In this document: piece after piece, positions 1 through 64,000 of the stretch | How the letters are laid out: every line of letters starts with the position of its first letter | Numbering within the stretch: position 1 is the stretch's first letter | NCBI GenBank assembly: GCA_009699245.1 | Contig: WLOQ01000006.1 | Location: 62,001 to 126,000 of the forward strand | Origin: Actinomycetota bacterium | GTDB lineage: Bacteria > Actinomycetota > Thermoleophilia > Solirubrobacterales > Solirubrobacteraceae | Direction of reading: 5' to 3' | Length of the DNA: 64,000 bases | The notes under the pieces: generated by a model | What the model was told of the DNA's origin: nothing | Databases searched by the model: none | The model's input: the letters and a program-made list of their open reading frames with translations, nothing else | Made by a program: the position numbers and the translations under genes

Positions 1-492
1 GGTCGTATCCATCGCTTCGGCGATCTGGTCATAGGAGAGCGCGTCGATCTCGCGCAGGAGCAGCGCGGTGCGCTGGGTCTCCGGGAGCTCGCGGATGTCC
101 GCCATCAGGACGCGGAACTCCTCGCGCTGGTTCGCCTCATCGGCGGTGGTGCGCCCGTGATCCGCCATGTGGAGGTCGAAGTCATCGACGCCGATCGCGC
201 TCTGGCGGCGCATGTGGTTCAGCGAGCGGTTGCGGGCGATGCGGTACAGCCACGGCTTGACGTTGATCGGGCGCTCGTCGGCGACCATCGCGCTGTACGC
301 CGCGGCGAAGGTCTCCTGGACGACGTCCTCGGCGTCCTCGCGGGAGCCGAGCATGTGGCGCGTGAAGGCGATCAGCCGCGCGTCGTAACGAGAGACCAGC
401 ACTTCGTAGGCGGACTGATTCCCCTCACGGGTGAGCGCGACGAGCTTCTCGTCCGACTGCAGGCGCAGGAACGGGCTGGGGCCACCGGCCAT
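1..492 (-). CDS. ECF-type RNA polymerase sigma factor (3' end outside window)
   Basis: Transcription initiation factor of the sigma-70 ECF group; 164 codons are visible and the C-terminus runs off the left edge. Region 2 is recognisable from DAEDVVQETF and WLYRIARNRSLNHMRR. Region 4 is recognisable from LPETQRTALLLREIDALSY followed by DQIAEAMDTT, the start of the helix-turn-helix. The ATG at 492 is the only convincing start: no Shine-Dalgarno is obvious and no nearby upstream in-frame ATG/GTG was found. It is divergent from the tRNA-Leu gene. No anti-sigma gene lies on the visible side, so its stimulus is unknown. Confidence 0.93.
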   Translation of the reverse strand, partial: MAGGPSPFLRLQSDEKLVALTREGNQSAYEVLVSRYDARLIAFTRHMLGSREDAEDVVQETFAAAYSAMVADERPINVKPWLYRIARNRSLNHMRRQSAIGVDDFDLHMADHGRTTADEANQREEFRVLMADIRELPETQRTALLLREIDALSYDQIAEAMDTT

Positions 493-622
493 ACCGGCAA
501 GGCCGACAGTGCTGATCGTTGCGCTCTCCACAGTGGATCTATCGACAACAACACGGTCCGGCAGGAGAAGTTGCTCCCCGCGCAGGACCTTTGAGGACCT
601 CCAACGAGGCTAGCGTCCAGCA

Positions 623-647
623 GTGGCGGATGTGAAGATCCGCCCAC
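623..647. other. Hairpin between sigma factor gene and tRNA-Leu
   Basis: GGCGGAT (625-631) and ATCCGCC (638-644) form a 7-bp stem around a 6-nt loop, extendable by GTG/CAC with a one-base bulge. It ends a few bases before the tRNA. A possible -10, TAGCGT (611-616), would start transcription around 623, putting the hairpin in the 5' leader of the pre-tRNA. Its role is not known. Confidence 0.4.
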
Positions 648-651
648 CCAT

Positions 652-735
652 GCCCGGGTGGCGGAATTGGCAGACGCGGCCGGCTTAAACCCGGCTGTCC
701 GAAAGGACGTGGGGGTTCGATCCCCTCCCCGGGCA
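652..735 (+). tRNA. tRNA-Leu (anticodon UAA)
   Basis: Class II tRNA of 84 nt without encoded CCA. The acceptor stem is GCCCGGG (652-658) with CCCGGGC (728-734), discriminator A735. The anticodon stem GCCGG/CCGGC encloses loop CTTAAAC, giving anticodon UAA, which reads UUA (and possibly UUG). A variable arm TGTCCGAAAGGACGT and the T-loop TTCGATC are present. UUA codons are very rare in G+C-rich actinobacteria, where this tRNA (bldA in Streptomyces) can limit translation of selected genes. Confidence 0.97.
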
Positions 736-754
736 CTCCTGGACCCGTGCGGCG

Positions 755-760
755 TAGCAT
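755..760 (+). promoter_or_regulatory. -10 element TAGCAT, leaderless start of DUF167 gene
   Basis: TAGCAT lies 7 nt before the GTG at 768, the spacing expected if transcription begins at the start codon. This selects GTG 768 over the GTG at 747, which lies upstream of the hexamer. Confidence 0.6.
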
Positions 761-767
761 CGCCCCC

Positions 768-1040
768 GTGGCCGAGGTCGCTGAGTTGCGGGTCCGCTTG
801 ACCCCGCGCGCCGCCCGCGAGGACCTCACGGTCGATGCCGCGGGTGCGATCGCGGCTCGTGTGACGGCGCCGCCGGTCGACGGACGTGCGAACACGGCGC
901 TCGAGCGCCTGGTCGCGCGGCGCCTCGACGTTCCCCCATCGCGCGTGACCGTCGTGCGCGGCGCGTCCGCCCGGCACAAGGTCGTGCGCGTCGAAGGCCT
1001 CGCGCAAGGCGAGGCCGAGGACCGGCTCGCAGCCGGCTGA
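768..1040 (+). CDS. DUF167 (YggU) family protein
   Basis: Small conserved protein of 90 residues, close to the family's usual size. Diagnostic DUF167 features are [13 protein letters not shown] near the N-terminus, the central [19 protein letters not shown] and the basic segment [17 protein letters not shown]. Family members adopt an alpha/beta fold; their biochemical function is unsettled. It is monocistronic, five bases from the convergent HxlR gene. Confidence 0.9.
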
Positions 1041-1045
1041 GCCGC

Positions 1046-1702
1046 TCACGTCGTGGCGCTGAGCAGCCGGAGCATCGCCCCGGCTGCGCGGCGGTCGCCC
1101 TCGACGCGCAGGCCCTCAGCGCTCGGCGTGGGGCCGAAGGCGGCGACGTACGCCGCCACCGGGCCCGCGATTCGCGCATCCGGGTGGGCCGCGGGCAGCT
1201 CGCTGTAGCCGAGGTGGCCGCCGCGCGCCGTCATGGTGTGGATGCTCGGGCCGGCGTCCTCGATGACGTGGAGCTCCACGGTCGTGTTGAGATTGCGCGG
1301 TGCGGGTCTGCCGACATCGGCGCGCAGGATCGCGCCGATGTCCACCCGCTCACCGGGCCGCGGCAGGCCCCAGGCCCACCGCCGCCCCCAGCGCGCGAGC
1401 TCCGCCACGACGGGCAGGAGCGCGCGCGAGCGGTCGGTGAGTTCGTAGTCGACGCGCGGGGGCACCTCGCGGTAGCGGCTCCTCGTGAGCAGGTCGTCCG
1501 CGACCATCCGGTTCAGGCGCGAGCGCAGCTGCTCGGTCGAGATCCCCGGGAGTGTGCGCTGGAGGTCGACGAAGCGGCGGGGGCCGCCTGCGAGGTCACG
1601 GACGATGAGGAGGGTCCACTTGTCTCCGACGAGGTCGAGCGCCCGTGCGTCAGGGGACCACTGGTCGTACGGGTGGCGTTTGGGTGGGGGCGGCGTGGGC
1701 AT
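1046..1702 (-). CDS. HxlR family transcriptional regulator with C-terminal extension
   Basis: 218 aa. The first half is an HxlR winged helix-turn-helix: [40 protein letters not shown] and a [15 protein letters not shown] wing. Residues about 110-218 form a second domain not typical of minimal HxlR proteins (about 110 aa); SCP2-like fusions are known in such regulators, but I cannot confirm one here. ATG 1702 is preferred over an in-frame TTG at 1729, although neither has a clear ribosome site. Divergent from the TPP-enzyme gene at 1808, a plausible regulatory target. Confidence 0.88.
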
Positions 1703-1794
1703 CAGGGCGCCGCGGTGTCGAGACCGCAAAGAAGGACGTCGTGCGATGCATTACCCCGGCAAGTGGTGCGCCAAACGCCGCCGGACGCGGCGGT

Positions 1795-1800
1795 TAGTGT
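1795..1800 (+). promoter_or_regulatory. -10 element TAGTGT, leaderless start of TPP enzyme gene
   Basis: TAGTGT is followed by 7 nt and then ATG 1808. It fixes the start against a much longer open frame reaching back to 1184 through the HxlR gene. Confidence 0.6.
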
Positions 1801-1807
1801 GCGCGCC

Positions 1808-3454
1808 ATGGGCGAGATCAGCGATGACGAGACCGCGGTCCACGGCGGGCGGCTGATCGCGCAACGCCTGCGGCGCCATGGAGTGACGAAGCTCTTCACG
1901 CTCTCAGGCGGCCACCTGTTCTCGATCTACGACGGCTGCCGGGCGGAGGGTGTGGACATCGTCGACACGCGCCACGAGCAGACGGCCGCCTTCGCAGCCG
2001 AGGGCTGGACCAAGATCACGCGCACCCCGGGCGTCGCGGCGCTGACCGCCGGGCCGGGCGTCACCAACGGGGTCAGTGCACTCGCGTCGGCGCAGATGAA
2101 TGCCAGCCCCCTGCTCGTGCTCGGCGGCCGCGCGCCCAACTGGCGCTGGGGCATGGGGTCGCTCCAGGAGCTCGACCACGTGCCGATCGTGCGGCCGGTG
2201 ACGAAGTTCGCAGCGACGGCCGAGAGCCCGGATGAGATCCCCGGGCTCGTCGATGAGGCGCTCGCCGCATCCCTGCGTGCCCCCTCCGGCCCGGCGTTCC
2301 TCGACTTCCCGCTCGACGTGGTCTTCACGCCGGGTGAGCCGGGCGTCCCGGGGCCGGACCTCCCGAGCCCGGCCGCCGAGCCGGTGGCCGACGGCATCGA
2401 GGCGGCGCTCGCGCTGCTGCGCGATGCCGAGCGCCCGGTGATCATGGCCGGCACGAATCTCTGGTGGGGGCATGGGGAGGACGCGCTGCTGCGGCTCGTC
2501 ACCGAGCGCCGCATCCCGGTCTTCCTCAACGGCCTCGCGCGCGGCTGCGTGCCGGCCGACCACGAGCTCTTCTTCTCGCGCACCCGCGGAGAGGCGCTCG
2601 CCGGTGCCGATGTCGCGCTCGTCATCGGCGTCCCGATGGACTTCCGGCTCGGGTTCGGCGAGGCGTTCGGCGCGCAGACGCAGATCATCGTCGTCGATCG
2701 CAGCGAGCCCGCGCGCGCCCACCCGCGCGCCGTGGCGGCGGAGCTCTACGGCGGGATCGGTGCCACGCTCGACGCGCTCACGGGCGGGACGGCCGGGCTC
2801 GAGGACGAGACGGGCGCGTGGATCACCCAGCTGCGCGCCGCGGAGACCGAGCGGCTCGCGGCCGAACAGCCGGAGCTCACCGACGAGCGCGCGCCGCTGC
2901 ATCCGATGCGGATCTATGCCGAGCTCGATCGGGTCCTCGACCGCGACGCGATCATCGTCGGCGACGGAGGTGACTTCGTCTCCTACGCCGGACGTGTGAT
3001 GCGGTCGTTCGAGCCCGGGTGCTGGCTTGATCCCGGGCCGTACGGCTGCCTGGGCGCCGGGCCCGGCCAGGCGCTCGCCGCCAAGCTCGCGCATCCCGGC
3101 CGCCAGGTCGTCCTGCTGCTCGGGGACGGTGCATTCGGCTTCAGCGGGATGGAGTTCGACACGCTCGCACGCCACGGGGTGAACGTCGTCGGCGTCATGG
3201 GCAACAACGGGATCTGGGGCCTGGAGAAGCACCCGATGGAGTACCTCTACGGCTACTCGGTCGCCGCCGAGCTCCAGCCGGAGCTGCGCTACGACACCGT
3301 CGTGGAGGCGCTCGGCGGCCACGGCGAGCTCGTGCGGGAGCCCGCGCAGCTGCGGTCGGCGCTCGAGCGCGCGCTCACCTGCGGCGCGCCGGCGCTCGTC
3401 AACGTTCTCCAGGACCCCGCGGTCGCCTACCCGCGGCGCAGCAACCTGGCCTAG
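1808..3454 (+). CDS. Thiamine pyrophosphate enzyme (acetolactate synthase-like)
   Basis: 548-aa cytoplasmic TPP-dependent enzyme of the acetohydroxyacid synthase / 2-hydroxyacyl-CoA lyase type. The N-terminal PYR domain has the catalytic glutamate in [15 protein letters not shown] and [16 protein letters not shown] middle domain follows. The C-terminal PP domain has [15 protein letters not shown] with [10 protein letters not shown], the GDG...NN metal/TPP motif. Substrate cannot be assigned: no ilvN-type small subunit or CoA-transferase adjoins it, so acetolactate, oxalyl-CoA and 2-hydroxyacyl-CoA activities remain open. Its stop codon shares CTAG with the convergent Ppx gene. Confidence 0.88.
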
Positions 3455-4392
3455 AGCTCCCCGCGCGCGGCCGCGATGGCCGTGCCGTGGAGGATGTCGT
3501 GCTCGGAGACCTCCATCTCCGACACGCCGAGCAGCTCCATCGCCGCGATGAGAAAGACGGCGCCCGCGAGGATCGTCCCGGCCCGCTGCGGATGCAGCCC
3601 CGGGACGTCGCGACGGCGCGCCTCCGGGAGCGCCGCGAGCCGCGCGAGGATCTCCCGGCAGGTGGCGAGCGTGACGCGGTGCCCATGGACGCGCTCGGAG
3701 TCGTACGGCTCGAGCGCCAGGTCGATCGCCGCCATCGACGTCGCCGTCCCCGCGACGGCGATGAGCGTCGCCCCGGGGTGGTGCACCTGCGGCGGGACGG
3801 CGGCGCCGAAGACGTCCTGTGCGTCCCGTGCGACCTGCTCGAGCTCCTCCGGGAGCGGCGGGTCGTGGTGGATGTGGCGCTCGGTCATGCGCACGACCCC
3901 CGCCTGCGTGGAGACGTGGAACCCGACGACCCCGTCGGTCGCCACGATGAACTCCGTCGACCCGCCGCCGATGTCGAGGACCACCACCTCGCCGGCGCTC
4001 CCGGCGCTCCCGGCCTCCTGGACCGCGGTGGCGCCGAGATGCGAGAGCCGCGCCTCAAGGTCGCCGCCAATCGTGCGCGCGTCGACCCCGAAGGCCTCGC
4101 TGACCCGCGCGGTGAAGTCCGGGCCGTTGGCGGCGTCGCGGGCTGCGCTGGTGAGCACCGCGATCCGGCGCTCGGGGGCGAGGGCTTCGAGCGCCGGCCG
4201 GTACGTCTCGAGCGCGGCGAGGACGCGGCCCATCGCCACCTCGGAGAGGTTGCCGGTGCGCTCGAGGCCTTCGCCGAGACGGGTGACGGTGCTCTCGCGC
4301 TCGAGCTCGTGGACGGCGCCCGCCTGCGCATCGACGTCGGCGACGAGCAGGCGCGTCGAGTTGGTCCCGATGTCGAGGACGGCGACTCTCAT
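3451..4392 (-). CDS. Ppx/GppA exopolyphosphatase-family phosphatase
   Basis: 313 aa, the short actinobacterial form without a C-terminal HD domain. It belongs to the ASKHA fold: phosphate-1 loop [18 protein letters not shown] at the N-terminus, phosphate-2 loop [15 protein letters not shown] in the middle, and [12 protein letters not shown]. The family hydrolyses polyphosphate or (p)ppGpp and so influences the stringent response. It is last in a four-gene minus operon; its ATG overlaps the dehydrogenase stop (ATGA, 4389-4392). Confidence 0.92.
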
Positions 4393-5312
4393 GCGCCGAC
4401 CTGGTGCGGCATCTGTTCGCCCGCGAGCGCCGCGAGCAGGTTCTTGACGGCGAGGCGCGTCATGGCCTCGCGGGCGCGGTGCGTCGCTGAGCCGATGTGC
4501 GGCACGACGAGGAGATTGGGCGCCGCGAGGAGCGGATCGTCCGTCGGCAACGGCTCGGGCGTCATGACGTCGAGGCCGGCGCCGCCGAGCTGCCCGCTGT
4601 GCAGCGCCGCAGCGAGCGCCGCCTGGTCGACGATGCCCCCGCGCGCGGTGTTCACGAGGATCGCGCCGGGCCTCATCGCGGCGAAGGCGCGCGCATCCAT
4701 CAAGTGCTGCGTCGCGTCCGTGAGCGGCACATGCAGTGACACAGCGTCGGCGCGGGCGAGCGCTGCGTGGAGGTTGTCGCGGCGTCCGACGTTCTCGACG
4801 ACCATGCCGAAGGCGGCCGCGCGCTCGCCTGTGGCCCGCCCGATCCGCCCAGCCCCGACGATGGCAAGGCGTGCGCCGCGCAGCTCGAGGCCGAGCCAGC
4901 CGCTGGCCCGCCACGCGGTCCAGGTGCCCTCACGCACCGCGCGCTCGGCCTCCGGGAGCCGCCGCGCGACGGCGAGCAGCAGCGCGAGCGCCAGGTCGGC
5001 GGTGGCATCGGTCAGGACGTCGGGCGTGTTGCCCACCGGGATGCCCCGCGCGGCCACGGCGCCCAGGTCGATGTTGTCCGTGCCGACCGCGTAGTTCGAG
5101 ACCGCGCGCAGCTTCGGCGCCGCCGCGAGCAGTTCCGCGTCGACGCGCTCGGTGAGCATGCAGAGCAGGCCGTCCGCCTCTGCGACGGCTGCGAGCAGCG
5201 TGTCGCGGTCCGGCGGCAGCTCCCCGGGGAGGATCGTCACCGCATGCCCGGCCTGCGCCAGCTGGGCGAGCGCCGGGCCGGGGATCGCGCGGGTGACGAG
5301 GATCCGCGCCAC
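4389..5312 (-). CDS. D-isomer-specific 2-hydroxyacid dehydrogenase
   Basis: 307-aa NAD(P)-dependent oxidoreductase of the glyoxylate/hydroxypyruvate reductase type. Seen are ATADLALALLLAVARRLPEA, the Rossmann loop LAIVGAGRIGRATGERAAAF, the substrate arginine/carboxylate region ILVNTARGGIVDQAALAAAL, and the catalytic histidine in VVPHIGSAT. It probably interconverts a 2-keto acid and a D-2-hydroxy acid in the cytoplasm. It starts 7 nt after the Ddn-like gene in the same operon. Exact substrate unknown. Confidence 0.93.
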   Translation of the reverse strand: MARILVTRAIPGPALAQLAQAGHAVTILPGELPPDRDTLLAAVAEADGLLCMLTERVDAELLAAAPKLRAVSNYAVGTDNIDLGAVAARGIPVGNTPDVLTDATADLALALLLAVARRLPEAERAVREGTWTAWRASGWLGLELRGARLAIVGAGRIGRATGERAAAFGMVVENVGRRDNLHAALARADAVSLHVPLTDATQHLMDARAFAAMRPGAILVNTARGGIVDQAALAAALHSGQLGGAGLDVMTPEPLPTDDPLLAAPNLLVVPHIGSATHRAREAMTRLAVKNLLAALAGEQMPHQVGA

Positions 5313-5319
5313 GCCGTGC

Positions 5320-5817
5320 TCAGGTCTGCGCGCGCTCGAGGATCATCACGGGGATGCGCCGCCCCCCGGCGCGCGCTGCGTACGTGTCGTACCCGGAGTA
5401 GACGGCGGTCGCGATCCGCCACAGGCGCTCGCGCTCCTCGCCCTCAGCCTCCCGGGCGACGTACCGGCCGCTGCGCTCGTGCGCGGCGAGGACCTCGCAC
5501 TCGGGGTGGGCGACGAGGTTGTGGTACCAGGCCGGGTTGCGCGGGGCGCCGCCCTGCGAGGCGATCAGCACGATGCGCTCGCCGTCGGGGGCGTAGAGGA
5601 GCGGTGCCTCACGCGGCTCGCCCGACCGCGCGCCCGTCGTGCGCAGGAGCAGCGTCGGGAGCCCGAGCGGGAGGCTGATGCGCCCGCCGCTCGCCTTCAG
5701 CAGGACCGGGTCGACGGCCGCCGCGGCCCGCATGAAGGCGCGCGTGACCGGGGCGTGGTCCGAGATGAGTCCGAGGACACGGCGGTACGCGCGGGGGAGC
5801 TGGTTGATCTCGCCCAT
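5320..5817 (-). CDS. Deazaflavin (F420)-dependent nitroreductase, Ddn family
   Basis: 165 aa, typical of the single-domain split beta-barrel Ddn family. Motifs are LLRTTGARSGEPREAPLLY (F420-binding strand) and ASQGGAPRNPAWYHNLVAHP. Relatives use reduced cofactor F420 to reduce quinones or nitro compounds, often at the membrane. It lies 11 nt after the NmrA-like reductase, and an F420-dependent LLM enzyme is transcribed divergently from the same promoter region, so F420 chemistry is a theme here. Confidence 0.92.
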   Translation of the reverse strand: MGEINQLPRAYRRVLGLISDHAPVTRAFMRAAAAVDPVLLKASGGRISLPLGLPTLLLRTTGARSGEPREAPLLYAPDGERIVLIASQGGAPRNPAWYHNLVAHPECEVLAAHERSGRYVAREAEGEERERLWRIATAVYSGYDTYAARAGGRRIPVMILERAQT

Positions 5818-5828
5818 CTGTGATCGCC

Positions 5829-6737
5829 TCAGGCCGCTGCCGCGACGATCGCCGCGAGCGTGTCGCGGTGCGTCTCGAGCACGCTGCGCACCGGCAGGCC
5901 GGGGCGCCCCGTGAGCTGCTCGACGGTCGGGCTGACGGCGGAGAAGAAGCCGCCGCGGATCGCCCGTCCGAGCGCCACGCGAGGCTCGACCATCTCCTCA
6001 GGCACGGCGGCAGCGCGAAAGCGCGCCGCCATCTCGTCATCGTCGATGCCGCGGAAGCCGACCGGCTGACCGAGGACCTCGGTCAAGAGGGCGGCGACGT
6101 CGCCGTAGGACACGGATGCCGGCCCGGTGATGTCGTAGGTCATGCCTGCGTGTCCGTCCTGCGTGAGCACGGCGTACGCGGCGGCGGCGCAGTCGATGCG
6201 CGACACGAACGCCATGCCGCCGTCGCCGGTGTTCGTCACGAGGTCGCCGCCGACGAGGCTGTCGGCGATGCGCTCGACGAGGTTGAGCTCCGCGTACGGG
6301 CCGTTGCGCAGCACCGTCCAGGCCGGGCCGGCGGGGGGGAGCAGGAGCTCGGTGGCGCGGTACTCGCGTGCGGCGTGCCCGGCGGGATGGTCGTCCTCGT
6401 CGACCCTGGGCATCGACGTGAAGAGGATGTGCCCGACGCCGGCCGCGGCGGCGGCGTCGATCGCCGCGCCGTGCTGGGTCACGCGATCGCCGACGACGTT
6501 TGAGGCGCTGATCAGCGCGAGCCGCTGTGCTCCTGCGAATGCGGCGGTCAGCGACTCGGGCTCGTCGAAGTCCGCGAACCGCACCTGCGCGCCGAGCGCC
6601 GCGAGGTCGGCCAGCGCATCCGGGGTGCGCGTCGTGAGGATCACGGTCTCCGCAGGCTGCTCGCGCACCGCGAGTTCGGCGAGCAGGCTCCCGAGGGCGC
6701 CGCTGGCCCCGCTGATGGCGATCGTCTCGTGACTCAT
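5829..6737 (-). CDS. NmrA-like NAD(P)H:quinone oxidoreductase (atypical SDR)
   Basis: 302 aa. The nucleotide loop AISGASGALGSLLAELA opens the protein, followed by VILTTRTPDALADLA and an NmrA-type C-terminal half (VLRNGPYAEL, YDITGPASVSYGDVAALL). It resembles QOR2-type quinone reductases. The ATG at 6737 has a good ribosome site, GAGGAG, 5-6 nt upstream. First gene of the minus operon NmrA, Ddn, hydroxyacid dehydrogenase, Ppx/GppA, read from TAGGGT at 6779-6784. Confidence 0.88.
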   Translation of the reverse strand: MSHETIAISGASGALGSLLAELAVREQPAETVILTTRTPDALADLAALGAQVRFADFDEPESLTAAFAGAQRLALISASNVVGDRVTQHGAAIDAAAAAGVGHILFTSMPRVDEDDHPAGHAAREYRATELLLPPAGPAWTVLRNGPYAELNLVERIADSLVGGDLVTNTGDGGMAFVSRIDCAAAAYAVLTQDGHAGMTYDITGPASVSYGDVAALLTEVLGQPVGFRGIDDDEMAARFRAAAVPEEMVEPRVALGRAIRGGFFSAVSPTVEQLTGRPGLPVRSVLETHRDTLAAIVAAAA

Positions 6738-6767
6738 CGAACTCCTCCCCCGGCGGGCGCCGGGCCG

Positions 6768-6784
6768 TTAGGTTGGCAACCCTA
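6768..6784. promoter_or_regulatory. Overlapping divergent -10 elements in a palindrome
   Basis: On the plus strand TAGGTT (6769-6774) serves the LLM gene. On the minus strand TAGGGT (6784-6779) serves the quinone reductase operon. Both lie in the near-palindrome TTAGGTTGGCAACCCTA, whose core GGTTG-G-CAACC is perfectly symmetric. A single bound regulator could control both directions, or the two polymerases could compete. Confidence 0.55.
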
Positions 6785-6803
6785 CCCCGCAAGGAGAGAC
6801 GAG

Positions 6804-7676
6804 ATGCGCTTCAGCCTGTGGCATTCAACCGGTGATCCCCGGGACTACATCGAGACCGCTGTCGCCGCCGAGGCGGTCGGCTTCACCTCCGTCGCGATGC
6901 ACGAGGGACTCTTCTACCCCGAGGTCGTCTCGCGGCCGTACCCGTACACCGCTGACGGCAGCCGGGGCTGGGAGCCCGACGCGCCGTTTCTCGAGCCGAT
7001 GACGCTGCTCGCAGCCGTCTTCGCGCGCACGACGACCCTTCGGGCCTACACGTACGTGCTGAAGTTCTCGCTCCATCAGCCGCTGCTCGTCGCGCGCCGG
7101 GTGGCGACCCTCGCCCTGATCTCGGGGAATCGGTTCGGGCTCGGCGTCGGTCAGGCCGTCTGGCCGGAGGAGTTCGCACCGGTGCAGATGGACTTCGAGT
7201 CGCGCCGCCCGCGCATGATCGAGGGCATCGAGATCGTCCGCGGGGCGCTCACGGGCGAGTGGTTCGAGTACCACGGCGAGTACTACGACTTCCCGCGGAT
7301 CATGTCGTCGCCCGGTGTGAGCGAGCCGGTGCCCGTGTACATCGGCGGCCACAAGGGGCCGAGCCTGCGCGACGCCGTCGACCACGCGGACGGCTGGGTC
7401 GGCGTGCCCTCGACGTGGGAGGAGGCCGAGCGCTGCGCGCGGCGACTCCACGAGCTGCTCGACGAGCGTGGGCGCTCGCGCGACGAATTCGAGATCCATG
7501 GCGGTGTCATGGGCGCCGCCACCGTTGAAGAGTTCCACCGCCTCGAGGAGCTGGGCTACACGGACGTCGTCGTCTCGCCGGCGGCGGACTATCGCTCGCA
7601 CGAGGGGGAGCTCACGACCCAGGAGAAGATCGACTGGGTCGGGCGCTTCGCCGATGAGGTCATCACGAAGATGTGA
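6804..7676 (+). CDS. F420-dependent LLM class oxidoreductase
   Basis: 290-aa TIM-barrel of the luciferase-like monooxygenase / F420-dependent reductase family. Recognisable parts are DYIETAVAAEAVGFTSVAMHE, LISGNRFGLGVGQAVWPEEF, SRRPRMIEGIEIVRGALTGE and VPVYIGGHKGPSLRDAVDHA. The usual cofactor is F420 (less often FMN); substrate unknown. ATG 6804 is preceded by AAGGAG with 7-8 nt spacing, ruling out the longer frame from 6729. Divergent from the NmrA/Ddn operon. Confidence 0.9.
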   Translation: MRFSLWHSTGDPRDYIETAVAAEAVGFTSVAMHEGLFYPEVVSRPYPYTADGSRGWEPDAPFLEPMTLLAAVFARTTTLRAYTYVLKFSLHQPLLVARRVATLALISGNRFGLGVGQAVWPEEFAPVQMDFESRRPRMIEGIEIVRGALTGEWFEYHGEYYDFPRIMSSPGVSEPVPVYIGGHKGPSLRDAVDHADGWVGVPSTWEEAERCARRLHELLDERGRSRDEFEIHGGVMGAATVEEFHRLEELGYTDVVVSPAADYRSHEGELTTQEKIDWVGRFADEVITKM

Positions 7677-7701
7677 ATTCTCGGCCGGACCCCGGAATTG
7701 C

Positions 7702-7707
7702 TACGCT
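7702..7707 (+). promoter_or_regulatory. -10 element TACGCT of initiator tRNA gene
   Basis: TACGCT ends 10 nt before the mature 5' end of the tRNA, a normal distance for a tRNA promoter. No consensus -35 is seen. Confidence 0.45.
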
Positions 7708-7717
7708 TGAAGGGCGT

Positions 7718-7791
<74 letters not shown>

Positions 7792-7964
7792 TACGGAGCG
7801 TCCTTCTCGCCGAGGGCGCTTCGTTCGTTCTGGGGGCGCTGAGCGGGGACGGCGTCATCGAGCTGACGCGCGACGCGCCAGCTTGAACTGGGCAACACCG
7901 TCACCACGTCGCACTTGTTACCGTCCGATCATCCAACGCAACATCTCACGAGGAGAGAACTGAG
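7792..7964 (+). other. 173-nt intergenic region before flavoprotein gene
   Basis: No gene is visible. TACCGT (7919-7924) is a candidate -10 for the downstream flavoprotein, which would give an mRNA leader of about 30 nt carrying a strong GAGGAGAG ribosome site. No palindrome stands out. Confidence 0.4.
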
Positions 7965-9551
7965 ATGACCACGCTGCTTCCCCCCGGAGTCTCGGAGGAG
8001 TCTTTCCGCGCCGCCTATGACGAGTTCGTCGCACTGCTCGGCCAGGAGCGTGTCCTGCTGCACGGCAAGGACGACCTGACCGAGTACCGCGACCCGTACG
8101 AGCCGGAGTCCTGGGAGCTGTTCCTGCCCTCCGCGGTCGTGCATCCGAAGTCGACGGAGGAGGTCCAGGAGGTCGTCCGGATCGCCAACCGGCACACGAT
8201 CACGCTCTGGGTCCATGGGGCCGGGAAGAACAACGCCTACGGCGGCGGCGCCCCGGGCGTCAACGGGGCGGTGACGATCAGCTTCCGCGAGTTCCGTGAG
8301 GTCCTGGAGATCAACGAGGAGCTCGGCTACGCGGTCGTGTCCCCGGGCACCACCTGGCAGGAGCTCTACGACGCCATCCAGGCCGGCGGTCACAACCTCA
8401 TGCTCTCCTGCACCGACCTCGGTTGGGGCAGTGTCATTGCCAACGCGACCGAGCACGGCCTCACGTACACCCCGTACGGCCAGGACTTCCAGATGCCGTG
8501 CGGCATGGAGGTCGTCCTGCCGGACGGCGACGTGCTGCGCACCGGCATGGGCGCGATGCCGAACAACAACGCCTGGCATCTCTACAAGCGTGGCCTCGGC
8601 CCGACGCTCGACCAGCTGTTCATGCAGTCGAACTTCGGCATCGTGACCCGCATGGGCGTGTGGCTCGCCCCGATGCCCGAGACGTTCCGCGCGTGTTGGG
8701 TGCGCATCTGGGACGAGAAGGACGTCATCCCGCTCGTCGATCGCCTGCGCGAACTGCGCCTCGACCGCACGATCGAGGGCGTCCCGGTGATGTACAACAC
8801 GCTGCTCGCGGCGTCGGCGATGTCGAAGCGCACGCAGTGGTACGAGGGCGACGATCCGATCCCGGACGACATCATTGACCACGTCGCCAAGGAGCTCCAG
8901 GTCGGTCGCTTCGGGCTGCGCTTCGCCCTCTTCGGCGACGAGCAGGTCGTCGAGTACAACTGGGAGAAGTGCCGCAAGGCCTTCGAGACGGTTCCCGGCG
9001 CGGACGTGTGGAGCACGAAGTGCGCTGGCAAGGACATCCCGAACCTCGAGCACCCGGGCGAGCGCACCGCCGGTGGCATCCCCGGGATGACGGCCCTCAA
9101 CCAGACGTACTGGTACAGCGAGGAGCACGGCGGACACATCGGTGCCGCGCCGGCCGTCCCGCTGACCGGTGAGGAGTTCTACAAGTCGCACCTCCTCATG
9201 CGCGAGGTCGTCGAGAAGGAGGCTGGCGTCGACTACATGGCCGGCATCCCGATCATCAACGCCCGCACCGTGCTGCCGATCGCGTGCATCACGTATGACA
9301 CGACAAACGAGGAGCAGTCGCGCGACTCCTATGAGGCGGCGAAGCTCCTCATCACCCGTCTGGCCGAGAACGGCTACGGCGAGTACCGCACGCACATCGA
9401 CACGATGGATCACTCGCAGGCGACGTTCAGCTGGAACGACAACGCCTACCTGCGGTTCGTTGAGAAGCTCAAGGACGCCGTCGATCCCAACGGGATCCTG
9501 ATGCCCGGCAAGCAGGGCATCTGGCCGGAGCGCCTGCGCCCGCAGCGCTGA
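7965..9551 (+). CDS. FAD-linked oxidase, 4-cresol dehydrogenase / vanillyl-alcohol oxidase type
   Basis: 528-aa flavoprotein of the VAO/PCMH superfamily. The N-terminal FAD domain has FLPSAVVHPKSTEEVQEVVR, WVHGAGKNNAYGGGAPGVNG, and TYTPYGQDFQMPCGMEVVLP followed by MGAMPNNNAWHLYKRGLGP, closely matching the 4-cresol dehydrogenase flavoprotein pattern. The C-terminal cap ends IDTMDHSQATFSWNDNAYLR. It likely oxidises a para-substituted phenol. No cytochrome c subunit gene adjoins it, so it may act as an oxidase or use another acceptor. Strong ribosome site; transcription ends at the hairpin at 9575-9611. Confidence 0.88.
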   Translation: MTTLLPPGVSEESFRAAYDEFVALLGQERVLLHGKDDLTEYRDPYEPESWELFLPSAVVHPKSTEEVQEVVRIANRHTITLWVHGAGKNNAYGGGAPGVNGAVTISFREFREVLEINEELGYAVVSPGTTWQELYDAIQAGGHNLMLSCTDLGWGSVIANATEHGLTYTPYGQDFQMPCGMEVVLPDGDVLRTGMGAMPNNNAWHLYKRGLGPTLDQLFMQSNFGIVTRMGVWLAPMPETFRACWVRIWDEKDVIPLVDRLRELRLDRTIEGVPVMYNTLLAASAMSKRTQWYEGDDPIPDDIIDHVAKELQVGRFGLRFALFGDEQVVEYNWEKCRKAFETVPGADVWSTKCAGKDIPNLEHPGERTAGGIPGMTALNQTYWYSEEHGGHIGAAPAVPLTGEEFYKSHLLMREVVEKEAGVDYMAGIPIINARTVLPIACITYDTTNEEQSRDSYEAAKLLITRLAENGYGEYRTHIDTMDHSQATFSWNDNAYLRFVEKLKDAVDPNGILMPGKQGIWPERLRPQR

Positions 9552-9574
9552 CCGCGCCGCAGGAGGGGTCAGGC

Positions 9575-9611
9575 CGAGGGGCCTCGCACCACGCCGGTGC
9601 GGGGCCCCTCG
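9575..9611. terminator. Long bidirectional terminator hairpin
   Basis: Two 16-nt arms (9575-9590 and 9596-9611) pair along their whole length with one T-G wobble around the 5-nt loop ACGCC. It lies between convergent genes, so it can stop transcription from both sides. No long T tract follows, as is common in G+C-rich genomes. Confidence 0.8.
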
Positions 9612-9618
9612 CCGTTAT

Positions 9619-10134
9619 CTAGGCGTCCATCCAGTCGGCGGACCCGCGGCGGAACGGGTACGGGCTGACGTCCGCCTCGTCGAAGTACTCGACCCACTGC
9701 ATGCGCAGGCAGCGGTTCGTGAACTTCCAGCCGTCGCTCGTGAGTGCGTACTCGTCGTGGTAGCGGATCAGCATGATCAGCGTCTGGGGCACCTCGCCCT
9801 CGCGCTCGATGAGGTGGTGCGCGGTGCAGTAGATAACGCCGCTGGCGGTCCCCGCCTCGAGGTCGAGGTGGTGGATGCGGTGGTTCTCGACGGCGTGGAA
9901 GGTCCGCGCGAACTGGTCGTTGCCGTGGACCACGCCGCGCAGCTCCTCGGTGCCCTTGGCGAGGAAGAAGGGTTCCGTCTCTCCGGGGTTCACCGAGCTC
10001 AGCTCGGCGTCGGGGGTGAAGAGCTCGGCATACCCGTCGTAGTCGTACTCGTCGGTGCGCCAGGCGTACTCGTCGGCCAGGGCGCGGAGCGCGAGGCGGG
10101 CCGCGGCCTCCTCGGTCGTGATGCTGATGCTCAT
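9619..10134 (-). CDS. SnoaL/NTF2-like domain protein
   Basis: 171 aa, one NTF2-like (SnoaL-like polyketide cyclase / dehydratase) domain. Typical features are an N-terminal helix ARLALRALADEYAWRTDEYD, DGYAELFTPDAELSSV and a C-terminal strand DGWKFTNRCLRMQWVEYF. Proteins of this class serve as isomerases, dehydratases or dioxygenase beta-like subunits in aromatic and steroid metabolism. No partner alpha subunit is adjacent, so function is not assigned. Confidence 0.8.
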   Translation of the reverse strand: MSISITTEEAAARLALRALADEYAWRTDEYDYDGYAELFTPDAELSSVNPGETEPFFLAKGTEELRGVVHGNDQFARTFHAVENHRIHHLDLEAGTASGVIYCTAHHLIEREGEVPQTLIMLIRYHDEYALTSDGWKFTNRCLRMQWVEYFDEADVSPYPFRRGSADWMDA

Positions 10135-10191
10135 CGGTGGGTCTCCCTCCCAGTGGTTCGATGCGGCCGGACGCCGCCTCCGGTTGCGACG

Positions 10192-10662
10192 CTATCCGAT
10201 CGGAGCGAGGCGGCCGCGGCGCAGGGTGACGGCCGTGCGTCCCCGCGCGTCGAGCAGGGTGAGCAGCCCGCCGGCAAGCCGGAGCCCCCGCACGGAGCCC
10301 AGCGCGGCGAAGTACCCCGCCTCCTGCTCGTTCGCCCCTGCGGGGCCCGCGCAGGCACGCAGGGTCGCCGCGAGCGGACCGATCCGCAACTGCCCGCCGT
10401 CGAGGGCGTACGGGCCGCCGAAGGTGTTGCAGCCGCCGGAGCCGCTCGCCTGCCCGCCCGCATCGAAGCGCAGCGTGAGCACCGTGCCCTCGATGACCGG
10501 GCGGTCCGCCCCGTCCCACCGGACGCTGGCCGCCTGCCACGGGCCGGCGGTGAGCGCCGTGGCGCCGGGTCCGCCGCCGCTTGGGCCACCACCGCACGCG
10601 GTGAGCGGCAGCGCCAGGGCCGCCGCGGCGACGAGGTGCAGGGGCAAGCGACAGGCGCGCAT
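10192..10662 (-). CDS. META/HslJ-domain lipoprotein
   Basis: 156 aa. The N-terminus is a lipoprotein signal: basic start, hydrophobic LVAAAALALPLTACGGG with lipobox LTAC. After a Gly/Ser/Pro linker comes one META domain (GPWQAASVRWDGADRP; LTLRFDAGGQASGSGGCNTF; a later ACAG). META/HslJ domains occur in surface proteins linked to heat or antibiotic stress. ATG 10662 starts exactly at the signal peptide, so I prefer it to the longer frame from 10698. Confidence 0.8.
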   Translation of the reverse strand: MRACRLPLHLVAAAALALPLTACGGGPSGGGPGATALTAGPWQAASVRWDGADRPVIEGTVLTLRFDAGGQASGSGGCNTFGGPYALDGGQLRIGPLAATLRACAGPAGANEQEAGYFAALGSVRGLRLAGGLLTLLDARGRTAVTLRRGRLAPIG

Positions 10663-10714
10663 CGCCGGATCATCGCACCTGTGGGGACGCCTCGACACCG
10701 CTGCCGCGCTCCGG

Positions 10715-10720
10715 TAGTCT
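10715..10720 (+). promoter_or_regulatory. -10 element TAGTCT of P450 gene
   Basis: TAGTCT immediately precedes the first palindrome, so the transcription start would fall inside it. An mRNA leader of about 45 nt with ribosome site GGGAGAG follows. Confidence 0.5.
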
Positions 10721-10725
10721 CCCGG

Positions 10726-10742
10726 TGTGACAGGGTGTCACA
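10726..10742. promoter_or_regulatory. Palindromic operator 1 of P450 gene
   Basis: TGTGACAGGGTGTCACA: two perfect 7-bp arms around GGG, placed over the predicted transcription start. This shape is typical of TetR-family operators; binding there would block transcription. No TetR gene is adjacent. Confidence 0.7.
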
Positions 10743-10743
10743 A

Positions 10744-10756
10744 ACGCTGTCAGCGT
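10744..10756. promoter_or_regulatory. Palindromic operator 2 of P450 gene
   Basis: ACGCTGTCAGCGT: perfect 6-bp arms around a central T, one base after operator 1. The two sites share the half-element TGTCA. Either two dimers bind side by side or two regulators converge here. Confidence 0.6.
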
Positions 10757-10772
10757 CAAGGGAGAGAGCGCG

Positions 10773-12017
10773 ATGTCCGACGATCAGGTGCCGCTCAACG
10801 AGCGGCTGGTGTTCGAGCCGGAGGAGTGGACCGGAGGGCCGCCGTACGAGCTCTTCCGTGAGCTGCGGGCACAGTGCCCGGTGCATTGGTCGCGTGAGCT
10901 GCGCGATTTTCCCGACGAGGCCGGCTACTGGTCGGTGACGACCGCCGAGGGCATCAAGGAGGTCACGCGCGACTGGGAGACGTACTCCTCGGAGCTCGGC
11001 GGGATCGTGGCGATCACCGACGGCGTCCTGCCCAAGGAGCTCGTCACGGCGATGTTCATCGGGATGGATCCGCCGAAGCACGACCGGATCAAGGCGCTCT
11101 TCCAGCGCGGGTTCACGCCGCGGCGGATCGCCGAGCATGAGGACGAGATCCGCCAGATCGCGCGCGCCGTCCTGGACCGCCTCGATGGCCGAGACCGCTG
11201 CGACATCGTGACCGACGTCGCGCAGCCGGTCGTCTCGCGCGTGATCGGGAGCTTCATGGGGCTCGAGCCGGAGGAGGACGCGGTCTGGGCGCGGATCGTG
11301 AACTCCGTCCTCGGGTTCACCGACCCGGAGCTCAACCCGGAGGGCGCGGCCGCGGTGATGGAGCGCGACATCCCGGAGGTGTTCGAGCGCTGCAACGCGC
11401 TCATCGCGGCGCGCCGCGAGCACCCCACCGACGACCTCACGAGCGTGCTCGTCCACGCGGAGATCGATGGTGAGCGGCTCGAGGACCACGAGATCGTCAT
11501 GGGGTTCTTCCTCTTGATGGCGGCCGGCAACGACAGCACGAAGGCGACGTTCAGCAGCGCGATGCGCGCACTCCTGGAGAACCGCGACCAGCTCGAGCTC
11601 CTGCTCGCCGACCCGCAGCTCGTCCCCGGAGCGGTCGAGGAGGCGCTGCGGATGTTCCCCGCATTCGCGCACTTCCGTCGCACGGCCACGCGCGACACGG
11701 TCCTCCAAGGCCAGGAGATCCGCGCGGGCGACAAGGTCGTCATGTGGTACGTGTCGGCGGGCCGGGACGAGACGCGCTTTGAGGACGCCGATCGCTTCGA
11801 TGTCCATCGCGACCCGGACCATCAGTCCTTCGGAGCGGGCGGGCGGCACTTCTGCCTGGGCGCCGCGCTGGCGCGCCTTGAGCTGCGGGTGATGCTCGAG
11901 GAGACGCTGGCCCGCTACCCGCAGATGGAGCTCGCGGGGGAGCCACAGCACGTCGTCTCCGGGTTCCTCAACCAGCTCCTCAGCCTGCCGGTCCGGCTCG
12001 GTCCGCGGGCGCACTGA
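10773..12017 (+). CDS. Cytochrome P450
   Basis: 414-aa soluble bacterial P450. The heme-ligand loop is FGAGGRHFCLGAALARLE with Cys361. The oxygen-activation helix has AGNDST (251-256). The ExxR pair is in EEALRMFPAF (Glu290, Arg293), followed by the heme-propionate Arg in HFRR. Another family motif is MDPPKHDRIKALFQRGFTP. The substrate is unknown; family relatives act on steroids, fatty acids or terpenoids. It heads a run with a quinone reductase and an acyl-CoA dehydrogenase, and an FprA-type ferredoxin reductase that could supply electrons lies 2 kb downstream. Controlled by the palindromes at its promoter. Confidence 0.95.
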   Translation: MSDDQVPLNERLVFEPEEWTGGPPYELFRELRAQCPVHWSRELRDFPDEAGYWSVTTAEGIKEVTRDWETYSSELGGIVAITDGVLPKELVTAMFIGMDPPKHDRIKALFQRGFTPRRIAEHEDEIRQIARAVLDRLDGRDRCDIVTDVAQPVVSRVIGSFMGLEPEEDAVWARIVNSVLGFTDPELNPEGAAAVMERDIPEVFERCNALIAARREHPTDDLTSVLVHAEIDGERLEDHEIVMGFFLLMAAGNDSTKATFSSAMRALLENRDQLELLLADPQLVPGAVEEALRMFPAFAHFRRTATRDTVLQGQEIRAGDKVVMWYVSAGRDETRFEDADRFDVHRDPDHQSFGAGGRHFCLGAALARLELRVMLEETLARYPQMELAGEPQHVVSGFLNQLLSLPVRLGPRAH

Positions 12018-12054
12018 GGAGCGCCGCGGCGCGCGCATGTGATCGGATGTGGGC

Positions 12055-13044
12055 ATGCGCGCAATCCAGATCACCGAGCTGACCGGCCCGGAGCACCTCC
12101 AGATCGTCGACGTCCCGGAGCCCGAGGCGTCACATGCGCTGACACCGGGCAGCGGGGTCGTCATCGACGTCCACGCCGCCGGGGTGTCGTTCCCCGAGCT
12201 GCTCCAGAGCCGCGGCGAGTACCAGATGAAGCCCGACCTGCCGTTCATCCCGGGTAGCGAGGTCGGCGGTGTCGTGCGCAGCGCCCCGGAGGGCAGCGGC
12301 CTGCAGCCCGGGGACCGGGTCGCAGCGTTCTGCCTGCTCGGCGGGTTCGCGCAGGTCGCCGTCGCGCCCGCGTTCGCGACGTTCCGGATCCCGGACGACA
12401 TGAGTTTCCGCCAGGCAGCGGGCCTCGTCCTGAACTACCACACGGCGTACTTCGCGCTCGTCACGCGCGGGCGCCTCGCGGCGGGGGAGACGGTGCTCGT
12501 CCATGGCGCAGCGGGCGGCGTCGGCACGGCGGTGCTCCAGGTCGCACGCGGGCTCGGCGCGCGCACGATCGGCGTGGTCTCGACCGACGAGAAGGAGCGC
12601 ATCGCCCGTGAGGCGGGCGCCGACGTCGTCCTGCGCTCGGACGGGGACTGGAAGGATGCGGCGCTCGAGGCATCGGACGGCGGCGTCGATCTCCTCATCG
12701 ATCCGGTCGGCGGGGACCGCTTCCTCGACAGCCTGCGCTCGCTCGGACGCGGCGGCCGGCTCGTGGTCGTCGGGTTCACCGGCGGCTCGATCCCGGAGGT
12801 CAAGGTCAACCGCCTGCTGCTGCGCAACACCGAGGTGATCGGTGCCGGCTGGGGCGCCTGGGCGCTGACCGACACCGCGCTCTTCGGCGAGATCGGGACG
12901 GCGATCGACGACCTGGCGCGTCAGGGCTTCATCGCGCCCATTGTCGGCCCCGTATTCGACCTGGACGACGCCTCTGCGGCGCTACTGTGCCTCGACCGCC
13001 GCGAGGCGGTCGGCAAGATTGTCCTCGACGTCCCCCAGAGCTGA
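12055..13044 (+). CDS. Zinc-independent MDR, NADPH:quinone oxidoreductase-like
   Basis: 329 aa, medium-chain dehydrogenase/reductase superfamily. The GroES-like N-terminal domain has AAGVSFPELLQSRGEYQMKP and FIPGSEVGGVV. The nucleotide loop is VLVHGAAGGVGTAVLQVARG and the C-terminal part GRLVVVGFTGG. The zinc ligands of alcohol dehydrogenases are absent, so it is probably a quinone or enone reductase. Start ATG 12055; the GTG two codons upstream is possible. It follows the P450 after 37 nt and precedes the acyl-CoA dehydrogenase by 4 nt, so the three are probably co-transcribed. Confidence 0.9.
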   Translation: MRAIQITELTGPEHLQIVDVPEPEASHALTPGSGVVIDVHAAGVSFPELLQSRGEYQMKPDLPFIPGSEVGGVVRSAPEGSGLQPGDRVAAFCLLGGFAQVAVAPAFATFRIPDDMSFRQAAGLVLNYHTAYFALVTRGRLAAGETVLVHGAAGGVGTAVLQVARGLGARTIGVVSTDEKERIAREAGADVVLRSDGDWKDAALEASDGGVDLLIDPVGGDRFLDSLRSLGRGGRLVVVGFTGGSIPEVKVNRLLLRNTEVIGAGWGAWALTDTALFGEIGTAIDDLARQGFIAPIVGPVFDLDDASAALLCLDRREAVGKIVLDVPQS

Positions 13045-13048
13045 ATGC

Positions 13049-14200
13049 ATGCCCGCAGAACGCCTTCTCCCGAGCCCTGAAGCCGAAGCGATCCTCGAGC
13101 TGGCGCGCGACGTCGCGCAGCGCGAGCTCGCCCCCCGTGCCGCCGCGCACGAAGCCGACGGCAGCTTTCCACGCGACATCTTCACGACGCTCGGCGAGCT
13201 CGGGTTCCTCGGGATGCCATACCCGGAGGAGCAGGGCGGCGGCGGTCAGCCGTATGAGATCTATCTCCAGGCGCTCGAGGAGATCGGCAGCGCCTGGGCG
13301 AGCGTCGGGGTCGGAACGAGCGTGCACGTCATGTGCTGCTACCCGCTCGCGACGCGCGGCACCGCGGAGCAGCAGGAGCGTTGGCTCGGCGACATGCTCG
13401 GCGGCCGCCTGCTCGGCGGCTACTGCCTCTCCGAGGCCCAAGCCGGCTCGGACGCGGCGGCGATGACGACCCGCGCCGTGCGCGACGGCGACGGCTACCG
13501 CCTGAACGGCACCAAGGCGTGGGTCACCCACGGCGGTGAGGCGGACTTCTACATCGTCTTCGCCAGGACCTCCGAGGATCGCTCGCGCGGCGTGTCGTGC
13601 TTCCTCGTCTCCGCGGACGCCGCCGGCCTCAGCGCGCTGCACCCGGAGTCGAAGATGGGCCTCAAGGGCTCGACGACGGCGTCGATGGTCTTCGAGGACA
13701 CCTTCGTCGCCGCGGATCACATGATCGGCGCCGAGGGTGACGGGCTGCCGATCGCCCTCGAAGCGCTCGACAGCGGGCGCCTGGGCATCGCCGCGGTGGC
13801 CACCGGTCTCGCGCAGGCGGCACTCGACCAGGCGGTCACGTACGCCGGTGAGCGCGAGACCTTCGGCAAGCCCATCATCGAGCACCAGGGGCTTGGCTTC
13901 CTGCTCGCCGACATGGCCGCAGCGGTCGAATCGTCACGAGCGACCGTGCTCGAGGCGGCCCGCCGTCGTGACCGCGGCCTGCCATTCGGGCGCCAGGCGT
14001 CGATCGCGAAGCTCGTCGCCACGGACTCCGCGATGAAGGTCACCACCGACGCCGTGCAGGTCCTCGGCGGGTACGGCTACACGACCGACTTTCCCGCCGA
14101 GCGCTACATGCGTGAGGCGAAGGTCATGCAGATCTTCGAGGGCACGAACCAGATCCAGCGCATGGTGATCGCCCGCAAGCTCGCAGCCGCCGGACGCTAG
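13049..14200 (+). CDS. Acyl-CoA dehydrogenase
   Basis: 383-aa FAD enzyme that introduces the alpha,beta double bond in acyl-CoA. It has the N-terminal helical domain (ELGFLGMPYPEEQGG), the flavin motif GGYCLSEAQAGSDAAAM, the middle beta domain, and the C-terminal VQVLGGYGYTTDFPAERYMR and IFEGTNQIQRMVIARKL. The catalytic base should be the Glu of FEGTNQIQR in the common short-chain arrangement. Substrate length is not deducible. Start chosen at ATG 13049, 4 nt after the upstream stop; the longer reading frame would overlap the MDR gene. Confidence 0.95.
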   Translation: MPAERLLPSPEAEAILELARDVAQRELAPRAAAHEADGSFPRDIFTTLGELGFLGMPYPEEQGGGGQPYEIYLQALEEIGSAWASVGVGTSVHVMCCYPLATRGTAEQQERWLGDMLGGRLLGGYCLSEAQAGSDAAAMTTRAVRDGDGYRLNGTKAWVTHGGEADFYIVFARTSEDRSRGVSCFLVSADAAGLSALHPESKMGLKGSTTASMVFEDTFVAADHMIGAEGDGLPIALEALDSGRLGIAAVATGLAQAALDQAVTYAGERETFGKPIIEHQGLGFLLADMAAAVESSRATVLEAARRRDRGLPFGRQASIAKLVATDSAMKVTTDAVQVLGGYGYTTDFPAERYMREAKVMQIFEGTNQIQRMVIARKLAAAGR

Positions 14201-14214
14201 ACCCCGCGCCGCGA

Positions 14215-14220
14215 TACGTT
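14215..14220 (+). promoter_or_regulatory. -10 element TACGTT, leaderless start of fprA
   Basis: TACGTT is followed by 6 nt and ATG 14227, giving this gene its own promoter separate from the P450 run. Confidence 0.55.
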
Positions 14221-14226
14221 CCCGCG

Positions 14227-15612
14227 ATGGCTGAGGGATCGACCCCCGTCCGCGTCGCCATCGTCGGCGCGGGCCCCGCGGGCTTCTACGCAACGGACAA
14301 GCTGCTGCGCGCCGGCGGCATCGAGGTCGAGCTCTTCGACCGCCTGCCGACGCCCTACGGGCTCGTGCGCGCCGGCGTGGCGCCGGACCATCCGAAGATC
14401 AAGTCGGTGACGCGCGTCTTCCAGAAGGCCGCGGCGCTTGAGGGCTTCCGCTTCCACGGCAACGTCGAGGTCGGCCGCGACATCACGCACGCGGAGCTGC
14501 TCGACCACCACCACGCTGTCATCTACACCTACGGCGCAGCGCTCGATCGCCGTCTCGGGATCCCGGGCGAGGACCTGCCCGGCAGCGTTCCCGCGACCGA
14601 ATTCGTCGCCTGGTACAACGGCCACCCCGACGCTGCCGACCACCAGTTCGACCTGCGCGGCCCGCGCGCCGTCGTGATCGGCAACGGCAACGTCGCGGTC
14701 GACGTCGCGCGCATGCTGATGCTCACCCAGGGCGAGCTCTCGGTCACCGACACGTCGGACACGGCGATCGCCGCGCTGGCGCAGTCGGGGATCGAGGAGG
14801 TCGTCATCCTGGGCCGCCGCGGCCCGGCGCAGGCCGCGTACACGACCCCCGAGCTGCGCGAGCTCGGCGAGCTCGAGGACGCAGACGTGGTTGTCGATCC
14901 GGCCGACGTCGTCCTCGACGCCGCCAGCGCGGCGTGGCTGGAGGGTGACGACGCCGACCGCACGGCGCGCGACAACGTCGAGATCGTCCAGGAGTACGCG
15001 GCACGCACGCCGCATGGCCACGCGAAGCGCGTGGTCCTGCGCTTCCTCGCGTCGCCCGTGGAGATCCTGGGCACAGACCGCGTCGAGGGCCTGCGCATCG
15101 TGCGCAATGAGCTCGTCGTCGGCGAGCACGGGACCCAGCGCGCCCGTGCCACCGGCGAGGAGGAGGTCATCGACTGCTCGCTCGTCCTGCGGTCGGTCGG
15201 CTACCGCGGCGCAGGCCTCGAGGGCCTGCCCTTCGATGACGCCGCCGGGACGATCCTCAACGACGACGGCCGCGTGCTCAGCGAGCCCGGCCGTGCCCCG
15301 CTGCCCGGCGTCTACACCGCCGGCTGGATCAAGCGCGGGCCGTCCGGTGTCATCGGCACGAACAAGAAGTGCGCACACGAGACCGTCGACCACCTCCTGG
15401 AAGACCTCGAGGCCGGCGTGCTCGCGCAGCCGCCTGCCGGTGCGCAGGAGCTCGATGCCCTGCTCGACGCGCGCGGCGCGACGCGGATCGACTTCCCCGC
15501 CTGGGAGCGCATCGACGAGCACGAGACCACGACGGGCGAGGCGCAGGGCCGCCCGCGCGTCAAGCTCCTGCGCCGCGAGCATCTGCTCGAGCGCGCGCGC
15601 GGCGGCAGCTGA
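14227..15612 (+). CDS. fprA: FprA-type ferredoxin/ferredoxin-NADP+ reductase
   Basis: 461-aa FAD protein of the adrenodoxin reductase family (FprA of mycobacteria). The FAD loop VAIVGAGPAGFYATDKLL starts the protein, then TPYGLVRAGVAPDHPKIKSV. The NADP loop is AVVIGNGNVAVDVARMLM followed by VVILGRRGPAQAAYTTPELR. The C-terminal LPGVYTAGWIKRGPSGVIG contacts FAD. It passes electrons from NADPH to ferredoxin, and the nearby P450 is an obvious consumer, although no ferredoxin gene sits beside it. Confidence 0.95.
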   Translation: MAEGSTPVRVAIVGAGPAGFYATDKLLRAGGIEVELFDRLPTPYGLVRAGVAPDHPKIKSVTRVFQKAAALEGFRFHGNVEVGRDITHAELLDHHHAVIYTYGAALDRRLGIPGEDLPGSVPATEFVAWYNGHPDAADHQFDLRGPRAVVIGNGNVAVDVARMLMLTQGELSVTDTSDTAIAALAQSGIEEVVILGRRGPAQAAYTTPELRELGELEDADVVVDPADVVLDAASAAWLEGDDADRTARDNVEIVQEYAARTPHGHAKRVVLRFLASPVEILGTDRVEGLRIVRNELVVGEHGTQRARATGEEEVIDCSLVLRSVGYRGAGLEGLPFDDAAGTILNDDGRVLSEPGRAPLPGVYTAGWIKRGPSGVIGTNKKCAHETVDHLLEDLEAGVLAQPPAGAQELDALLDARGATRIDFPAWERIDEHETTTGEAQGRPRVKLLRREHLLERARGGS

Positions 15613-15617
15613 GGGCT

Positions 15618-15636
15618 CGCGGCCGTGAGGGCCGCG
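15618..15636. terminator. Bidirectional terminator hairpin
   Basis: CGCGGCC (15618-15624) and GGCCGCG (15630-15636) pair perfectly over a GTGAG loop, with CTGAG/CTCAG flanking pairs. It lies between the convergent fprA and SDR genes. Confidence 0.7.
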
Positions 15637-15637
15637 C

Positions 15638-16477
15638 TCAGATGTGGTCGACGTAGAGGTCCATGTACGGCTCCGCGCCCGCCACGTAGTCGTACGGCGA
15701 CAGGTCGGTGACGCCTTCCTCTGCAAGGACGTCCTCGCAGAGGAAGGCGTTGCCGGTGCATGAGCGGCTGTCGCGGGTGAGGATCGTGTACGCCGCGTCG
15801 GAGTAGATCTCCGGGCGGCGCGAGTGGGCCATCGCCGCGTCGCCGCCGAGGAGGTTCTGCACCGCGGCGGTCGCGACGATCGTGCGCGGCCAGAGCGCGT
15901 TCGACGCGATCCCTGCCTGCGCGAACTCCGCCGCCCACCCGAGCGCGAGGAGGCTCATGCCGTACTTCGCCAGGGTGTAGCCGATGTGCGGCCCCAGCCA
16001 CTCGGGCCGCAGCCCGATCGGGGGCGAGAGGGTGAGGATGTGCGGGTTCGTCCCCGCGCGCAGATGCGGCAGGCACGCCTGCGTCACGACGAAGGTCCCA
16101 CGCACGTTGATCTGCTGCATGAGGTCGAAGCGCTTGAGCTCGAGGTCCTCGGTGGCGGCCAGGTTGATCGCCGAGGCGTTGTTCACGCAGATGTCGATGC
16201 CGCCGAAGCGCGCGACGGCCTGGACGACCGCGTCGTGGACCTGGTGCTCGTCGCGGATGTCGCCGACGATCGGGAGCGCCTGACCGCCGGCGGCTTCGAT
16301 CTGCTCGGCGGCGGTGAAGACCGTCCCCTCGAGCTTCGGGTGCGGCTCGCCGGTCTTCGCGATCAGGGCGACGTTCGCGCCGTCACGCGCCGCGCGCAGC
16401 GCGATGGCGAGGCCGATCCCGCGGCTCGCGCCGGAGATGAAGAGCGTGCGTCCGGCGAGGGTCCCATCCGTCGACAT
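15638..16477 (-). CDS. Short-chain dehydrogenase/reductase, HSDL2-like
   Basis: 279 aa. Classical SDR layout: FISGASRGIGLAIALRAARD (cofactor loop), VNNASAINL, and the active-site GYTLAKYGMSLLALGWAAEF with YxxxK. The insert ALIAKTGEPHPKLEGTVFTA is characteristic of the HSDL2 subgroup, whose larger eukaryotic members carry an SCP2 domain not present here. It is likely an NADP-dependent reductase acting on a lipid-derived keto group. Upstream GATGAT ends 6 nt before the ATG and may be a -10. Confidence 0.9.
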   Translation of the reverse strand: MSTDGTLAGRTLFISGASRGIGLAIALRAARDGANVALIAKTGEPHPKLEGTVFTAAEQIEAAGGQALPIVGDIRDEHQVHDAVVQAVARFGGIDICVNNASAINLAATEDLELKRFDLMQQINVRGTFVVTQACLPHLRAGTNPHILTLSPPIGLRPEWLGPHIGYTLAKYGMSLLALGWAAEFAQAGIASNALWPRTIVATAAVQNLLGGDAAMAHSRRPEIYSDAAYTILTRDSRSCTGNAFLCEDVLAEEGVTDLSPYDYVAGAEPYMDLYVDHI

Positions 16478-16484
16478 GGCGCGA

Positions 16485-16865
16485 TCATCCCACCTGCGGT
16501 CGGAGGGCGCAGCCCAGGCGCTCCCCGGCCCAGATCACGAGCAGCCCGGCGGCCAAGCTGCCCGCGACGTTCAGCACAGCGAGGCCGCGCCGACCCTCGG
16601 TCGCGAGCCGGTGGGTGTCGAGCATCCAGGTGCTGAAGGTCGTGAAGGTGCCGAGCAGGCCCGTGATCAGGAGGGTGCGCGCCGTCCCGCTCACTGCCGC
16701 GCCGGCGAGCACGCCGACCACGAAGGTGCCGGTGAGGTTGGCCACCAGGGTTCCGATGGGGAACGGCATGGCAGCGCGGCGGTCCGCGGATGCCGTCACG
16801 AGCATGCGCGCGACCGCGCCGAGGCCGCCGAGTGCGGCGACGCCGATCCAGAGCCCGGCGCTCAT
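16485..16865 (-). CDS. crcB: Fluoride channel protein CrcB/FluC (second of pair)
   Basis: 126 aa, four predicted membrane helices. Family motifs are GGLGAVARMLV, PIGTLVANLTGTFVVGVLA and the polar-track segment GLLGTFTTFSTWMLDT with its conserved Thr/Ser and Phe residues. Fluc channels are dual-topology dimers that expel cytoplasmic fluoride. The start overlaps the stop of the preceding crcB by 4 nt, implying coupled translation. I chose ATG 16865; the longer reading frame is antisense noise. Confidence 0.93.
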   Translation of the reverse strand: MSAGLWIGVAALGGLGAVARMLVTASADRRAAMPFPIGTLVANLTGTFVVGVLAGAAVSGTARTLLITGLLGTFTTFSTWMLDTHRLATEGRRGLAVLNVAGSLAAGLLVIWAGERLGCALRPQVG

Positions 16866-17257
16866 CCGTGCAGCGGCCCTCGCCGCTCGAGCAGGTCGGC
16901 GAGGGCGATGGCCCCGAGGCCCCCGGCGAGGAGCGCCGCGAGGTAGCCCGCCGCGAGCGCCACCGCACCCGTGTCGAGCATCTGGAGCACCTCGAGCTGC
17001 ATCGCCGAGAACGTGGTGAGCGCGCCGCAGAGGCCGGTCCCCAGGAGCGGGCGCGCGTGCCGGAGGGGCCGGGGATGGTGCTGGGCATGGGCGACCACGA
17101 GGCCGAGGAGGAAGGCGCCGGTGAGGTTCGCGATCAGCGTCGCCCAGGACCACGAGCCCGGATCATGCGCGAACGCCTCGCCGAGGCGGGCGCGCGCGAT
17201 CGCGCCCAGCGCGCCGCCGGCGAAGACGGCTGCCAGCTCGCGCGGATCGGCCCTCAC
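16862..17257 (-). CDS. crcB: Fluoride channel protein CrcB/FluC (first of pair)
   Basis: 131 aa, four helices. It has FAGGALGAIARARLGEAF, TLIANLTGAFLLGLVVA and GTGLCGALTTFSAMQLE. Paired crcB genes are known where two different subunits form an obligate heterodimer with each in one orientation. GTG 17257 is the start. I looked for the crcB (fluoride) riboswitch upstream and did not see its conserved segments. Confidence 0.93.
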   Translation of the reverse strand: MRADPRELAAVFAGGALGAIARARLGEAFAHDPGSWSWATLIANLTGAFLLGLVVAHAQHHPRPLRHARPLLGTGLCGALTTFSAMQLEVLQMLDTGAVALAAGYLAALLAGGLGAIALADLLERRGPLHG

Positions 17258-17349
17258 AGTGCGTCATGGTCGCGGCTGGAGCGGCCGGACCGCAGCCCGC
17301 TGGGCGCGACCTTCCGCCCCTGACCGCGCCGATGCGTCACCATAGGGGT

Positions 17350-17985
17350 ATGACTGAGCCGCGCAGCGTGAAGATCTCTGACGATGAGCGCGGCGCGTGG
17401 TCCTCGGACCGGCCGCGACGTGAGGGCTCCGGTCCGCCCCGCGAGCCCGACCTCTCGACCCGTTGCCGGGTCCTGCGCCCGACCGATCGGATGCGGTACA
17501 GCCCGGGCAGCCTCGTCTTCATCGTCTCTCCCTCGGAGGCCGAGCGCGAGCGGTTCCTCGAGCGCGTCTTCGTCGAGGAGAAGGGCGCCGTGCTGTCCCC
17601 GGGGAAGATCCGCGAGCTGATCGCGGGTCGTGTGCCCGACGATGTGCTCGAGGAGAAGGCGACCGAGCTCGCCGCTGCGGCCGCGCTCAAGCGCATCGAG
17701 GCCGGCGAGTCGACCGTGGTCGCCCCGGACGGCCTGGCCGCCGAGCAGCGCAAGGCGCTGCTGCAGGCCGCATCCAAGCTCCGGCGCCCGCGGCACATGA
17801 TCCTGCTCGACGTCGGTCGCGATGACCTTGACGAGGAGAAGCGCGAGGAGCTCAACGCCCTGCGCACCTCACTCGACGCCGGGGAGCTCGGCAAGGAGGG
17901 GTTCCAGACCGCGATGCGCCTCGGCGGAGCGACGGTCGGTGAGCTCAAGCGGGTCGTGTTCCGCCCCGCGCCGAAGGACGACTGA
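17350..17985 (+). CDS. Degenerate AAA_33/PNKP-like kinase-fold protein
   Basis: 211 aa, not assigned to a named family. An N-terminal 45 residues are polar and probably disordered. The rest follows the order of AAA_33/polynucleotide-kinase-like proteins: a hydrophobic strand SLVFIV where a Walker A loop should be, then VLSPGKIRELIAGR (compare the usual VS.D.IRE.L), GESTVVAPDGLAAEQRKALL (compare VVVD.TN...ERR..L), then PRHMILLDV. The Walker A position reads VSPSEAERERFLER, with no GxxxxGK[ST], so ATP binding is doubtful. ATG 17350 is chosen. It sits beside the RiPP locus, convergent with the precursor. Confidence 0.6.
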   Translation: MTEPRSVKISDDERGAWSSDRPRREGSGPPREPDLSTRCRVLRPTDRMRYSPGSLVFIVSPSEAERERFLERVFVEEKGAVLSPGKIRELIAGRVPDDVLEEKATELAAAAALKRIEAGESTVVAPDGLAAEQRKALLQAASKLRRPRHMILLDVGRDDLDEEKREELNALRTSLDAGELGKEGFQTAMRLGGATVGELKRVVFRPAPKDD

Positions 17986-17990
17986 CCGTC

Positions 17991-18013
17991 ATCCCCCGGC
18001 GCGGTCGGGGGAT
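17991..18013. terminator. Bidirectional terminator hairpin
   Basis: ATCCCCCG (17991-17998) and CGGGGGAT (18006-18013) pair perfectly over a 7-nt loop. It separates the kinase-like gene from the RiPP precursor and overlaps the last base of the precursor stop codon. Confidence 0.75.
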
Positions 18014-18147
18014 CAGGCTGGACCGGAGTCGGTTCCGGAGCCCTCGTTGCCCTTGGCCAGCTCCTCGGCGTCGCCGATCACCTCGATCGCCGGCGCCTCG
18101 TAGGTACGATCCTCCGCGCCCTGCGGGCGCTCCGTCTCGCGGTCCAT
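18013..18147 (-). CDS. Lasso-peptide-like RiPP precursor
   Basis: A 44-codon gene, too short to be found by length alone. The leader contains YEAPAIEVIGDAEELAK. If the core begins at Gly33, then Tyr16, Pro19 and Ile21 occupy positions -17, -14 and -12, the YxxPxL leader rule of lasso precursors read by the RRE/PqqD-like protein. The core would be GNEGSGTDSGPA, with Asp at position 8 suitable for a Gly1-Asp8 macrolactam. Departures from the rule: Ala instead of Thr at -2, and a short core without bulky residues. ATG 18147 has GGAGG 5 nt upstream; an in-frame ATG at 18159 is possible. It sits beside K, cyclase, RRE and nucleotidyltransferase genes. Confidence 0.8.
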   Translation of the reverse strand: MDRETERPQGAEDRTYEAPAIEVIGDAEELAKGNEGSGTDSGPA

Positions 18148-18157
18148 CGTGTCCTCC

Positions 18158-18982
18158 ATGTCTTCGACCTCAGGAACCGCGACCGTACCAGCGGCGGCCT
18201 ACGGGTTCACCGTTGAGGGGGTCGCGGGCCGTGTGCTCCAGCCGGCAACGGATGCGGGCCGCCCGCTCATGCGCGTGCAGGTGCGCGCGGCCCGCGGGTC
18301 CGCGCCGGAGCAGGTGACCCGGACCATCCCACTGGTCGGCGGCGGGCGGCTGCTGCTCGAGCGCGCTGCCCGGACCGCCATCTTCGAGTTTGCCCGTCCG
18401 GTCGCGGAGGATGAGATCGCGCACCCGTATCTCGGCGTGGCCGCGTCGGTGATGGCCGGCTGGGAGGGGTGGGATTCCCTCCACGCGGGCGCCTTCGTGC
18501 TGCCGGGCGGCCGTGCCCTGGCGGTGCTGGGCGCGCGCGAGGACGGGAAGTCGACGCTGATGGCCGCGCTCGCGCTCGCCGGTGTCCCGGTGCTCACCGA
18601 CGACGTGCTGATCCTCGAGCGAGGAGTCGCGCACGTGGGGCCGCGCTCGGTGGACCTGCGGCCCGGGACCGAGGCGCTGCTATCCAGCGCCGAGCTTGAG
18701 CGCAGCCGCTCCGGCGAGCGGCTGCGGCTCGCGCTGCCGCCGGTCGCCGCATGCGCGCCGCTGGCCGGCTGGGTCGCGCTCGAGTGGGGAGCGCAGGTCG
18801 AGCTCCGGGCGCTGCGCCCGGCGCACCGCCTGCACCGTCTGGCGCGCGCCCACAGCCGCGCGGGGGACCCGGCCGACGCCGCGCTGCTCGAGCTCGCGCG
18901 GCTCCCGGGGTGGGTCCTGACCCGTCCTCGTGGTGCGCGCTGGCTACCCGCGGTGACCGGGCGTCTGCTCGAGCTCGGCTGA
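18158..18982 (+). CDS. HPr kinase-like protein of RiPP locus
   Basis: 274 aa with a C-terminal HPr-kinase-like domain. Walker A is GAREDGKST (125-133), preceded by SLHAGAFVL and followed by GVPVLTDDVLIL with the acidic pair Asp148-Asp149. Such kinases recur in lasso clusters; the characterised PadeK/ThcoK group phosphorylates a C-terminal serine of its peptide. It is divergent from the precursor with only 10 nt between start codons, and its last 39 nt overlap the tail of the convergent cyclase gene. GTG 18149 is an alternative start. Confidence 0.85.
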   Translation: MSSTSGTATVPAAAYGFTVEGVAGRVLQPATDAGRPLMRVQVRAARGSAPEQVTRTIPLVGGGRLLLERAARTAIFEFARPVAEDEIAHPYLGVAASVMAGWEGWDSLHAGAFVLPGGRALAVLGAREDGKSTLMAALALAGVPVLTDDVLILERGVAHVGPRSVDLRPGTEALLSSAELERSRSGERLRLALPPVAACAPLAGWVALEWGAQVELRALRPAHRLHRLARAHSRAGDPADAALLELARLPGWVLTRPRGARWLPAVTGRLLELG

Positions 18983-20119
18983 GCCGTCGCAGGCGAGCCA
19001 CGCGGCCTGCAGCGCAAGCGCGGCGGAGCCGCGCGGGATGCGGGCCAGCCATGCGGCGCGCAGCACCTCGGGGTCGACGAGCTCCGGATGGAACGACGTT
19101 CCGTCCCACTGGCGGGCGAACTCCCGGCTGCGCTCGCGCAGATAGGCGCTCAGGAAGTGCGCCTTCGAGGACCGGGTGACGACCTGCGGATCGAGGTCAT
19201 CACCTGCCAGAAGGCCCATGATCGCGGCGCGGTCTCCCAGCCCGCGCCGTCCGCCCGCACGGGCGAGGGCCGCGAGCACGCCCCGGTCGAGCAGCGGGTG
19301 GAGCGTGACGACGTCGCGGCCGTCGAACGCGGCGGCGATCGACGCGCAGATGCCGGCCATCACGCGGCGCCGTGGCAGCAGGTCGAGGTACGCGGGCCAG
19401 GAGACGTACTACGCCTGTCTGGCGGCGGCCCACCGGCGCTCGTATTCGCGGTGGGCCTCCGGACGCAGCCACTGCCGCGCAGGCGCTGACGCACGCAGTG
19501 CGCGGCGGCCCAGCGCCGCAGGCGCAAGCCGTTGGGCCGCCAGGATCGCCGACCGACGGCGGCCGGGACGCGGCAGGTGCTCGTTGGGCGCGACGCCGAC
19601 CCAGTAACCGAGCTGGTCACCCCCGTAGCCGGTGATGTACGACCGGCACGGGACCCGCTCGGCGAGCAGCGCGTGCAGCGCCAGATGCGGGGGGTGCACC
19701 ACGCCGAGCCTGCGCAGCAGCCCGGCGGCGATCTGGCCGATGAGGTCGAGTTCCTCATCGACCTCGATGCGCACCCAGTCGTCGAGCGCGAGATCCGCGA
19801 TCACGCGCTCCTGCCACTCGTCCTCGCGGGTGCCCGGGGCATTGCTGAAGCGCACGGTCACCGGGACCGGCGCCGGGAGCCCCTCGCGCCGCGCGACACG
19901 TGTGGCGACGGCGAGCAGCAGCGACGAGTCCACACCGCCCGAGAAGGTGATGACGCAGGGTGAGCGCTTGAGCGCCGGGAGCAGGGCGGCTTCGAGCGCC
20001 GCGCGCGGAGAGACGGCGACCGGCTCCTCGAGGAGTGGGGGTGGGCCGCCGGGCTCGGTGCCGAGTGCCGCACCGGTGAGGACCTCCAGCGTGGTGAGCC
20101 GCAGGACCTGCGGGGTCAT
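18944..20119 (-). pseudogene. Cyclase-type asparagine synthetase interrupted by in-frame UAG
   Basis: The frame has 392 codons, broken by TAG at 19409-19411 (codon 237) and otherwise open to 18944. The PP-loop ATPase motif FSGGVDSS is at 59-66, SYITGYGGDQLGYWVG follows, and after the UAG the same frame continues SWPAYLDLLPRRRVMAGICA and VTRSSKAHFLSAYLRERSRE. It lacks the N-terminal glutaminase domain of complete AsnB or of standard lasso cyclases (about 600 aa), so even the intact form would be a C-domain-only protein. It would adenylate the acceptor side chain to close a macrolactam. It overlaps the PqqD gene by ATGA. A real nonsense mutation, sequencing error and readthrough cannot be told apart here. 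Confidence 0.85.
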
Positions 20120-20385
20120 CGGCGCTCGAGCAGCCCGCGTGCCTCGAGGCCCGCGACGAACGCGGTGACATCGGCTGCCGCGACGCCCTGCTCGACGTCA
20201 AACCGCGCCAGCAACGCAGCCGTGAGCTCCGGTTCGGTCGCGCCTTCGAGCAGGAGCGACCAGAGCACGGCCCCGCTGCCGGTGAGAGCGAGGTACTCGC
20301 CGGCGAGGCGGTCGAGCGCAACGATCTCATCGTCCACCTGGCGCCACTCGACGGCGTCTCCCCGAACCCGGATCGTCCCGCTCAC
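20116..20385 (-). CDS. PqqD-like RiPP recognition element (B1-type)
   Basis: 89 aa, the size of a stand-alone RRE. The winged-helix pattern is evident: IRVRGDAVEWRQVDDEIVAL, LDRLAGEYLALTGSGAVLWS and a helical end LTAALLARFDVEQGVAAAD. In lasso systems this protein binds the YxxPxL leader and presents it to the processing enzymes. GTG 20385 overlaps the upstream stop by 4 nt, and the cyclase start overlaps its own stop, so the three minus-strand genes are translationally coupled. The longer reading frame runs inside the nucleotidyltransferase gene and is noise. Confidence 0.92.
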   Translation of the reverse strand: MSGTIRVRGDAVEWRQVDDEIVALDRLAGEYLALTGSGAVLWSLLLEGATEPELTAALLARFDVEQGVAAADVTAFVAGLEARGLLERR

Positions 20386-21317
20386 CGTGCCGCCCTCCGT
20401 GCTCGCCGCATCGCGAGCAGGGACGGTACCGCGTGGCGCCCGAGCCAGAGCGGGTGCGAGAGGTACGCGAGCAGGAGGCCGGCACGGCCGCGCCGTGCGA
20501 GCGGCCGCCAGAGGCGCAGGGCGGCCGGCATCGGTAGCGCCGTGCGCGCGATCAGCCGCGCCCGGGCACCCGCGCCGGGCGTGCGCAGCAGCCAATCCAT
20601 GCCGGCGGCCAGGGGCGGTGCGCCCTGGGCCTTCAGCAGCACCTCGGCCGGTGCCTCGCGGTTGAGGTGGAGTCGGTCGGCGAGCGCCGTCCCCGCCGGT
20701 GAGCAGCGCAGGCCGGCAGCGAAGGCGGGCGCTGCTCCGAGGGCTTCGGCGATCCCGGCGGCCCGGCGCCAGGAGCGGTCCGGCAGCCGCGCAGCGGCGC
20801 GTTCGACCTCGCTCAGTGCCTTCGGTGAGCGCGGCCCGTGATGCGCGGCGTGGAGCGCGATCTGGACGAGCGCCGCCTCGTCATCGAGCGCCTCGACCTC
20901 TGCACCGCAGAGGCTCAGTGTGCGCGTGTGTCCGGCGAGGACCGCGAAGACGTCCGCGGGGGCCGCCGTGGCGCCGGGCAGTGTCCGGTGGAGGTCAACC
21001 GAGGCCCCCGCCGGCGTGGACCATTCGTGGGCGTGGACCGGCCGGTGCCCGCGCAGGGCGCCGTCGTCCACCAGCGGCCGGTACCCGAGCTGCGTCAGCA
21101 CGCTCGCGGCGCGCTCGGCATCCATGTCGCGGACCAGGAGGTCCACGTCGGTGTACGTGCGCAGCTCGCCCGCGTCATAGAGGAGGTCCGCCAGCGCCGG
21201 ACCCTTCAGCAGGATGGTCGCAACGCCCGCTTCGCGCAGCCGGTGCATCACGGACGCCGTCTGGAGGTCGACGCCGATGACGCGTGCCGCGCGAATCCGT
21301 GCGTCGGGCGCGGGCAT
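20382..21317 (-). CDS. Nucleotidyltransferase-family protein (NTP_transf_5) of RiPP locus
   Basis: 311 aa. The nucleotidyltransferase signature is ILLKGPALADLLYDAGELR followed by TYTDVDLLV, giving the Dx[DE] metal pair, and VDLHRTLPG as the third acidic strand. The C-terminal half is helical and Arg-rich. Proteins of this group recur in lasso-like clusters with an HprK homologue; their reaction is undescribed as far as I know. First gene of the minus operon, with its own leaderless -10. Confidence 0.88.
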   Translation of the reverse strand: MPAPDARIRAARVIGVDLQTASVMHRLREAGVATILLKGPALADLLYDAGELRTYTDVDLLVRDMDAERAASVLTQLGYRPLVDDGALRGHRPVHAHEWSTPAGASVDLHRTLPGATAAPADVFAVLAGHTRTLSLCGAEVEALDDEAALVQIALHAAHHGPRSPKALSEVERAAARLPDRSWRRAAGIAEALGAAPAFAAGLRCSPAGTALADRLHLNREAPAEVLLKAQGAPPLAAGMDWLLRTPGAGARARLIARTALPMPAALRLWRPLARRGRAGLLLAYLSHPLWLGRHAVPSLLAMRRARRAAR

Positions 21318-21323
21318 CGGCCG

Positions 21324-21329
21324 ATTCTA
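21324..21329 (-). promoter_or_regulatory. -10 element TAGAAT, promoter of RiPP modification operon
   Basis: On the minus strand TAGAAT is followed by 6 nt and ATG 21317. It lies directly after the terminator of the lipase gene. Confidence 0.6.
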
Positions 21330-21336
21330 CGTCGGG

Positions 21337-21374
21337 CCTGGGTCGGGACACGATGCGTCGTATCCCGACCCAGG
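21337..21374. terminator. Strong terminator hairpin after lipase gene
   Basis: A 12-bp perfect stem (21337-21348 with 21363-21374), one C/A mismatch, 4 further pairs and a TGCG loop. It isolates the lipase gene from the RiPP operon. Confidence 0.8.
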
Positions 21375-21385
21375 CGGCCGGAGGG

Positions 21386-22594
21386 CTACTTCAGGAGCTT
21401 CGCGAGGAAGCTATCGGCCTTCTTCGCGGCCTTCGGGGTCTTCGCGACGATCCCGCCGTGGTCGGCCGTGGGATAGACGACGTACGTGACCTTCGTGCCC
21501 TTGCCCTTGAGCTCCGGAATGAGCTGATCGGTGAAGCCCTTGAACACGGTCGTGTCGGCGCCGCCCTGGAGGATGAGCGTCGGGACGCTGATCTTCACGC
21601 CCGGGTTGGTCGCCTCAAGCGCGGGATAGAGCCCCGAGAGGTCCTGTCCGTCGGCGACGAGCTTTGCGGGAGCAAGTGCACCAAAGGCGCTCGTGCTGCC
21701 GATCGTGTCGACGCACTCCGTGTCGAGCTTCGGCAGGAGGGCCTTTGCAGGGTCGGAGAGCACCGCGTCGAGGCTGAAGCCCGGCGAGACGAGCGCTGAC
21801 CCCTTCGCGATCATGATCGCGAGTCCACTCAGGCCGTTCGGCGTCTGCAGGTTGCCGAGCAGCTGCGCCTGCTCCTTCAGGTGGGACGCCGGCGCATACG
21901 CGACGACGGCCTTGAGCTTCAGCTCCGGAGCGACGGTCGCGGCGAGCGAGCCCGCGAACAGTGCGCCGTGCGCGCCCTGCGAGTGGCCGGCGATCGCGTA
22001 CGACTTGCCGACCTTCTTGTCGATGCCGCGTGCGGCGCGGACGATGTCGATGATTCCGCGGCCTTCCGAGCTGCCGACGAGGTACGGATGCTCGTGCCAC
22101 GGCGTGCCGAGGCCTTCGAAGTCACTGCGTGCGACGACCCAGCCGCGCTTGAGCCAGCGGTTCAGCGTCGCGTCGGAGTACGTCACGTATGACTTGAACG
22201 ACGACGACGCCGTCACGCGCGAGGGTGCGCACACGTCGGCGAGGCCGGTCGTGCCGTGGCCCCAGCTGATGACCTTCCAGCCGCCCTTGGGCGCCTTGCC
22301 CTTCGGGATGCTGACGAGGCCGGAGACCGGAATACGCCCGCCGTCGGTGCCGCGCGAGGTGTAGAGGACGCGGTAGGTCGCCTTGGCGCTCTTCAGCGCA
22401 GCCGGGCCACTGATCTTGCGGGCCCAGAGGACCTTTCCGTCGCCCTCCGGCCACGAATGCTGCGGACCCTCATAGAACTCCTGCACGCCGGCCGGGCCGA
22501 CGTCGAAGGCGGCGGAGGACGCCGCGGGTGCGATCGCCCCAAGCGAGCACGCAAGCAGTGCGGCGCTGATGAGACGGCGGGACTGACGGGACAT
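21386..22594 (-). CDS. Secreted lipase-family alpha/beta hydrolase
   Basis: 402 aa. The signal peptide is RRLISAALLACSLGAIAPA with cleavage near AASSAA. The fold matches the secretory lipase (LIP) family: VISWGHGTTGLADVCAPS (oxyanion loop), WVVARSDFEGLG, nucleophile elbow AIAGHSQGAHGALF, and LILQGGADTTV plus YPTADHGG supplying Asp and His. It is probably exported and cleaves ester bonds in lipids. Ribosome site GAGGAGAG precedes ATG 22594. Strong terminator follows. Confidence 0.9.
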   Translation of the reverse strand: MSRQSRRLISAALLACSLGAIAPAASSAAFDVGPAGVQEFYEGPQHSWPEGDGKVLWARKISGPAALKSAKATYRVLYTSRGTDGGRIPVSGLVSIPKGKAPKGGWKVISWGHGTTGLADVCAPSRVTASSSFKSYVTYSDATLNRWLKRGWVVARSDFEGLGTPWHEHPYLVGSSEGRGIIDIVRAARGIDKKVGKSYAIAGHSQGAHGALFAGSLAATVAPELKLKAVVAYAPASHLKEQAQLLGNLQTPNGLSGLAIMIAKGSALVSPGFSLDAVLSDPAKALLPKLDTECVDTIGSTSAFGALAPAKLVADGQDLSGLYPALEATNPGVKISVPTLILQGGADTTVFKGFTDQLIPELKGKGTKVTYVVYPTADHGGIVAKTPKAAKKADSFLAKLLK

Positions 22595-22689
22595 GGCTCT
22601 CCTCGATCGACGATGTGGGCGAACGCCGCCCAGTTGGTGCGCAGTGTCACATACGCGGGTGACGCGCGTGGCGGTTCACGGGCCGCGCG

Positions 22690-24852
22690 TCAGGCGACGG
22701 GCTGCAGATGCCGGAATGGCTCACCGTCGCGCAGTTCGCGGACGACCGCTTCCACAAGGCCATCGCTGTCCATGCTGACGCCATCGGTGACCGCCGCGAC
22801 GGTCGCGCGCTTGCGCTGGATGAGCCGGGCCATCGTCTCGTCGATCGTGCCGGCGGCGAGCAGGTACCAGGCGGTGACGTTGTCGCGCTGGCCGATTCGG
22901 TGGCAGCGGTCCTCCGCCTGATCGTGCATCGCCGGCGTCCACTCGAGTTCGAGGAATGCCACGTTCGATGCGCGCGTGAGCGTGATGCCCTGCGCAGCGA
23001 CGCGCGTCGCGCAGATGATGAGCTGCGGTCCATCCGGCTCCTGGAAGGCCTGGATCGCCGCATCGCGCGCGAGCGCGTCATCGCCGCCGAGGAGGTGGGC
23101 GGCGTCGGGGAACCGCTCGAGCACGGCCTCCTGGACCTCGCGGTGGCGTGCGAAGACGACGAGCGGCTCCCCACTGGCCAGGAAGTCATGGATCCACGTG
23201 AGCGCGCCATGCAGCTTGCCGCGTGCGGCCAGGCGCTGGAGTGTGCCGAGCTGGGCGAGGCGCTCAGCGCGCAGCGTGGCGGCGATCTTCGCGTTGAGTT
23301 CGCGCAGATCGAGCGGCTGGGTGCGCAGCCAGGCGATGACGTCGCTCTCGGCGAGCCGGTACTCGCGCTCATTCGACAGGGCGATGGGGACGACCACCTG
23401 GCGCTTGGGCGGGAGCTGCGGCAGCACGTCGATCTTCAGGCGGCGCACGAAGCAGCGTCGCCGCAGATGCCAGTGGAGACGCTCCTGAGCCCCCTCGCCG
23501 CGCAGATCGCGCGCGAACTGCGCACCGGAGCCGAAGTCCTCCAGGCGCCCGATGACGCGCAATTGCGCGATGAGCTCTTCCGCGTGGTTGAGCACCGGCG
23601 TGCCGGTGAGCGCGAGGCGCAGGCCATCGTCGGGCACCGCGGCTGCGAGGCGCCGCACGGCCTGTGTGCGCTTCGCCTGTGGGTTCTTGCAGTAGTGCGA
23701 CTCGTCGACGATGAGCGCCCGCGGACGTCGCGCGGCGAGCGCCTCACGGTGCGCGGCGACGATCTCGTAATTCAGGACCACGATGTCCGCCTGCGGTGTG
23801 TGCCCGCCGCGGCCGGCGACGATGGCGATGCTGCGGCCGGGAAGCCACCGCTCCGCCTCGCGCTGCCAGACGAGCTTCAGCGCCGCGGGGCAGACGACGA
23901 CCGCCGGGAATGCGCCGTCGGCCTCAAGCGCGGCGAGGGCCTCGACGGTCTTGCCGAGTCCCTGCTCATCGGCAAGGAAGGCGCGGCGCGCCTCGAGCAC
24001 ATAGCGCACGCCGGCCCACTGGTAGGGAGCGAGTTCCCCGCCGAGAACGGCCGCCACGGCGGGCAGCGGGTCGGCCTCCTTCGCGCGGGAGCGCCGGATC
24101 GCCGACTGCGCGAGCTCATGCTCGGCGCGCAGGTCCTCGAGCGCCGTGCGCACGGGGCCCCGGACCTCGACGCCGTGCGCCGCGAGGAACCCGTCGAGGT
24201 GACCGATGACCCAGGGGTCGAGCGGCAGCCGTCCTCCGCCGAGCGCACCGGGCAGCTTCTCGAACGCCCGGCCGGTGTCGTGGTCCCAGAGCACGTCGAT
24301 CGCCAGCGTGTCGCCGTCGACCCCGTGTGCGAGTGCGAGGCGGGCGGGGGCGACCGGGTCGCCGACCTCAGCAACGTCGAGGCAGCGCGCGGCGGCGCCG
24401 TCGAGCCGGGCCGACCGCAGCTCGCGGATCGCCGCCGCAGCCTCGACGCTGAACGGCACGAGCAGCTCGCCGGCCTCGCGTTCGACGCCGCCCTCAAGGA
24501 GTTCCTCAGGGACCGATCCGGCGCGCGTACGCAGCAGCCACCAGCCGCGACCGTCATGGCGGCAGGTCGTCACGGTGCCGATCCAGCGCCGGTCGATGCC
24601 GCTCAGCCAGGCCGCCGCCGCATCGCTGGGGATGAGGTCGGGAAAGCGCTCGAGGACCTCCGCGACGTGCACGCCGCACCAGTCGTCGATGGGGGCCCAC
24701 CACTCGCGCGCATCCCAATCGAAGCGCCGCTGTGGGATGCGCCGCACCACATCAACGATGCGCTCGTCGTAGGGGAAGGCGAGCACGACGATCTCGCCGC
24801 GCTCGGCGTCGTGCCGGAGGTCGATGTTGGGGGTCTCCGGCGCGAGCTCCAC
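22690..24852 (-). CDS. SNF2-family helicase with N-terminal HARP-like domain
   Basis: 720 aa. Residues about 15-60 (VLAFPYDERIVDVVRRIPQR, FDWDAREWWAPI) resemble the HARP domain of SMARCAL1. The Snf2 ATPase follows: LAPYQWAGVRYVLEARRAFL, ADEQGLGKTVEALAAL (Walker A), VDESHYCKN (motif II), ALTGTPVLNHAEELI (III), VAAQGITLTRASNVAF (V) and DRCHRIGQRDNVTAW (VI). SMARCAL1-type enzymes rewind DNA and remodel stalled forks; a repair role is inferred. GTG 24852 is chosen because TACGCT lies 6 nt upstream. Confidence 0.92.
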   Translation of the reverse strand: MELAPETPNIDLRHDAERGEIVVLAFPYDERIVDVVRRIPQRRFDWDAREWWAPIDDWCGVHVAEVLERFPDLIPSDAAAAWLSGIDRRWIGTVTTCRHDGRGWWLLRTRAGSVPEELLEGGVEREAGELLVPFSVEAAAAIRELRSARLDGAAARCLDVAEVGDPVAPARLALAHGVDGDTLAIDVLWDHDTGRAFEKLPGALGGGRLPLDPWVIGHLDGFLAAHGVEVRGPVRTALEDLRAEHELAQSAIRRSRAKEADPLPAVAAVLGGELAPYQWAGVRYVLEARRAFLADEQGLGKTVEALAALEADGAFPAVVVCPAALKLVWQREAERWLPGRSIAIVAGRGGHTPQADIVVLNYEIVAAHREALAARRPRALIVDESHYCKNPQAKRTQAVRRLAAAVPDDGLRLALTGTPVLNHAEELIAQLRVIGRLEDFGSGAQFARDLRGEGAQERLHWHLRRRCFVRRLKIDVLPQLPPKRQVVVPIALSNEREYRLAESDVIAWLRTQPLDLRELNAKIAATLRAERLAQLGTLQRLAARGKLHGALTWIHDFLASGEPLVVFARHREVQEAVLERFPDAAHLLGGDDALARDAAIQAFQEPDGPQLIICATRVAAQGITLTRASNVAFLELEWTPAMHDQAEDRCHRIGQRDNVTAWYLLAAGTIDETMARLIQRKRATVAAVTDGVSMDSDGLVEAVVRELRDGEPFRHLQPVA

Positions 24853-24858
24853 CGGGCA

Positions 24859-24864
24859 AGCGTA
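24859..24864 (-). promoter_or_regulatory. -10 element TACGCT, leaderless start of helicase gene
   Basis: On the minus strand TACGCT is followed by 6 nt and GTG 24852. It is divergent from the element at 24892. Confidence 0.55.
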
Positions 24865-24891
24865 GAGCGGCCGACGGCCGGGGCCGCGCGG

Positions 24892-24897
24892 TAGGTT
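24892..24897 (+). promoter_or_regulatory. -10 element TAGGTT, leaderless start of acyl-CoA synthetase
   Basis: TAGGTT, 7 nt, ATG 24905. The two divergent leaderless genes share a 52-bp region. Confidence 0.6.
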
Positions 24898-24904
24898 GCC
24901 CGCC

Positions 24905-26518
24905 ATGCGCGGCCTGATCTCCGATGTTCCGCTCTCGCTCACCCACATCTTCGGGAGGGCCGAGCGGCTCTTCCCGAGCAAGCGGATCATCACCGCTGCC
25001 GGCGGCGTGCGCCGGGAGACCACCTACGGGGCGTGGGCTGCGCGCACGCGCCGTCTCGCCGGCGTCCTCGACGCGCTCGGCGTCTCCGAGCACGGCCGCG
25101 TCGGGACGTTCGCCTGGAACTCCGACCGTCACCTCGAGCTCTACTACGCGGCTCCGTGCAGCGGCCGGGTGCTCCACACGCTGAACATCCGCCTCTTCCC
25201 CGAGCAGGTGACCTACGCGGTCAATCACGCCGCCGACGAGGTGATCTTCGTCGACCGCTCGCTGCTGCCGATCTTCCTCCCGCTCGTCTCGACGTTCGAG
25301 ACGGTGCGGCACTTCGTCGTGATGGACGACGGCGCCGACCATCCGGTGCCGGAGGGGCCGGGCTGGCTCGACTACGAGGAGCTGCTCGCGGCCGCCGAGC
25401 CCGCGGAGCTGTGCGCGCAGGACGAGCAGCGCGCGGCGGCCATGTGTTACACGAGCGGCACGACCGGCAATCCGAAGGGCGTCGTCTACTCGCACCGCGC
25501 GATGGTCCTCCACGCGCTCGGGTCGCTCGGCGCTGACTCGCTGGCGATCAGCGAACGCGACACCGTGCTGCCAGTCGTCCCGATGTTCCATGCGAACGCC
25601 TGGGGGCTCGCGCACTCGCCGGTGATGGCGGGCGCGACGCTCGTCTTCCCGGGATCCAACCTGAGCGCCACCGCGATCGCCGACCTGCTCGAGCACGAGC
25701 GCGTGACGCTCGCCGCGGGCGTGCCGACGATCTGGCAGGCCGTGGCCGCCGAGCTCGACGGGCGCGACCTGTCGGCGCTGACGCGGATCTTCTCCGGCGG
25801 TGCGCCCGTCCCCAAGGCGCTCAGCGAGGAGTACCGCGAGCGCATCGGCATCCCGATGCTCCAGGCATGGGGGATGACGGAGATCAGCCCGATCGGCTCC
25901 GTCTCGCGCGTGAAGAGCACGCTCGGCGATCCGCACGACCCGCAGCTCGCGGACGTGCGGGCCACAGCGGGCCTGCCGGTGCCGCTGATCGAACTGCGGA
26001 TCGTCGATCAGGAGGATGGGACCGAGCTGCCGTGGGATGGCGTCGCGCGCGGGGAGCTGCAGGCGACGGGCCAGTGGGTCGCCGCCGGGTACTACGACGA
26101 CGCGCGCTCGCACGAGTCGTTCACCGCGGACGGCTGGCTGCGCACCGGGGATGTGGCGACGATCGACGCCGAGGGCTACGTCCGCCTCGTCGACCGCACG
26201 AAGGACGTCATCAAGTCGGGCGGTGAGTGGATCAGCTCCGTCGAGCTCGAGAACGAGATCATGGCCCACCCGCAGGTCCGCGAGGCGTGCGTCGTCGGCG
26301 TCCCCGACGAGCGCTGGGGGGAGCGCCCGCTCGCGTGCGTCGTGCCGCTCGCGCCCGGAGATCTGACCGCCGAGGAGGTGCGGGCGTTCCTCACCTCGCG
26401 CGTGGCGAAGTGGTGGCTGCCGGAGCGCATCGAGTTCATCGATGAGGTGCCCAAGACGTCGGTCGGCAAGTTCGACAAGAAGGCGCTGCGCGCGCGCTTC
26501 AGCGCATCGGCGGGGTAG
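24905..26518 (+). CDS. Fatty-acid--CoA ligase (acyl-CoA synthetase)
   Basis: 537-aa AMP-forming enzyme of the ANL superfamily. AMP/ATP loop CYTSGTTGNPKGVVYSHRAM, A5 motif LQAWGMTEISPIG, and the hinge/A8 segment DGWLRTGDVATIDAEGYVRL are clear. A10, with the catalytic lysine, is PKTSVGKFDKKALRARF. It activates a carboxylic acid as the acyl-adenylate and then the CoA thioester; a medium- to long-chain fatty acid is likely by family. Monocistronic apart from a following gene that has its own -10. Confidence 0.95.
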   Translation: MRGLISDVPLSLTHIFGRAERLFPSKRIITAAGGVRRETTYGAWAARTRRLAGVLDALGVSEHGRVGTFAWNSDRHLELYYAAPCSGRVLHTLNIRLFPEQVTYAVNHAADEVIFVDRSLLPIFLPLVSTFETVRHFVVMDDGADHPVPEGPGWLDYEELLAAAEPAELCAQDEQRAAAMCYTSGTTGNPKGVVYSHRAMVLHALGSLGADSLAISERDTVLPVVPMFHANAWGLAHSPVMAGATLVFPGSNLSATAIADLLEHERVTLAAGVPTIWQAVAAELDGRDLSALTRIFSGGAPVPKALSEEYRERIGIPMLQAWGMTEISPIGSVSRVKSTLGDPHDPQLADVRATAGLPVPLIELRIVDQEDGTELPWDGVARGELQATGQWVAAGYYDDARSHESFTADGWLRTGDVATIDAEGYVRLVDRTKDVIKSGGEWISSVELENEIMAHPQVREACVVGVPDERWGERPLACVVPLAPGDLTAEEVRAFLTSRVAKWWLPERIEFIDEVPKTSVGKFDKKALRARFSASAG

Positions 26519-26521
26519 ATT
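26516..26521 (+). promoter_or_regulatory. -10 element TAGATT overlapping a stop codon
   Basis: The TAG stop of the acyl-CoA synthetase is also the first half of TAGATT, which is followed by 7 nt and GTG 26529. Confidence 0.5.
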
Positions 26522-26528
26522 CAGCGGC

Positions 26529-27113
26529 GTGGCATTCGAGGGTCCGCACGCCGATCTCTCCGCATCGGCCATCGCGCACGAGGCGGCCGCGCACCGGGCG
26601 CTCCTCGACGGTGATGCTGAGACGGCACGCCGCGAGCTGCTCGCGGCCGTCGCGGCCTACCGCGCGTCGTGGGAGGTGGCTCCGCCCGGCAGCTGGGGGC
26701 GCCTCATCGGGATGCTGAAGGCCGCGATCCTCGCCGGCCCGCAGGAGGCGGCTGCTGCTGCGCGCATTGCGTCGGGAGCGGTCGGCCCGCAGGACACGTC
26801 GCCTCCGGCGGCGTACGTCGTCGCGCTCTGCGGGCTCATCCTGCGCGACGACGCCGCGGCGATCCGCGGCGCCGAGGGCATGCGCGGGGGCACCGAAGCC
26901 TTCGTGCGCACAGCGGACGCGATCGAGGCGCTCGCGCTCCTCGAGGCCGAGCGCTACGCGGATGCGGTGGCCGAGATCGTCACCTCGTTCGAGACGCGCG
27001 ATGAGCATCTGACGGGTGTCGCGATCGCCGATACCGCACTGATGCTCCAGTGCCTGGCCGCCGAGCGCGGGCTCGACGCGCGGCCAGGTCCGTCGCCCGT
27101 GCTGCCGGGCTGA
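26529..27113 (+). CDS. Hypothetical helical protein
   Basis: 194 aa, no family recognised. The sequence is Ala-rich and helical with repeats of the kind AHRALLDGDAETARRELLAA and EALALLEAERYADAVAEIV, suggesting TPR-like helical hairpins and a scaffold or sensing role. No signal peptide or membrane segment. GTG 26529 is chosen from the -10 spacing; the longer frame from 26442 overlaps the synthetase. Convergent with the PAP2 gene, 4 nt between stops. Confidence 0.7.
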   Translation: MAFEGPHADLSASAIAHEAAAHRALLDGDAETARRELLAAVAAYRASWEVAPPGSWGRLIGMLKAAILAGPQEAAAAARIASGAVGPQDTSPPAAYVVALCGLILRDDAAAIRGAEGMRGGTEAFVRTADAIEALALLEAERYADAVAEIVTSFETRDEHLTGVAIADTALMLQCLAAERGLDARPGPSPVLPG

Positions 27114-27117
27114 CGGC

Positions 27118-27684
27118 TCAGCGTCGAGCGTCGAGCGCGCGGCCCGTCGCTGCGGCGAGCCCGGCGCCGATGAGGCCCCCGGCGAGCACATCGCCGGGGT
27201 AGTGCACCCCGGTGTGGACCCGCGAATAGCCGACGAGGATGCCGAGCGCACCGAGCGGCACGCCAGCGCGCGGCCATGCGCCGGCGGCGCCGACGGCGAA
27301 CGCGACGGCCGCGGCGGTGTGCCCCGAGGGAAAGGAGGTGGAGATCGGCATCGGCACGTGCCGGGCCTCAGGCACCCCGTGCTCGGCGCGGTCGGGGCGG
27401 CTGCGGCGCGTGAGCGGCTTCACAGCGAGGTTCACGACCGCCGCAGTGACGCCGACGCAGGCGAGCCCACGCGCTGCGGCCCGCCGTCCCCGCGGACCAC
27501 CCGCAAGCGCGAGCACCGCGGCGCCGCTCAGGGAGAGGCGTGAGTAATCGGCTGCGTGCGACAGGCGGCGCATCGCCACGTCGAGCTGCGGGCTGTGCCG
27601 GCGGGCCACGATGCCGTAGAGCGTCGCGTCCAGCCCGCGCATTCCACGCGCCCGGTCGCTCGGCCGCTGCTCGTCAGCGTTCAC
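27118..27684 (-). CDS. PAP2-family membrane phosphatase
   Basis: 188 aa. The three phosphatase motifs are present: KPLTRRSRPDR, STSFPSGHTAAAVAF and YSRVHTGVHYPGDVLAG. Several hydrophobic stretches lie between them. Such enzymes dephosphorylate phosphatidic acid, undecaprenyl pyrophosphate or other lipid phosphates at the membrane. GTG 27684 is fixed by TAGGAT 7 nt upstream. Divergent from murB; an undecaprenyl-phosphate role would fit that neighbour but is only an inference. Confidence 0.92.
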   Translation of the reverse strand: MNADEQRPSDRARGMRGLDATLYGIVARRHSPQLDVAMRRLSHAADYSRLSLSGAAVLALAGGPRGRRAAARGLACVGVTAAVVNLAVKPLTRRSRPDRAEHGVPEARHVPMPISTSFPSGHTAAAVAFAVGAAGAWPRAGVPLGALGILVGYSRVHTGVHYPGDVLAGGLIGAGLAAATGRALDARR

Positions 27685-27691
27685 GGGCCCG

Positions 27692-27697
27692 ATCCTA
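27692..27697 (-). promoter_or_regulatory. -10 element TAGGAT, leaderless start of PAP2 gene
   Basis: On the minus strand TAGGAT is followed by 7 nt and GTG 27684. Confidence 0.6.
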
Positions 27698-27715
27698 GGG
27701 AGCGGGCCCGGGGTC

Positions 27716-27721
27716 TACCCT
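27716..27721 (+). promoter_or_regulatory. -10 element TACCCT of murB
   Basis: TACCCT is 8 nt before GTG 27730, giving a leader of zero to one nucleotide. It is divergent from the PAP2 promoter 18 nt away. Confidence 0.5.
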
Positions 27722-27729
27722 TGCCGATC

Positions 27730-28791
27730 GTGTCCGGCGATCCCCAATCCGTCGTGCTGGCGCCGCTGACGACGCTGCGGCTCGGCGGCCCCGCAGCCCG
27801 GCTCGTGCGCGCATCGAGCGCGCAGGAGCTCGCAGACGCCGTGCGCGCCGCCGACACAGCCGGCGAGCCGCTGCTGCTCCTGGCGGGAGGGAGCAATGTC
27901 GTCATCGCCGACGAGGGGTTTGCCGGGACGGTCGTGCACATCGTCTCGCGGGGCGTCGTGATCGAGGACGGGGAAGGCGGACGCGTGCGCGTCACCGCCC
28001 AGGCCGGTGAGCCGTGGGACGACCTCGTCGCGCAGCTGATCGCGGCCGGCATCAGCGGGGTCGAGGCGCTCTCGGGCATCCCGGGCTCGGCCGGCGCGAC
28101 GCCGGTGCAGAACGTCGGCGCGTATGGCGCTGAGGCCGCCGACGTGCTGCACAGCGTGCGCGCGTTCGACCGCGAGGCGGGCGCCATCGTCGACCTGCCC
28201 GCCGCACAGTGCGGGCTCGGGTACCGCACGAGCCGCTTCAAGGGGTCGGATCGCTTCGTCGTCCTCGAGGTCGCCTTCGACCTCGAGCGCGCGCCGCAGT
28301 CGGCGCCGATCCGTTACGCGGAGCTCGCTGCGACCCTCGGCGTCGAGCTGGGGGCCAGCGCGCCCGCCGCCGCGGTCCGGGATGCGGTCCTCGGGCTGCG
28401 ACGCAGCAAGGGCATGGTGCTCGACGCGGCCGACCACGACACCTGGAGCGCCGGATCGTTCTTCACGAACCCGATCGTCGCCGCATCGCTGGCCGAGGAT
28501 GTCCGCGCCCGGGCGCCACAAGGCTTCCGGCCACTCGCCGCATGGCCCACAGATCGCGGCGTCAAGCTCTCCGCGGCCTGGCTCATCGAGGCGGCCGGGA
28601 TCACGCGCGGCGCGGCCGAGGGCGGCGCGGCGATCTCCTCGAAGCATGCACTTGCGCTCACGAATCGGGGTACGGCGACCACCGCCGACCTGCTGCGGCT
28701 CGCGCACCGCGTCGCCGACGCGGTCGAGGACCGGTTCGGCGTCGCACTCGTTCCCGAGCCGGTGCTCGTGGGCGTCTCCTGGGCCCGCTGA
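27730..28791 (+). CDS. murB: UDP-N-acetylenolpyruvoylglucosamine reductase
   Basis: 353-aa FAD/NADPH enzyme making UDP-N-acetylmuramate in the cytoplasm. FAD-binding motifs are LRLGGPAARLVRA, LLLAGGSNVVIADEGFAGTV, GVEALSGIPGSAGATPVQNV and GAYGAEAADVL. The catalytic serine lies in WSAGSFFTNPIV and the glutamate in the C-terminal VPEPVLVG region. CGLGYRTSRFK marks the type I layout. The GTG at 27730 gives normal family length; the longer frame back to 27556 crosses the PAP2 gene. Confidence 0.96.
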   Translation: MSGDPQSVVLAPLTTLRLGGPAARLVRASSAQELADAVRAADTAGEPLLLLAGGSNVVIADEGFAGTVVHIVSRGVVIEDGEGGRVRVTAQAGEPWDDLVAQLIAAGISGVEALSGIPGSAGATPVQNVGAYGAEAADVLHSVRAFDREAGAIVDLPAAQCGLGYRTSRFKGSDRFVVLEVAFDLERAPQSAPIRYAELAATLGVELGASAPAAAVRDAVLGLRRSKGMVLDAADHDTWSAGSFFTNPIVAASLAEDVRARAPQGFRPLAAWPTDRGVKLSAAWLIEAAGITRGAAEGGAAISSKHALALTNRGTATTADLLRLAHRVADAVEDRFGVALVPEPVLVGVSWAR

Positions 28792-28827
28792 CCCCTGCTG
28801 ACGCCCTTCGGCGCGCGATCGAGCGGG

Positions 28828-28833
28828 TAGGCT
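28828..28833 (+). promoter_or_regulatory. -10 element TAGGCT of gnd-zwf-tal-pgi operon
   Basis: TAGGCT lies 31 nt before ATG 28865, so this mRNA has a short leader with ribosome site GGAGAG, unlike the leaderless genes around it. Confidence 0.5.
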
Positions 28834-28864
28834 GACGGCCTCACCCTCGACCGGAGAGTGCCAG

Positions 28865-29893
28865 ATGCAACTCGGAATGATCGGCCTCGGGCGGATGGGC
28901 GCGAACATGACGCGCCGGCTCATGCGCGACGGCCATGAGCTCGTCGTGCAGGACCCGAACGCCGACGCCGTCGCGGCCCTGTCAGCGGAGGGGGCACACG
29001 GTGCCTCGTCGCTCGCCGAGCTCGTCGGAGCGCTGCGCGCACCGCGCGCCATCTGGCTCATGGTTCCCGCGGCGATCGTGGACCCCGTCCTCGATGCGCT
29101 CGTGCCGCTCCTCGAAGCGGGCGACCTCGTGATCGACGGCGGCAACAGCCACTACGTCGAGGACCTCCGCCGCGCGCACGCGCTCGCCGAGCGCGGCGTT
29201 CAGTACGCCGACTGTGGCGTGAGCGGCGGCGTCTGGGGCCTCGAGCACGGCTACGGCCTGATGATCGGCGGCGACGATGCATCGGTCGCCCGCATCGAGC
29301 CGGTGCTGCGTTCGCTTGCACCCGGCGTCGACGCAGCACCACGTACGCCGGGACGCAGCGGTGAGCCGGCGCCCGAGGAGGAGGGGTGGCTCCACTGCGG
29401 GGCCGTCGGCGCCGGTCACTTCGTGAAGATGGTCCACAACGGGATCGAGTACGGCCTGATGGCCGCCTACGCCGAGGGCATGAACCTCCTGCGCCACGCG
29501 GGCGTCGGCCACGAGGACGTCGCCGCCGATGCGGAGACCACGCCGCTCAGCCACCCGGAGCACTACCGCTACGACATCGACACGGCGAAGGTCGCGGAGG
29601 TCTGGCGCCGCGGCACGGTCGTGCGGTCGTGGCTGCTCGATCTGACCGCGGCGGCGCTGCTCGAGGACCCGGAGCTCGACTCATACTCCGGCCACGTCTC
29701 CGACTCCGGCGAGGGGCGGTGGACCGCGCTCGCCGCCATCGAGACCGGCACGCCGACGCCGGTGCTCACGGCCGCCCTGCAGTCGCGCTTCAGCTCGCGC
29801 GGTGAGGACCGCGATGCCAGCCGCCTCCTCTCCGCGATGCGCGCCCAGTTCGGCGGTCACGCGGAGAAGCCGCCGCCGGAGGTCGCCGCGTGA
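28865..29893 (+). CDS. gnd: 6-phosphogluconate dehydrogenase (GntZ type)
   Basis: 342 aa, the shorter dimer-lacking-tail form rather than the 470-aa E. coli type. Rossmann loop [16 protein letters not shown]; substrate motifs [33 protein letters not shown] and the catalytic Lys/Asn in [13 protein letters not shown]. The second strand ends VVQDPN, with Asp30 where NADP-specific enzymes carry Asn-Arg-Thr, suggesting NAD+ preference. It oxidises and decarboxylates 6-phosphogluconate to ribulose 5-phosphate. First gene of the operon; its stop overlaps zwf by GTGA. Confidence 0.95.
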
Positions 29894-31290
29894 CCGATCT
29901 GACGCAGGGCGACGCCCTCGTCATCTTCGGGGCGACCGGGGATCTGGCTTTCCGCCAGATCTTCCCCGCGCTCCAGGACATGGTCCGCGCCGGTGATCTC
30001 GACGTCCCGGTCGTCGGGGTCGCGCTCGACGGCTGGACCACCGAGCAGCTGCGCGCCCACGCGCGCGCCAGCATCGAGGCCTCCGACGACGGGGTCGACG
30101 AGGTCGCGTTCGGGCGCCTGGCGCAGCGGCTGCGCTACGTCGCCGGGAGGTATGAGGATGCGCAGACATACCGCGCGCTCGCCGAGACCCTCGAGGGCTG
30201 CGAGCGCCCGGTCTTCTACCTCGCGATCCCGCCCGTCCTCTTCGGCACCGTCGTCGGCCAGCTCGGCGCGGCCGGACTTGCGGCTCAGGGCCGCGTGGTC
30301 GTCGAGAAGCCCTTCGGCCGCAGCCTTGCGACCGCGCGCGAGCTCAACGCACAGCTCAGCGAGGTCTTCCCGGAGGATCGCGTCCACCGCATCGACCACT
30401 TCCTCGGCAAGGCGCCGGTCGACAACATCCTCTTCTTCCGTTTCGCCAACACCTTCCTCGAGCCGGTCTGGAACCGCCAATACGTCGAGCAGATCCAGAT
30501 CACGATGGCCGAGGAGCTCGATGTCGCCAACCGGGGAGCCTTCTACGAGAGCGTCGGAGCGATCCGCGACGTCATCGAGAACCATCTCTTCCAAGTGCTG
30601 ACGCTGCTCGCGATGGATCCGTTCCCCGGGCATCACGACGATGCGCTGCGCAAGGAGAAGGCGCGGTTCCTGCGCGGCGTGCGCCCGCTGGGGCCGCAGG
30701 ACGTGGTGCGCGGGCAATATCGCGGCTACCGCGACACGGCGGGCGTGGACCCGGCGTCGAATGTCGAGACCTACGCTGCGATGCGCCTTCACGTGGACAC
30801 CTGGCGCTGGGCGGACGTGCCGATCCTCCTGCGTGCCGGCAAGTGCCTCCCGGTCACGGCGACCGAGATCGTCGTCGAGCTCAAGTGCCCGCCCGAGCGG
30901 CTCTTCCCCGGCCAGCACCTGCATGGCAACCGGATGCGCTTTCAGATCGAGCCCGAGGTGCTGATCGGACTCGAGGTCCAGGCCCGCCGCCCGAACAGCG
31001 ACGACCTCGAGGTCGAGGACATCGAGCTGCTCGCGGTCCGCCGCGAGCCGGAGGCGATCGCCCCCTATCAGCGCCTGCTGACCGCGGCGCTCGAGGGCGA
31101 CCACAATCTCTTTGCGAGCGAGCCGACGATCGAGGAGGCGTGGCGGATCGTCGACCCGATCCTCGATGATGGGACGACACCGATCGTGTACGAACCCGGG
31201 AGCTGGGGTCCGGTCGAGGCCGACCGCCTCGTCCCGAGCGGCCGCTGGCTCACGCCCCGGCCCGCCGACCCCGCACCCACAGGAGCCTGA
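29890..31290 (+). CDS. zwf: Glucose-6-phosphate 1-dehydrogenase
   Basis: 466 aa. N-terminal coenzyme loop [25 protein letters not shown] with its conserved lysine, and the catalytic [20 protein letters not shown] containing the histidine. [20 protein letters not shown] and [13 protein letters not shown] follow. It is somewhat shorter than the common 490-510 aa. The usual actinobacterial companion opcA is absent here. GTG start overlaps the gnd stop. It feeds the same pathway as gnd, tal and, elsewhere in the window, pgl. Confidence 0.96.
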
Positions 31291-31292
31291 CG

Positions 31293-32381
31293 ATGACCCC
31301 GACCCGCGCCCTCCACGATGCCGGACAGAGCCTCTGGCTTGACAACATCACCCGCGGCATGCTCGACGACGGATCACTCGAGCGCCACATCCGTGAGCAC
31401 GATGTGACCGGTCTCACGTCGAACCCCACGATCTTCGAGAAGGCGATCGGCGCGGGCACGCAGTACGACGCGCAGATCGCCGAGCTCGCGTCCGGCACCG
31501 GGGCGGACGACGCGCTCTTCTTCGAGCTCGCGATCAGCGATCTCCAGCGCGCCTGCGACCTGTTCGCGCCTATCCACGAGCGCACAGCCGGCCTCGACGG
31601 CTTCGTCTCGCTCGAGGTCTCGCCGGAGCTGGCCTACGACACCGCGGCGACGGTGGCCCAGGCCGCCGATCTGCACGCCCGCATGGCCCGGCCCAACGTC
31701 TACATCAAGATCCCCGGGACGCCTGAGGGCCTGCCCGCGATCGAGGAGACGATCGCCGCCGGCATCCCGGTCAACGTGACCCTGCTCTTCTCCAGCGAGC
31801 ATCACCTCGCCGCCGCCGAGGCGTATCACCGCGGTCTCGAGCGCCGGATCGCCGCCGGGCTCTCGCCCGACGTCCCCTCGGTCGCCTCGCTCTTCATGAG
31901 CCGCTGGGACAAGAAGGTCGAGGGGCGCGCGCCGGACGAGCTGCGCAACCGCCTCGGCCTCGCCATCGGCGGCCGCGCTTACCGCAACTACCGCGACCTG
32001 CTCGACTCGGATCGCGTCCAGCGGCTGATGAACGCGGGCGCGCGGCCGCAGCGGCTGCTCTGGGCGAGCACGGGGACGAAGGACCCCGAGGCCTCCGACG
32101 TGCTCTACGTCGACGGCCTCGCGGCCCCGTACACCGTCAACACGATGCCCGACGGGACGCTGACCGCCTTCGCCGACCATGGCGCCGTACCGCCGGTCGC
32201 GCTGCGGCGCGACGGCGGCGACGCCGAGCAGGTGCTCGCCGCGTTCGAGGCCGCCGGGCTGCGCATCTCCGAGCTCGAAGCCGAGCTCCAGCAGGAGGGG
32301 GCTGAGGCCTTCGTCGACTCATGGCGGTCGCTGCTCGGCACGCTCGCGGACAAGCGCGCGAGCGTCGCAGGGGCCGCCTGA
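31293..32381 (+). CDS. tal: Transaldolase
   Basis: 362 aa, the longer actinobacterial TalB-like form. Start of the barrel SLWLDNITRGML, DVTGLTSNPTIFEKAI, EVSPELAYDT and the Schiff-base lysine in NVYIKIPGTPEGLPAIE; later LFMSRWDKKVEGRAPDELRN and RLLWASTGTKDP. Transfers dihydroxyacetone units between sedoheptulose 7-phosphate and glyceraldehyde 3-phosphate. Begins 2 nt after zwf. Confidence 0.96.
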   Translation: MTPTRALHDAGQSLWLDNITRGMLDDGSLERHIREHDVTGLTSNPTIFEKAIGAGTQYDAQIAELASGTGADDALFFELAISDLQRACDLFAPIHERTAGLDGFVSLEVSPELAYDTAATVAQAADLHARMARPNVYIKIPGTPEGLPAIEETIAAGIPVNVTLLFSSEHHLAAAEAYHRGLERRIAAGLSPDVPSVASLFMSRWDKKVEGRAPDELRNRLGLAIGGRAYRNYRDLLDSDRVQRLMNAGARPQRLLWASTGTKDPEASDVLYVDGLAAPYTVNTMPDGTLTAFADHGAVPPVALRRDGGDAEQVLAAFEAAGLRISELEAELQQEGAEAFVDSWRSLLGTLADKRASVAGAA

Positions 32382-32387
32382 CCCGCG

Positions 32388-34028
<1,641 letters not shown>

Positions 34029-34055
34029 CGGCCCGCCCGCGCACCAGCGCAGCGA

Positions 34056-34622
34056 CTAGGCGGTCGCGGGCTTCGGGAGCTTGCGCAGCTGCAGGCCGCC
34101 CCAGAAGAACACGATGCCACGGGCGATGAAGATGATCCCCGCGAGGATCGCGAGCGTGTGGAGGCCGATGCCGGGCCAGATCAGGATGACGAGGCCGGCG
34201 ACGACGTCGAACGCGCCGATCGTGATGTTCGTGCCGCGGTTCTCCGGCTCGGAGATCGCTGCGACGAACCGCACGATGCCCGAGAGGATGAGCCACAGGC
34301 CGAGGATGATCACGAAGGTCACCAGCGTGCTGAACGGGTGCTTGACCATCACGATGCCCGCGATGATGCTCAGGACGCCGATGATCGCAAGCAGCCCGCG
34401 GCCTTCCGCGCCCTTGTCGGCCGTGATCGAGCTGACGACGGCGAAGACGCCGTCGACGAGCAGAAAGATGCCGGCGATGACGGCGAGGGTGACGAGGGAG
34501 ATCCCCGGCCACGCCACGATGATGATGCCGGCGGCCAGCGTCAGCAGGCCGAAGAGCATGAAGATCCACCAGAGGCTGCGGAATTCGCGCAGCCCCTGCG
34601 GGATGGTGTTGGTCGTTGTCAT
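34056..34622 (-). CDS. HdeD-family membrane protein
   Basis: 188 aa, six hydrophobic segments arranged as three repeats with the family signature, e.g. LAAGIIIVAWPGISLVTLAV and VVAGLVILIWPGIGLHTLAI. HdeD proteins are linked to acid resistance in enterobacteria; the general function is uncertain. Ribosome site GAGGAGG lies about 5 nt before ATG 34622. Convergent with pgi, 27 nt between stops. Confidence 0.9.
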   Translation of the reverse strand: MTTTNTIPQGLREFRSLWWIFMLFGLLTLAAGIIIVAWPGISLVTLAVIAGIFLLVDGVFAVVSSITADKGAEGRGLLAIIGVLSIIAGIVMVKHPFSTLVTFVIILGLWLILSGIVRFVAAISEPENRGTNITIGAFDVVAGLVILIWPGIGLHTLAILAGIIFIARGIVFFWGGLQLRKLPKPATA

Positions 34623-34680
34623 GTGTCCTCCTCGACGGGGAAAGCGCGGACCGGGTGGCCCGCACCGTCCCCGTTCGGCG

Positions 34681-34705
34681 CGCCGGGGCTCGCTCCTCCC
34701 CGGCG
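34681..34705. terminator. Terminator hairpin after typA
   Basis: CGCCGGGG (34681-34688) pairs with CCCCGGCG (34698-34705) around a 9-nt loop, just beyond the typA stop. Confidence 0.65.
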
Positions 34706-34715
34706 GCGGGAGGAG

Positions 34716-36551
34716 CTAGGAGGTGCGGGCGCGGCGGGCGGCCTTCGTGCGGCCGACCTTGTCAAGCACGGCCTTGCGCAGGCGCACCGTCTGCGGCGTG
34801 ACTTCGACGGCCTCATCGTCGCGCAGGAACTCGAGCGCCTGGTCGAGCGACAGGAGCTTGGCGGGGACGAGCCGCTCGAGCACGTCGCCCGTCGCCGAGC
34901 GCATGTTCGTCAGGTGCTTCTCGCGCACGGCGTTCACGTCGAGGTCCTCCGAGCGGCTGTTCTCGCCGACGATCATGCCCTCGTAGAGCTCTTCGCCGGG
35001 GGAGACGAACAGCGTCCCACGCTCCTGGAGCGAGGAGAGCGCGAAGCCCGTCGCCTTGCCGCTGCGGTCGGCCACGAGCGACCCGTTGGGCCGCGTGCGA
35101 AGCTCGCCGAACCACGGCTCCCAGCCGTCGAAGACGTGGTGGATCAGGCCGGTGCCCCGGGTCTCCGTGAGAAACTCCGTGCGGAAGCCGATCAGCCCAC
35201 GGGCAGGGACGCGGTAGTCCATCCGCACCCAGCCCTGGCCGTGGTTGATCATCTGCTCAAGACGCCCCTTGCGCAGGGCGAGCAGCTGCGTCACGACGCC
35301 GACGAACTCCTCCGGCACGTCGATCGTCATGCGCTCGACCGGCTCATGGCGCTTGCCATCGATCTCACGCTCGAGGACACGCGGCTGGCCGACGGTCAGC
35401 TCAAAGCCTTCGCGGCGCATGAGCTCGACGAGGACGGCGAGCTGGAGCTCGCCGCGGCCCTGGACCTCCCAGGCGTCCGGGCGCTCGGTGTCGAGGACGC
35501 GGATCGAGACGTTGCCGACGAGCTCGCGATCGAGGCGCGTCTTGATCAGGCGCGCCGCGACCTTGTCGCCCTCCTTGCCTGCGAGGGGTGACGTGTTGAC
35601 GCCGATCGTGACCGAGAGGGACGGCTCGTCGACGGTGATCACCGGGAGCGGTCGCGGATCGTCGACGTCGGCGAGCGTCTCGCCGATCGTGACCTCGTTG
35701 AGCCCCGCGACGGCGATGATCTCGCCCGGTCCTGCGGACTCGGCGGGGACGCGATCCAGCGCCTCGGTGATGAAGAGCTCGGCAACGGTGCCGGCGGTCA
35801 CTTCACCGGTCGAGCGGCACCAGGCGATGCGCTGACCCTTGCGGATCTCGCCCTGACGCACGCGGCAGATCGCCAGGCGCCCGAGATACGGCGACGCGTC
35901 GAGGTTCGTGACCATCGCCTGGAGCGGATGATCGGGCTCGTACGTGGGCGGCGGCACGTGCTCGAGCAGGAGGTCGAAGAGCGGCACGAGATCCGTGCCG
36001 GGCTGCGACGGGTCGAGCGATGCCCAGCCCTTCTTCGCGTCCGTATAGACGACCGGGAAGGAGAGCTGGTCCTCGTGCGCGTCGAGGTCGAGGAAGAGGT
36101 CCTCGACGAGGCTCAGGACCTCAGCGACGCGGGCGTCGGGACGGTCGACCTTGTTGATGTCGAGGATCACCGGCAGGCCCTGCTCGAGTGCCTTGCGCAG
36201 AACGAACCGGGTCTGCGGCAGCGGCCCCTCGGCTGCGTCGACGAGGAGCAGGACGGCGTCGACCATCGCGAGGCTGCGCTCGACCTCGCCGCCGAAGTCG
36301 GCATGGCCGGGGGTGTCGACGATGTTGATCTTCACGCCGCGGTAGTCGACCGCGGTGTTCTTCGCGAGGATCGTGATGCCGCGCTCACGCTCGAGATCCA
36401 TCGAGTCCATGACGCGGGTCTCGACGTCCGCGCCCTCGCGGAAGGCGCCCGACTGGTGCAGCAGAGCGTCGACGAGGGTGGTCTTGCCGTGATCGACGTG
36501 CGCGACGATCGCGACGTTGCGCAGGTCAGCCCGCGCTGCTCGGGAGGTCAC
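34716..36551 (-). CDS. typA: Translational GTPase TypA/BipA
   Basis: 611 aa. GTPase motifs [15 protein letters not shown] (G1), RGITI (G2), [12 protein letters not shown] (G3), NKVDRPDAR (G4). The elongation-factor-like domains II, III and V follow and the specific C-terminal domain carries [18 protein letters not shown] and [17 protein letters not shown]. It acts on the ribosome during assembly and stress. GTG 36551 overlaps the stop of the small upstream gene (GTGA), so the two are coupled. Confidence 0.97.
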
Positions 36552-36790
36552 GCGCCGTGCAGCGCGCGCAGCTTGCGCAGCTCGTCGTCGAGGTCGATCG
36601 CCCGGATCTCGTGTTCCCCGGGGAGCTTCTCGAGGACGCCGCGCGTGAGATCGTGGATCTCGCTCTCGGCATGGCCGAAGTCGTCGAAATACGACTTCAA
36701 GGCGTTGTACGTGATCTTGAGTTCCGCGGCCGTCAGTCGCAGGTCGTAGACCGGCTGATCGGCGGGAATGAGGTTCGACTCAGAGTCCAT
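36548..36790 (-). CDS. Small conserved-looking protein upstream of typA
   Basis: 80 aa, soluble and acidic, no family recognised. Reading [20 protein letters not shown] then [20 protein letters not shown], it is predominantly helical. Translational coupling to typA (4-nt overlap) suggests a related or regulatory role; nothing else supports a function. A -10 TAGATT (36807-36802) would leave a leader of about 4 nt before ATG 36790. Confidence 0.8.
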
Positions 36791-36801
36791 GATGAACCCC
36801 G

Positions 36802-36807
36802 AATCTA
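36802..36807 (-). promoter_or_regulatory. -10 element TAGATT of small gene-typA operon
   Basis: On the minus strand TAGATT lies 11 nt before ATG 36790, implying a nearly leaderless mRNA of the two-gene operon. Confidence 0.5.
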
Positions 36808-36823
36808 GCGCGCTGCTGCGGGC

Positions 36824-37003
36824 TCAGACCTTGCTGCCGGGAATCCGGTGCTCTTCGAGGAAGCGGTCGTTCTCCGCCTTCTCCTGCACCACGCCGGCGG
36901 CGGCGACGCCGATCAGCGCGTGCGCGAGCAGCGGGAAGAGCACGAAGAAGACGCCGATGAGGCCGATGTCGATCTTCAGGGCATTACTCATGGCGAGCAC
37001 CAT
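36824..37003 (-). CDS. Small single-helix membrane protein
   Basis: 59 aa, found by reading the minus strand. One hydrophobic stretch, IDIGLIGVFFVLFPLLAHAL, extended by IGVAAAGVV, is followed by a charged tail (EKAENDRFLEEHRIPGSKV). No family recognised. The start ATG 37003 is supported by TAGATT 6 nt upstream; an internal ATG at codon 5 is possible. Divergent from a methyltransferase. Confidence 0.75.
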   Translation of the reverse strand: MVLAMSNALKIDIGLIGVFFVLFPLLAHALIGVAAAGVVQEKAENDRFLEEHRIPGSKV

Positions 37004-37009
37004 GGACGC

Positions 37010-37015
37010 AATCTA
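37010..37015 (-). promoter_or_regulatory. -10 element TAGATT, leaderless start of small membrane protein
   Basis: On the minus strand TAGATT is followed by 6 nt and ATG 37003. Confidence 0.6.
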
Positions 37016-37045
37016 TCGCACATGTCCGGCGGGAGGCCCGCAAGG

Positions 37046-37051
37046 TAGTGT
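37046..37051 (+). promoter_or_regulatory. -10 element TAGTGT, leaderless start of methyltransferase
   Basis: TAGTGT, 7 nt, GTG 37059; the same hexamer and spacing as at 1795. It decides the start, since the open frame reaches back to 36768. Confidence 0.6.
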
Positions 37052-37058
37052 CGACGGG

Positions 37059-37685
37059 GTGAACCGCATCGGCGCGCTGTTCTACGACCGCATGCTCGGC
37101 CGCAGTCAGGCCGTCGGGCTCGAGGAGCTGCGCCGCGAGGCGCTGGAGGACGCGCGCGGTGAGGTGCTGGAGATCGGCGCGGGCACGGGTCTCAATCTCG
37201 ACGCCTACCCGCGCGAGGGCGTCACGCGGCTCGTGCTGACCGAGCCGGACCATGCGATGGCGCGGCAGATCGCCGCCAAGGCGTCGCTCGCGCCGGCCGC
37301 CGTCGAGGTCGTCGAGGCCTCCGCCGAACGCCTGCCGTTCGACACGGCGAGCTTCGACACGGTCGTCGGCACGCTCGTCCTGTGTGAGGTCGCCGATCCC
37401 GCCGCCGCCGTCGAGGAGATCGCCCGCGTGCTGCGACCGGGTGGGCGCTACCTCTTCCTCGAACACGTGCGCAGCGACGATCCGCGGCTTGCGCGCTCTC
37501 AGGATCGCTGGGCGGGCATCTGGAAGCGCATCGCCGGCGGGTGCACCTGCAATCGCGAGACGCTCGAGACGATCCGCGGCTCCGGCCTCGATCTCGAGGA
37601 CGTGCGCCACGGCGTGTTCCCGAAGGGCCCCAAGCTCGTGCGACCGCTCATCTTCGGGTCGGCCGTGCGCGGCGACGTGCTCTGA
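37059..37685 (+). CDS. Class I SAM-dependent methyltransferase
   Basis: 208 aa. SAM motif I VLEIGAGTGLNLDAYP, acidic end of strand 2 VLTEPDHAM, ASAERLPFDTASFDTVVGTL, and RVLRPGGRYLFLEHVRSDD. The C-terminal AGGCTCNRETLETIRGSGLD matches the small UbiE/METTL7-like group acting on lipids, thiols or metalloids. Substrate unknown; a Cys-x-Cys sits after the SAM core. Confidence 0.9.
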   Translation: MNRIGALFYDRMLGRSQAVGLEELRREALEDARGEVLEIGAGTGLNLDAYPREGVTRLVLTEPDHAMARQIAAKASLAPAAVEVVEASAERLPFDTASFDTVVGTLVLCEVADPAAAVEEIARVLRPGGRYLFLEHVRSDDPRLARSQDRWAGIWKRIAGGCTCNRETLETIRGSGLDLEDVRHGVFPKGPKLVRPLIFGSAVRGDVL

Positions 37686-37733
37686 CGCCGCTGCGGGCCG
37701 ATCGGCCGCCCCGAGCTATTCCGACGCTTTGGG

Positions 37734-37739
37734 TAGGAT
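37734..37739 (+). promoter_or_regulatory. -10 element TAGGAT of Rrf2-suf operon
   Basis: TAGGAT, 6 nt, ATG 37746. A weak dyad, CTATTCCGA facing TTTGGGTAG, straddles the region and may be an Rrf2 site, but symmetry is poor. Confidence 0.5.
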
Positions 37740-37745
37740 TAGGCC

Positions 37746-38246
37746 ATGATCTTCACGACGAAGGCCGAATACGGCGTCCGTCTCCTCGTGGAGCTCGGCC
37801 GCCAGGACTCCGGAACGCCGGTCTCCCTCAAGGCGATCGCTGAGACCGAGGGCCTGCCGCTCGCCTACCTCGAGCGGATCGTCGCGCTGCTGAAGAAGGC
37901 CGACCTCGTCGAGAGCACCCGCGGCGCCCACGGTGGCTACCGCCTCGCGCGCCCGGCGCACGAGATCCACATGGACGAGGCCGTGCTCGCGCTCGAGGGC
38001 GGGATCGCGCCGATGTCGTGCTTCGTCGAGGAGCGCGAGGACGGCCGCGTCCTCTGCTCGCACCTCGACGAGGGCCACACCGGCTGCGCCACGCGTCTGC
38101 TCTGGACCCGCGTTCAGGGCGGCGTGCTCGGCGCCCTCGCGAAGACCACGCTCCAGGAGCTTGTGGACTTTGCGGGCCCCGCCCTCGTATCGACTTCGAC
38201 CCCAGACCCCGTCGGCGCGGCGCTCCCGCTGCACGACGCCGCCTGA
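37746..38246 (+). CDS. Rrf2-family iron-sulfur regulator (SufR/IscR-like)
   Basis: 166 aa. Winged helix MIFTTKAEYGVRLLVELGRQ, GLPLAYLERIVALLKKADLV and RGAHGGYRLARP are classic Rrf2. Three cysteines (92, 104, 114) in SCFVEEREDGRVLCSHLDEG and TGCATRLLW are placed to ligate an Fe-S cluster. By analogy it represses the suf operon when its cluster is intact, sensing Fe-S demand. It is the first gene of the operon and followed by sufC after 29 nt. Confidence 0.92.
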   Translation: MIFTTKAEYGVRLLVELGRQDSGTPVSLKAIAETEGLPLAYLERIVALLKKADLVESTRGAHGGYRLARPAHEIHMDEAVLALEGGIAPMSCFVEEREDGRVLCSHLDEGHTGCATRLLWTRVQGGVLGALAKTTLQELVDFAGPALVSTSTPDPVGAALPLHDAA

Positions 38247-38275
38247 CACCCCACACCAACGACCACGGAAGACCA

Positions 38276-39046
38276 ATGGCCGATCTCGAGATCAAGAACC
38301 TGCATGCCCGCGCCGGAGAGAAGGAGATCCTCAAGGGGCTCGACCTCACGGTGAACGCCGGCGAGGTCCACGCCCTCATGGGCCCGAACGGCTCGGGGAA
38401 GTCCACGCTCGCAAACGTGATCATGGGCAACCCGGCGCTCGAGGTGACCGAGGGCCAGATCCTCTTCAAGGGGCAGGACATCACTGAGGCCGATCCCGAC
38501 GAGCGTGCACGCCTCGGGCTCTTCATGGCCTTCCAGTACCCCGTCGCGATTCCCGGCGTGACCGTCACGAAGTACCTGCGGATGGTCATGAACGCCCACC
38601 GCGAGTCGCGCGGCGAGGCTGAGGTCTCGCTGAAGGAGTTCCGCAGCACCGTCGAGGAGGCCATGGCGCTCACCGAGGTCAAGCGCGAGTTCACACAGCG
38701 CTACCTCAACGACGGCTTCTCCGGCGGCGAGAAGAAGCGCCTGGAGATCCTCCAGCTCGCGCTCCAGAAGCCGACCGTCGCGATCCTCGACGAGACCGAC
38801 TCCGGCCTCGACATCGACGCGCTGAACATCGTCGCCCACGGCGTCAACACCGTCGCCAAGCGCAGCGGCATGGGCGTCCTGATCATCACGCACTACCAGC
38901 GCATCCTCCACATGGTGCAGCCGCAGCGCGTGTCGATCCTCTTCGACGGGCGCATCGTCACCGAGGGCGGCCCGGAGCTCGTCACGAAGCTCGAGGACGA
39001 GGGCTACGCCTGGATCACCGGAGAGGTCGCGGAGACCGCCGCGTAG
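38276..39046 (+). CDS. sufC: SufC Fe-S assembly ATPase
   Basis: 256-aa ABC-type ATPase. Walker A GPNGSGKSTLANVI, Q-loop region FMAFQYPVAIPG, signature FSGGEKKRLEILQLA, Walker B VAILDETDSGLDIDAL and H-loop IITHYQRIL. It drives conformational change of the SufBCD scaffold. ATG 38276 matches the normal family N-terminus (MADLEIKNLHA). Confidence 0.97.
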   Translation: MADLEIKNLHARAGEKEILKGLDLTVNAGEVHALMGPNGSGKSTLANVIMGNPALEVTEGQILFKGQDITEADPDERARLGLFMAFQYPVAIPGVTVTKYLRMVMNAHRESRGEAEVSLKEFRSTVEEAMALTEVKREFTQRYLNDGFSGGEKKRLEILQLALQKPTVAILDETDSGLDIDALNIVAHGVNTVAKRSGMGVLIITHYQRILHMVQPQRVSILFDGRIVTEGGPELVTKLEDEGYAWITGEVAETAA

Positions 39047-39048
39047 GG

Positions 39049-40278
39049 ATGACCCTGCTGGCCGACACCACCGTCGCCGACGCATTCCCGATCCTCGCTC
39101 GGGAGGGTCTCGTCTACCTCGACAGCGGCGCCACCGCGCAGAAGCCGCAGGTCGTGATCGACGCCGTCGAGGGGCTGCTCGCACGTCACAACGCGAACAT
39201 CCATCGCGGCGTCTATCCGCTGGCCGTCGAGGCGACGGACCTCTTCGAGGGCGCACGTGAGCGCGTCGCGGCCTTCGTCGGCTCGACCGTCCCGGAGACG
39301 ATCGTCACGAAGAACGCGACCGAGGCGATCAACCTCGTCGCGCACGCCTGGGGCCGCACGAACGTGGGGGCGGGCGACGCGATCGTCCTCACGCAGATGG
39401 AGCACCACTCGAACATCGTTCCGTGGCAGCTCCTGGCGCAGGCCACCGGCGCCGAGCTGCGCTGGCTGGCGGTCGACGAGCAGGGGCTCCTCGACCTGAG
39501 TCAGCTCGACGCCTTCCTCGCCGACGGGCGCGTGAAGCTCGTCACGGTCACGCATGTCTCCAACGTGCTCGGGACGCTCAACCCGGTCGCCGAGATCGTC
39601 GCCCGGGCACGCGCCGCGGGCGCGGCCACCCTCGTCGACGGGTCGCAGGCCGTGCCGCACCTGCCCGTCGACGTCGGCCAGATCGGCGCCGACTTCTACG
39701 TCTGGACCGGCCACAAGGCCTATGGGCCGACCGGCATCGGCATCCTCCATGGACGCCGCGAGATCCTCGAGGCGATGCCGCCGTTCCTCGGTGGCGGCGA
39801 CATGATCAAGACGGTGACGATGGACGGCGTCACGTTCGCCGACCTGCCGCTGAAGTTCGAGGCCGGGACCTCGCCGATCGCCGAGCTCGTCGGGCTCGGC
39901 GCGGCCGTCGACTTCCTCTCGGGCATCGGCATGGCGGACGTGCGCGAGCACGAGCGCGACATCACCGGCTACGCGCTCGAGCAGCTCGCGCAGGTCCCCG
40001 GGGTGACGGTCTACGGCCCGACCGATGTCGACCAGCGCGGTGGCATCGCCGCGTTCGCGCTCGAGGGCACGCACCCGCACGACGTCGCCGAGATCCTCGC
40101 GCGCGACGGGGTCTGCGTCCGCGCCGGCCACCATTGCGCGCAGCCGCTGATGCAGCGCCTCGGCGTCAGCGCGACGACGCGCGCCTCGTTCGCCGTCCAC
40201 ACGACACGCCCGGAGATCGACCAGCTCGTCGAGAGCCTCGGTCGGGTGCGCGAGATCTTCCGCTTGGACGAGGACTGA
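39049..40278 (+). CDS. sufS: Cysteine desulfurase SufS
   Basis: 409-aa PLP enzyme. Lys223 in [13 protein letters not shown] binds [36 protein letters not shown] and the histidine loop are typical. The catalytic Cys363 is in [11 protein letters not shown], the short group II loop that needs SufU to accept sulfur. Begins 2 nt after sufC. Confidence 0.97.
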
Positions 40279-40280
40279 CG

Positions 40281-40712
40281 ATGGACGACGCGCTCTACCG
40301 CGAGGAGATCCTCGAGCACTACAAGCGGCCCCACAACTGGGGCGTGCTCGAGCACCCCGACCTCGAGTTCGAGGACACGAACCCGCTCTGCGGGGACGAG
40401 CTCAAGGTCATGCTTCAGGTGGGCGAGGACGGGCGCGTCACCGACGTCGCCTTCTCCGGCCACGGCTGCGCGATCAGCCAGGCGTCGGCCTCGATGATCT
40501 CCGATGAGCTGCGCGGGATGCACGTCGACGAGCTGGCGCGGATGGACCGCAGCGCCGTCCTCAACCTGCTCGGAATCCCGATCTCCGCCACGCGGATGAA
40601 GTGCGCGCTGCTCTCGCTCAAGGTGATCAAGAGCGCGGCGATCGGCGGCAGCGCCGAGTGGGAGCCCGCAACGCCGGACGCCGGCACGCCGAACGAGCGA
40701 GGGACGCTGTGA
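40281..40712 (+). CDS. sufU: SufU sulfur-transfer protein
   Basis: 143 aa. Zinc ligands Cys37, Asp39, Cys63 and Cys108 fall in [30 protein letters not shown] and [12 protein letters not shown]. The insert between the second and third ligands distinguishes SufU from scaffold IscU. It accepts persulfide from SufS. Starts 2 nt after sufS and ends overlapping the Rieske gene (GTGA). Confidence 0.95.
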
Positions 40713-41026
40713 GCGAGCTGCTCGACGTCTGCGCCGTGGAGGAACTCCCGCCGGGCGGCCGCCGCGTCGTCGCGTGGGCCGATGGCGAGATCGCCGTGTT
40801 CAACTGTGATGGCGAGCTGCTCGCCATCGAGGACCGCTGCACCCACGACGATGGGCCGCTCGCCGAGGGCGAGCTCGACGAGCGCAACTGCACGCTCGAA
40901 TGCCCGCGTCACGGCGCGCTGTTCGACCTGCGCACCGGCAAGCCCCAGACCCTGCCCGCATACGTACCTGTAGAGACCTTCTCCGTCCGCGTCGCGGACG
41001 GTCGGATCCAACTCGAGGTTGACTGA
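40709..41026 (+). CDS. Rieske-type [2Fe-2S] ferredoxin in suf operon
   Basis: 105 aa. Cluster ligands are in [12 protein letters not shown] and [15 protein letters not shown], i.e. CxH...CxxH, with no extra domain. Small Rieske proteins like this serve as electron carriers; inside a suf operon it may supply electrons for cluster assembly or be an early client. The GTG start overlaps the sufU stop. Confidence 0.94.
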
Positions 41027-41027
41027 C

Positions 41028-42473
41028 ATGGCCACTCCAGAGACCCGCACACCGCTCACCGACGAGGAGGCGGCGCTCAAGGACCTCAACGCCGATTACA
41101 CCGAGCGCTACGGCTTCCACGACGCTGAGAACTACCTCTTCAAGGCCCCCAAGGGCCTCACGCGCGAGCTCGTGGAGAAGATCTCCGAGTTCAAGTCCGA
41201 GCCGGAGTGGATGCGCGAGTTCCGCCTCAAGTCGCTTGACTACTTCCTCGCTCGCGAAATGCCCACCTGGGGCTCGCCGATGCTGGCTGAGGTCGACTTC
41301 GACAACATCCATTACTTCGTGCGCGCATCCGAGCGCCCCGAGCGCTCCTGGGACGACGTCCCGGAGGACGTGAAGAAGACCTTCGACCGCCTCGGTATTC
41401 CGGAGGCGGAGCGCAGCTTCCTCGCCGGCGTCGGCGCCCAGTACGAGTCTGAGGTCGTCTACCACCAGGTCAACAAGGAGCTCGAGGATCAGGGCGTGAT
41501 CTTCCTCGACATGGACACCGCGCTGCGCGAGCACGAGGACCTGATCCGCGAGTACTTCGCGACGATCATCCCGGCGAACGACAACAAGCTCGCGTCGCTC
41601 AACAGCGCCGTGTGGTCGGGCGGCTCCTTCGTCTACGTGCCGCCGGGCGTCCATATCGAGATGCCGCTGCAGGCCTATTTCCGCATCAACACGGAGAACA
41701 TGGGCCAGTTCGAGCGCACGCTGATCATCGCCGACGAGGGCAGCTACGTGCACTACGTCGAGGGCTGCACCGCGCCGACGTACTCGAGCGATTCGCTCCA
41801 TTCGGCGGTCGTCGAGCTGATCGCCAAGCCCGGGGCGCGCATCCGGTACACGACCGTCCAGAATTGGTCGCAGAACGTCTTCAACCTCGTGACCAAGCGC
41901 GCGATCGCCGAGCGTGATGCGACCGTCGAGTGGGTCGACTGCAACCTCGGGTCGAAGCTCACGATGAAGTACCCGGCCGTCTACCTCATGGGCGAGCGCG
42001 CGCACGGCGAGATCCTCTCAATCGCGTTCGCCGGCAAGGGGCAGCACCAGGACGCGGGCGGCAAGATCGTCCATGCCGCGCCGAACACGACGTCGAACAT
42101 CTTCGCCAAGTCGATCTCGAAGGACGGCGGACGCTCGAGCTACCGCGGTCTGCTCGAGGTCGCCAAGGGCGCCGCGGGCTCGCGCTCGAAGGTCGTCTGC
42201 GACGCGCTGCTGCTCGACGAGGACAGCCGCTCCGACACCTACCCGACGATCCGCATCGGTGAGGACGACGTCGACGTCGGCCACGAGGCCACGGTGTCGA
42301 AGGTCGGCGAAGAGCAGCTCTTCTACCTCATGTCCCACGGCATCCCGGAGGACGAGGCCGGGAAGCTCATCGTCAACGGCTTCATCGAGCCGATCGTCAA
42401 GGAGCTCCCGATGGAGTACGCCGTCGAGATGAACCGGCTCATCGAGCTGCAGATGGAGGGCTCGATCGGATGA
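41028..42473 (+). CDS. sufB: Fe-S scaffold protein SufB
   Basis: 481 aa, full length. Typical segments [68 protein letters not shown] and [20 protein letters not shown]. Forms the beta-helical scaffold with SufD on which the cluster is built. ATG begins one base after the Rieske stop. Confidence 0.97.
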
Positions 42474-43690
42474 GCGCCGTCACTGAACCGGAGTTCCTCA
42501 CCCGCCGCCGCGAGGCCGCGGGGACCGAGGCCGCCGCGCTCGCCCTCCCCGAGCACAAGGGGGAGCCGGGGTGGGAGTTCACCCCGCTCGGCGACTTCGA
42601 CCCCGCCGCCTTCCCGGCCGCTCCCGGCGGCGACATCGCCGACGTCGATGCGCTGCTCGAGCTTGATGAGGCCGTGCGTCCGTCGGACGACGAGGCGCTC
42701 TCCGAGGGCCCCGTCGTGCTGCCGCTCGCGGTCGCCGCGGAGCGCCACCCGGACATCGTCGAGCGCTACCTCGGGACGATCGTCACCGCACGCACGCGCT
42801 TCACGGCCGACAACGACGCCCAGTGGACCGACGGTGCCTTCGTCTACATCCCGAAGGGTGTGCACGTCGAGGCTCCGATCCTCCTGAGCACCGTGCACGA
42901 GCAGGCCGGGACGACGCTGCACCACCGCACGCTGATCGTGCTCGAGGAAGGCGCGCAGGCCGAGGTCTGGCATCAGGCGCTGAGCGCCGGCGCGGACCTG
43001 GAGGGCGTCGTCAACGGCGTCGTCGAGATCCTCGTCGGGCAGAACGCCTCACTGCGCTTCATCGACGCGCAGGACCTCTCCGAGCAGACGAAGGTCTTCG
43101 GGGCGCAGCGCGCGGTCGTCGAGCGCGACGGCAACCTCGACTGGGTCACGCTCGGCTTCGGCTCGGGCGACGGCAAGGTCTTCCTCGAGACGCAGCTCGC
43201 CGGCCCCGGCGCGCACGGCGCCGTGACGGGTGCCTACGCGACCCATGGCCGCCAGCACCTCGACTTCGACACGCTGCAGGAGCACGCGGCGCCCGACACC
43301 ACGTCCGATCTCGCCTTCCGCGGCATCCTCGGCGAGCGCTCCTCGACGGTGTGGCGGGGCATGATCCAGGTCGACGACGGCGCGCAGCGCACCGACGCCT
43401 TCCAGGAGTCGCGCAACCTGCTGCTCTCGAAGAAGGCGCACGCCGACTCGATCCCGGGCCTTGAGATCCTCGCCAACGACGTGCGCTGCACGCATGCCGC
43501 GGCGATCGCCCAGATCGACCCGGAGCAGCTCTTCTACCTGCGCTCGCGCGGGCTCTCCGAGCCCGCGGCGCACCGGCTCGTCGTCGAGGGGTTCCTCGAG
43601 GCGATCGTCGGGCGGCTCGAGGAGGGGCGCGCCCGCGAGGCGATCGCCGCCGCCATCGAGCGGCGCCTTGAGGTCGTGCTCGGGGCGTAG
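42470..43690 (+). CDS. sufD: SufD component of SufBCD scaffold
   Basis: 406 aa, paralogue of Suf[78 protein letters not shown] and [20 protein letters not shown]. Last gene of the operon, overlapping sufB by ATGA. The chaperone or delivery protein SufT/SufA is not seen after it. Confidence 0.96.
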
Positions 43691-43701
43691 GCGGGTCGGG
43701 G

Positions 43702-43718
43702 CGCGCCGCTAGGGCGCG
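43702..43718. terminator. Short hairpin after suf operon
   Basis: CGCGCC (43702-43707) pairs with GGCGCG (43713-43718) around GCTAG. It overlaps the stop of the convergent membrane-protein gene and may terminate the suf transcript. Confidence 0.45.
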
Positions 43719-44083
43719 ATCACGACCAGCAGGATCCAGGCGACGAGCAGGCCCGCGGTCCACGCGGCCTGCGCGCGCCGCCACCAGGGCCCCGACCCGC
43801 CGGTGGCGCGGTCGCCGACGATCACGGCGCACCAGAACGACGTGAACGCCCCCAGGACGCCGATGGCGGCCTGGGCCGTCGCGGCGGCGAGCGACATCAT
43901 CGGGCCGTCCGGGTTGCTCGGGCGGGCCTCCCAGACGACGACGATGACGGTCGCGAGCCAGAAGAAGGCGAGCGTCCCGAGGAGCAGCGCCGCGACAAGG
44001 CCCGCGGCGCGGGCCAGCGTCATCGGCTGGGGGTCGTCATCCTCGACGTCGTCGGCGTCGTGCGGCGCCGGGGCGCCGGACAT
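43709..44083 (-). CDS. Hypothetical membrane protein
   Basis: 124 aa with an acidic N-terminus (DADDVEDDDPQP) and three predicted membrane helices (LVAALLLGTLAFFWLATVIV; a central AAIGVLGAFTSFWCAVIV; WTAGLLVAWILLVVIA). No family recognised. Lies 3 nt after the downstream end of the coiled/basic protein gene on the same strand, so the two are probably co-transcribed. Confidence 0.75.
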   Translation of the reverse strand: MSGAPAPHDADDVEDDDPQPMTLARAAGLVAALLLGTLAFFWLATVIVVVWEARPSNPDGPMMSLAAATAQAAIGVLGAFTSFWCAVIVGDRATGGSGPWWRRAQAAWTAGLLVAWILLVVIAP

Positions 44084-44086
44084 CGC

Positions 44087-44950
44087 CTAGTACCCGAGCT
44101 TGTCGAGGACGCTCTCGCGCTTGACGGCCTTGGCCTGCTTCTGCGCGGCGCGGCGCTCGTTGCGGGCCTCGTCCGTGACGATGCGGATCGTCGCGCCGAC
44201 GCTGCCGTCCTGCGCCTTGGCGAGGTCCTCGCGGCTGACGCGGTCGGCGCGGTTGGCGCGCTCGGCGTTGCGCTTGGCGCGCTGCTGATCGCGCTGCTTG
44301 GCCTCGCGGATGCGCCCGAGCTTCTGGGAGGCGAGCTCCTTGTCGAGCGTCAGCGCCCAGAGGTCCTCGATCTTCGCCATCGAGACGATCGTCGCGCTCA
44401 TCGCCTTGTCGATCCGGCCTGCGCCGAGCGACCCGTTGGCGATGTTGCGGGCGCGAGGACGATGGTCCTCGTCTTGTGCGACGAGCGCTGAGAGATCCTG
44501 GCGCTCACGCGCGGAGAGGATCTGGAAGCTCTCGCGGACGGCGTCGCGGCCGAAGGTCTCAAGCGTCGCGCGCGAGGCGTCGCGCAGCTCGTCGAGCGGC
44601 AGCGGCGCGCGCGAGCGGGGGACGTCCTTGTGCGGGTCGGGGCGACGACCGCGGCTGCGGCCCTTGCCGCGCTTGGGCTTGTCGCCCTTCGGGGCGGCAG
44701 CGCCGTCGGCTGCCGGTGACTCCTGCGCTGCGGGAGTGTCCTCAGCTGCGGGTGACTCGTCGACTGCGTGAGCGTCCTCGATGGGCGCCTCGGCGACGGG
44801 CTCGGCGGCTGCGGGGGCCTCATCGACCGGCGCCTCGGGCACGGCGACCTCCGGGGCGGCTGCAGCCTCCGGCGCCTGCGCCGCGGCGGCCTGTGCCTGC
44901 TCCTCGGCGGGGGTCTGATCCTCGGTGTGCTCGTCGGCCTCGGTACTCAC
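44087..44950 (-). CDS. Hypothetical protein with disordered Ala/Pro/Glu region and basic helical domain
   Basis: 287 aa. Residues 1 to about 90 are low-complexity Ala/Glu/Pro; a basic patch GDKPKRGKGRSRGRRPDPHK follows. The C-terminal 170 residues look structured and helical, with a highly charged stretch (REAKQRDQQRAKRNAERANR) suggesting coiled coil or nucleic-acid binding. No family recognised. GTG 44950 is selected by the -10 spacing; the longer reading frame passes through the LOG gene. Confidence 0.75.
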   Translation of the reverse strand: MSTEADEHTEDQTPAEEQAQAAAAQAPEAAAAPEVAVPEAPVDEAPAAAEPVAEAPIEDAHAVDESPAAEDTPAAQESPAADGAAAPKGDKPKRGKGRSRGRRPDPHKDVPRSRAPLPLDELRDASRATLETFGRDAVRESFQILSARERQDLSALVAQDEDHRPRARNIANGSLGAGRIDKAMSATIVSMAKIEDLWALTLDKELASQKLGRIREAKQRDQQRAKRNAERANRADRVSREDLAKAQDGSVGATIRIVTDEARNERRAAQKQAKAVKRESVLDKLGY

Positions 44951-44957
44951 CCTGCGC

Positions 44958-44963
44958 AGGCTA
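44958..44963 (-). promoter_or_regulatory. -10 element TAGCCT, leaderless start
   Basis: On the minus strand TAGCCT is followed by 7 nt and GTG 44950. Confidence 0.65.
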
Positions 44964-44967
44964 CCGC

Positions 44968-44973
44968 TAGGGT
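44968..44973 (+). promoter_or_regulatory. -10 element TAGGGT, leaderless start of LOG gene
   Basis: TAGGGT, 7 nt, ATG 44981. With the opposing hexamer at 44958-44963 it forms a compact 30-bp divergent promoter between two start codons. Confidence 0.65.
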
Positions 44974-44980
44974 CGCGCTC

Positions 44981-45694
44981 ATGACGCCAGAGCGCGTGAA
45001 AGCCCCGCGCACACCGGACGAGGAGCTGCTCGGCGCACAGACGCGGCTCGTCGCCACGGAGCTCAGCGACGCAGAGCGCATCACCCGCATCGACGCGGAG
45101 ATCGAGGGGGCCTTCGACGCCCTCTCCGGCGTCAGCTGCGGCATCACGATCTTCGGGTCGGCGCGGCTCAAGCCTGAGGATCCTGCGTACGTCCTGGCCC
45201 AGGCGACGTCGCGTCTGCTGGCCCTTGCGGGCTTCAGCGTTATCACCGGCGGCGGTCCCGGGATCATGGAGGCGGGCAACCGCGGCGCCTACGACGCGGG
45301 GGGCCTGTCGATCGGGCTCAACATCGAGCTCCCGCGCGAGCAGCACCCCAACCCCTACCAGGACCTCGAGCTGACCTTTGCGCACTTCTTCGCGCGCAAG
45401 CTCATGTTCGTGCGCTACGCGACCGGCTTCGTCGTCTTCCCGGGCGGCTACGGCACGCTCGACGAGCTGTTCGAGGCGCTGAACCTCATCATCACCGAGA
45501 AGGTCCACCACTTCCCGGTGGTCCTCGCCGGGTCCGCGTATTGGGCCGGCCTCGTCGCGTGGATGCGCGACCAGGCCGTCGCGCAGGGCATGCTCACGGA
45601 GCGCGAGGTCGGGCTCCTCCACATCTGCGACGACCCGCACGAGATCGTCCGCCTCGCGGTCGACGGGGCCCGCGCGCAGGGCCGGATGGTCTGA
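44981..45694 (+). CDS. LOG family protein (Rossmann-fold nucleotide-binding)
   Basis: 237 aa. Diagnostic GGGPGIMEAGNRGAYDAGG and PGGYGTLDELFEAL place it in the LOG / lysine-decarboxylase-like family, whose studied members release cytokinin-type bases from nucleoside monophosphates. The bacterial role is usually nucleotide hydrolysis of unknown purpose. ATG 44981 is fixed by the leaderless -10; the longer frame crosses the divergent gene. Confidence 0.93.
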   Translation: MTPERVKAPRTPDEELLGAQTRLVATELSDAERITRIDAEIEGAFDALSGVSCGITIFGSARLKPEDPAYVLAQATSRLLALAGFSVITGGGPGIMEAGNRGAYDAGGLSIGLNIELPREQHPNPYQDLELTFAHFFARKLMFVRYATGFVVFPGGYGTLDELFEALNLIITEKVHHFPVVLAGSAYWAGLVAWMRDQAVAQGMLTEREVGLLHICDDPHEIVRLAVDGARAQGRMV

Positions 45695-45701
45695 GCGGGC
45701 G

Positions 45702-46172
45702 CTAGACGACGGCGCGCGGGGGCAGCGCGTCGAGCGCGGCCTTCAGGTCGTCCGAGTCCTCGAACCGCAGACCGATCACGTGCACCTTGCGGAACCGCAC
45801 GATGCCGTCCTCGTCGACGATGAAGACGGCACGCCGCGTCCCGACGACCGGCGCAGCCACGCCGTAGGCCGTCGCGACCGCGCCGTCGACATCCGCGAGC
45901 AGGGGCACCGTGAGGCCGTGCTTCGACGTGAAGCCCGCGTGCGAATCGAGGTCCTGGCGCGAGATCCCGACGAGCGTCGCGCCGAGGGCTCCGACGTCGT
46001 CGGAGCGGTCACGGTAGGAGCAGAACTGCTTCGTGCAGCCCGGGGTGTCGTCGCCGGGGTAGAAGAGCAGGACGACCCGCTCGCCACGGCGCTCGGAGAG
46101 CCGGAACGGCCCCGCGGTTCCCGGAAGCTCGAAATCCGGTGCGACATCGCCCACCTGCAACCCCTTGGCCAT
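45702..46172 (-). CDS. bcp: Peroxiredoxin, Bcp/PrxQ type
   Basis: 156 aa. Peroxidatic and resolving cysteines are five apart in TPGCTKQFCSYRD, the alpha-2-helix PrxQ arrangement; FYPGDDTPGC and the C-terminal FIVDEDGIVRF are standard. Reduces peroxides with thioredoxin. ATG 46172 is selected by TAGCTT 7 nt upstream; the longer frame from 46211 is discounted. Confidence 0.95.
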   Translation of the reverse strand: MAKGLQVGDVAPDFELPGTAGPFRLSERRGERVVLLFYPGDDTPGCTKQFCSYRDRSDDVGALGATLVGISRQDLDSHAGFTSKHGLTVPLLADVDGAVATAYGVAAPVVGTRRAVFIVDEDGIVRFRKVHVIGLRFEDSDDLKAALDALPPRAVV

Positions 46173-46179
46173 CGGTGGG

Positions 46180-46185
46180 AAGCTA
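46180..46185 (-). promoter_or_regulatory. -10 element TAGCTT, leaderless start of bcp
   Basis: On the minus strand TAGCTT is followed by 7 nt and ATG 46172; the divergent M20 peptidase start is only 19 nt away. Confidence 0.6.
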
Positions 46186-46191
46186 CCAGCG

Positions 46192-47328
46192 ATGCCGACC
46201 CCCTGGATCATCGAACACGCAGCGCCACTGGCCGTTCAGGCGGAGCGCGACCTCGAGGCGCTCGCCGCCGTCTCATCGCCGAGCGGGGACGCGGCGGCGG
46301 CTGAGGAGGCGGTCGCTGTGGCGACCGCGCTGGCGCCGACGACGGCGACCGTCCAGCGCGTGCCGTGCTCCTCGGCCGAGCATGCTCCGGACCTCGTCCT
46401 GCGCGTGACGGGTCCCGGAACCCGGCGGCTGCTCCTCGTCGGGCACCTCGACACCGTCGTCCCGCACGAGGCGTTCATCGCGCCGCGGCGCTCCGGGAAC
46501 CATCTGCTCGGGTCCGGGACCTACGACATGAAGTCCGGGGTGGCGCTCGCCCTCGGCCTGCTGCGCGCGCTGGCCGATCGCAGCGAGCTCGCCGAAGCGG
46601 CGCTCCTGCTCGTCAATGACGAGGAGTGGCGGCTCGGGCCCTTCGGCCACGTCGAACGTTTCGCGGGGTTCGACGCCTGCCTGTGCTTCGAGGCCGGCGA
46701 GCTCGACCCGCAGGGTCGCGAGGCCGTCGTCGTGCGCCGTAAGGCCGCCGCGAGCGTCGTTGTCCATGCTCACGGGCGCGCCGCCCACTCCGGCGCCGCT
46801 CCGGACGACGGCATCAACGCGCTGCTGGCGCTCGCTCAGGTCGCCCAGGAGGTCGCGGCGAGCCACGATCCGCACGGCCCTGACCGCGTGACCGCGGTGC
46901 CGACGATTCTGCACAGCGGCGAGGCGCTCAACATCGTCCCTGCGGCGGGCGAGCTGACCTGCGATCTGCGCGGCGACCGGCTCGAGCCGCTGCGCGACGT
47001 CGTCTCACGGATTCCCGGCGAGGCCTGCGGCGCGCGCATCGAAGCACGCCTCCAGCGCGAGTGGCCGGGCATGGACGCGCGCATCGCGACGGAGGCCGTG
47101 CTGGCCTCCGCCGCCGACGCCGCGGGATTCCCGATCGTCGGCGCCTCGCGCGGCGGCGCCAGCGATGCCAGCCACTTCGCCGCGACGATCCCGATCACGA
47201 TCGACGGTCTGGGCGGGCGCGGAGGACATGCGCATCACCCGTCGGAATTCATCGCGCTCGATTCGCTGGCCCCGCGGGCCCATGTCGCGCTCGCGATCGC
47301 CGACGCGATCCTGCGCGACGCCGGCTGA
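46192..47328 (+). CDS. M20-family metallopeptidase
   Basis: 378 aa. Zinc ligands and catalytic residues: LLVGHLDTVVPHE (HxD), GTYDMKSGVALAL (Asp), NDEEWRLG (catalytic and bridging Glu pair), FEAGELD, and the terminal His in GGRGGHAHHPSEF. A dimerisation domain lies between (RAAHSGAAPDDGINALLALA). The layout is that of carboxypeptidase G2/ArgE-like enzymes; substrate unknown. ATG 46192 is chosen over an in-frame start at 46165 that would overlap bcp. Confidence 0.93.
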   Translation: MPTPWIIEHAAPLAVQAERDLEALAAVSSPSGDAAAAEEAVAVATALAPTTATVQRVPCSSAEHAPDLVLRVTGPGTRRLLLVGHLDTVVPHEAFIAPRRSGNHLLGSGTYDMKSGVALALGLLRALADRSELAEAALLLVNDEEWRLGPFGHVERFAGFDACLCFEAGELDPQGREAVVVRRKAAASVVVHAHGRAAHSGAAPDDGINALLALAQVAQEVAASHDPHGPDRVTAVPTILHSGEALNIVPAAGELTCDLRGDRLEPLRDVVSRIPGEACGARIEARLQREWPGMDARIATEAVLASAADAAGFPIVGASRGGASDASHFAATIPITIDGLGGRGGHAHHPSEFIALDSLAPRAHVALAIADAILRDAG

Positions 47329-47381
47329 CGCCCGCGCGCCAGGTTGACGTAAGTCGCAACACATCCTGCCGAGGAGTTCGC

Positions 47382-47387
47382 TAGGCT
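47382..47387 (+). promoter_or_regulatory. -10 element TAGGCT upstream of riboswitch
   Basis: TAGGCT would start transcription about 47394, immediately before the conserved riboswitch core. Confidence 0.45.
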
Positions 47388-47394
47388 TCCCCGA

Positions 47395-47550
47395 AGCAGT
47401 GACCAAGCCGAGTCTCCGAGTCACCCTGATCTCGGAGAGCGGGGGACCCAGTGGCCGTTTCGACGGCCGGGGGCGAATCGTCAACAGCACGACGTAGCGC
47501 GGCCCTTTTCGCGCGAGCCCGACAGCTAACCCCGCAGGCGTCAAAAGAGG
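47395..47550 (+). ncRNA. Cyclic di-AMP riboswitch (ydaO/yuaA leader)
   Basis: Conserved ydaO segments appear in order: GCGGGGGACCCA (about 47439-47450), the CCGGGGGCGAATCG block (about 47467-47480) and GAGCCCGACAGCTAACCCCG followed by CAGGC (about 47515-47539). Paired regions such as CTCCGAG...CTCGGAG and GGCCGTTTCGACGGCC fall between them. In actinobacteria this riboswitch binds c-di-AMP and controls cell-wall hydrolases, as here. The end is only 10 nt before the TTG start, so ribosome access may be the regulated step. Ends are approximate. Confidence 0.92.
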
Positions 47551-47560
47551 GGGTTCCCCG

Positions 47561-48682
47561 TTGTCGTCGACTCGACACATCGCACGTCTCATCGCTCTCG
47601 CCCTCGTCGGCGTGTTCGCGCTGTCCGCTACGGCGCAGGGCGCAACGACGAGCGCCACGCAGCCCATCGGTGCCGTAAAGGTCACCGATTCCGCCCTTCC
47701 GAAGATTCGCGCACGCGTCCTGCGGCCCGGCGTGACCGGGGACGACGTCCGCGCGCTCCAGCAGCTGCTCGGTGCCGTCGGCCTCCCGGTGACCGTTAAC
47801 GGTCAGTACCTCGAGGAGACCGCCACGGCGGTCCAGCGCTTCCAGTTCGTCGCGCGCATGAAGGCCTCCGGCATCGCCGGGCCGCTAACGATCACGGCGT
47901 TGCGCACCGCCGCCCGCGGTCCGGACAGCGTCGAGACCAGCGGCGGCCTGAGCTTCGGCAAGGTGTCCGCCCCGAAGGCGAAGCTCGGCAACCGCATCCC
48001 GGTTGCAGCGGGCATGAGTGGGCGCGACATCCGTGAGCTGCAGGACTGGCTGCGTCGCGCCGACGTGCGCGGTGCCCCGCGCCCCACCGGCGAGTTCCGC
48101 ACCGGCACCCGCATCGCCGTGCGCCGCTTTGAGCGCAGCGTCGCCCGCAAGGCCGACGGGGTCCTCGATGCGGGCGACATCTACGAGCTGCGCACCCGCG
48201 TCGGCGGCGAGGCCGCTCCCGGCGACCTCGGCGATCCGATGGAGAGCCTGCCCGCCCCGAAGCTCGCGCCGGGCGACCGCGCCCAGCTCGCCGCTGACGG
48301 CACCGCGATCGCGCCGGAGAACGCCCCCGACGAGGTCAAGCAGATCATCGCCGCGGGCAACAAGATCGCCAAGAAGCCGTACCTCTGGGGCGGCGGCCAC
48401 GGTCGCTGGGAGGACTCGGGCTACGACTGCTCCGGCTCCGTGTCCTACGCGCTGCGCGGCGCGGGCCTGATGAAGAGCCCGCTCGCGTCCTACGACTTCT
48501 TCGACTGGGGCAAGTCGGGCGCGGGCCAGTGGGTCACGATCTACACGAACTCCGGCCACATGTACATGGTCGTCGCCGGCCTGCGCTTCGACACCAGCGG
48601 TCGTGGGCCGAAGGGCTCGCGCTGGCAGAAGGCCATGCGCGAGAACTCGGGCTACAAGGTCCGCCATCCGGCGGGCCTGTAG
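47561..48682 (+). CDS. Secreted cell-wall hydrolase, peptidoglycan-binding repeats and NlpC/P60-like domain
   Basis: 373 aa. Signal peptide ARLIALALVGVFALSATAQG. Two PG_binding_1 repeats: LRPGVTGDDVRALQQLLGAV with ETATAVQRFQF, and AAGMSGRDIRELQDWLRRAD with GTRIAVRRFERS. The C-terminal domain has the catalytic Cys in YDCSGSVSYALRGAG and a His in SGHMYMVVAG, with LWGGGHG before it, as in NlpC/P60-like endopeptidases. TTG 47561 is the only start next to a ribosome site (AGAGGGGG). Controlled by the c-di-AMP riboswitch, linking wall turnover to turgor/potassium signalling. Confidence 0.92.
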   Translation: MSSTRHIARLIALALVGVFALSATAQGATTSATQPIGAVKVTDSALPKIRARVLRPGVTGDDVRALQQLLGAVGLPVTVNGQYLEETATAVQRFQFVARMKASGIAGPLTITALRTAARGPDSVETSGGLSFGKVSAPKAKLGNRIPVAAGMSGRDIRELQDWLRRADVRGAPRPTGEFRTGTRIAVRRFERSVARKADGVLDAGDIYELRTRVGGEAAPGDLGDPMESLPAPKLAPGDRAQLAADGTAIAPENAPDEVKQIIAAGNKIAKKPYLWGGGHGRWEDSGYDCSGSVSYALRGAGLMKSPLASYDFFDWGKSGAGQWVTIYTNSGHMYMVVAGLRFDTSGRGPKGSRWQKAMRENSGYKVRHPAGL

Positions 48683-48692
48683 GACCCGTCGG

Positions 48693-49121
48693 TCAGCCGT
48701 CCTCGGGCGCCTGACGCCCGCGCTTGGTCTCCCCGCGGTGGCGCTTCTGTGAGAGGCGCCGCTCGCGGGCCGACCGCGACGGCTTCGTGGCCGTCCGGGG
48801 CGCTTGGACGGCGAGCGCCCGTGCGAGGCGCTCGCGCAGCCGCTCGAGCGCGAGGTCGCGGTTGCGCGCCTGGCTGCGGGCGTCCTGCGCGATCGCGCGC
48901 ACGACCGGGCCGCAGCGCTCGATCACGCGGGCCTTCTGCGCCTCGCTGAGCGTCGCGGACGCGGCGACGTCGAAGCTCGCCTCGATCCGCGACTCGGTCA
49001 CGTTCGCGTGCTGGCCGCCGGGCCCCGAGGAGCGGCTGGCGCGCAGCACGATCTCCGCGAGGGGGATCGCGACACGGGCTGTGACGCGCAGCGAGTCGTC
49101 CACCTGCACATCGTCGCGCAT
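48693..49121 (-). CDS. arfB: Peptidyl-tRNA hydrolase ArfB (YaeJ) ribosome rescue factor
   Basis: 142 aa, the stand-alone class I release-factor catalytic domain. GGQ is present in RSSGPGGQHANVTESRIEAS; the basic C-terminal tail (TKPSRSARERRLSQKRHRGE) inserts into the empty mRNA channel in characterised ArfB. It frees stalled ribosomes on non-stop mRNAs. ATG 49121; the long upstream open frame is antisense to the flavoprotein gene. Confidence 0.93.
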   Translation of the reverse strand: MRDDVQVDDSLRVTARVAIPLAEIVLRASRSSGPGGQHANVTESRIEASFDVAASATLSEAQKARVIERCGPVVRAIAQDARSQARNRDLALERLRERLARALAVQAPRTATKPSRSARERRLSQKRHRGETKRGRQAPEDG

Positions 49122-49151
49122 CGCAGCCCGGCCCGCCGCGGGACGGTGAGC

Positions 49152-49157
49152 TAGCGT
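49152..49157 (+). promoter_or_regulatory. -10 element TAGCGT, leaderless start of flavoprotein
   Basis: TAGCGT, 6 nt, ATG 49164. It lies 30 nt from the divergent arfB start. Confidence 0.55.
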
Positions 49158-49163
49158 CTGCGT

Positions 49164-50627
49164 ATGGCGACGACGACACCGCCGGAGGGTGGCGCCTACG
49201 ACCTCGTGGTGATCGGGCTCGGATCGGCGGGCCTCATCGCTGCCGAGCTCGCCCAGAGCCTCGGCCTGCGGGTCGCGGCGGTCGAGCACGGCCGGATCGG
49301 TGGAGAGTCGCTCTGGCGCGGCTGCGTCCCGAGCAAGGCGCTGTCGGCCTCGGCCCATGTCGCGCACGAGATGCGCCACGCGGACCGCTGGGGGATCGTG
49401 CCGGCGGAACCGGAGATCGATCTCGCAGGCATCTGGGAGCGCATCCATCAGATCCAGGAGGACATCGCCGGCACGGGCACCGATCCGGCGGGACTGCGCG
49501 CGGCCGGCGTCGACGTCTTCCACGGGTCGGCGGCGCTCGGTGACGAGGGGGTCGTCGAGGTCGAAGGTGGGCCGTCGCTCCCGACCCGCTTTGCGCTGCT
49601 GTGCACCGGGAGCAGCCCGGATGTGCCGCCGGTCGCGGGGATCGAGGAGATGGGCTATCTCAGCACCGAGACGATCTGGTCGGCGAGTGGCCCTCCAGCC
49701 TCGTTGCTCGTGATCGGGGCGGGACGCACGGGCTGCGAGCTCGGTCAGGCGCTGCAGCGGCTGGGCGTCCAGGTGACGCTGCTCGAGCGCGAGGGCCGCA
49801 TCCTGCAGCGCGACGAGCCCGAGCATGCCGCGGTCGTCGCGAACCTGCTGCGCGAGGAGGGCGCGACGCTCGAGACCGCGGTGCAGCTCGAACGGGCGGA
49901 GCGCGTCGCGGGCCGCGCGGTCCTCCACGGCCGGACGGCGGACGGAGCCGCGGGGCGCTGGGAGGCCGACGAGATCCTCGTGGCGACCGGCCGCCGCCCG
50001 AACGCCGAGGGGATCGGCCTCGAGCGCCACGGGATCCGCGTGGCTGCGCACGGCGTGGTCACGGATGGGAGCGGGCGCACCGCCGTGCCGTGGATCTATG
50101 CGGTCGGCGACCTCACTGGGCGCGCGCACTTCACGCACCTCGCGGCGGCCGAGGCCACCCGCGCCGTGCGCACGATGTTCTTCCCGGGCGCGCAGCGCGG
50201 TCCGATGGTCGTCCCGCGCTGCCTCTTCACCGATCCCGAACTCGCCCAGGTCGGCCTCACCGAGGCCGAGGCGCGGCTGGCGCACGGGAACGATCGGGTG
50301 CGGGTCTGGCGGCGGCCGCTCGCGAGCGTCGACCGCACACGCACGAGTTCGCGCACAGCCGGCTCGATCATCGTCGTGACCGCGCGCGGACGGATCGTCG
50401 GGGCGAGCGTCCTCGCCCCGGCGGCGACGGAGCTCATCGGGGAGCTCACGATCGCCGTCGAACGCCGCTGGCGCCTGCGCGACCTCGCAGCGACGATCCA
50501 CATCTATCCGGCGGTCGCGACCGGGCTGCAGCAGATCGCCGAAGAGGCCGCCATCGAGAGCGCCCACGCGCTCACACCGATCGCGCGTCTGCGCACCCGC
50601 GCGACCCGCCGCCGGGGTGCCGCATGA
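49164..50627 (+). CDS. Disulfide-reductase-like flavoprotein lacking one redox cysteine
   Basis: 487-aa member of the dihydrolipoamide dehydrogenase / mercuric reductase family. FAD loop LVVIGLGSAGLIAAELAQSL, NAD(P)H loop LLVIGAGRTGCELGQALQRL, VATGRRPN, and VPWIYAVGDLTGRAHFTHLA are intact. The redox site reads GGESLWRGCVPSKAL; family members have GGTCxxxGC, so the first cysteine is Ser and the disulfide cannot form. The C-terminal dimerisation domain is retained. It may act as a reductase through the flavin only. Overlaps the rhodanese gene by ATGA. Confidence 0.88.
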   Translation: MATTTPPEGGAYDLVVIGLGSAGLIAAELAQSLGLRVAAVEHGRIGGESLWRGCVPSKALSASAHVAHEMRHADRWGIVPAEPEIDLAGIWERIHQIQEDIAGTGTDPAGLRAAGVDVFHGSAALGDEGVVEVEGGPSLPTRFALLCTGSSPDVPPVAGIEEMGYLSTETIWSASGPPASLLVIGAGRTGCELGQALQRLGVQVTLLEREGRILQRDEPEHAAVVANLLREEGATLETAVQLERAERVAGRAVLHGRTADGAAGRWEADEILVATGRRPNAEGIGLERHGIRVAAHGVVTDGSGRTAVPWIYAVGDLTGRAHFTHLAAAEATRAVRTMFFPGAQRGPMVVPRCLFTDPELAQVGLTEAEARLAHGNDRVRVWRRPLASVDRTRTSSRTAGSIIVVTARGRIVGASVLAPAATELIGELTIAVERRWRLRDLAATIHIYPAVATGLQQIAEEAAIESAHALTPIARLRTRATRRRGAA

Positions 50628-50962
50628 CCGGCCCGCTGGAGATCTCCACCGGACGCGCTGCGGCGCTGCAGGACGACGAGGACGCGGTCATCCTCGACGT
50701 GCGCGAGCCGTACGAGCGGGCTGCCGGTCACATCCCGGGGAGCATCCACATCCCGCTGGACGAGCTCGGGCGCCGCGCGGGAGAACTGGACCCGGCAACA
50801 CCGATCGTCGTCGTGTGCCGTGCCGGCATGCGCTCGCTCTACGCGGCCCAGGCGCTGCAGGCGGCGGGGTACGACGCCGTCTCGATGGCCGGCGGCCTGC
50901 TCGCGTGGGATGGCGAGCAGCGCCCACTGGACCCGCCGGGCGGCGTGGTCGCCGAGCACTAG
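50624..50962 (+). CDS. Single-domain rhodanese
   Basis: 112 aa. ILDVREPYERAAGHIPGSIH and active-site loop VVVCRAGMRSLYAAQAL with the persulfide cysteine; WDGEQRPL at the end. Transfers sulfane sulfur. Translational coupling to the flavoprotein suggests a joint thiol or sulfur function, which is an inference. Confidence 0.93.
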   Translation: MTGPLEISTGRAAALQDDEDAVILDVREPYERAAGHIPGSIHIPLDELGRRAGELDPATPIVVVCRAGMRSLYAAQALQAAGYDAVSMAGGLLAWDGEQRPLDPPGGVVAEH

Positions 50963-50969
50963 CGGCCGG

Positions 50970-52532
50970 TCAGACGCGCGTGCCGCGCGAGATGGGGCCG
51001 TGATGGGCATCCATCGCGACGAGCTCGTGCGCGCGCGCCGCCCAATCGCAGAGGATCGGCCGCGTGTCGCGCGGGTCGATGATCTCCTCGACGGAGAATC
51101 GCTCGGCGGTGCGGAAGGGGGAGACCGCGCGCTGCAGGCGGGCCTCGATCTCGGCGCGCAGCGCGACCGGGTCGTCAGCGGCCTCGAGCTCGCGGCGGTA
51201 GGCGGCCTCGAGGCCACCGGCGATCGGCAGAGACCCCCAGCTGCCCGACGGCCACGCGAAGCGCAGATTGAGCCGCGAGCCGTCGCCATGGCCGGCGCCC
51301 GCGACGCCGTACACCTTGCGCACGAGGATCGAGCACCACGGGGTCTGCGCCTGGAGGACGGCGGCGAGCGCGCGACCGCCGCGCCGCACCGTCCCGCGGC
51401 GCTCGGCGTCGGTGCCGATGACGAATCCCGGGTTGTCGACGAGATTCAGCACCGGCAGGCGGAACGCGTCGCAGAGGTCGACGAAGCGCGTGAGTTTGTC
51501 CGAGGCCTCGGCCGTGATGCCGCCGCCATAGTGCTTCGGGTCGCTGGCGAGGACGCCCACGGGGCGCCCGTCGAGCCGTGCAAAGGCGGTGATCACCGAG
51601 GGCCCGAAGCGGCGGCCCATCTCGAAGACCGAGCCGCGGTCGACGATGAGCTCGAGGATGCGGCGCATCTCGAAAGGCTGGCGCGGGTCGCGCGGGACGA
51701 TGCCCAGCAGCTTCTCCTCGCGGCGATCGGGGGCGTCCGTTCCGGCGATGATCGGCGGAGCTTCCCAGGCGCTCCCCGGCAGGTAGGAGAGAAAGCGCCG
51801 GATCTGGTCGAGTGCGTCGTCCTCATCGGCGGCCTCATTGTCGACCGCCCCAGAGCGCGTCTGCATGCGCGAGCCGCCGAGCTCCTCCTTGTCCGGCTGC
51901 TCGCCCATTGCGGCGGCGACGACGGGCGGTCCGGCGACGAAGAGCTGCCCCGAGCCGCGCACGATCACGGAGAAGTGGGACAGCGACACGCGCACGGCAC
52001 CCATCCCGGCACATGGCCCGAGCGCCGCGGCTGCGACGGGGACGCGGGCGAGATTCGCGATTACGAGATCGAATCCAGGGAGCGGCGGGACGTAGGAGAA
52101 CCCGGTCGTCTCCAGGCTCTTCACCGAGCCGCCGCCGCCGGTGCCGTCGACGAGGCGCACGATCGGCGTGCGCAGCTCGTGGGCGGCGCGCTCGGCCCAG
52201 ATCATCTTCTCCCAGATCGCCGCGTCGGCCGCGCCGCCGCGGACGGTGAAGTCGTCGGCCTGGACGACCATGCGACGGCCGTCGATGCGCCCGCGCCCCA
52301 CGAGCATGTTCGCCGGCAGGAAGTCCGTCAGCGCTCCCGCCTCGTCGTAGGTGGCCTGCCCGGCGAGGCCGCCGGTCTCGTGGAACGTGCCGGGATCGAG
52401 CAGGCGCTCGATCCGCTCACGCACGGTGAGCTTGCCCGCGCCACGTTGGCGCGCCACGCGCTCCTCGCCGCCCATGCGCTGCGCCAGTTCGCGGCGCTGA
52501 CGCAGCTCGGCGAGCTCTGGTTCCCAGGTCAC
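50970..52532 (-). CDS. Acyl-CoA carboxylase carboxyltransferase (beta) subunit
   Basis: 520 aa. N-terminal crotonase half: RGAGKLTVRERIERLLDPGT, GFSYVPPLPGFDLVIANLAR, LGPCAGMGAVRVSLSHFSVI. C-terminal half: GVLASDPKHYGGGITAEASD, LPVLNLVDNPGFVIG, KVYGVAGAGHGDG. Transfers CO2 from biotin to an acyl-CoA; propionyl-, methylcrotonyl- or other specificity cannot be fixed. No biotin carboxylase alpha gene adjoins it. GTG 52532 follows TAGCAT by 7 nt. Confidence 0.92.
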   Translation of the reverse strand: MTWEPELAELRQRRELAQRMGGEERVARQRGAGKLTVRERIERLLDPGTFHETGGLAGQATYDEAGALTDFLPANMLVGRGRIDGRRMVVQADDFTVRGGAADAAIWEKMIWAERAAHELRTPIVRLVDGTGGGGSVKSLETTGFSYVPPLPGFDLVIANLARVPVAAAALGPCAGMGAVRVSLSHFSVIVRGSGQLFVAGPPVVAAAMGEQPDKEELGGSRMQTRSGAVDNEAADEDDALDQIRRFLSYLPGSAWEAPPIIAGTDAPDRREEKLLGIVPRDPRQPFEMRRILELIVDRGSVFEMGRRFGPSVITAFARLDGRPVGVLASDPKHYGGGITAEASDKLTRFVDLCDAFRLPVLNLVDNPGFVIGTDAERRGTVRRGGRALAAVLQAQTPWCSILVRKVYGVAGAGHGDGSRLNLRFAWPSGSWGSLPIAGGLEAAYRRELEAADDPVALRAEIEARLQRAVSPFRTAERFSVEEIIDPRDTRPILCDWAARAHELVAMDAHHGPISRGTRV

Positions 52533-52539
52533 CGGGCAG

Positions 52540-52545
52540 ATGCTA
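52540..52545 (-). promoter_or_regulatory. -10 element TAGCAT, leaderless start of carboxyltransferase
   Basis: On the minus strand TAGCAT is followed by 7 nt and GTG 52532. Confidence 0.6.
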
Positions 52546-52560
52546 GACGGGCCTCGTGAG

Positions 52561-52566
52561 TAGGCT
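52561..52566 (+). promoter_or_regulatory. -10 element TAGGCT, leaderless start of acyl-CoA dehydrogenase
   Basis: TAGGCT, 7 nt, ATG 52574. The two divergent acyl-CoA enzymes share a 41-bp region. Confidence 0.6.
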
Positions 52567-52573
52567 TGCGGGC

Positions 52574-53722
52574 ATGTCTGCGAGCTACACCGATGCCTAT
52601 TCCATCCCGCAGGAGCACCTCGACCTGCGTGACATGATCCGTCAGATCGCACAGGAGCGCGTCGCGCCGCGCGCGCACGACATCGACAAGCACTCCGAGT
52701 ACCCGCAGGACCTGCGCGAGCTCTTCGCGGAGAACGACATCCTCGCGCTGCCGTTCCCGGTCGAGTACGGCGGCACCGGGACCGGGACGCTGATGCTGAC
52801 GATGGCCGTCGAGGAGATCGCGAAGGCGTGCGCTGCCACGGCCCTGATGCTCATGGTCCAGGACCTCGGCACGCTGCCGATCCAGCTCGCGGGCAGCGAG
52901 GAGCTCAAGCAGCGCTTCCTGCCGAAGTGCGCCGCCGGCGAGTGGACGCCCGCGTTCGCGCTGTCCGAGCCCGAGGCCGGGTCCGACCCGGCGGCGATGC
53001 GGACGACCGCGCGCCTGGAGGGTGACGAGTGGGTCATCAACGGCACGAAGAACTGGATCTCGAACGCCGGCGTGGCGGACTTCTACGTCGTCTTCGCGAG
53101 CACCGACCGCGAGCAGCGCAAGACCACGGCCTTCGTCGTTGAGGCGGACCGGCCCGGCTTCTCGATCGGCGGCTACGAGCACAAGATGGGGATCAAGGGC
53201 TCGCCGACCGGGTCGCCCGTCCTTGAGGATGTGCGCGTCCCGGCGGAGAACGTCATCGGCGAGGTCAACGGTGGCCTGAAGGTCGCGCTCGCGACGCTCG
53301 AGCGCACCCGCCTGGGCGCTGCCGCGCAGGCCGTCGGTGTCGCGCAGGGCGCTACCGACTACGCCACGGGGTACGCCAAGGAGCGCGTGACGTTCGGCAA
53401 GCCGATCTTCGAGCATCAGGCGATCCAGTTCCGGCTCGCCGAGATGGAGGCGCGCATCGCAGCGGCCCGCGAGCTCACGTACCGCGCGAGCGCGGCGGCC
53501 GACCGCAACGAGGTCGGCCTGGGCAAGTGGACGTCGATGGCGAAGCTCGTCGCGTCGGACACGGCGATGTGGGCGACGACCGAAGCCGTTCAGGTCCTCG
53601 GCGGGTATGGCTACGTCAGCGACTACCCCGTCGAGCGTATGATGCGCGACGCCAAGATCACCCAGATCTACGAGGGGACGAACGAAATCCAGCGCCTCGT
53701 GATCGCCCGCTCGATGGCCTGA
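52574..53722 (+). CDS. Acyl-CoA dehydrogenase
   Basis: 382 aa. FALSEPEAGSDPAAMRTTAR (flavin/substrate loop), INGTKNWISNAGVADFYVVF, KMGIKGSPTGSPVLEDVRVP, ERVTFGKPIFEHQAIQFRLA and QVLGGYGYVSDYPVERMMRD with IYEGTNEIQRLVIARSM; the Glu in YEGTNEIQR is the expected catalytic base. It resembles short/branched-chain enzymes. Divergent from the carboxyltransferase, which suggests a shared branched-chain or odd-chain acyl-CoA pathway (inference). Confidence 0.95.
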   Translation: MSASYTDAYSIPQEHLDLRDMIRQIAQERVAPRAHDIDKHSEYPQDLRELFAENDILALPFPVEYGGTGTGTLMLTMAVEEIAKACAATALMLMVQDLGTLPIQLAGSEELKQRFLPKCAAGEWTPAFALSEPEAGSDPAAMRTTARLEGDEWVINGTKNWISNAGVADFYVVFASTDREQRKTTAFVVEADRPGFSIGGYEHKMGIKGSPTGSPVLEDVRVPAENVIGEVNGGLKVALATLERTRLGAAAQAVGVAQGATDYATGYAKERVTFGKPIFEHQAIQFRLAEMEARIAAARELTYRASAAADRNEVGLGKWTSMAKLVASDTAMWATTEAVQVLGGYGYVSDYPVERMMRDAKITQIYEGTNEIQRLVIARSMA

Positions 53723-53732
53723 CCTCCGGACC

Positions 53733-54359
53733 ATGCCCCCAGCCCGCCGCATCGCCTTCGCCGCCGTCGTGGCGCTCTGCGCCGGACTGACGGCGGCCGC
53801 GCTGCTCGCGGGCTTCAGCTCCAGCCCGCTGATCCGCGCGCTCGAGACGCTCGCGATCATCGGCCTCGTGATCGCCGTGGTCTTCGGTGGAGCGATCGCC
53901 CTCGGGCTGCGCCTCGCTGGCTGGCAGGAGCCCGAGTCGGAGGAGGACTTCGATCGGATCGTCGAGCGCAGTGAGCGCCTTGCGGCCGACGGGCTCGCCG
54001 TCGACCCGGATGAGCACGAGTTCCTCGAGCTCGATCCCTTCAGCGACCGCGACTTCGAAGAGCTCGTCCGCGAGGCGCTCGACGAGCTCCCCGACATGCT
54101 GCGCACCGCCCTCAACCGCAACGTCGCCGTCGTGATCTCGGACAAGGGCCGCCGCGAGCGCGCCTACGGGCTCTATCAGGGGGACGGCGCCACGCGCGAC
54201 GATCACCCGGACCGCATCATCATCTTCCGCGACACCCTGCGCCGCGACTTCGGCCATGACGCCGACCTCCTGCGCGAACAGGTGACCATCACGGTCCGCC
54301 ACGAGCTCGCCCACCACATCGGGTTCGATGAGCTCGGCGTGCGCGGCCTCGGTCTCTGA
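53733..54359 (+). CDS. Membrane-anchored minimal zinc metallopeptidase
   Basis: 208 aa. Two N-terminal hydrophobic segments (FAAVVALCAGLTAAALLAGF; LAIIGLVIAVVFGGAIAL), then an acidic linker and a compact domain of the DUF1025 / minimal zincin family with VTITVRHELAHHIGFDE (HExxH). LYQGDGATRDDHPDRIIIFR precedes it, as in the family. Family members are small cytosolic zincins; the membrane anchor is unusual. Start 10 nt after the dehydrogenase, and the stop overlaps ltrA by one base. Confidence 0.88.
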   Translation: MPPARRIAFAAVVALCAGLTAAALLAGFSSSPLIRALETLAIIGLVIAVVFGGAIALGLRLAGWQEPESEEDFDRIVERSERLAADGLAVDPDEHEFLELDPFSDRDFEELVREALDELPDMLRTALNRNVAVVISDKGRRERAYGLYQGDGATRDDHPDRIIIFRDTLRRDFGHDADLLREQVTITVRHELAHHIGFDELGVRGLGL

Positions 54360-55546
54360 TGCAAGGCCACGACGGCGCGCGCCACCTCTCCCCGCTGCAC
54401 AGGCCACCGCAGCTACGTCGCTCGCAGGGCGACGACCGCCATGCGACTTGGCTCGAGCTCTTCTTCGACCTCGTGATCGTCGCCGCGGTGATCAGCCTCG
54501 CGGGGCGCCTCGTCCAGGAACCGGACCTCGTCGGGGTGCTGCGCTTCATCGCGCTCTTCATCCCGATCGCGTGGGCGTGGATGGGGTTCACGTACTACGC
54601 CAATCGCTTCGACAGCGACGACCTGATCTACCGCCTGACGGTGTCGGCCTCGATGCTCGCCATCGCGGCGATGGCCACCTCGATCGGCGATCTCTCGGAC
54701 GCGGCGACGCGCCGCTTCGCGCTCGCCTACGCGGCGGTGGCGTTCCTGCGGCTGCTGCTCTACGCACGAGCGCGGCATCACGTCCCGGAGGCTCGCCGGA
54801 CAATCAACTTCTACCTGCTCGGCTTCGGTCTGGGCTTCCTCTTCTGGGTCGTGTCGGCGCTCGTGCCGCCGCCCATGCGCTATGTCCTGTGGGGGATCGG
54901 ACTGCTCGTCGAGTTTGCGACGCCGCTGCTCGGCTGGGGGACGATCTCCGCGACGCCCGTCGACCGCGTGCATCTCGTCGAGCGCTTCGGGCTCTTCACC
55001 ATCATCGTGCTCGGCGAGTCGATGCTCTCGCTCGTCCTCGGCGTCCAGATCGCCTCATGGACCGGGACGACGGTCGCCGTCGCGGGCGCGTCGTTCATGG
55101 GCACGGTCGCGATCTGGTGGACGTACTTCGATTTCGAGGGCGGGCACAAGCTCAAGGCCGGGCTCTGGGGGTTCGTCACCTCGTACGGCCACATCGCGAT
55201 CTGGCTGTCGACGGCGGCGCTCGCCGCGGCCGCGAAGATGGCGATCAAGCACTCGGACGAGATCGTCGCCGACGCCGGGGAGCGATGGATCGCCGTCGGG
55301 TCCGCCGGCGTGTTCCTCGCGACGATCGGCATCTTCCACTTCGCCGACCGCGACGACGAGCCACGGCTGCTGTCGCTTGCGCGCATCTGCGGCATCGCCG
55401 CGCTGATGGGGATCGGAGTCTTCGGGTCGAGCCTGCGCTGGCCGACGCTCATGGTGGCGATCGCCGCAATCCTGATCGTCGGCGCCGTTGTCGAAGGCCT
55501 CAGCCGGCGTCACCTGCTCCTGCGTGGCCTCGGCACAGAGGCCTGA
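54359..55546 (+). CDS. LtrA (low temperature requirement A) family membrane protein
   Basis: 395 aa with about ten hydrophobic helices. The signature ATWLELFFDLVIVAAVISLA opens the domain, and ERFGLFTIIVLGESMLSLVL and WWTYFDFEGG are diagnostic. The molecular function of the family is unknown. ATG shares its first base with the preceding stop (TGATG), indicating coupled translation. Confidence 0.92.
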   Translation: MQGHDGARHLSPLHRPPQLRRSQGDDRHATWLELFFDLVIVAAVISLAGRLVQEPDLVGVLRFIALFIPIAWAWMGFTYYANRFDSDDLIYRLTVSASMLAIAAMATSIGDLSDAATRRFALAYAAVAFLRLLLYARARHHVPEARRTINFYLLGFGLGFLFWVVSALVPPPMRYVLWGIGLLVEFATPLLGWGTISATPVDRVHLVERFGLFTIIVLGESMLSLVLGVQIASWTGTTVAVAGASFMGTVAIWWTYFDFEGGHKLKAGLWGFVTSYGHIAIWLSTAALAAAAKMAIKHSDEIVADAGERWIAVGSAGVFLATIGIFHFADRDDEPRLLSLARICGIAALMGIGVFGSSLRWPTLMVAIAAILIVGAVVEGLSRRHLLLRGLGTEA

Positions 55547-55596
55547 CCGCGCCACCTGGCTCGGCTGCCGGCCGCGCGTGTCACACTCGAAACGCC

Positions 55597-56060
55597 ATGC
55601 AGCGACTGCGAATTCTGGGCCTCTTGGCGCTGCTGCCGGTGCTTGTGCCGGCCGTCAGCGCGTCAGCGCGTCAGCATCGACTTCAGCGGACACGACCGCG
55701 CCGACGCTTTCGCGGCCGATGATCGAGCCGAAGGTGGTCTCGCGAACAGCGCGGACGACGGCGCTGCGGTTCACGCTCGACGAGTCCGCGATGGTGCGCG
55801 GGACGATCATGCGCCGCTGGCCGGGGCGGCGCGACGTCGCGGGACACTGTGTCTCTGCGCGGACGGGTGCGAAGGGCGAGCGCTGCACCCGCCGTGCGAC
55901 TGCGGGGCAGTTCAGCGTGAGCGCCGCGCCCGGGGCCAACCGGGCGCGGCTCGCGGTGCTGCGTCTGACGCTCGGGTCCTACACGCTGCTGCTCACACCG
56001 ACCGATGCGGCGGGCAACGCGGGCGTCGCGCGAACGGTGACCTTCCGGGTCACCCGCTGA
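55597..56060 (+). pseudogene. Secreted Ig-like-domain protein, out of frame at an 8-bp repeat
   Basis: ATG 55597 opens a clean signal peptide (RILGLLALLPVLVPAVSASA) but that frame stops at about 55722. The next frame carries the mature part: ADTTAPTLSRPMIEPKV, RTTALRFTLDESAMVRGTI and LLLTPTDAAGNAGVARTVTF, a layout I associate with secreted proteins of Solirubrobacterales. The switch falls in GTCAGCGC repeated 2.75 times. Removing one 8-bp unit restores one continuous frame of about 151 aa. It is either a pseudogene, a phase-variable gene or an assembly error. Confidence 0.8.
55654..55675 (+). repeat. 8-bp tandem repeat (GTCAGCGC) x 2.75
   Basis: Units at 55654-55661 and 55662-55669, plus GTCAGC at 55670-55675. 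The unit length is not a multiple of three, so each slippage event changes frame. Confidence 0.9.
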
Positions 56061-56069
56061 CCTGGTGGC

Positions 56070-56843
56070 TCAGCGCGGGGCCATCCGGATGGCCCCGTCG
56101 AAGCGGATGACCTCGCCGTTGAGCATCGGCGTGCGCACGATGTACGTCGCGAGGTCCGCGTACTCCTCCGGCTGACCGAGCCGGCTCGGGAACGGCACCT
56201 GCTGACCGAGCGACTTGCGCGCGTCCTCCGGCAGGGAGGCGAGCAGCGGAGTCTCGAAGAGGCCCGGGGCGATCGTGCAGACACGGATGCCGTCGCGATG
56301 GAGGTCGCGTGCGGCGGGGAGGGTCATCCCGACCACGCCGCCCTTCGTCGCCGAGTAGGCGATCTGGCCGATCTGACCGTCGTAGGCCGCGACCGACGCG
56401 GTCGTGACGATGACGCCGCGCTCGCCGTCCGGCTCATCCGGGGACGTCTCGGTGATCATCTTGAATGCCGCGAGGCGCATCATGTTGAAGGTGCCGACGA
56501 GGTTGATGTCGATCAGGTTCTGGAACTGGTCGAGCGGGTGCGGACCCTTGGCCGACGCGACCTTGACGGCGAACCCCGTTCCGGCGCAGGCGACGGCGAT
56601 GCGCAGCCCGCGCGGGGCCTCCGCGGCGCGATCGACGGCCGCCTGCATCGGCTCCTCATGGCGCACGTCACACGCGACGAAGGCGGCTCGATCGCCGAGC
56701 TCGTCGGCGATGGCCTGACCACGCTCCGGATTGAAGTCGGCGATGACGACGTGCGCGCCCTCAGCGTGGAGGCGGCGGACGGTGGCCTCGCCGAGGCCGG
56801 ATGCGCCACCGGTGATGACGGCGCCTGCTCCTTCGATGTTCAT
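56070..56843 (-). CDS. Short-chain dehydrogenase, 3-hydroxyacyl-CoA dehydrogenase type II-like
   Basis: 257 aa. GAGAVITGGASGLGEATVRR (NAD loop), VIADFNPERG with the NAD-selecting Asp, NMMRLAAFKMI, VTTASVAAYDGQIGQIAYSA with Ser-Tyr-Lys, and a C-terminal RLGQPEEYADLATYIVRTPM. It resembles HSD10/FabG-like beta-oxidation dehydrogenases. Divergent from a thiolase, consistent with a shared beta-oxidation role. Confidence 0.92.
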   Translation of the reverse strand: MNIEGAGAVITGGASGLGEATVRRLHAEGAHVVIADFNPERGQAIADELGDRAAFVACDVRHEEPMQAAVDRAAEAPRGLRIAVACAGTGFAVKVASAKGPHPLDQFQNLIDINLVGTFNMMRLAAFKMITETSPDEPDGERGVIVTTASVAAYDGQIGQIAYSATKGGVVGMTLPAARDLHRDGIRVCTIAPGLFETPLLASLPEDARKSLGQQVPFPSRLGQPEEYADLATYIVRTPMLNGEVIRFDGAIRMAPR

Positions 56844-56878
56844 GTGCAGGGTGCTCCTGATCGGATTGCGGTCAGACG

Positions 56879-56888
56879 ATCCTACGAT
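56879..56888. promoter_or_regulatory. Overlapping divergent -10 elements, SDR/thiolase
   Basis: TAGGAT on the minus strand (56884-56879) and TACGAT on the plus strand (56883-56888) share two bases, so the two promoters can hardly be used at the same instant. Confidence 0.5.
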
Positions 56889-56938
56889 GAAGGGGCGTGC
56901 CTAGACTCGCGGGAGACCGTGATCGAAAGGACCATTCC

Positions 56939-58105
56939 ATGCCGCAGGCCGTGATCGTCGACGTCGTTCGGACCCCCGTGGGTCGCGCCTTCAAGGGCTC
57001 GCTCGCGAGCGTGCGCCCCGACGACGCGCTCGCCTTCATCATCGACGCGCTGCTTGAGCGCAACCCCGGGGTCGACCCGGCGAGCGTCGAGGAGGTCATC
57101 GCCGGCTGCGGCATGCCGCAGGGTGTGCAGGCCAACAACATCGCGCGCATCGCGGTGCTCCTCAGCAAGCATCTGGCGCAGGAGACGGCCGCGAGCACGA
57201 TTTCGCGCTATTGCGCGTCGGGACTCGAGGCGATCCGCATCGCCGCGAACGCCGTGCAGGCGGGCCAGGGTGACATCTACATCGCAGCGGGCGTCGAGTT
57301 CATCTCGAGCTTCAACGCCTCGCAGGAGAGCGCCCATCCTGAGGACTGGAACAGCGCGCTCCAGGGGGCGCAGCCGGGGCAGCCGGACGCCTACATCGCC
57401 ATGGGCCAGACCGCCGAGAACGTCGCGCGGCGCTACGGCGTCGCACGCGAGGACCAGGACGCCTTCGCGCAGCGCTCGCAGGAGCGCGCCGTGGCCGCCC
57501 AGGTGGCCGGCTTCTTCGAGCGCGAGATCGTCCCGGTGACGCTCGCGGACGGGACCGTCGTCGCCACCGACGACGGGCCGCGGGCCGACTCGACGGTCGA
57601 GCGGCTCGGCGAGCTGAAGCCGGCCTTCCGCGAGGACGGCACCGTCACGGCGGGCAACGCCTGCCCGCTCAATGATGGAGCCGCGGCGGCGCTCATCATG
57701 AGCGAAGACCGCGCCGCCGAACTCGGCCTGACACCGCGCGCACGGATCATCACGGCGGCGACCTCCGGCAACGAACCTGAATTCATGGGCGTGGCACCGA
57801 TCGGCGCGATCCGCAAGGCACTCGACCGTGCCGGCCTGACGATCGACGACATCGACATCGTCGAGCTCAACGAGGCGTTCGCCGCGCAGGTCCTGCCGAT
57901 CGCGGCCGAGATCGGGATCGACCTCGATCGCCTCAACCCGCACGGCGGCGCGATCGCGATCGGTCACCCGTTCGGGATGACTGGGCTGCGGATGATGGCG
58001 ACGCTGCTCAATGGCCTGGAGTCCACGGGCGGTCGCTATGGCCTTGAGACGATGTGCGTCGCCCAGGGACAGGGCGAGGCGATGGTCATCGAACGCCTTG
58101 GCTAG
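56939..58105 (+). CDS. Acetyl-CoA C-acyltransferase (thiolase)
   Basis: 388 aa. N-terminal VDVVRTPVGRAFKGSLASVR; nucleophile Cys in TISRYCASGLEAIRIAA; NACPLNDGAAAALIMS; NEAFAAQVLPIA; GGAIAIGHPFGMTGLRMM with His; and the second Cys in METMCVAQGQGEAM-like TMCVAQGQGEAM. Cleaves 3-ketoacyl-CoA or condenses acyl-CoA units. ATG 56939 has AAAGGA 7 nt upstream. Its stop shares CTAG with the convergent egtD. Confidence 0.95.
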   Translation: MPQAVIVDVVRTPVGRAFKGSLASVRPDDALAFIIDALLERNPGVDPASVEEVIAGCGMPQGVQANNIARIAVLLSKHLAQETAASTISRYCASGLEAIRIAANAVQAGQGDIYIAAGVEFISSFNASQESAHPEDWNSALQGAQPGQPDAYIAMGQTAENVARRYGVAREDQDAFAQRSQERAVAAQVAGFFEREIVPVTLADGTVVATDDGPRADSTVERLGELKPAFREDGTVTAGNACPLNDGAAAALIMSEDRAAELGLTPRARIITAATSGNEPEFMGVAPIGAIRKALDRAGLTIDDIDIVELNEAFAAQVLPIAAEIGIDLDRLNPHGGAIAIGHPFGMTGLRMMATLLNGLESTGGRYGLETMCVAQGQGEAMVIERLG

Positions 58106-59103
58106 GGGCCGGCAGGCGTCGCGAGGCTTAGCGCGAAGCGCCCCTCATCGTCCGTGAGGAGGTCGCGCAGGACGAGCCCTGCCGCGTCCAAGTCGCCGGT
58201 GAGCCGTTCGCGGGTGAACTTCGCACTGATCTCGGTGCGCAGCTCCTCGCGGGCGGCGAACTCGACTGTCAGGTCGAGCGCCGCGACGCGCACCGTCATA
58301 TGCCGGGTGGCGCGCAGACGCATCTCGATCCACTCGTGTTCGCGGTCGAAGAACGCGACGTGCTCGAAGGCCTCGACGTCGAAGTCGCCATCGAGCTCCC
58401 GGTTAATCACGCGCAGGACATTGCGATTGAACTCGGCGGTGACGCCGCGCGAGTCGTTGTACGCCGCCTCGAGCACCGCTGTGTCCTTCACGAGGTCGGT
58501 CCCGACGAGCAGGTGATCGACTCCAGGGCGCAGCAGCGCGGCGATCGACCGCAGCAGGCGCCGGCGCGAGCCGGGCGCGAAGTTCCCGATCGTTCCGCCG
58601 AGGAAGGCGACGATGCGCGGCCCGTCAGGTGCGGGGACGTGCGCGAGGTGCCGCTCGAAGTCGCCGACGATCCCCTCGACCTCGAGCTCTCCGAAGATCG
58701 CCGTGAGCTCCGCCGCGCTGCGGCGGAGCATCGCCTCGGTGACGTCCACCGGGACGTAGCGGCGCAGCGTGCCCGCGACATCGAGCGCCGCGAGCAGAAT
58801 GCGCGTCTTCTCGGCGGTCCCTGATCCGAGCTCGACGATCTCCGCAGCGCGCGTCGTATGCGCGATGCGTGCGGCCTGTGCGACGAGGATCGAGCGCTCG
58901 GTCCGCGTCGGGTAGTACTCGGGCAGTTCGCAGATCCGGTCGAAGAGTTCGGCGCCGCGGGCGTCGTAGAAGTGCTTCGGGGGCAGCTCCTTGAGCGGGC
59001 GGGTCAGCCCGTCGAGCACGTCCTCGGCGAGTGTGCGGCTTTCGCCGTGGTCGAGGAATGACTGCACCGTGACGCGGCCCGCGTCGCCGTCGTCGAGGGT
59101 CAT
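58102..59103 (-). CDS. egtD: L-histidine N-alpha-methyltransferase EgtD
   Basis: 333 aa, ergothioneine biosynthesis step 1: trimethylation of histidine to hercynine with SAM. LKELPPKHFYDARGAELFDR, YYPTRTERSIL and SAM motif AEIVELGSGTAEKTRILLAA are diagnostic, with IVAFLGGTIGNFAP and FNRNVLRVINRELDGDFD later. It begins within the egtB stop (ATGA) although it acts before EgtB. Confidence 0.96.
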   Translation of the reverse strand: MTLDDGDAGRVTVQSFLDHGESRTLAEDVLDGLTRPLKELPPKHFYDARGAELFDRICELPEYYPTRTERSILVAQAARIAHTTRAAEIVELGSGTAEKTRILLAALDVAGTLRRYVPVDVTEAMLRRSAAELTAIFGELEVEGIVGDFERHLAHVPAPDGPRIVAFLGGTIGNFAPGSRRRLLRSIAALLRPGVDHLLVGTDLVKDTAVLEAAYNDSRGVTAEFNRNVLRVINRELDGDFDVEAFEHVAFFDREHEWIEMRLRATRHMTVRVAALDLTVEFAAREELRTEISAKFTRERLTGDLDAAGLVLRDLLTDDEGRFALSLATPAGP

Positions 59104-60371
59104 GCGGCCTCCAGCGACCGTGCGAGGCGCACACCGGCGAAGATCTGGCGGCGCTGCGGGAGGTCCCAGTTGCGGAACGTGCGGGTGGCGACGCGCGCGT
59201 CGGTCGCCCACGAGCCGCCGCGCAGCACCCGGTAGCCGCGGCCGAAGAAGACCTCCGAGTACTCCGGGTACGGGAACGCGCTGAACCCGGGATAGCCATC
59301 GAACTGCGTCGCCGTCCACTCCCAGAGGTTCCCGAGCAGGTCGAGGGCGCCGCAGTCGGCTGCGCCATCCGGGTGCGCGCCGACCGGTGCCGTGTCGAAG
59401 GCCGTCTGCCCCAGGTGCGCGGCGGGAGGCGCTGCACCGGACCACTGTGCGGCGGCCTCCCACTCGTGCTCGGTCGGCAGTCGGGCGCCGTGCGCCCGCG
59501 CGAAGGCACAGGCCTCAAACCAGCTCACGTGCGCCGCGGGACGGTGCGCATCGAGCGGGCGCAGTCCGAGCGCGGTGCGCTCGGACCACCCGGCGCCTGA
59601 GGACGCAGGCGCGACCCAGTGGAGCGGGTGCTCGATGGCCTCGTCGCTGCGCCACGCCCAACCGTCCGCGCACCAGTGCTCGCGCCGCGTGTAGCCGCCG
59701 TCCCCGATGAAGGCGAGCCATGCGGCGTTCGTGACGAGGGTGCGGCCGAGCTCGAACGGGGCCACGGCGACGCGGTGCCGCGGACGCTCGTTGTCGTAGG
59801 CGAAGCCCTCCGGCGCCGCACCGACCTCCAGGCCGGCCGGCGAGACGGTGATCGGGACGAATTCGAGGCCGGTGTGGGCGGCGTCGGATGCCGGAACGGC
59901 GGTGCGGTGCGGCGGGGCAAAGCCGTCGAGGCCGGCGAGGGTGATCGTCTGCAGCATCGTCTCGACGTGCTGGAGTTCGTGCTGGAGGACCAGCTCGTGG
60001 AGGATCGGGTCGGCACCGCGCGACGCCGTCACCGAGCGTGCCCGTTCGCGCACGGCGGCGAGGTACTCGATGCTGCCCGGGCCGTCGAGCAGTTCGACCG
60101 TCCCGCGCACGGCGCGCGGGGTCTCGAACGCGTCGTAGGTGGCGGCCAGATCAGCCCGCAGCAGCGGCTCGCCGCCGTGGCGGTGGACGAGCCACAGATC
60201 CTCGTAGGCGGCGATGTGCGCGAGGTCCCAGACGAGCGGGCTCATCAGCGGGTGAAGCTGACGCTCCAGATCGCCGCGGTCGATCGCGCCTGCGAGCGCG
60301 AGCGTGCGCGCCCGTGCGGCATCGAGCGCCTCGAGGAGCAGCGGGTCGTGGATGGCTGCGTCGGTCGCCAT
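59100..60371 (-). CDS. egtB: Ergothioneine synthase EgtB (hercynine sulfoxide-forming)
   Basis: 423 aa. N-terminal DinB-like helices with the iron ligands HxxxHxE in LQHELQHVETMLQT and an earlier His in PLVWDLAHIAAYED. The C-terminal FGE-sulfatase domain has LPTEHEWEAAAQWSG, LLGNLWEWTATQFDGYPGFS and VLRGGSWATDA. It joins a thiol donor to hercynine with O2 to make the sulfoxide. egtA, egtC and egtE are not in the window. Confidence 0.96.
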   Translation of the reverse strand: MATDAAIHDPLLLEALDAARARTLALAGAIDRGDLERQLHPLMSPLVWDLAHIAAYEDLWLVHRHGGEPLLRADLAATYDAFETPRAVRGTVELLDGPGSIEYLAAVRERARSVTASRGADPILHELVLQHELQHVETMLQTITLAGLDGFAPPHRTAVPASDAAHTGLEFVPITVSPAGLEVGAAPEGFAYDNERPRHRVAVAPFELGRTLVTNAAWLAFIGDGGYTRREHWCADGWAWRSDEAIEHPLHWVAPASSGAGWSERTALGLRPLDAHRPAAHVSWFEACAFARAHGARLPTEHEWEAAAQWSGAAPPAAHLGQTAFDTAPVGAHPDGAADCGALDLLGNLWEWTATQFDGYPGFSAFPYPEYSEVFFGRGYRVLRGGSWATDARVATRTFRNWDLPQRRQIFAGVRLARSLEAA

Positions 60372-60377
60372 GGGCGG

Positions 60378-60383
60378 TGGTTA
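60378..60383 (-). promoter_or_regulatory. Possible -10 TAACCA of egtB within pgl stop
   Basis: On the minus strand the TAA stop of pgl begins TAACCA, followed by 6 nt and ATG 60371. The last position deviates from TANNNT. Confidence 0.35.
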
Positions 60384-61061
60384 CCCGGAAATCCCCGCGG
60401 CCGCGGCGCGATCGCAGATGACGTCGAGCTGCGCCCGGCGCACGAGCGATGCGGGCGTCGCGCGGTCGGGCGTGCCGAGCGTGAGCGCCAGGGCCCCGGC
60501 CTTGCCCGCGCCCGTGACGAGCAGCAGGCGGGCACGGGCGCCGTCGATCGTCGCGCGTGTGAGCGTCACCCGATCCGGCGGCGGCTTGGGCGCGTCGTGG
60601 ACGGGGGCCACACGCCCGGCGGCGTCGAGCGCAGGGTTCTGCGGGAAGAGCGAGGCGGTGTGTCCGTCCTCGCCGAGGCCGAGCAGGACGAGATCGAGGA
60701 CGACGTCGGCGAGGCGCTGCTCGTAGGCGGCCGCGGCGGCCTCAGCGCCGAGCTCGCCTTCGATGCGGTGGACCTCTGCGCCCGGGGCCGCGAGCGTCTC
60801 GCGCACGAGGCGCGCGTTCGACTCCGGGTGATCGGGGCCGACACAGCGCTCATCGGCGAACCACACGTGGACGCCGCTCCAGTGCGGCACGAGCGGGCCG
60901 AGCAGCTCGAAGGCGCGCCGCGGTGTGGTTCCCCCAGAGAGCGCGACATGGGCGGCCCCGCGCTGCGCCAGCGCCGCGCCGATCGCCGCCGCGAGGGCGC
61001 CTGCCGCTGCGGCGGCGGCAGCCTCTGCGTCGGTGACCGTGATGATGCGGGCCGCGTCCAT
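60381..61061 (-). CDS. pgl: 6-phosphogluconolactonase
   Basis: 226 aa of the DevB/SOL type. VALSGGTTPRRAFELL (phosphate loop), WFADERCVGPDHPESNARLV, LVLLGLGEDGHTASLFP and a C-terminal RATPASLVRRAQLDVICDRA. Hydrolyses the lactone made by Zwf. It lies 29 kb from the zwf operon and 9 nt upstream of egtB on the same strand. The start ATG 61061 is 9 nt from TAGCGT on the minus strand. Confidence 0.95.
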   Translation of the reverse strand: MDAARIITVTDAEAAAAAAAGALAAAIGAALAQRGAAHVALSGGTTPRRAFELLGPLVPHWSGVHVWFADERCVGPDHPESNARLVRETLAAPGAEVHRIEGELGAEAAAAAYEQRLADVVLDLVLLGLGEDGHTASLFPQNPALDAAGRVAPVHDAPKPPPDRVTLTRATIDGARARLLLVTGAGKAGALALTLGTPDRATPASLVRRAQLDVICDRAAAAGISG

Positions 61062-61130
61062 GTCCGCCGAACGCTACCGGGGTGGCCGCCGGTTTCCGGC
61101 GGACTCGTCCGGTTCGGCCCACCCGCCCGA

Positions 61131-61136
61131 TAACGT
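61131..61136 (+). promoter_or_regulatory. -10 element TAACGT of glpX
   Basis: TAACGT gives a start about 26 nt before ATG 61170; the leader has no clear ribosome site. Confidence 0.35.
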
Positions 61137-61169
61137 CCCACTTCCGCCGTCCGCGACCCCGGAACCTCC

Positions 61170-62165
61170 ATGAGCCCCAGCACGCCGCCTGATCGCAACC
61201 TCGCCCTCGAGCTCGTCCGCACCACGGAGGCGGCGGCGCTCTCCGCCGCGCGCCTGGTCGGCCGCGGTGATAAGGAGGCAGCCGATCAGGCCGCCGTCGA
61301 TGCGATGCGACTCGTGCTCGGGACGGTCCCGATGGACGGCGTCGTGGTGATCGGCGAGGGCGAGAAGGACGAGGCCCCGATGCTCTACAACGGCGAGGAG
61401 GTCGGCTCGGGCAACGGTCCGCGCGTCGACATCGCCGTCGACCCGCTCGAGGGGACGACGCTCACCGCCAGGGGCATGCCGAGCGCGATCGCCGTGATCG
61501 CGATCGCCCCGCGCGGAGCGATGTTCGATCCGGGCCCATGCGTCTACATGGAGAAGCTCGCCGGCGGCAGCGACATCGCCGACCTGCTCGACCTCGACAA
61601 GCCGATCGGCGAACTCTGCGGCCTCGTCGCGGAGCGTCGCCGGGTGCCGATTCGTGACGTGATGGTCGTCGTCCTCGACCGCCCGCGGCACCAGGAGGGC
61701 ATCGAGGCGATCCGCGAGGCGGGCGCCCGCGTGCGGCTGATCAGCGACGGCGACGTCAGCGCGGCGCTGCTGGCCGTCAGTCCGCGCTCGCCGGTCGACC
61801 TTCTGTGGGGCGTCGGCGGCACCCCGGAGGGCGTCATCTCGGCGGCGGCGATCAAGGCGATCGGCGGTGGTCTCGTCGGTCGCATGTGGCCGCGCGACGA
61901 GGGCGAGCGCGCCGCAGCCCTCGCGGCCGGCTACGACCTCGACGCACAGCTCACGCACGACGATCTCGTGCGCGGGGATGACTGCTTCTTCTCCGCGACC
62001 GGCGTGACCGACGGCGACGTCCTCCAAGGGGTCCGCTATGACGGCTCGGAGATCGCCACGACCGAGTCGATCGTGATGCGCTCGCGCTCGGGCACCGTGC
62101 GCCGCGTGCACGCGACGCACAACCGCGAGAAGCTGCGCCTGATCGACCCCGAGCGCTTCGGCTAG
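61170..62165 (+). CDS. glpX: Fructose-1,6-bisphosphatase class II
   Basis: 331 aa. Motifs VRTTEAAALSAARLVGRGDK, VVIGEGEKDEAPMLYNGEEV, DIAVDPLEGTTLTARG, ALLAVSPRSPVDLLWGVGGT and FFSATGVTDGDVLQGVRY are the GlpX series with its metal ligands. Returns fructose bisphosphate to fructose 6-phosphate; together with pgi it allows gluconeogenesis and pentose phosphate cycling. Confidence 0.97.
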   Translation: MSPSTPPDRNLALELVRTTEAAALSAARLVGRGDKEAADQAAVDAMRLVLGTVPMDGVVVIGEGEKDEAPMLYNGEEVGSGNGPRVDIAVDPLEGTTLTARGMPSAIAVIAIAPRGAMFDPGPCVYMEKLAGGSDIADLLDLDKPIGELCGLVAERRRVPIRDVMVVVLDRPRHQEGIEAIREAGARVRLISDGDVSAALLAVSPRSPVDLLWGVGGTPEGVISAAAIKAIGGGLVGRMWPRDEGERAAALAAGYDLDAQLTHDDLVRGDDCFFSATGVTDGDVLQGVRYDGSEIATTESIVMRSRSGTVRRVHATHNREKLRLIDPERFG

Positions 62166-62169
62166 AGAC

Positions 62170-62919
62170 TCAGGCCGCCGCCCGGGCGCGCTCGCTCGGT
62201 GCCGGGCCGGAGGGGGCCGGGACCTCGGTGATGTCAACGAGGCTGCCGACCTTCGACTCGGCGAGGTCGAGGTGCGCGAGCGAGCGCAGGAAGCCGTAGG
62301 TCACGATCACGTGGATGCGCGACTGCGTCGCCGCGTACGCCCACTGCGTGAGCGCTGAGGCGATCCGCGGGTAGTAGTTCGCGACCTCGATCTCGATGTG
62401 GAGATTCGTGAAGGCCGGATCGTCGGTCGGTGTGCGCCGGACGAAGATCTCAAGGTGACCGTCGCCGTCGATGCCGGGCCGGGCGACGAGGACGCCGCGC
62501 TCGATGTTCCATCGCACGACGCCCTCGCGCTCATCCATCGCGTACTCGGGGCTGCCGAAGGCGAGCAGCGTGAGTGGGCGGCGGACGAGGACGACGAACC
62601 GTTCCGACTGCGTGTACTCGACGCGCACGAGGCCGAGCGTGCAGCGGCTGAGGAAGCGCCAGTAGGTGCAGGCGAGCCGCTCGAGGTGCATCGGGGACCA
62701 GATCGCCGCGACCGCTGAGGTCGGCATGCGCAGGTCCACCGACTGGACCGATCGAGCGGACCCGGAGGGGTCGACGGCGGTGTCATCGTGCAGCGGCCCG
62801 ATCACGACGTCGCCGACGCTCGACGGCGTCCCGAGCAGGCGCGTGGCGAGCCGCGAGAGCACCGCGTAGGCGGCGGCGAACGGCAACAGGATCCGCAGCG
62901 CGCGGCGCATGCGCGTCAC
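62170..62919 (-). CDS. Hypothetical protein with N-terminal membrane segment
   Basis: 249 aa, no family recognised. One N-terminal hydrophobic segment (ALRILLPFAAAYAVLSRLAT) is followed by a soluble domain with alternating strands (RFVVLVRRPLTLLAF; RWNIERGVLVARPGIDGDGH; TNLHIEIEVANYYPRIASAL), perhaps a beta-barrel or SRPBCC-like fold. GTG 62919 overlaps the stop of the upstream NAD(P)-binding gene (GTGA); an ATG three codons in is possible. Function likely tied to that neighbour. Confidence 0.75.
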   Translation of the reverse strand: MTRMRRALRILLPFAAAYAVLSRLATRLLGTPSSVGDVVIGPLHDDTAVDPSGSARSVQSVDLRMPTSAVAAIWSPMHLERLACTYWRFLSRCTLGLVRVEYTQSERFVVLVRRPLTLLAFGSPEYAMDEREGVVRWNIERGVLVARPGIDGDGHLEIFVRRTPTDDPAFTNLHIEIEVANYYPRIASALTQWAYAATQSRIHVIVTYGFLRSLAHLDLAESKVGSLVDITEVPAPSGPAPSERARAAA

Positions 62920-63836
62920 GCCCCGCCCACCGGTGCGCCGCCGAGCGCCGCGCGCACGGCGGCATCGAAGTCGAGCGCCGCGTCGTTCACCCCCGCGGGT
63001 GGCGGCGTGCGCACGATCAGCTCCTCGCTGAGTCCGTCGACGAGCGGGCGCGCGAGCCCCGGATCGACCGACGTCACGAACCCGACCCAATAGGACGAGA
63101 GCCGCGGAGTGAGCACCGGCACCGGGACGATCAGCGGCCGGCGGCGTCCGTCGGCCTGCGCGAAGCGCAGCATCATCTCGCGGTACGTGATGATCTCGGC
63201 GCCGCCGAGTTCGACGTCCGCAGGCGGGTTCGGGAGCTCCGCGAGTCGTGCGAGCGCCTCGACGACGTCGCCCTGAGCGACCGGCTGCGTGCGCGTGTCG
63301 ATCCACTTGGGGCCCACCATCACCGGCAGGCGGTGGACGAGCTCGCGCAGCATCCGGAACGAGGCGGAGCTCGGGCCGATCACCATGGCCGCCCGCGCGT
63401 GGACGACCTCGGGAGCTGCGCTGCGCAGGATCTCCGCGACCTCTTCGCGGCTGCGCAGGTGGGCCGATCCGGCGCCTGTGGCGGGGAGCCCACCGAGGTA
63501 GATGATCCGGCGCACCCCGGCCTCACGTGCCGCGTTCGCGAACGTCCGCGCCGCGCGTCGGTCAGCCTCCGCGAAGTCGTGGTTGCGGCCGCCCATCGAA
63601 TGGATGAGGTAGAACGCGACCGCCACACCGTCGAGTGCGGTGGTGAGGCCCTCGCCGGTCAGCACGTCCCCGCGCACCACCTCGGCGGCTGCGGGCAGCG
63701 ACGCCCGCGACGGGTCGCGCACGAGGCAGCGGACCCGGTGGCCGGCCGCAAGGAGCCGGGGCAGCAGCGCGCCGCCGATGGCCCCGGTGGCGCCGGTGAG
63801 GAGGATGGTGCCGGGCGCGTCGCCGCTCATGGTCAT
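62916..63836 (-). CDS. NAD(P)H-binding (NmrA/atypical SDR) protein
   Basis: 306 aa. Rossmann loop ILLTGATGAIGGALLPRLLA, RCLVRDPSRASLP, AFYLIHSMGGRNHDFAEAD and RIIYLGGLPATGAGSAHLRS, the form often annotated as complex I NDUFA9-like or DUF2867-linked. The Tyr-x-x-x-Lys active site is replaced, so it may bind nucleotide without classic dehydrogenase activity. ATG 63836 is chosen; ATG 63830 is also possible. Confidence 0.85.
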   Translation of the reverse strand: MTMSGDAPGTILLTGATGAIGGALLPRLLAAGHRVRCLVRDPSRASLPAAAEVVRGDVLTGEGLTTALDGVAVAFYLIHSMGGRNHDFAEADRRAARTFANAAREAGVRRIIYLGGLPATGAGSAHLRSREEVAEILRSAAPEVVHARAAMVIGPSSASFRMLRELVHRLPVMVGPKWIDTRTQPVAQGDVVEALARLAELPNPPADVELGGAEIITYREMMLRFAQADGRRRPLIVPVPVLTPRLSSYWVGFVTSVDPGLARPLVDGLSEELIVRTPPPAGVNDAALDFDAAVRAALGGAPVGGA

Positions 63837-63954
63837 GCACACGGTACGAGCTTCCGGGGGGCGTCGATGACCGCTCAGGACCCGTGGTCCGTACACCAGG
63901 AGTCAGGAGGTCCGCGCGGCCCCGCGCAGAAAGGGGTCTCTGACACACCGACCG
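63837..63954. other. 118-nt divergent intergenic region
   Basis: Between the NmrA-like gene and the terminal regulator gene. It contains AGTCAGGAGG and short G+C-rich inverted segments but no convincing operator. A MerR-type site would be expected here if the divergent gene regulates its neighbour; I do not see one clearly. Confidence 0.3.
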
Positions 63955-64000
63955 ATGACCGATCTCGCCATCAAAGACGTCGCAGAGCGCACCGGCATCG
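63955..64000 (+). CDS. Probable MerR-family regulator (5' end only)
   Basis: Only 15 codons are visible, MTDLAIKDVAERTGI, then the window ends. The pattern hydrophobic-x-IxxVAERTGI is the first helix of a MerR helix-turn-helix. Too short for certainty; other helix-turn-helix families remain possible. Confidence 0.5.
   Translation, partial: MTDLAIKDVAERTGI

What the first reader, a model, noticed from the sequence alone, without database searches (positions are those of the whole stretch)
55597..56060. 8-bp tandem repeat switches a secreted protein out of frame
GTCAGCGC repeated 2.75 times sits exactly at the end of the signal peptide. As sequenced, the exported part is out of frame; deletion of one 8-bp unit gives a continuous frame from signal peptide into the Ig-like domain. 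Slipped-strand mispairing could toggle surface exposure, a phase-variation layout rarely described in soil actinobacteria.
Basis: partly seen in the sequence, partly recalled or inferred. Interest (0 to 1): 0.65.

Follow-up and report, generated by a model that had tools for sequence, protein, structure and literature searches.

The report
Frameshifted secreted Ig-domain gene, 8-bp duplication
A small bacterial gene for a secreted, antibody-fold-like protein has been knocked out of reading frame by one extra copy of an 8-letter repeat; this looks like an ordinary recent, possibly reversible mutation rather than an evolved on/off switch.

Summary
GTCAGCGC x 2.75 lies at 55654-55675. The ATG at 55597 starts a good signal peptide that runs into a stop at 55722. 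The downstream domain is in another frame, and loss of one 8-bp unit would join them into a 151-aa secreted protein. The domain is real: it is the coding frame, it folds confidently as an Ig-like beta sandwich, and relatives in two species of the genus encode signal peptide and domain in one intact frame. The array is unusual for this genome: it is the only perfect array of at least 22 bp in 571 kb whose unit is not a multiple of three.

The phase-variation reading is weak. The array has under three units, both relatives lack it, the sampled genome shows no other frame-shifting arrays, and the would-be "on" state has only a 7-bp repeat to slip on, so switching back off should be far rarer than switching on. 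The best reading is one recent slippage duplication that silenced a dispensable gene and can revert. The domain shows no decay, so the event is recent, or not fixed, or a consensus choice. Raw reads and same-species strains, which would decide it, were not available.

The parts
55597..55653 (+). Start codon and signal peptide, MQRLRILGLLALLPVLVPA, N-terminal part of the frameshifted gene
   Evidence: Translation; the start lies at the place of the start of the intact relative in G004, just after a conserved CACACTCG
55654..55675 (+). GTCAGCGC x 2.75 tandem array (2.9 copies with the preceding C), coding Val-Ser-Ala-Ser-Ala at the signal-peptide end; one unit more than the open frame allows
55597..55722 (+). 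Reading frame as sequenced: 41 aa, signal peptide then Arg-rich out-of-frame tail, ending at TGA 55720-55722
55668..56060 (+). Mature part of the protein in the other frame: single Ig-like beta-sandwich domain with two conserved cysteines, stop at 56058-56060
   Evidence: Coding log-odds, relatives, AlphaFold mean pLDDT 92.4, structural matches Z up to 11.4
55719..55722 (+). ATGA: ATG of the domain frame overlaps the stop of the signal-peptide frame; possible re-initiation site for a leaderless fragment
   Evidence: Sequence; the intact relative has the same ATG followed by A, so probably a by-product of the protein sequence

Best explanation
The locus is a small gene for a secreted protein with one Ig-like domain, silenced in the sequenced population by a single recent 8-bp tandem duplication. 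Shown: the gene is out of frame by exactly one unit; relatives in two species of the genus are intact and lack the array; the domain is undecayed. Inferred: the ancestor carried ...CGTCAGCG CGTCAGC..., an ordinary Ala/Ser-coding signal-peptide end. Its two 7-bp copies of CGTCAGC, one base apart, let the polymerase slip once and add 8 bp. The ribosome now leaves the signal peptide in the wrong frame and stops at 55722, so no mature domain is exported. Precise loss of one unit, helped by the 15-bp overlap between copies, would restore it. The mutation is thus revertible in principle, but nothing shows that the array was built or kept as a switch.
For: Out of frame by one unit. Intact signal peptide plus domain without the array in G004 (162 aa, 69% identical domain, same neighbours) and G006. 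No other array of >=22 bp with a unit not divisible by three in 571 kb, and one homopolymer of >=8. The would-be intact state is commonplace: 229 places in 571 kb hold an 8-bp period over >=14 bp. Domain undecayed: same number of conserved columns kept as in G004 (29 of 39 each) and no consistent excess of changes on the window branch; dN 0.26, dS 0.53. Precedent for the mechanism and its asymmetry: in Burkholderia penA, direct repeats of 3-8 bp bordered de novo tandem repeats, which arose about 50 times less often than substitutions (themselves 1e-8 to 1e-7), while loss of an extra copy occurred at 9.3e-7 to 3.6e-5 (PMC4169377). A published survey treats frameshift genes without a cluster as likely indel mutation or sequencing error (PMC3711429).
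Against: The domain shows no decay, so the event must be recent or the intact form must still circulate; that is also what a switch predicts. The array is the one exception in the sampled genome and sits at a place where a frame change decides export. Only two relatives in the genus could be compared, and none from the same species.
Confidence: 0.66

Rival explanations
1. A phase-variable contingency locus: slipped-strand mispairing at the array toggles export of the Ig-like protein, and selection maintains the array.
For: Unit not divisible by three, perfect repeat, position at the signal-peptide end of a secreted protein, undecayed domain. Phase variation by slippage is reported in other actinobacteria (Gardnerella PMC11287997, listed; M. 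tuberculosis PMC12817950 and PMC8339072).
Against: Only 2.75 units, and the number of units is held to be the main determinant of instability (PMC3899988). Array not conserved in relatives. No second such array in 29% of the genome. The intact state would have just a 7-bp repeat to expand again.
Confidence: 0.14
2. The extra unit is an assembly or consensus artefact, or a minority allele chosen by the assembler, and the population is mostly intact.
For: The genome is a draft of 19 contigs; its reads are not available here. The domain is undecayed.
Against: A 22-bp array is shorter than ordinary reads. The assembly is otherwise nearly free of frameshifts: of 10 unexplained frame changes in 571 kb, 8 are ordinary overlapping gene ends.
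Confidence: 0.13
3. Not broken: the protein is made by another route, such as a different start codon, ribosomal frameshifting, or re-initiation at the ATGA 55719-55722, giving a domain without a signal peptide.
For: An ATG of the domain frame overlaps the stop of the first frame. A GTG at 55578 opens the domain frame upstream.
Against: The GTG product has no signal peptide, whereas the relatives do. No slippery heptamer is visible at the junction (by eye). The ATGA also exists in the intact relative, has no visible ribosome-binding site, and starting there would cut off the conserved stretch before it.
Confidence: 0.05

Closest known systems
De novo short tandem duplications in Burkholderia penA (PMC4169377)
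   Same: Short direct repeats mediate a tandem duplication in a coding sequence; loss of the extra copy restores the original at a measurable rate
   Different: Those duplications keep the reading frame and change enzyme specificity under drug selection; here the frame is lost and no selection is known
Reversible frameshift indels in Mycobacterium tuberculosis (ScarTrek, PMC8339072; glpK, ESX-1)
   Same: Actinobacterial gene silenced by a frameshift that a second indel can restore
   Different: Those are seen as variation across thousands of isolates, often at homopolymers; here there is one genome and an 8-bp unit
Simple-sequence contingency loci (for example Neisseria meningitidis, PMC5084427)
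   Same: Repeat unit not divisible by three inside the start of a gene for an exposed protein
   Different: Those typically have more units, many loci per genome and proven variation; here 2.75 units, one locus, and no variation shown
Bacterial Ig-like domains (Pfam Big_13, PF19077)
   Same: Seven of 13 aligned domains match Big_13 (best E 7.5e-6), and the predicted fold is an Ig-like beta sandwich
   Different: The window's own domain scores 14.1 bits against a cut-off of 27, so it is not a member by Pfam's rule

Membership tests
Simple-sequence-repeat contingency locus (phase variation) | Change of one repeat unit switches the reading frame | tested here: met
   Loss of one unit gives an open frame of 151 aa
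Simple-sequence-repeat contingency locus (phase variation) | Tract long enough to be hypermutable (several or more units) | tested here: not met
   2.75 units, 22 bp
Simple-sequence-repeat contingency locus (phase variation) | Repeat conserved at the site in relatives of the gene | tested here: not met
   G004 and G006 relatives have no array at the site and are in frame; no copy in the genus
Simple-sequence-repeat contingency locus (phase variation) | Copy number varies among strains or within a population | not testable with these tools
   One genome per species held; no raw reads
Simple-sequence-repeat contingency locus (phase variation) | Genome carries a set of such loci (usual, not obligatory) | tested here: not met
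   No other perfect array >=22 bp with unit not divisible by three in 570,707 bp, 29% of the genome
Phase-variation cluster in the sense of GeneTack (PMC3711429) | Cluster of five or more related frameshifted genes with repeats near the frameshift | tested here: not met
   Among the relatives fetched none shows a frame break next to the domain (several loci are cut at the 5' end)
Frameshift pseudogene | Intact relatives exist and this copy cannot give the full product | tested here: met
Frameshift pseudogene | Further decay of the coding sequence (expected only of old pseudogenes) | tested here: not met
   No further stop in the domain frame, conserved columns kept as in G004; so recent, if a pseudogene
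Bacterial Ig-like domain (Pfam Big_13) | Score above Pfam's gathering cut-off | tested here: not met
   14.1 bits, cut-off 27
Ig-like beta-sandwich fold | Predicted structure matches solved Ig-like or PKD domains | tested here: met
   Mean pLDDT 92.4; Z 11.4 lambda tail tip (rmsd 3.0, 101 residues), 11.2 GbpA (rmsd 2.8, 97), 10.7 PKD domain (rmsd 2.2, 90)

The most novel reading that the evidence does not exclude
A true slippage switch of a secreted Ig-like protein in a Solirubrobacteraceae-type actinobacterium, with on and off cells coexisting in nature.
Probability: 0.12. Interest if true: 0.45.

Novelty: new member of a known kind. Interest (0 to 1): 0.2.

Why it matters
As it stands, it is one more gene silenced by a small tandem duplication, useful as a clean example of a recent event with intact relatives at hand. 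If copy number proved to vary, it would be an export switch in a lineage where none turned up in the one literature search made here, and raw metagenome reads could show it directly.

Tried and rejected
Scan of public genome contigs with the domain found only two distant relatives, no same-species copy. Family-wide search of 146 genomes gave six genomes (the own one included) with a match at E <= 1e-12. The first protein alignment used the wrong strand for three loci and was replaced. A first coding model, trained on the longest frames regardless of composition, did not discriminate and was replaced. Promoter, terminator and Rfam scans found nothing. PADLOC found nothing for the domain or its LtrA neighbour. 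Paper searches for an 8-bp tandem with frameshift and for Solirubrobacter with phase variation returned none. Ribosomal frameshifting was considered and dropped: no slippery heptamer at the junction and intact relatives without a shift.

Full report
What is there. The window holds GTCAGCGC repeated 2.75 times at 55654-55675. An ATG at 55597 opens a typical signal peptide, MQRLRILGLLALLPVLVPAVSASA, and this frame runs on for 17 Arg-rich residues to a TGA at 55720-55722. The frame that ends at 56060 encodes the mature part. It is offset by one base, and loss of one 8-bp unit would join the two into a protein of 151 residues.

Is it more than chance? Two of 60 second-order Markov simulations of the window contained an array of this length with a unit not divisible by three. 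The better yardstick is the genome itself. Of 18 perfect arrays of at least 22 bp and two copies in 570,707 bp, 17 have units divisible by three and one, this one, does not. The array is therefore a real outlier, as expected for something that breaks a gene. The state with one unit less is not: an 8-bp period over at least 14 bp occurs 229 times in the same sequence.

Is the domain a real gene product? Yes. The frame ending at 56060 is the only forward frame with a positive coding score. In G004, a species of the same genus, the gene lies in the same place between an LtrA-like gene and a short-chain dehydrogenase, is 162 residues long, reads from signal peptide into domain without a break, and has no array. 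G006 also has a signal peptide plus one such domain in one frame, near the same dehydrogenase. The AlphaFold model of the window's domain has mean pLDDT 92.4 and is all beta but for two short turns. It aligns with the Ig-like domains of the phage lambda tail tip (Z 11.4), with GbpA (Z 11.2) and with a PKD domain (Z 10.7, rmsd 2.2 over 90 residues). Pfam's Big_13 is matched by relatives, best E 7.5e-6, but not at its cut-off by the window's own domain.

Is it decaying? No sign. There is no further stop. Of 39 conserved columns the window and G004 each keep 29. With distant relatives as outgroups, the window branch has no consistent excess of changes. dN is 0.26 and dS 0.53 between window and G004, with neighbours at dN 0.07 to 0.16, so the gene evolves faster than its neighbours, as secreted proteins often do, but under constraint over the whole span. 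The frameshift is therefore recent, or not fixed, or a consensus choice.

Is the assembly error-prone? Apparently not. A frame-tracking model over 571 kb flagged 10 frame changes that no stop codon explained directly. In 8 the upstream frame ends within 15 bases, that is, ordinary gene overlap. The remaining two were not followed up.

How it most likely works. At the end of the signal peptide the inferred ancestral sequence, CGTCAGCG CGTCAGC, codes Val-Ser-Ala-Ser-Ala. Its two copies of CGTCAGC lie one base apart, and a single slippage adds 8 bp. In Burkholderia penA, repeats of 3 to 8 bp bordered new duplications, which were about 50 times rarer than substitutions at 1e-8 to 1e-7, while extra copies were lost at 9.3e-7 to 3.6e-5 (PMC4169377). 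By analogy the present state should revert far more easily than it re-forms. That asymmetry, the small number of units, the absence of the array from relatives and the lack of sister arrays in the sampled genome all speak for a one-off event and against an evolved switch. The steps shown are the frame, the intact relatives and the lack of decay. The slippage origin and the rates are inferred.

What would change the view. GeneTack's published scheme files frameshifted genes without a cluster as likely indels or sequencing errors, and calls phase variation when repeats recur near the frameshift across a cluster (PMC3711429). Here there is one genome and no cluster. Mixed copy number in reads would overturn the verdict at once; the session held neither reads nor a second strain. 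A phase-variable reading remains possible at about one in eight.

Relation to known things. Slippage-based phase variation is documented in other actinobacteria, such as Gardnerella (PMC11287997, abstract) and Mycobacterium tuberculosis (PMC12817950, PMC8339072). So even the stronger reading would extend a known kind rather than found a new one.

Noticed in passing
window 55719-55722: ATGA: a start codon in the domain frame overlaps the stop of the shifted frame, so re-initiation could give a leaderless domain fragment. The intact G004 relative has ATG followed by A at the same residue.
   Followed up: partly
window 54359-56060; L031 about 1440-2080: The slot between the zincin-like gene and the dehydrogenase varies within the genus: LtrA-like plus Ig-like gene in the window and G004, what looks by eye like a VapB/VapC-type pair in G008, and nothing in seven others.
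   Followed up: partly
G000 C16:38900 and C1:7654: Two places where the coding frame changes without an immediate stop, 25 and 85 bases before the next stop of the upstream frame; possible frameshifts or larger overlaps.
   Followed up: no
window 55923-55950 and 56076-56097: Two perfect 11-bp inverted repeats, one inside the domain (6-base loop) and one just after the gene's stop with no loop, GC-rich and without a T run.
   Followed up: no
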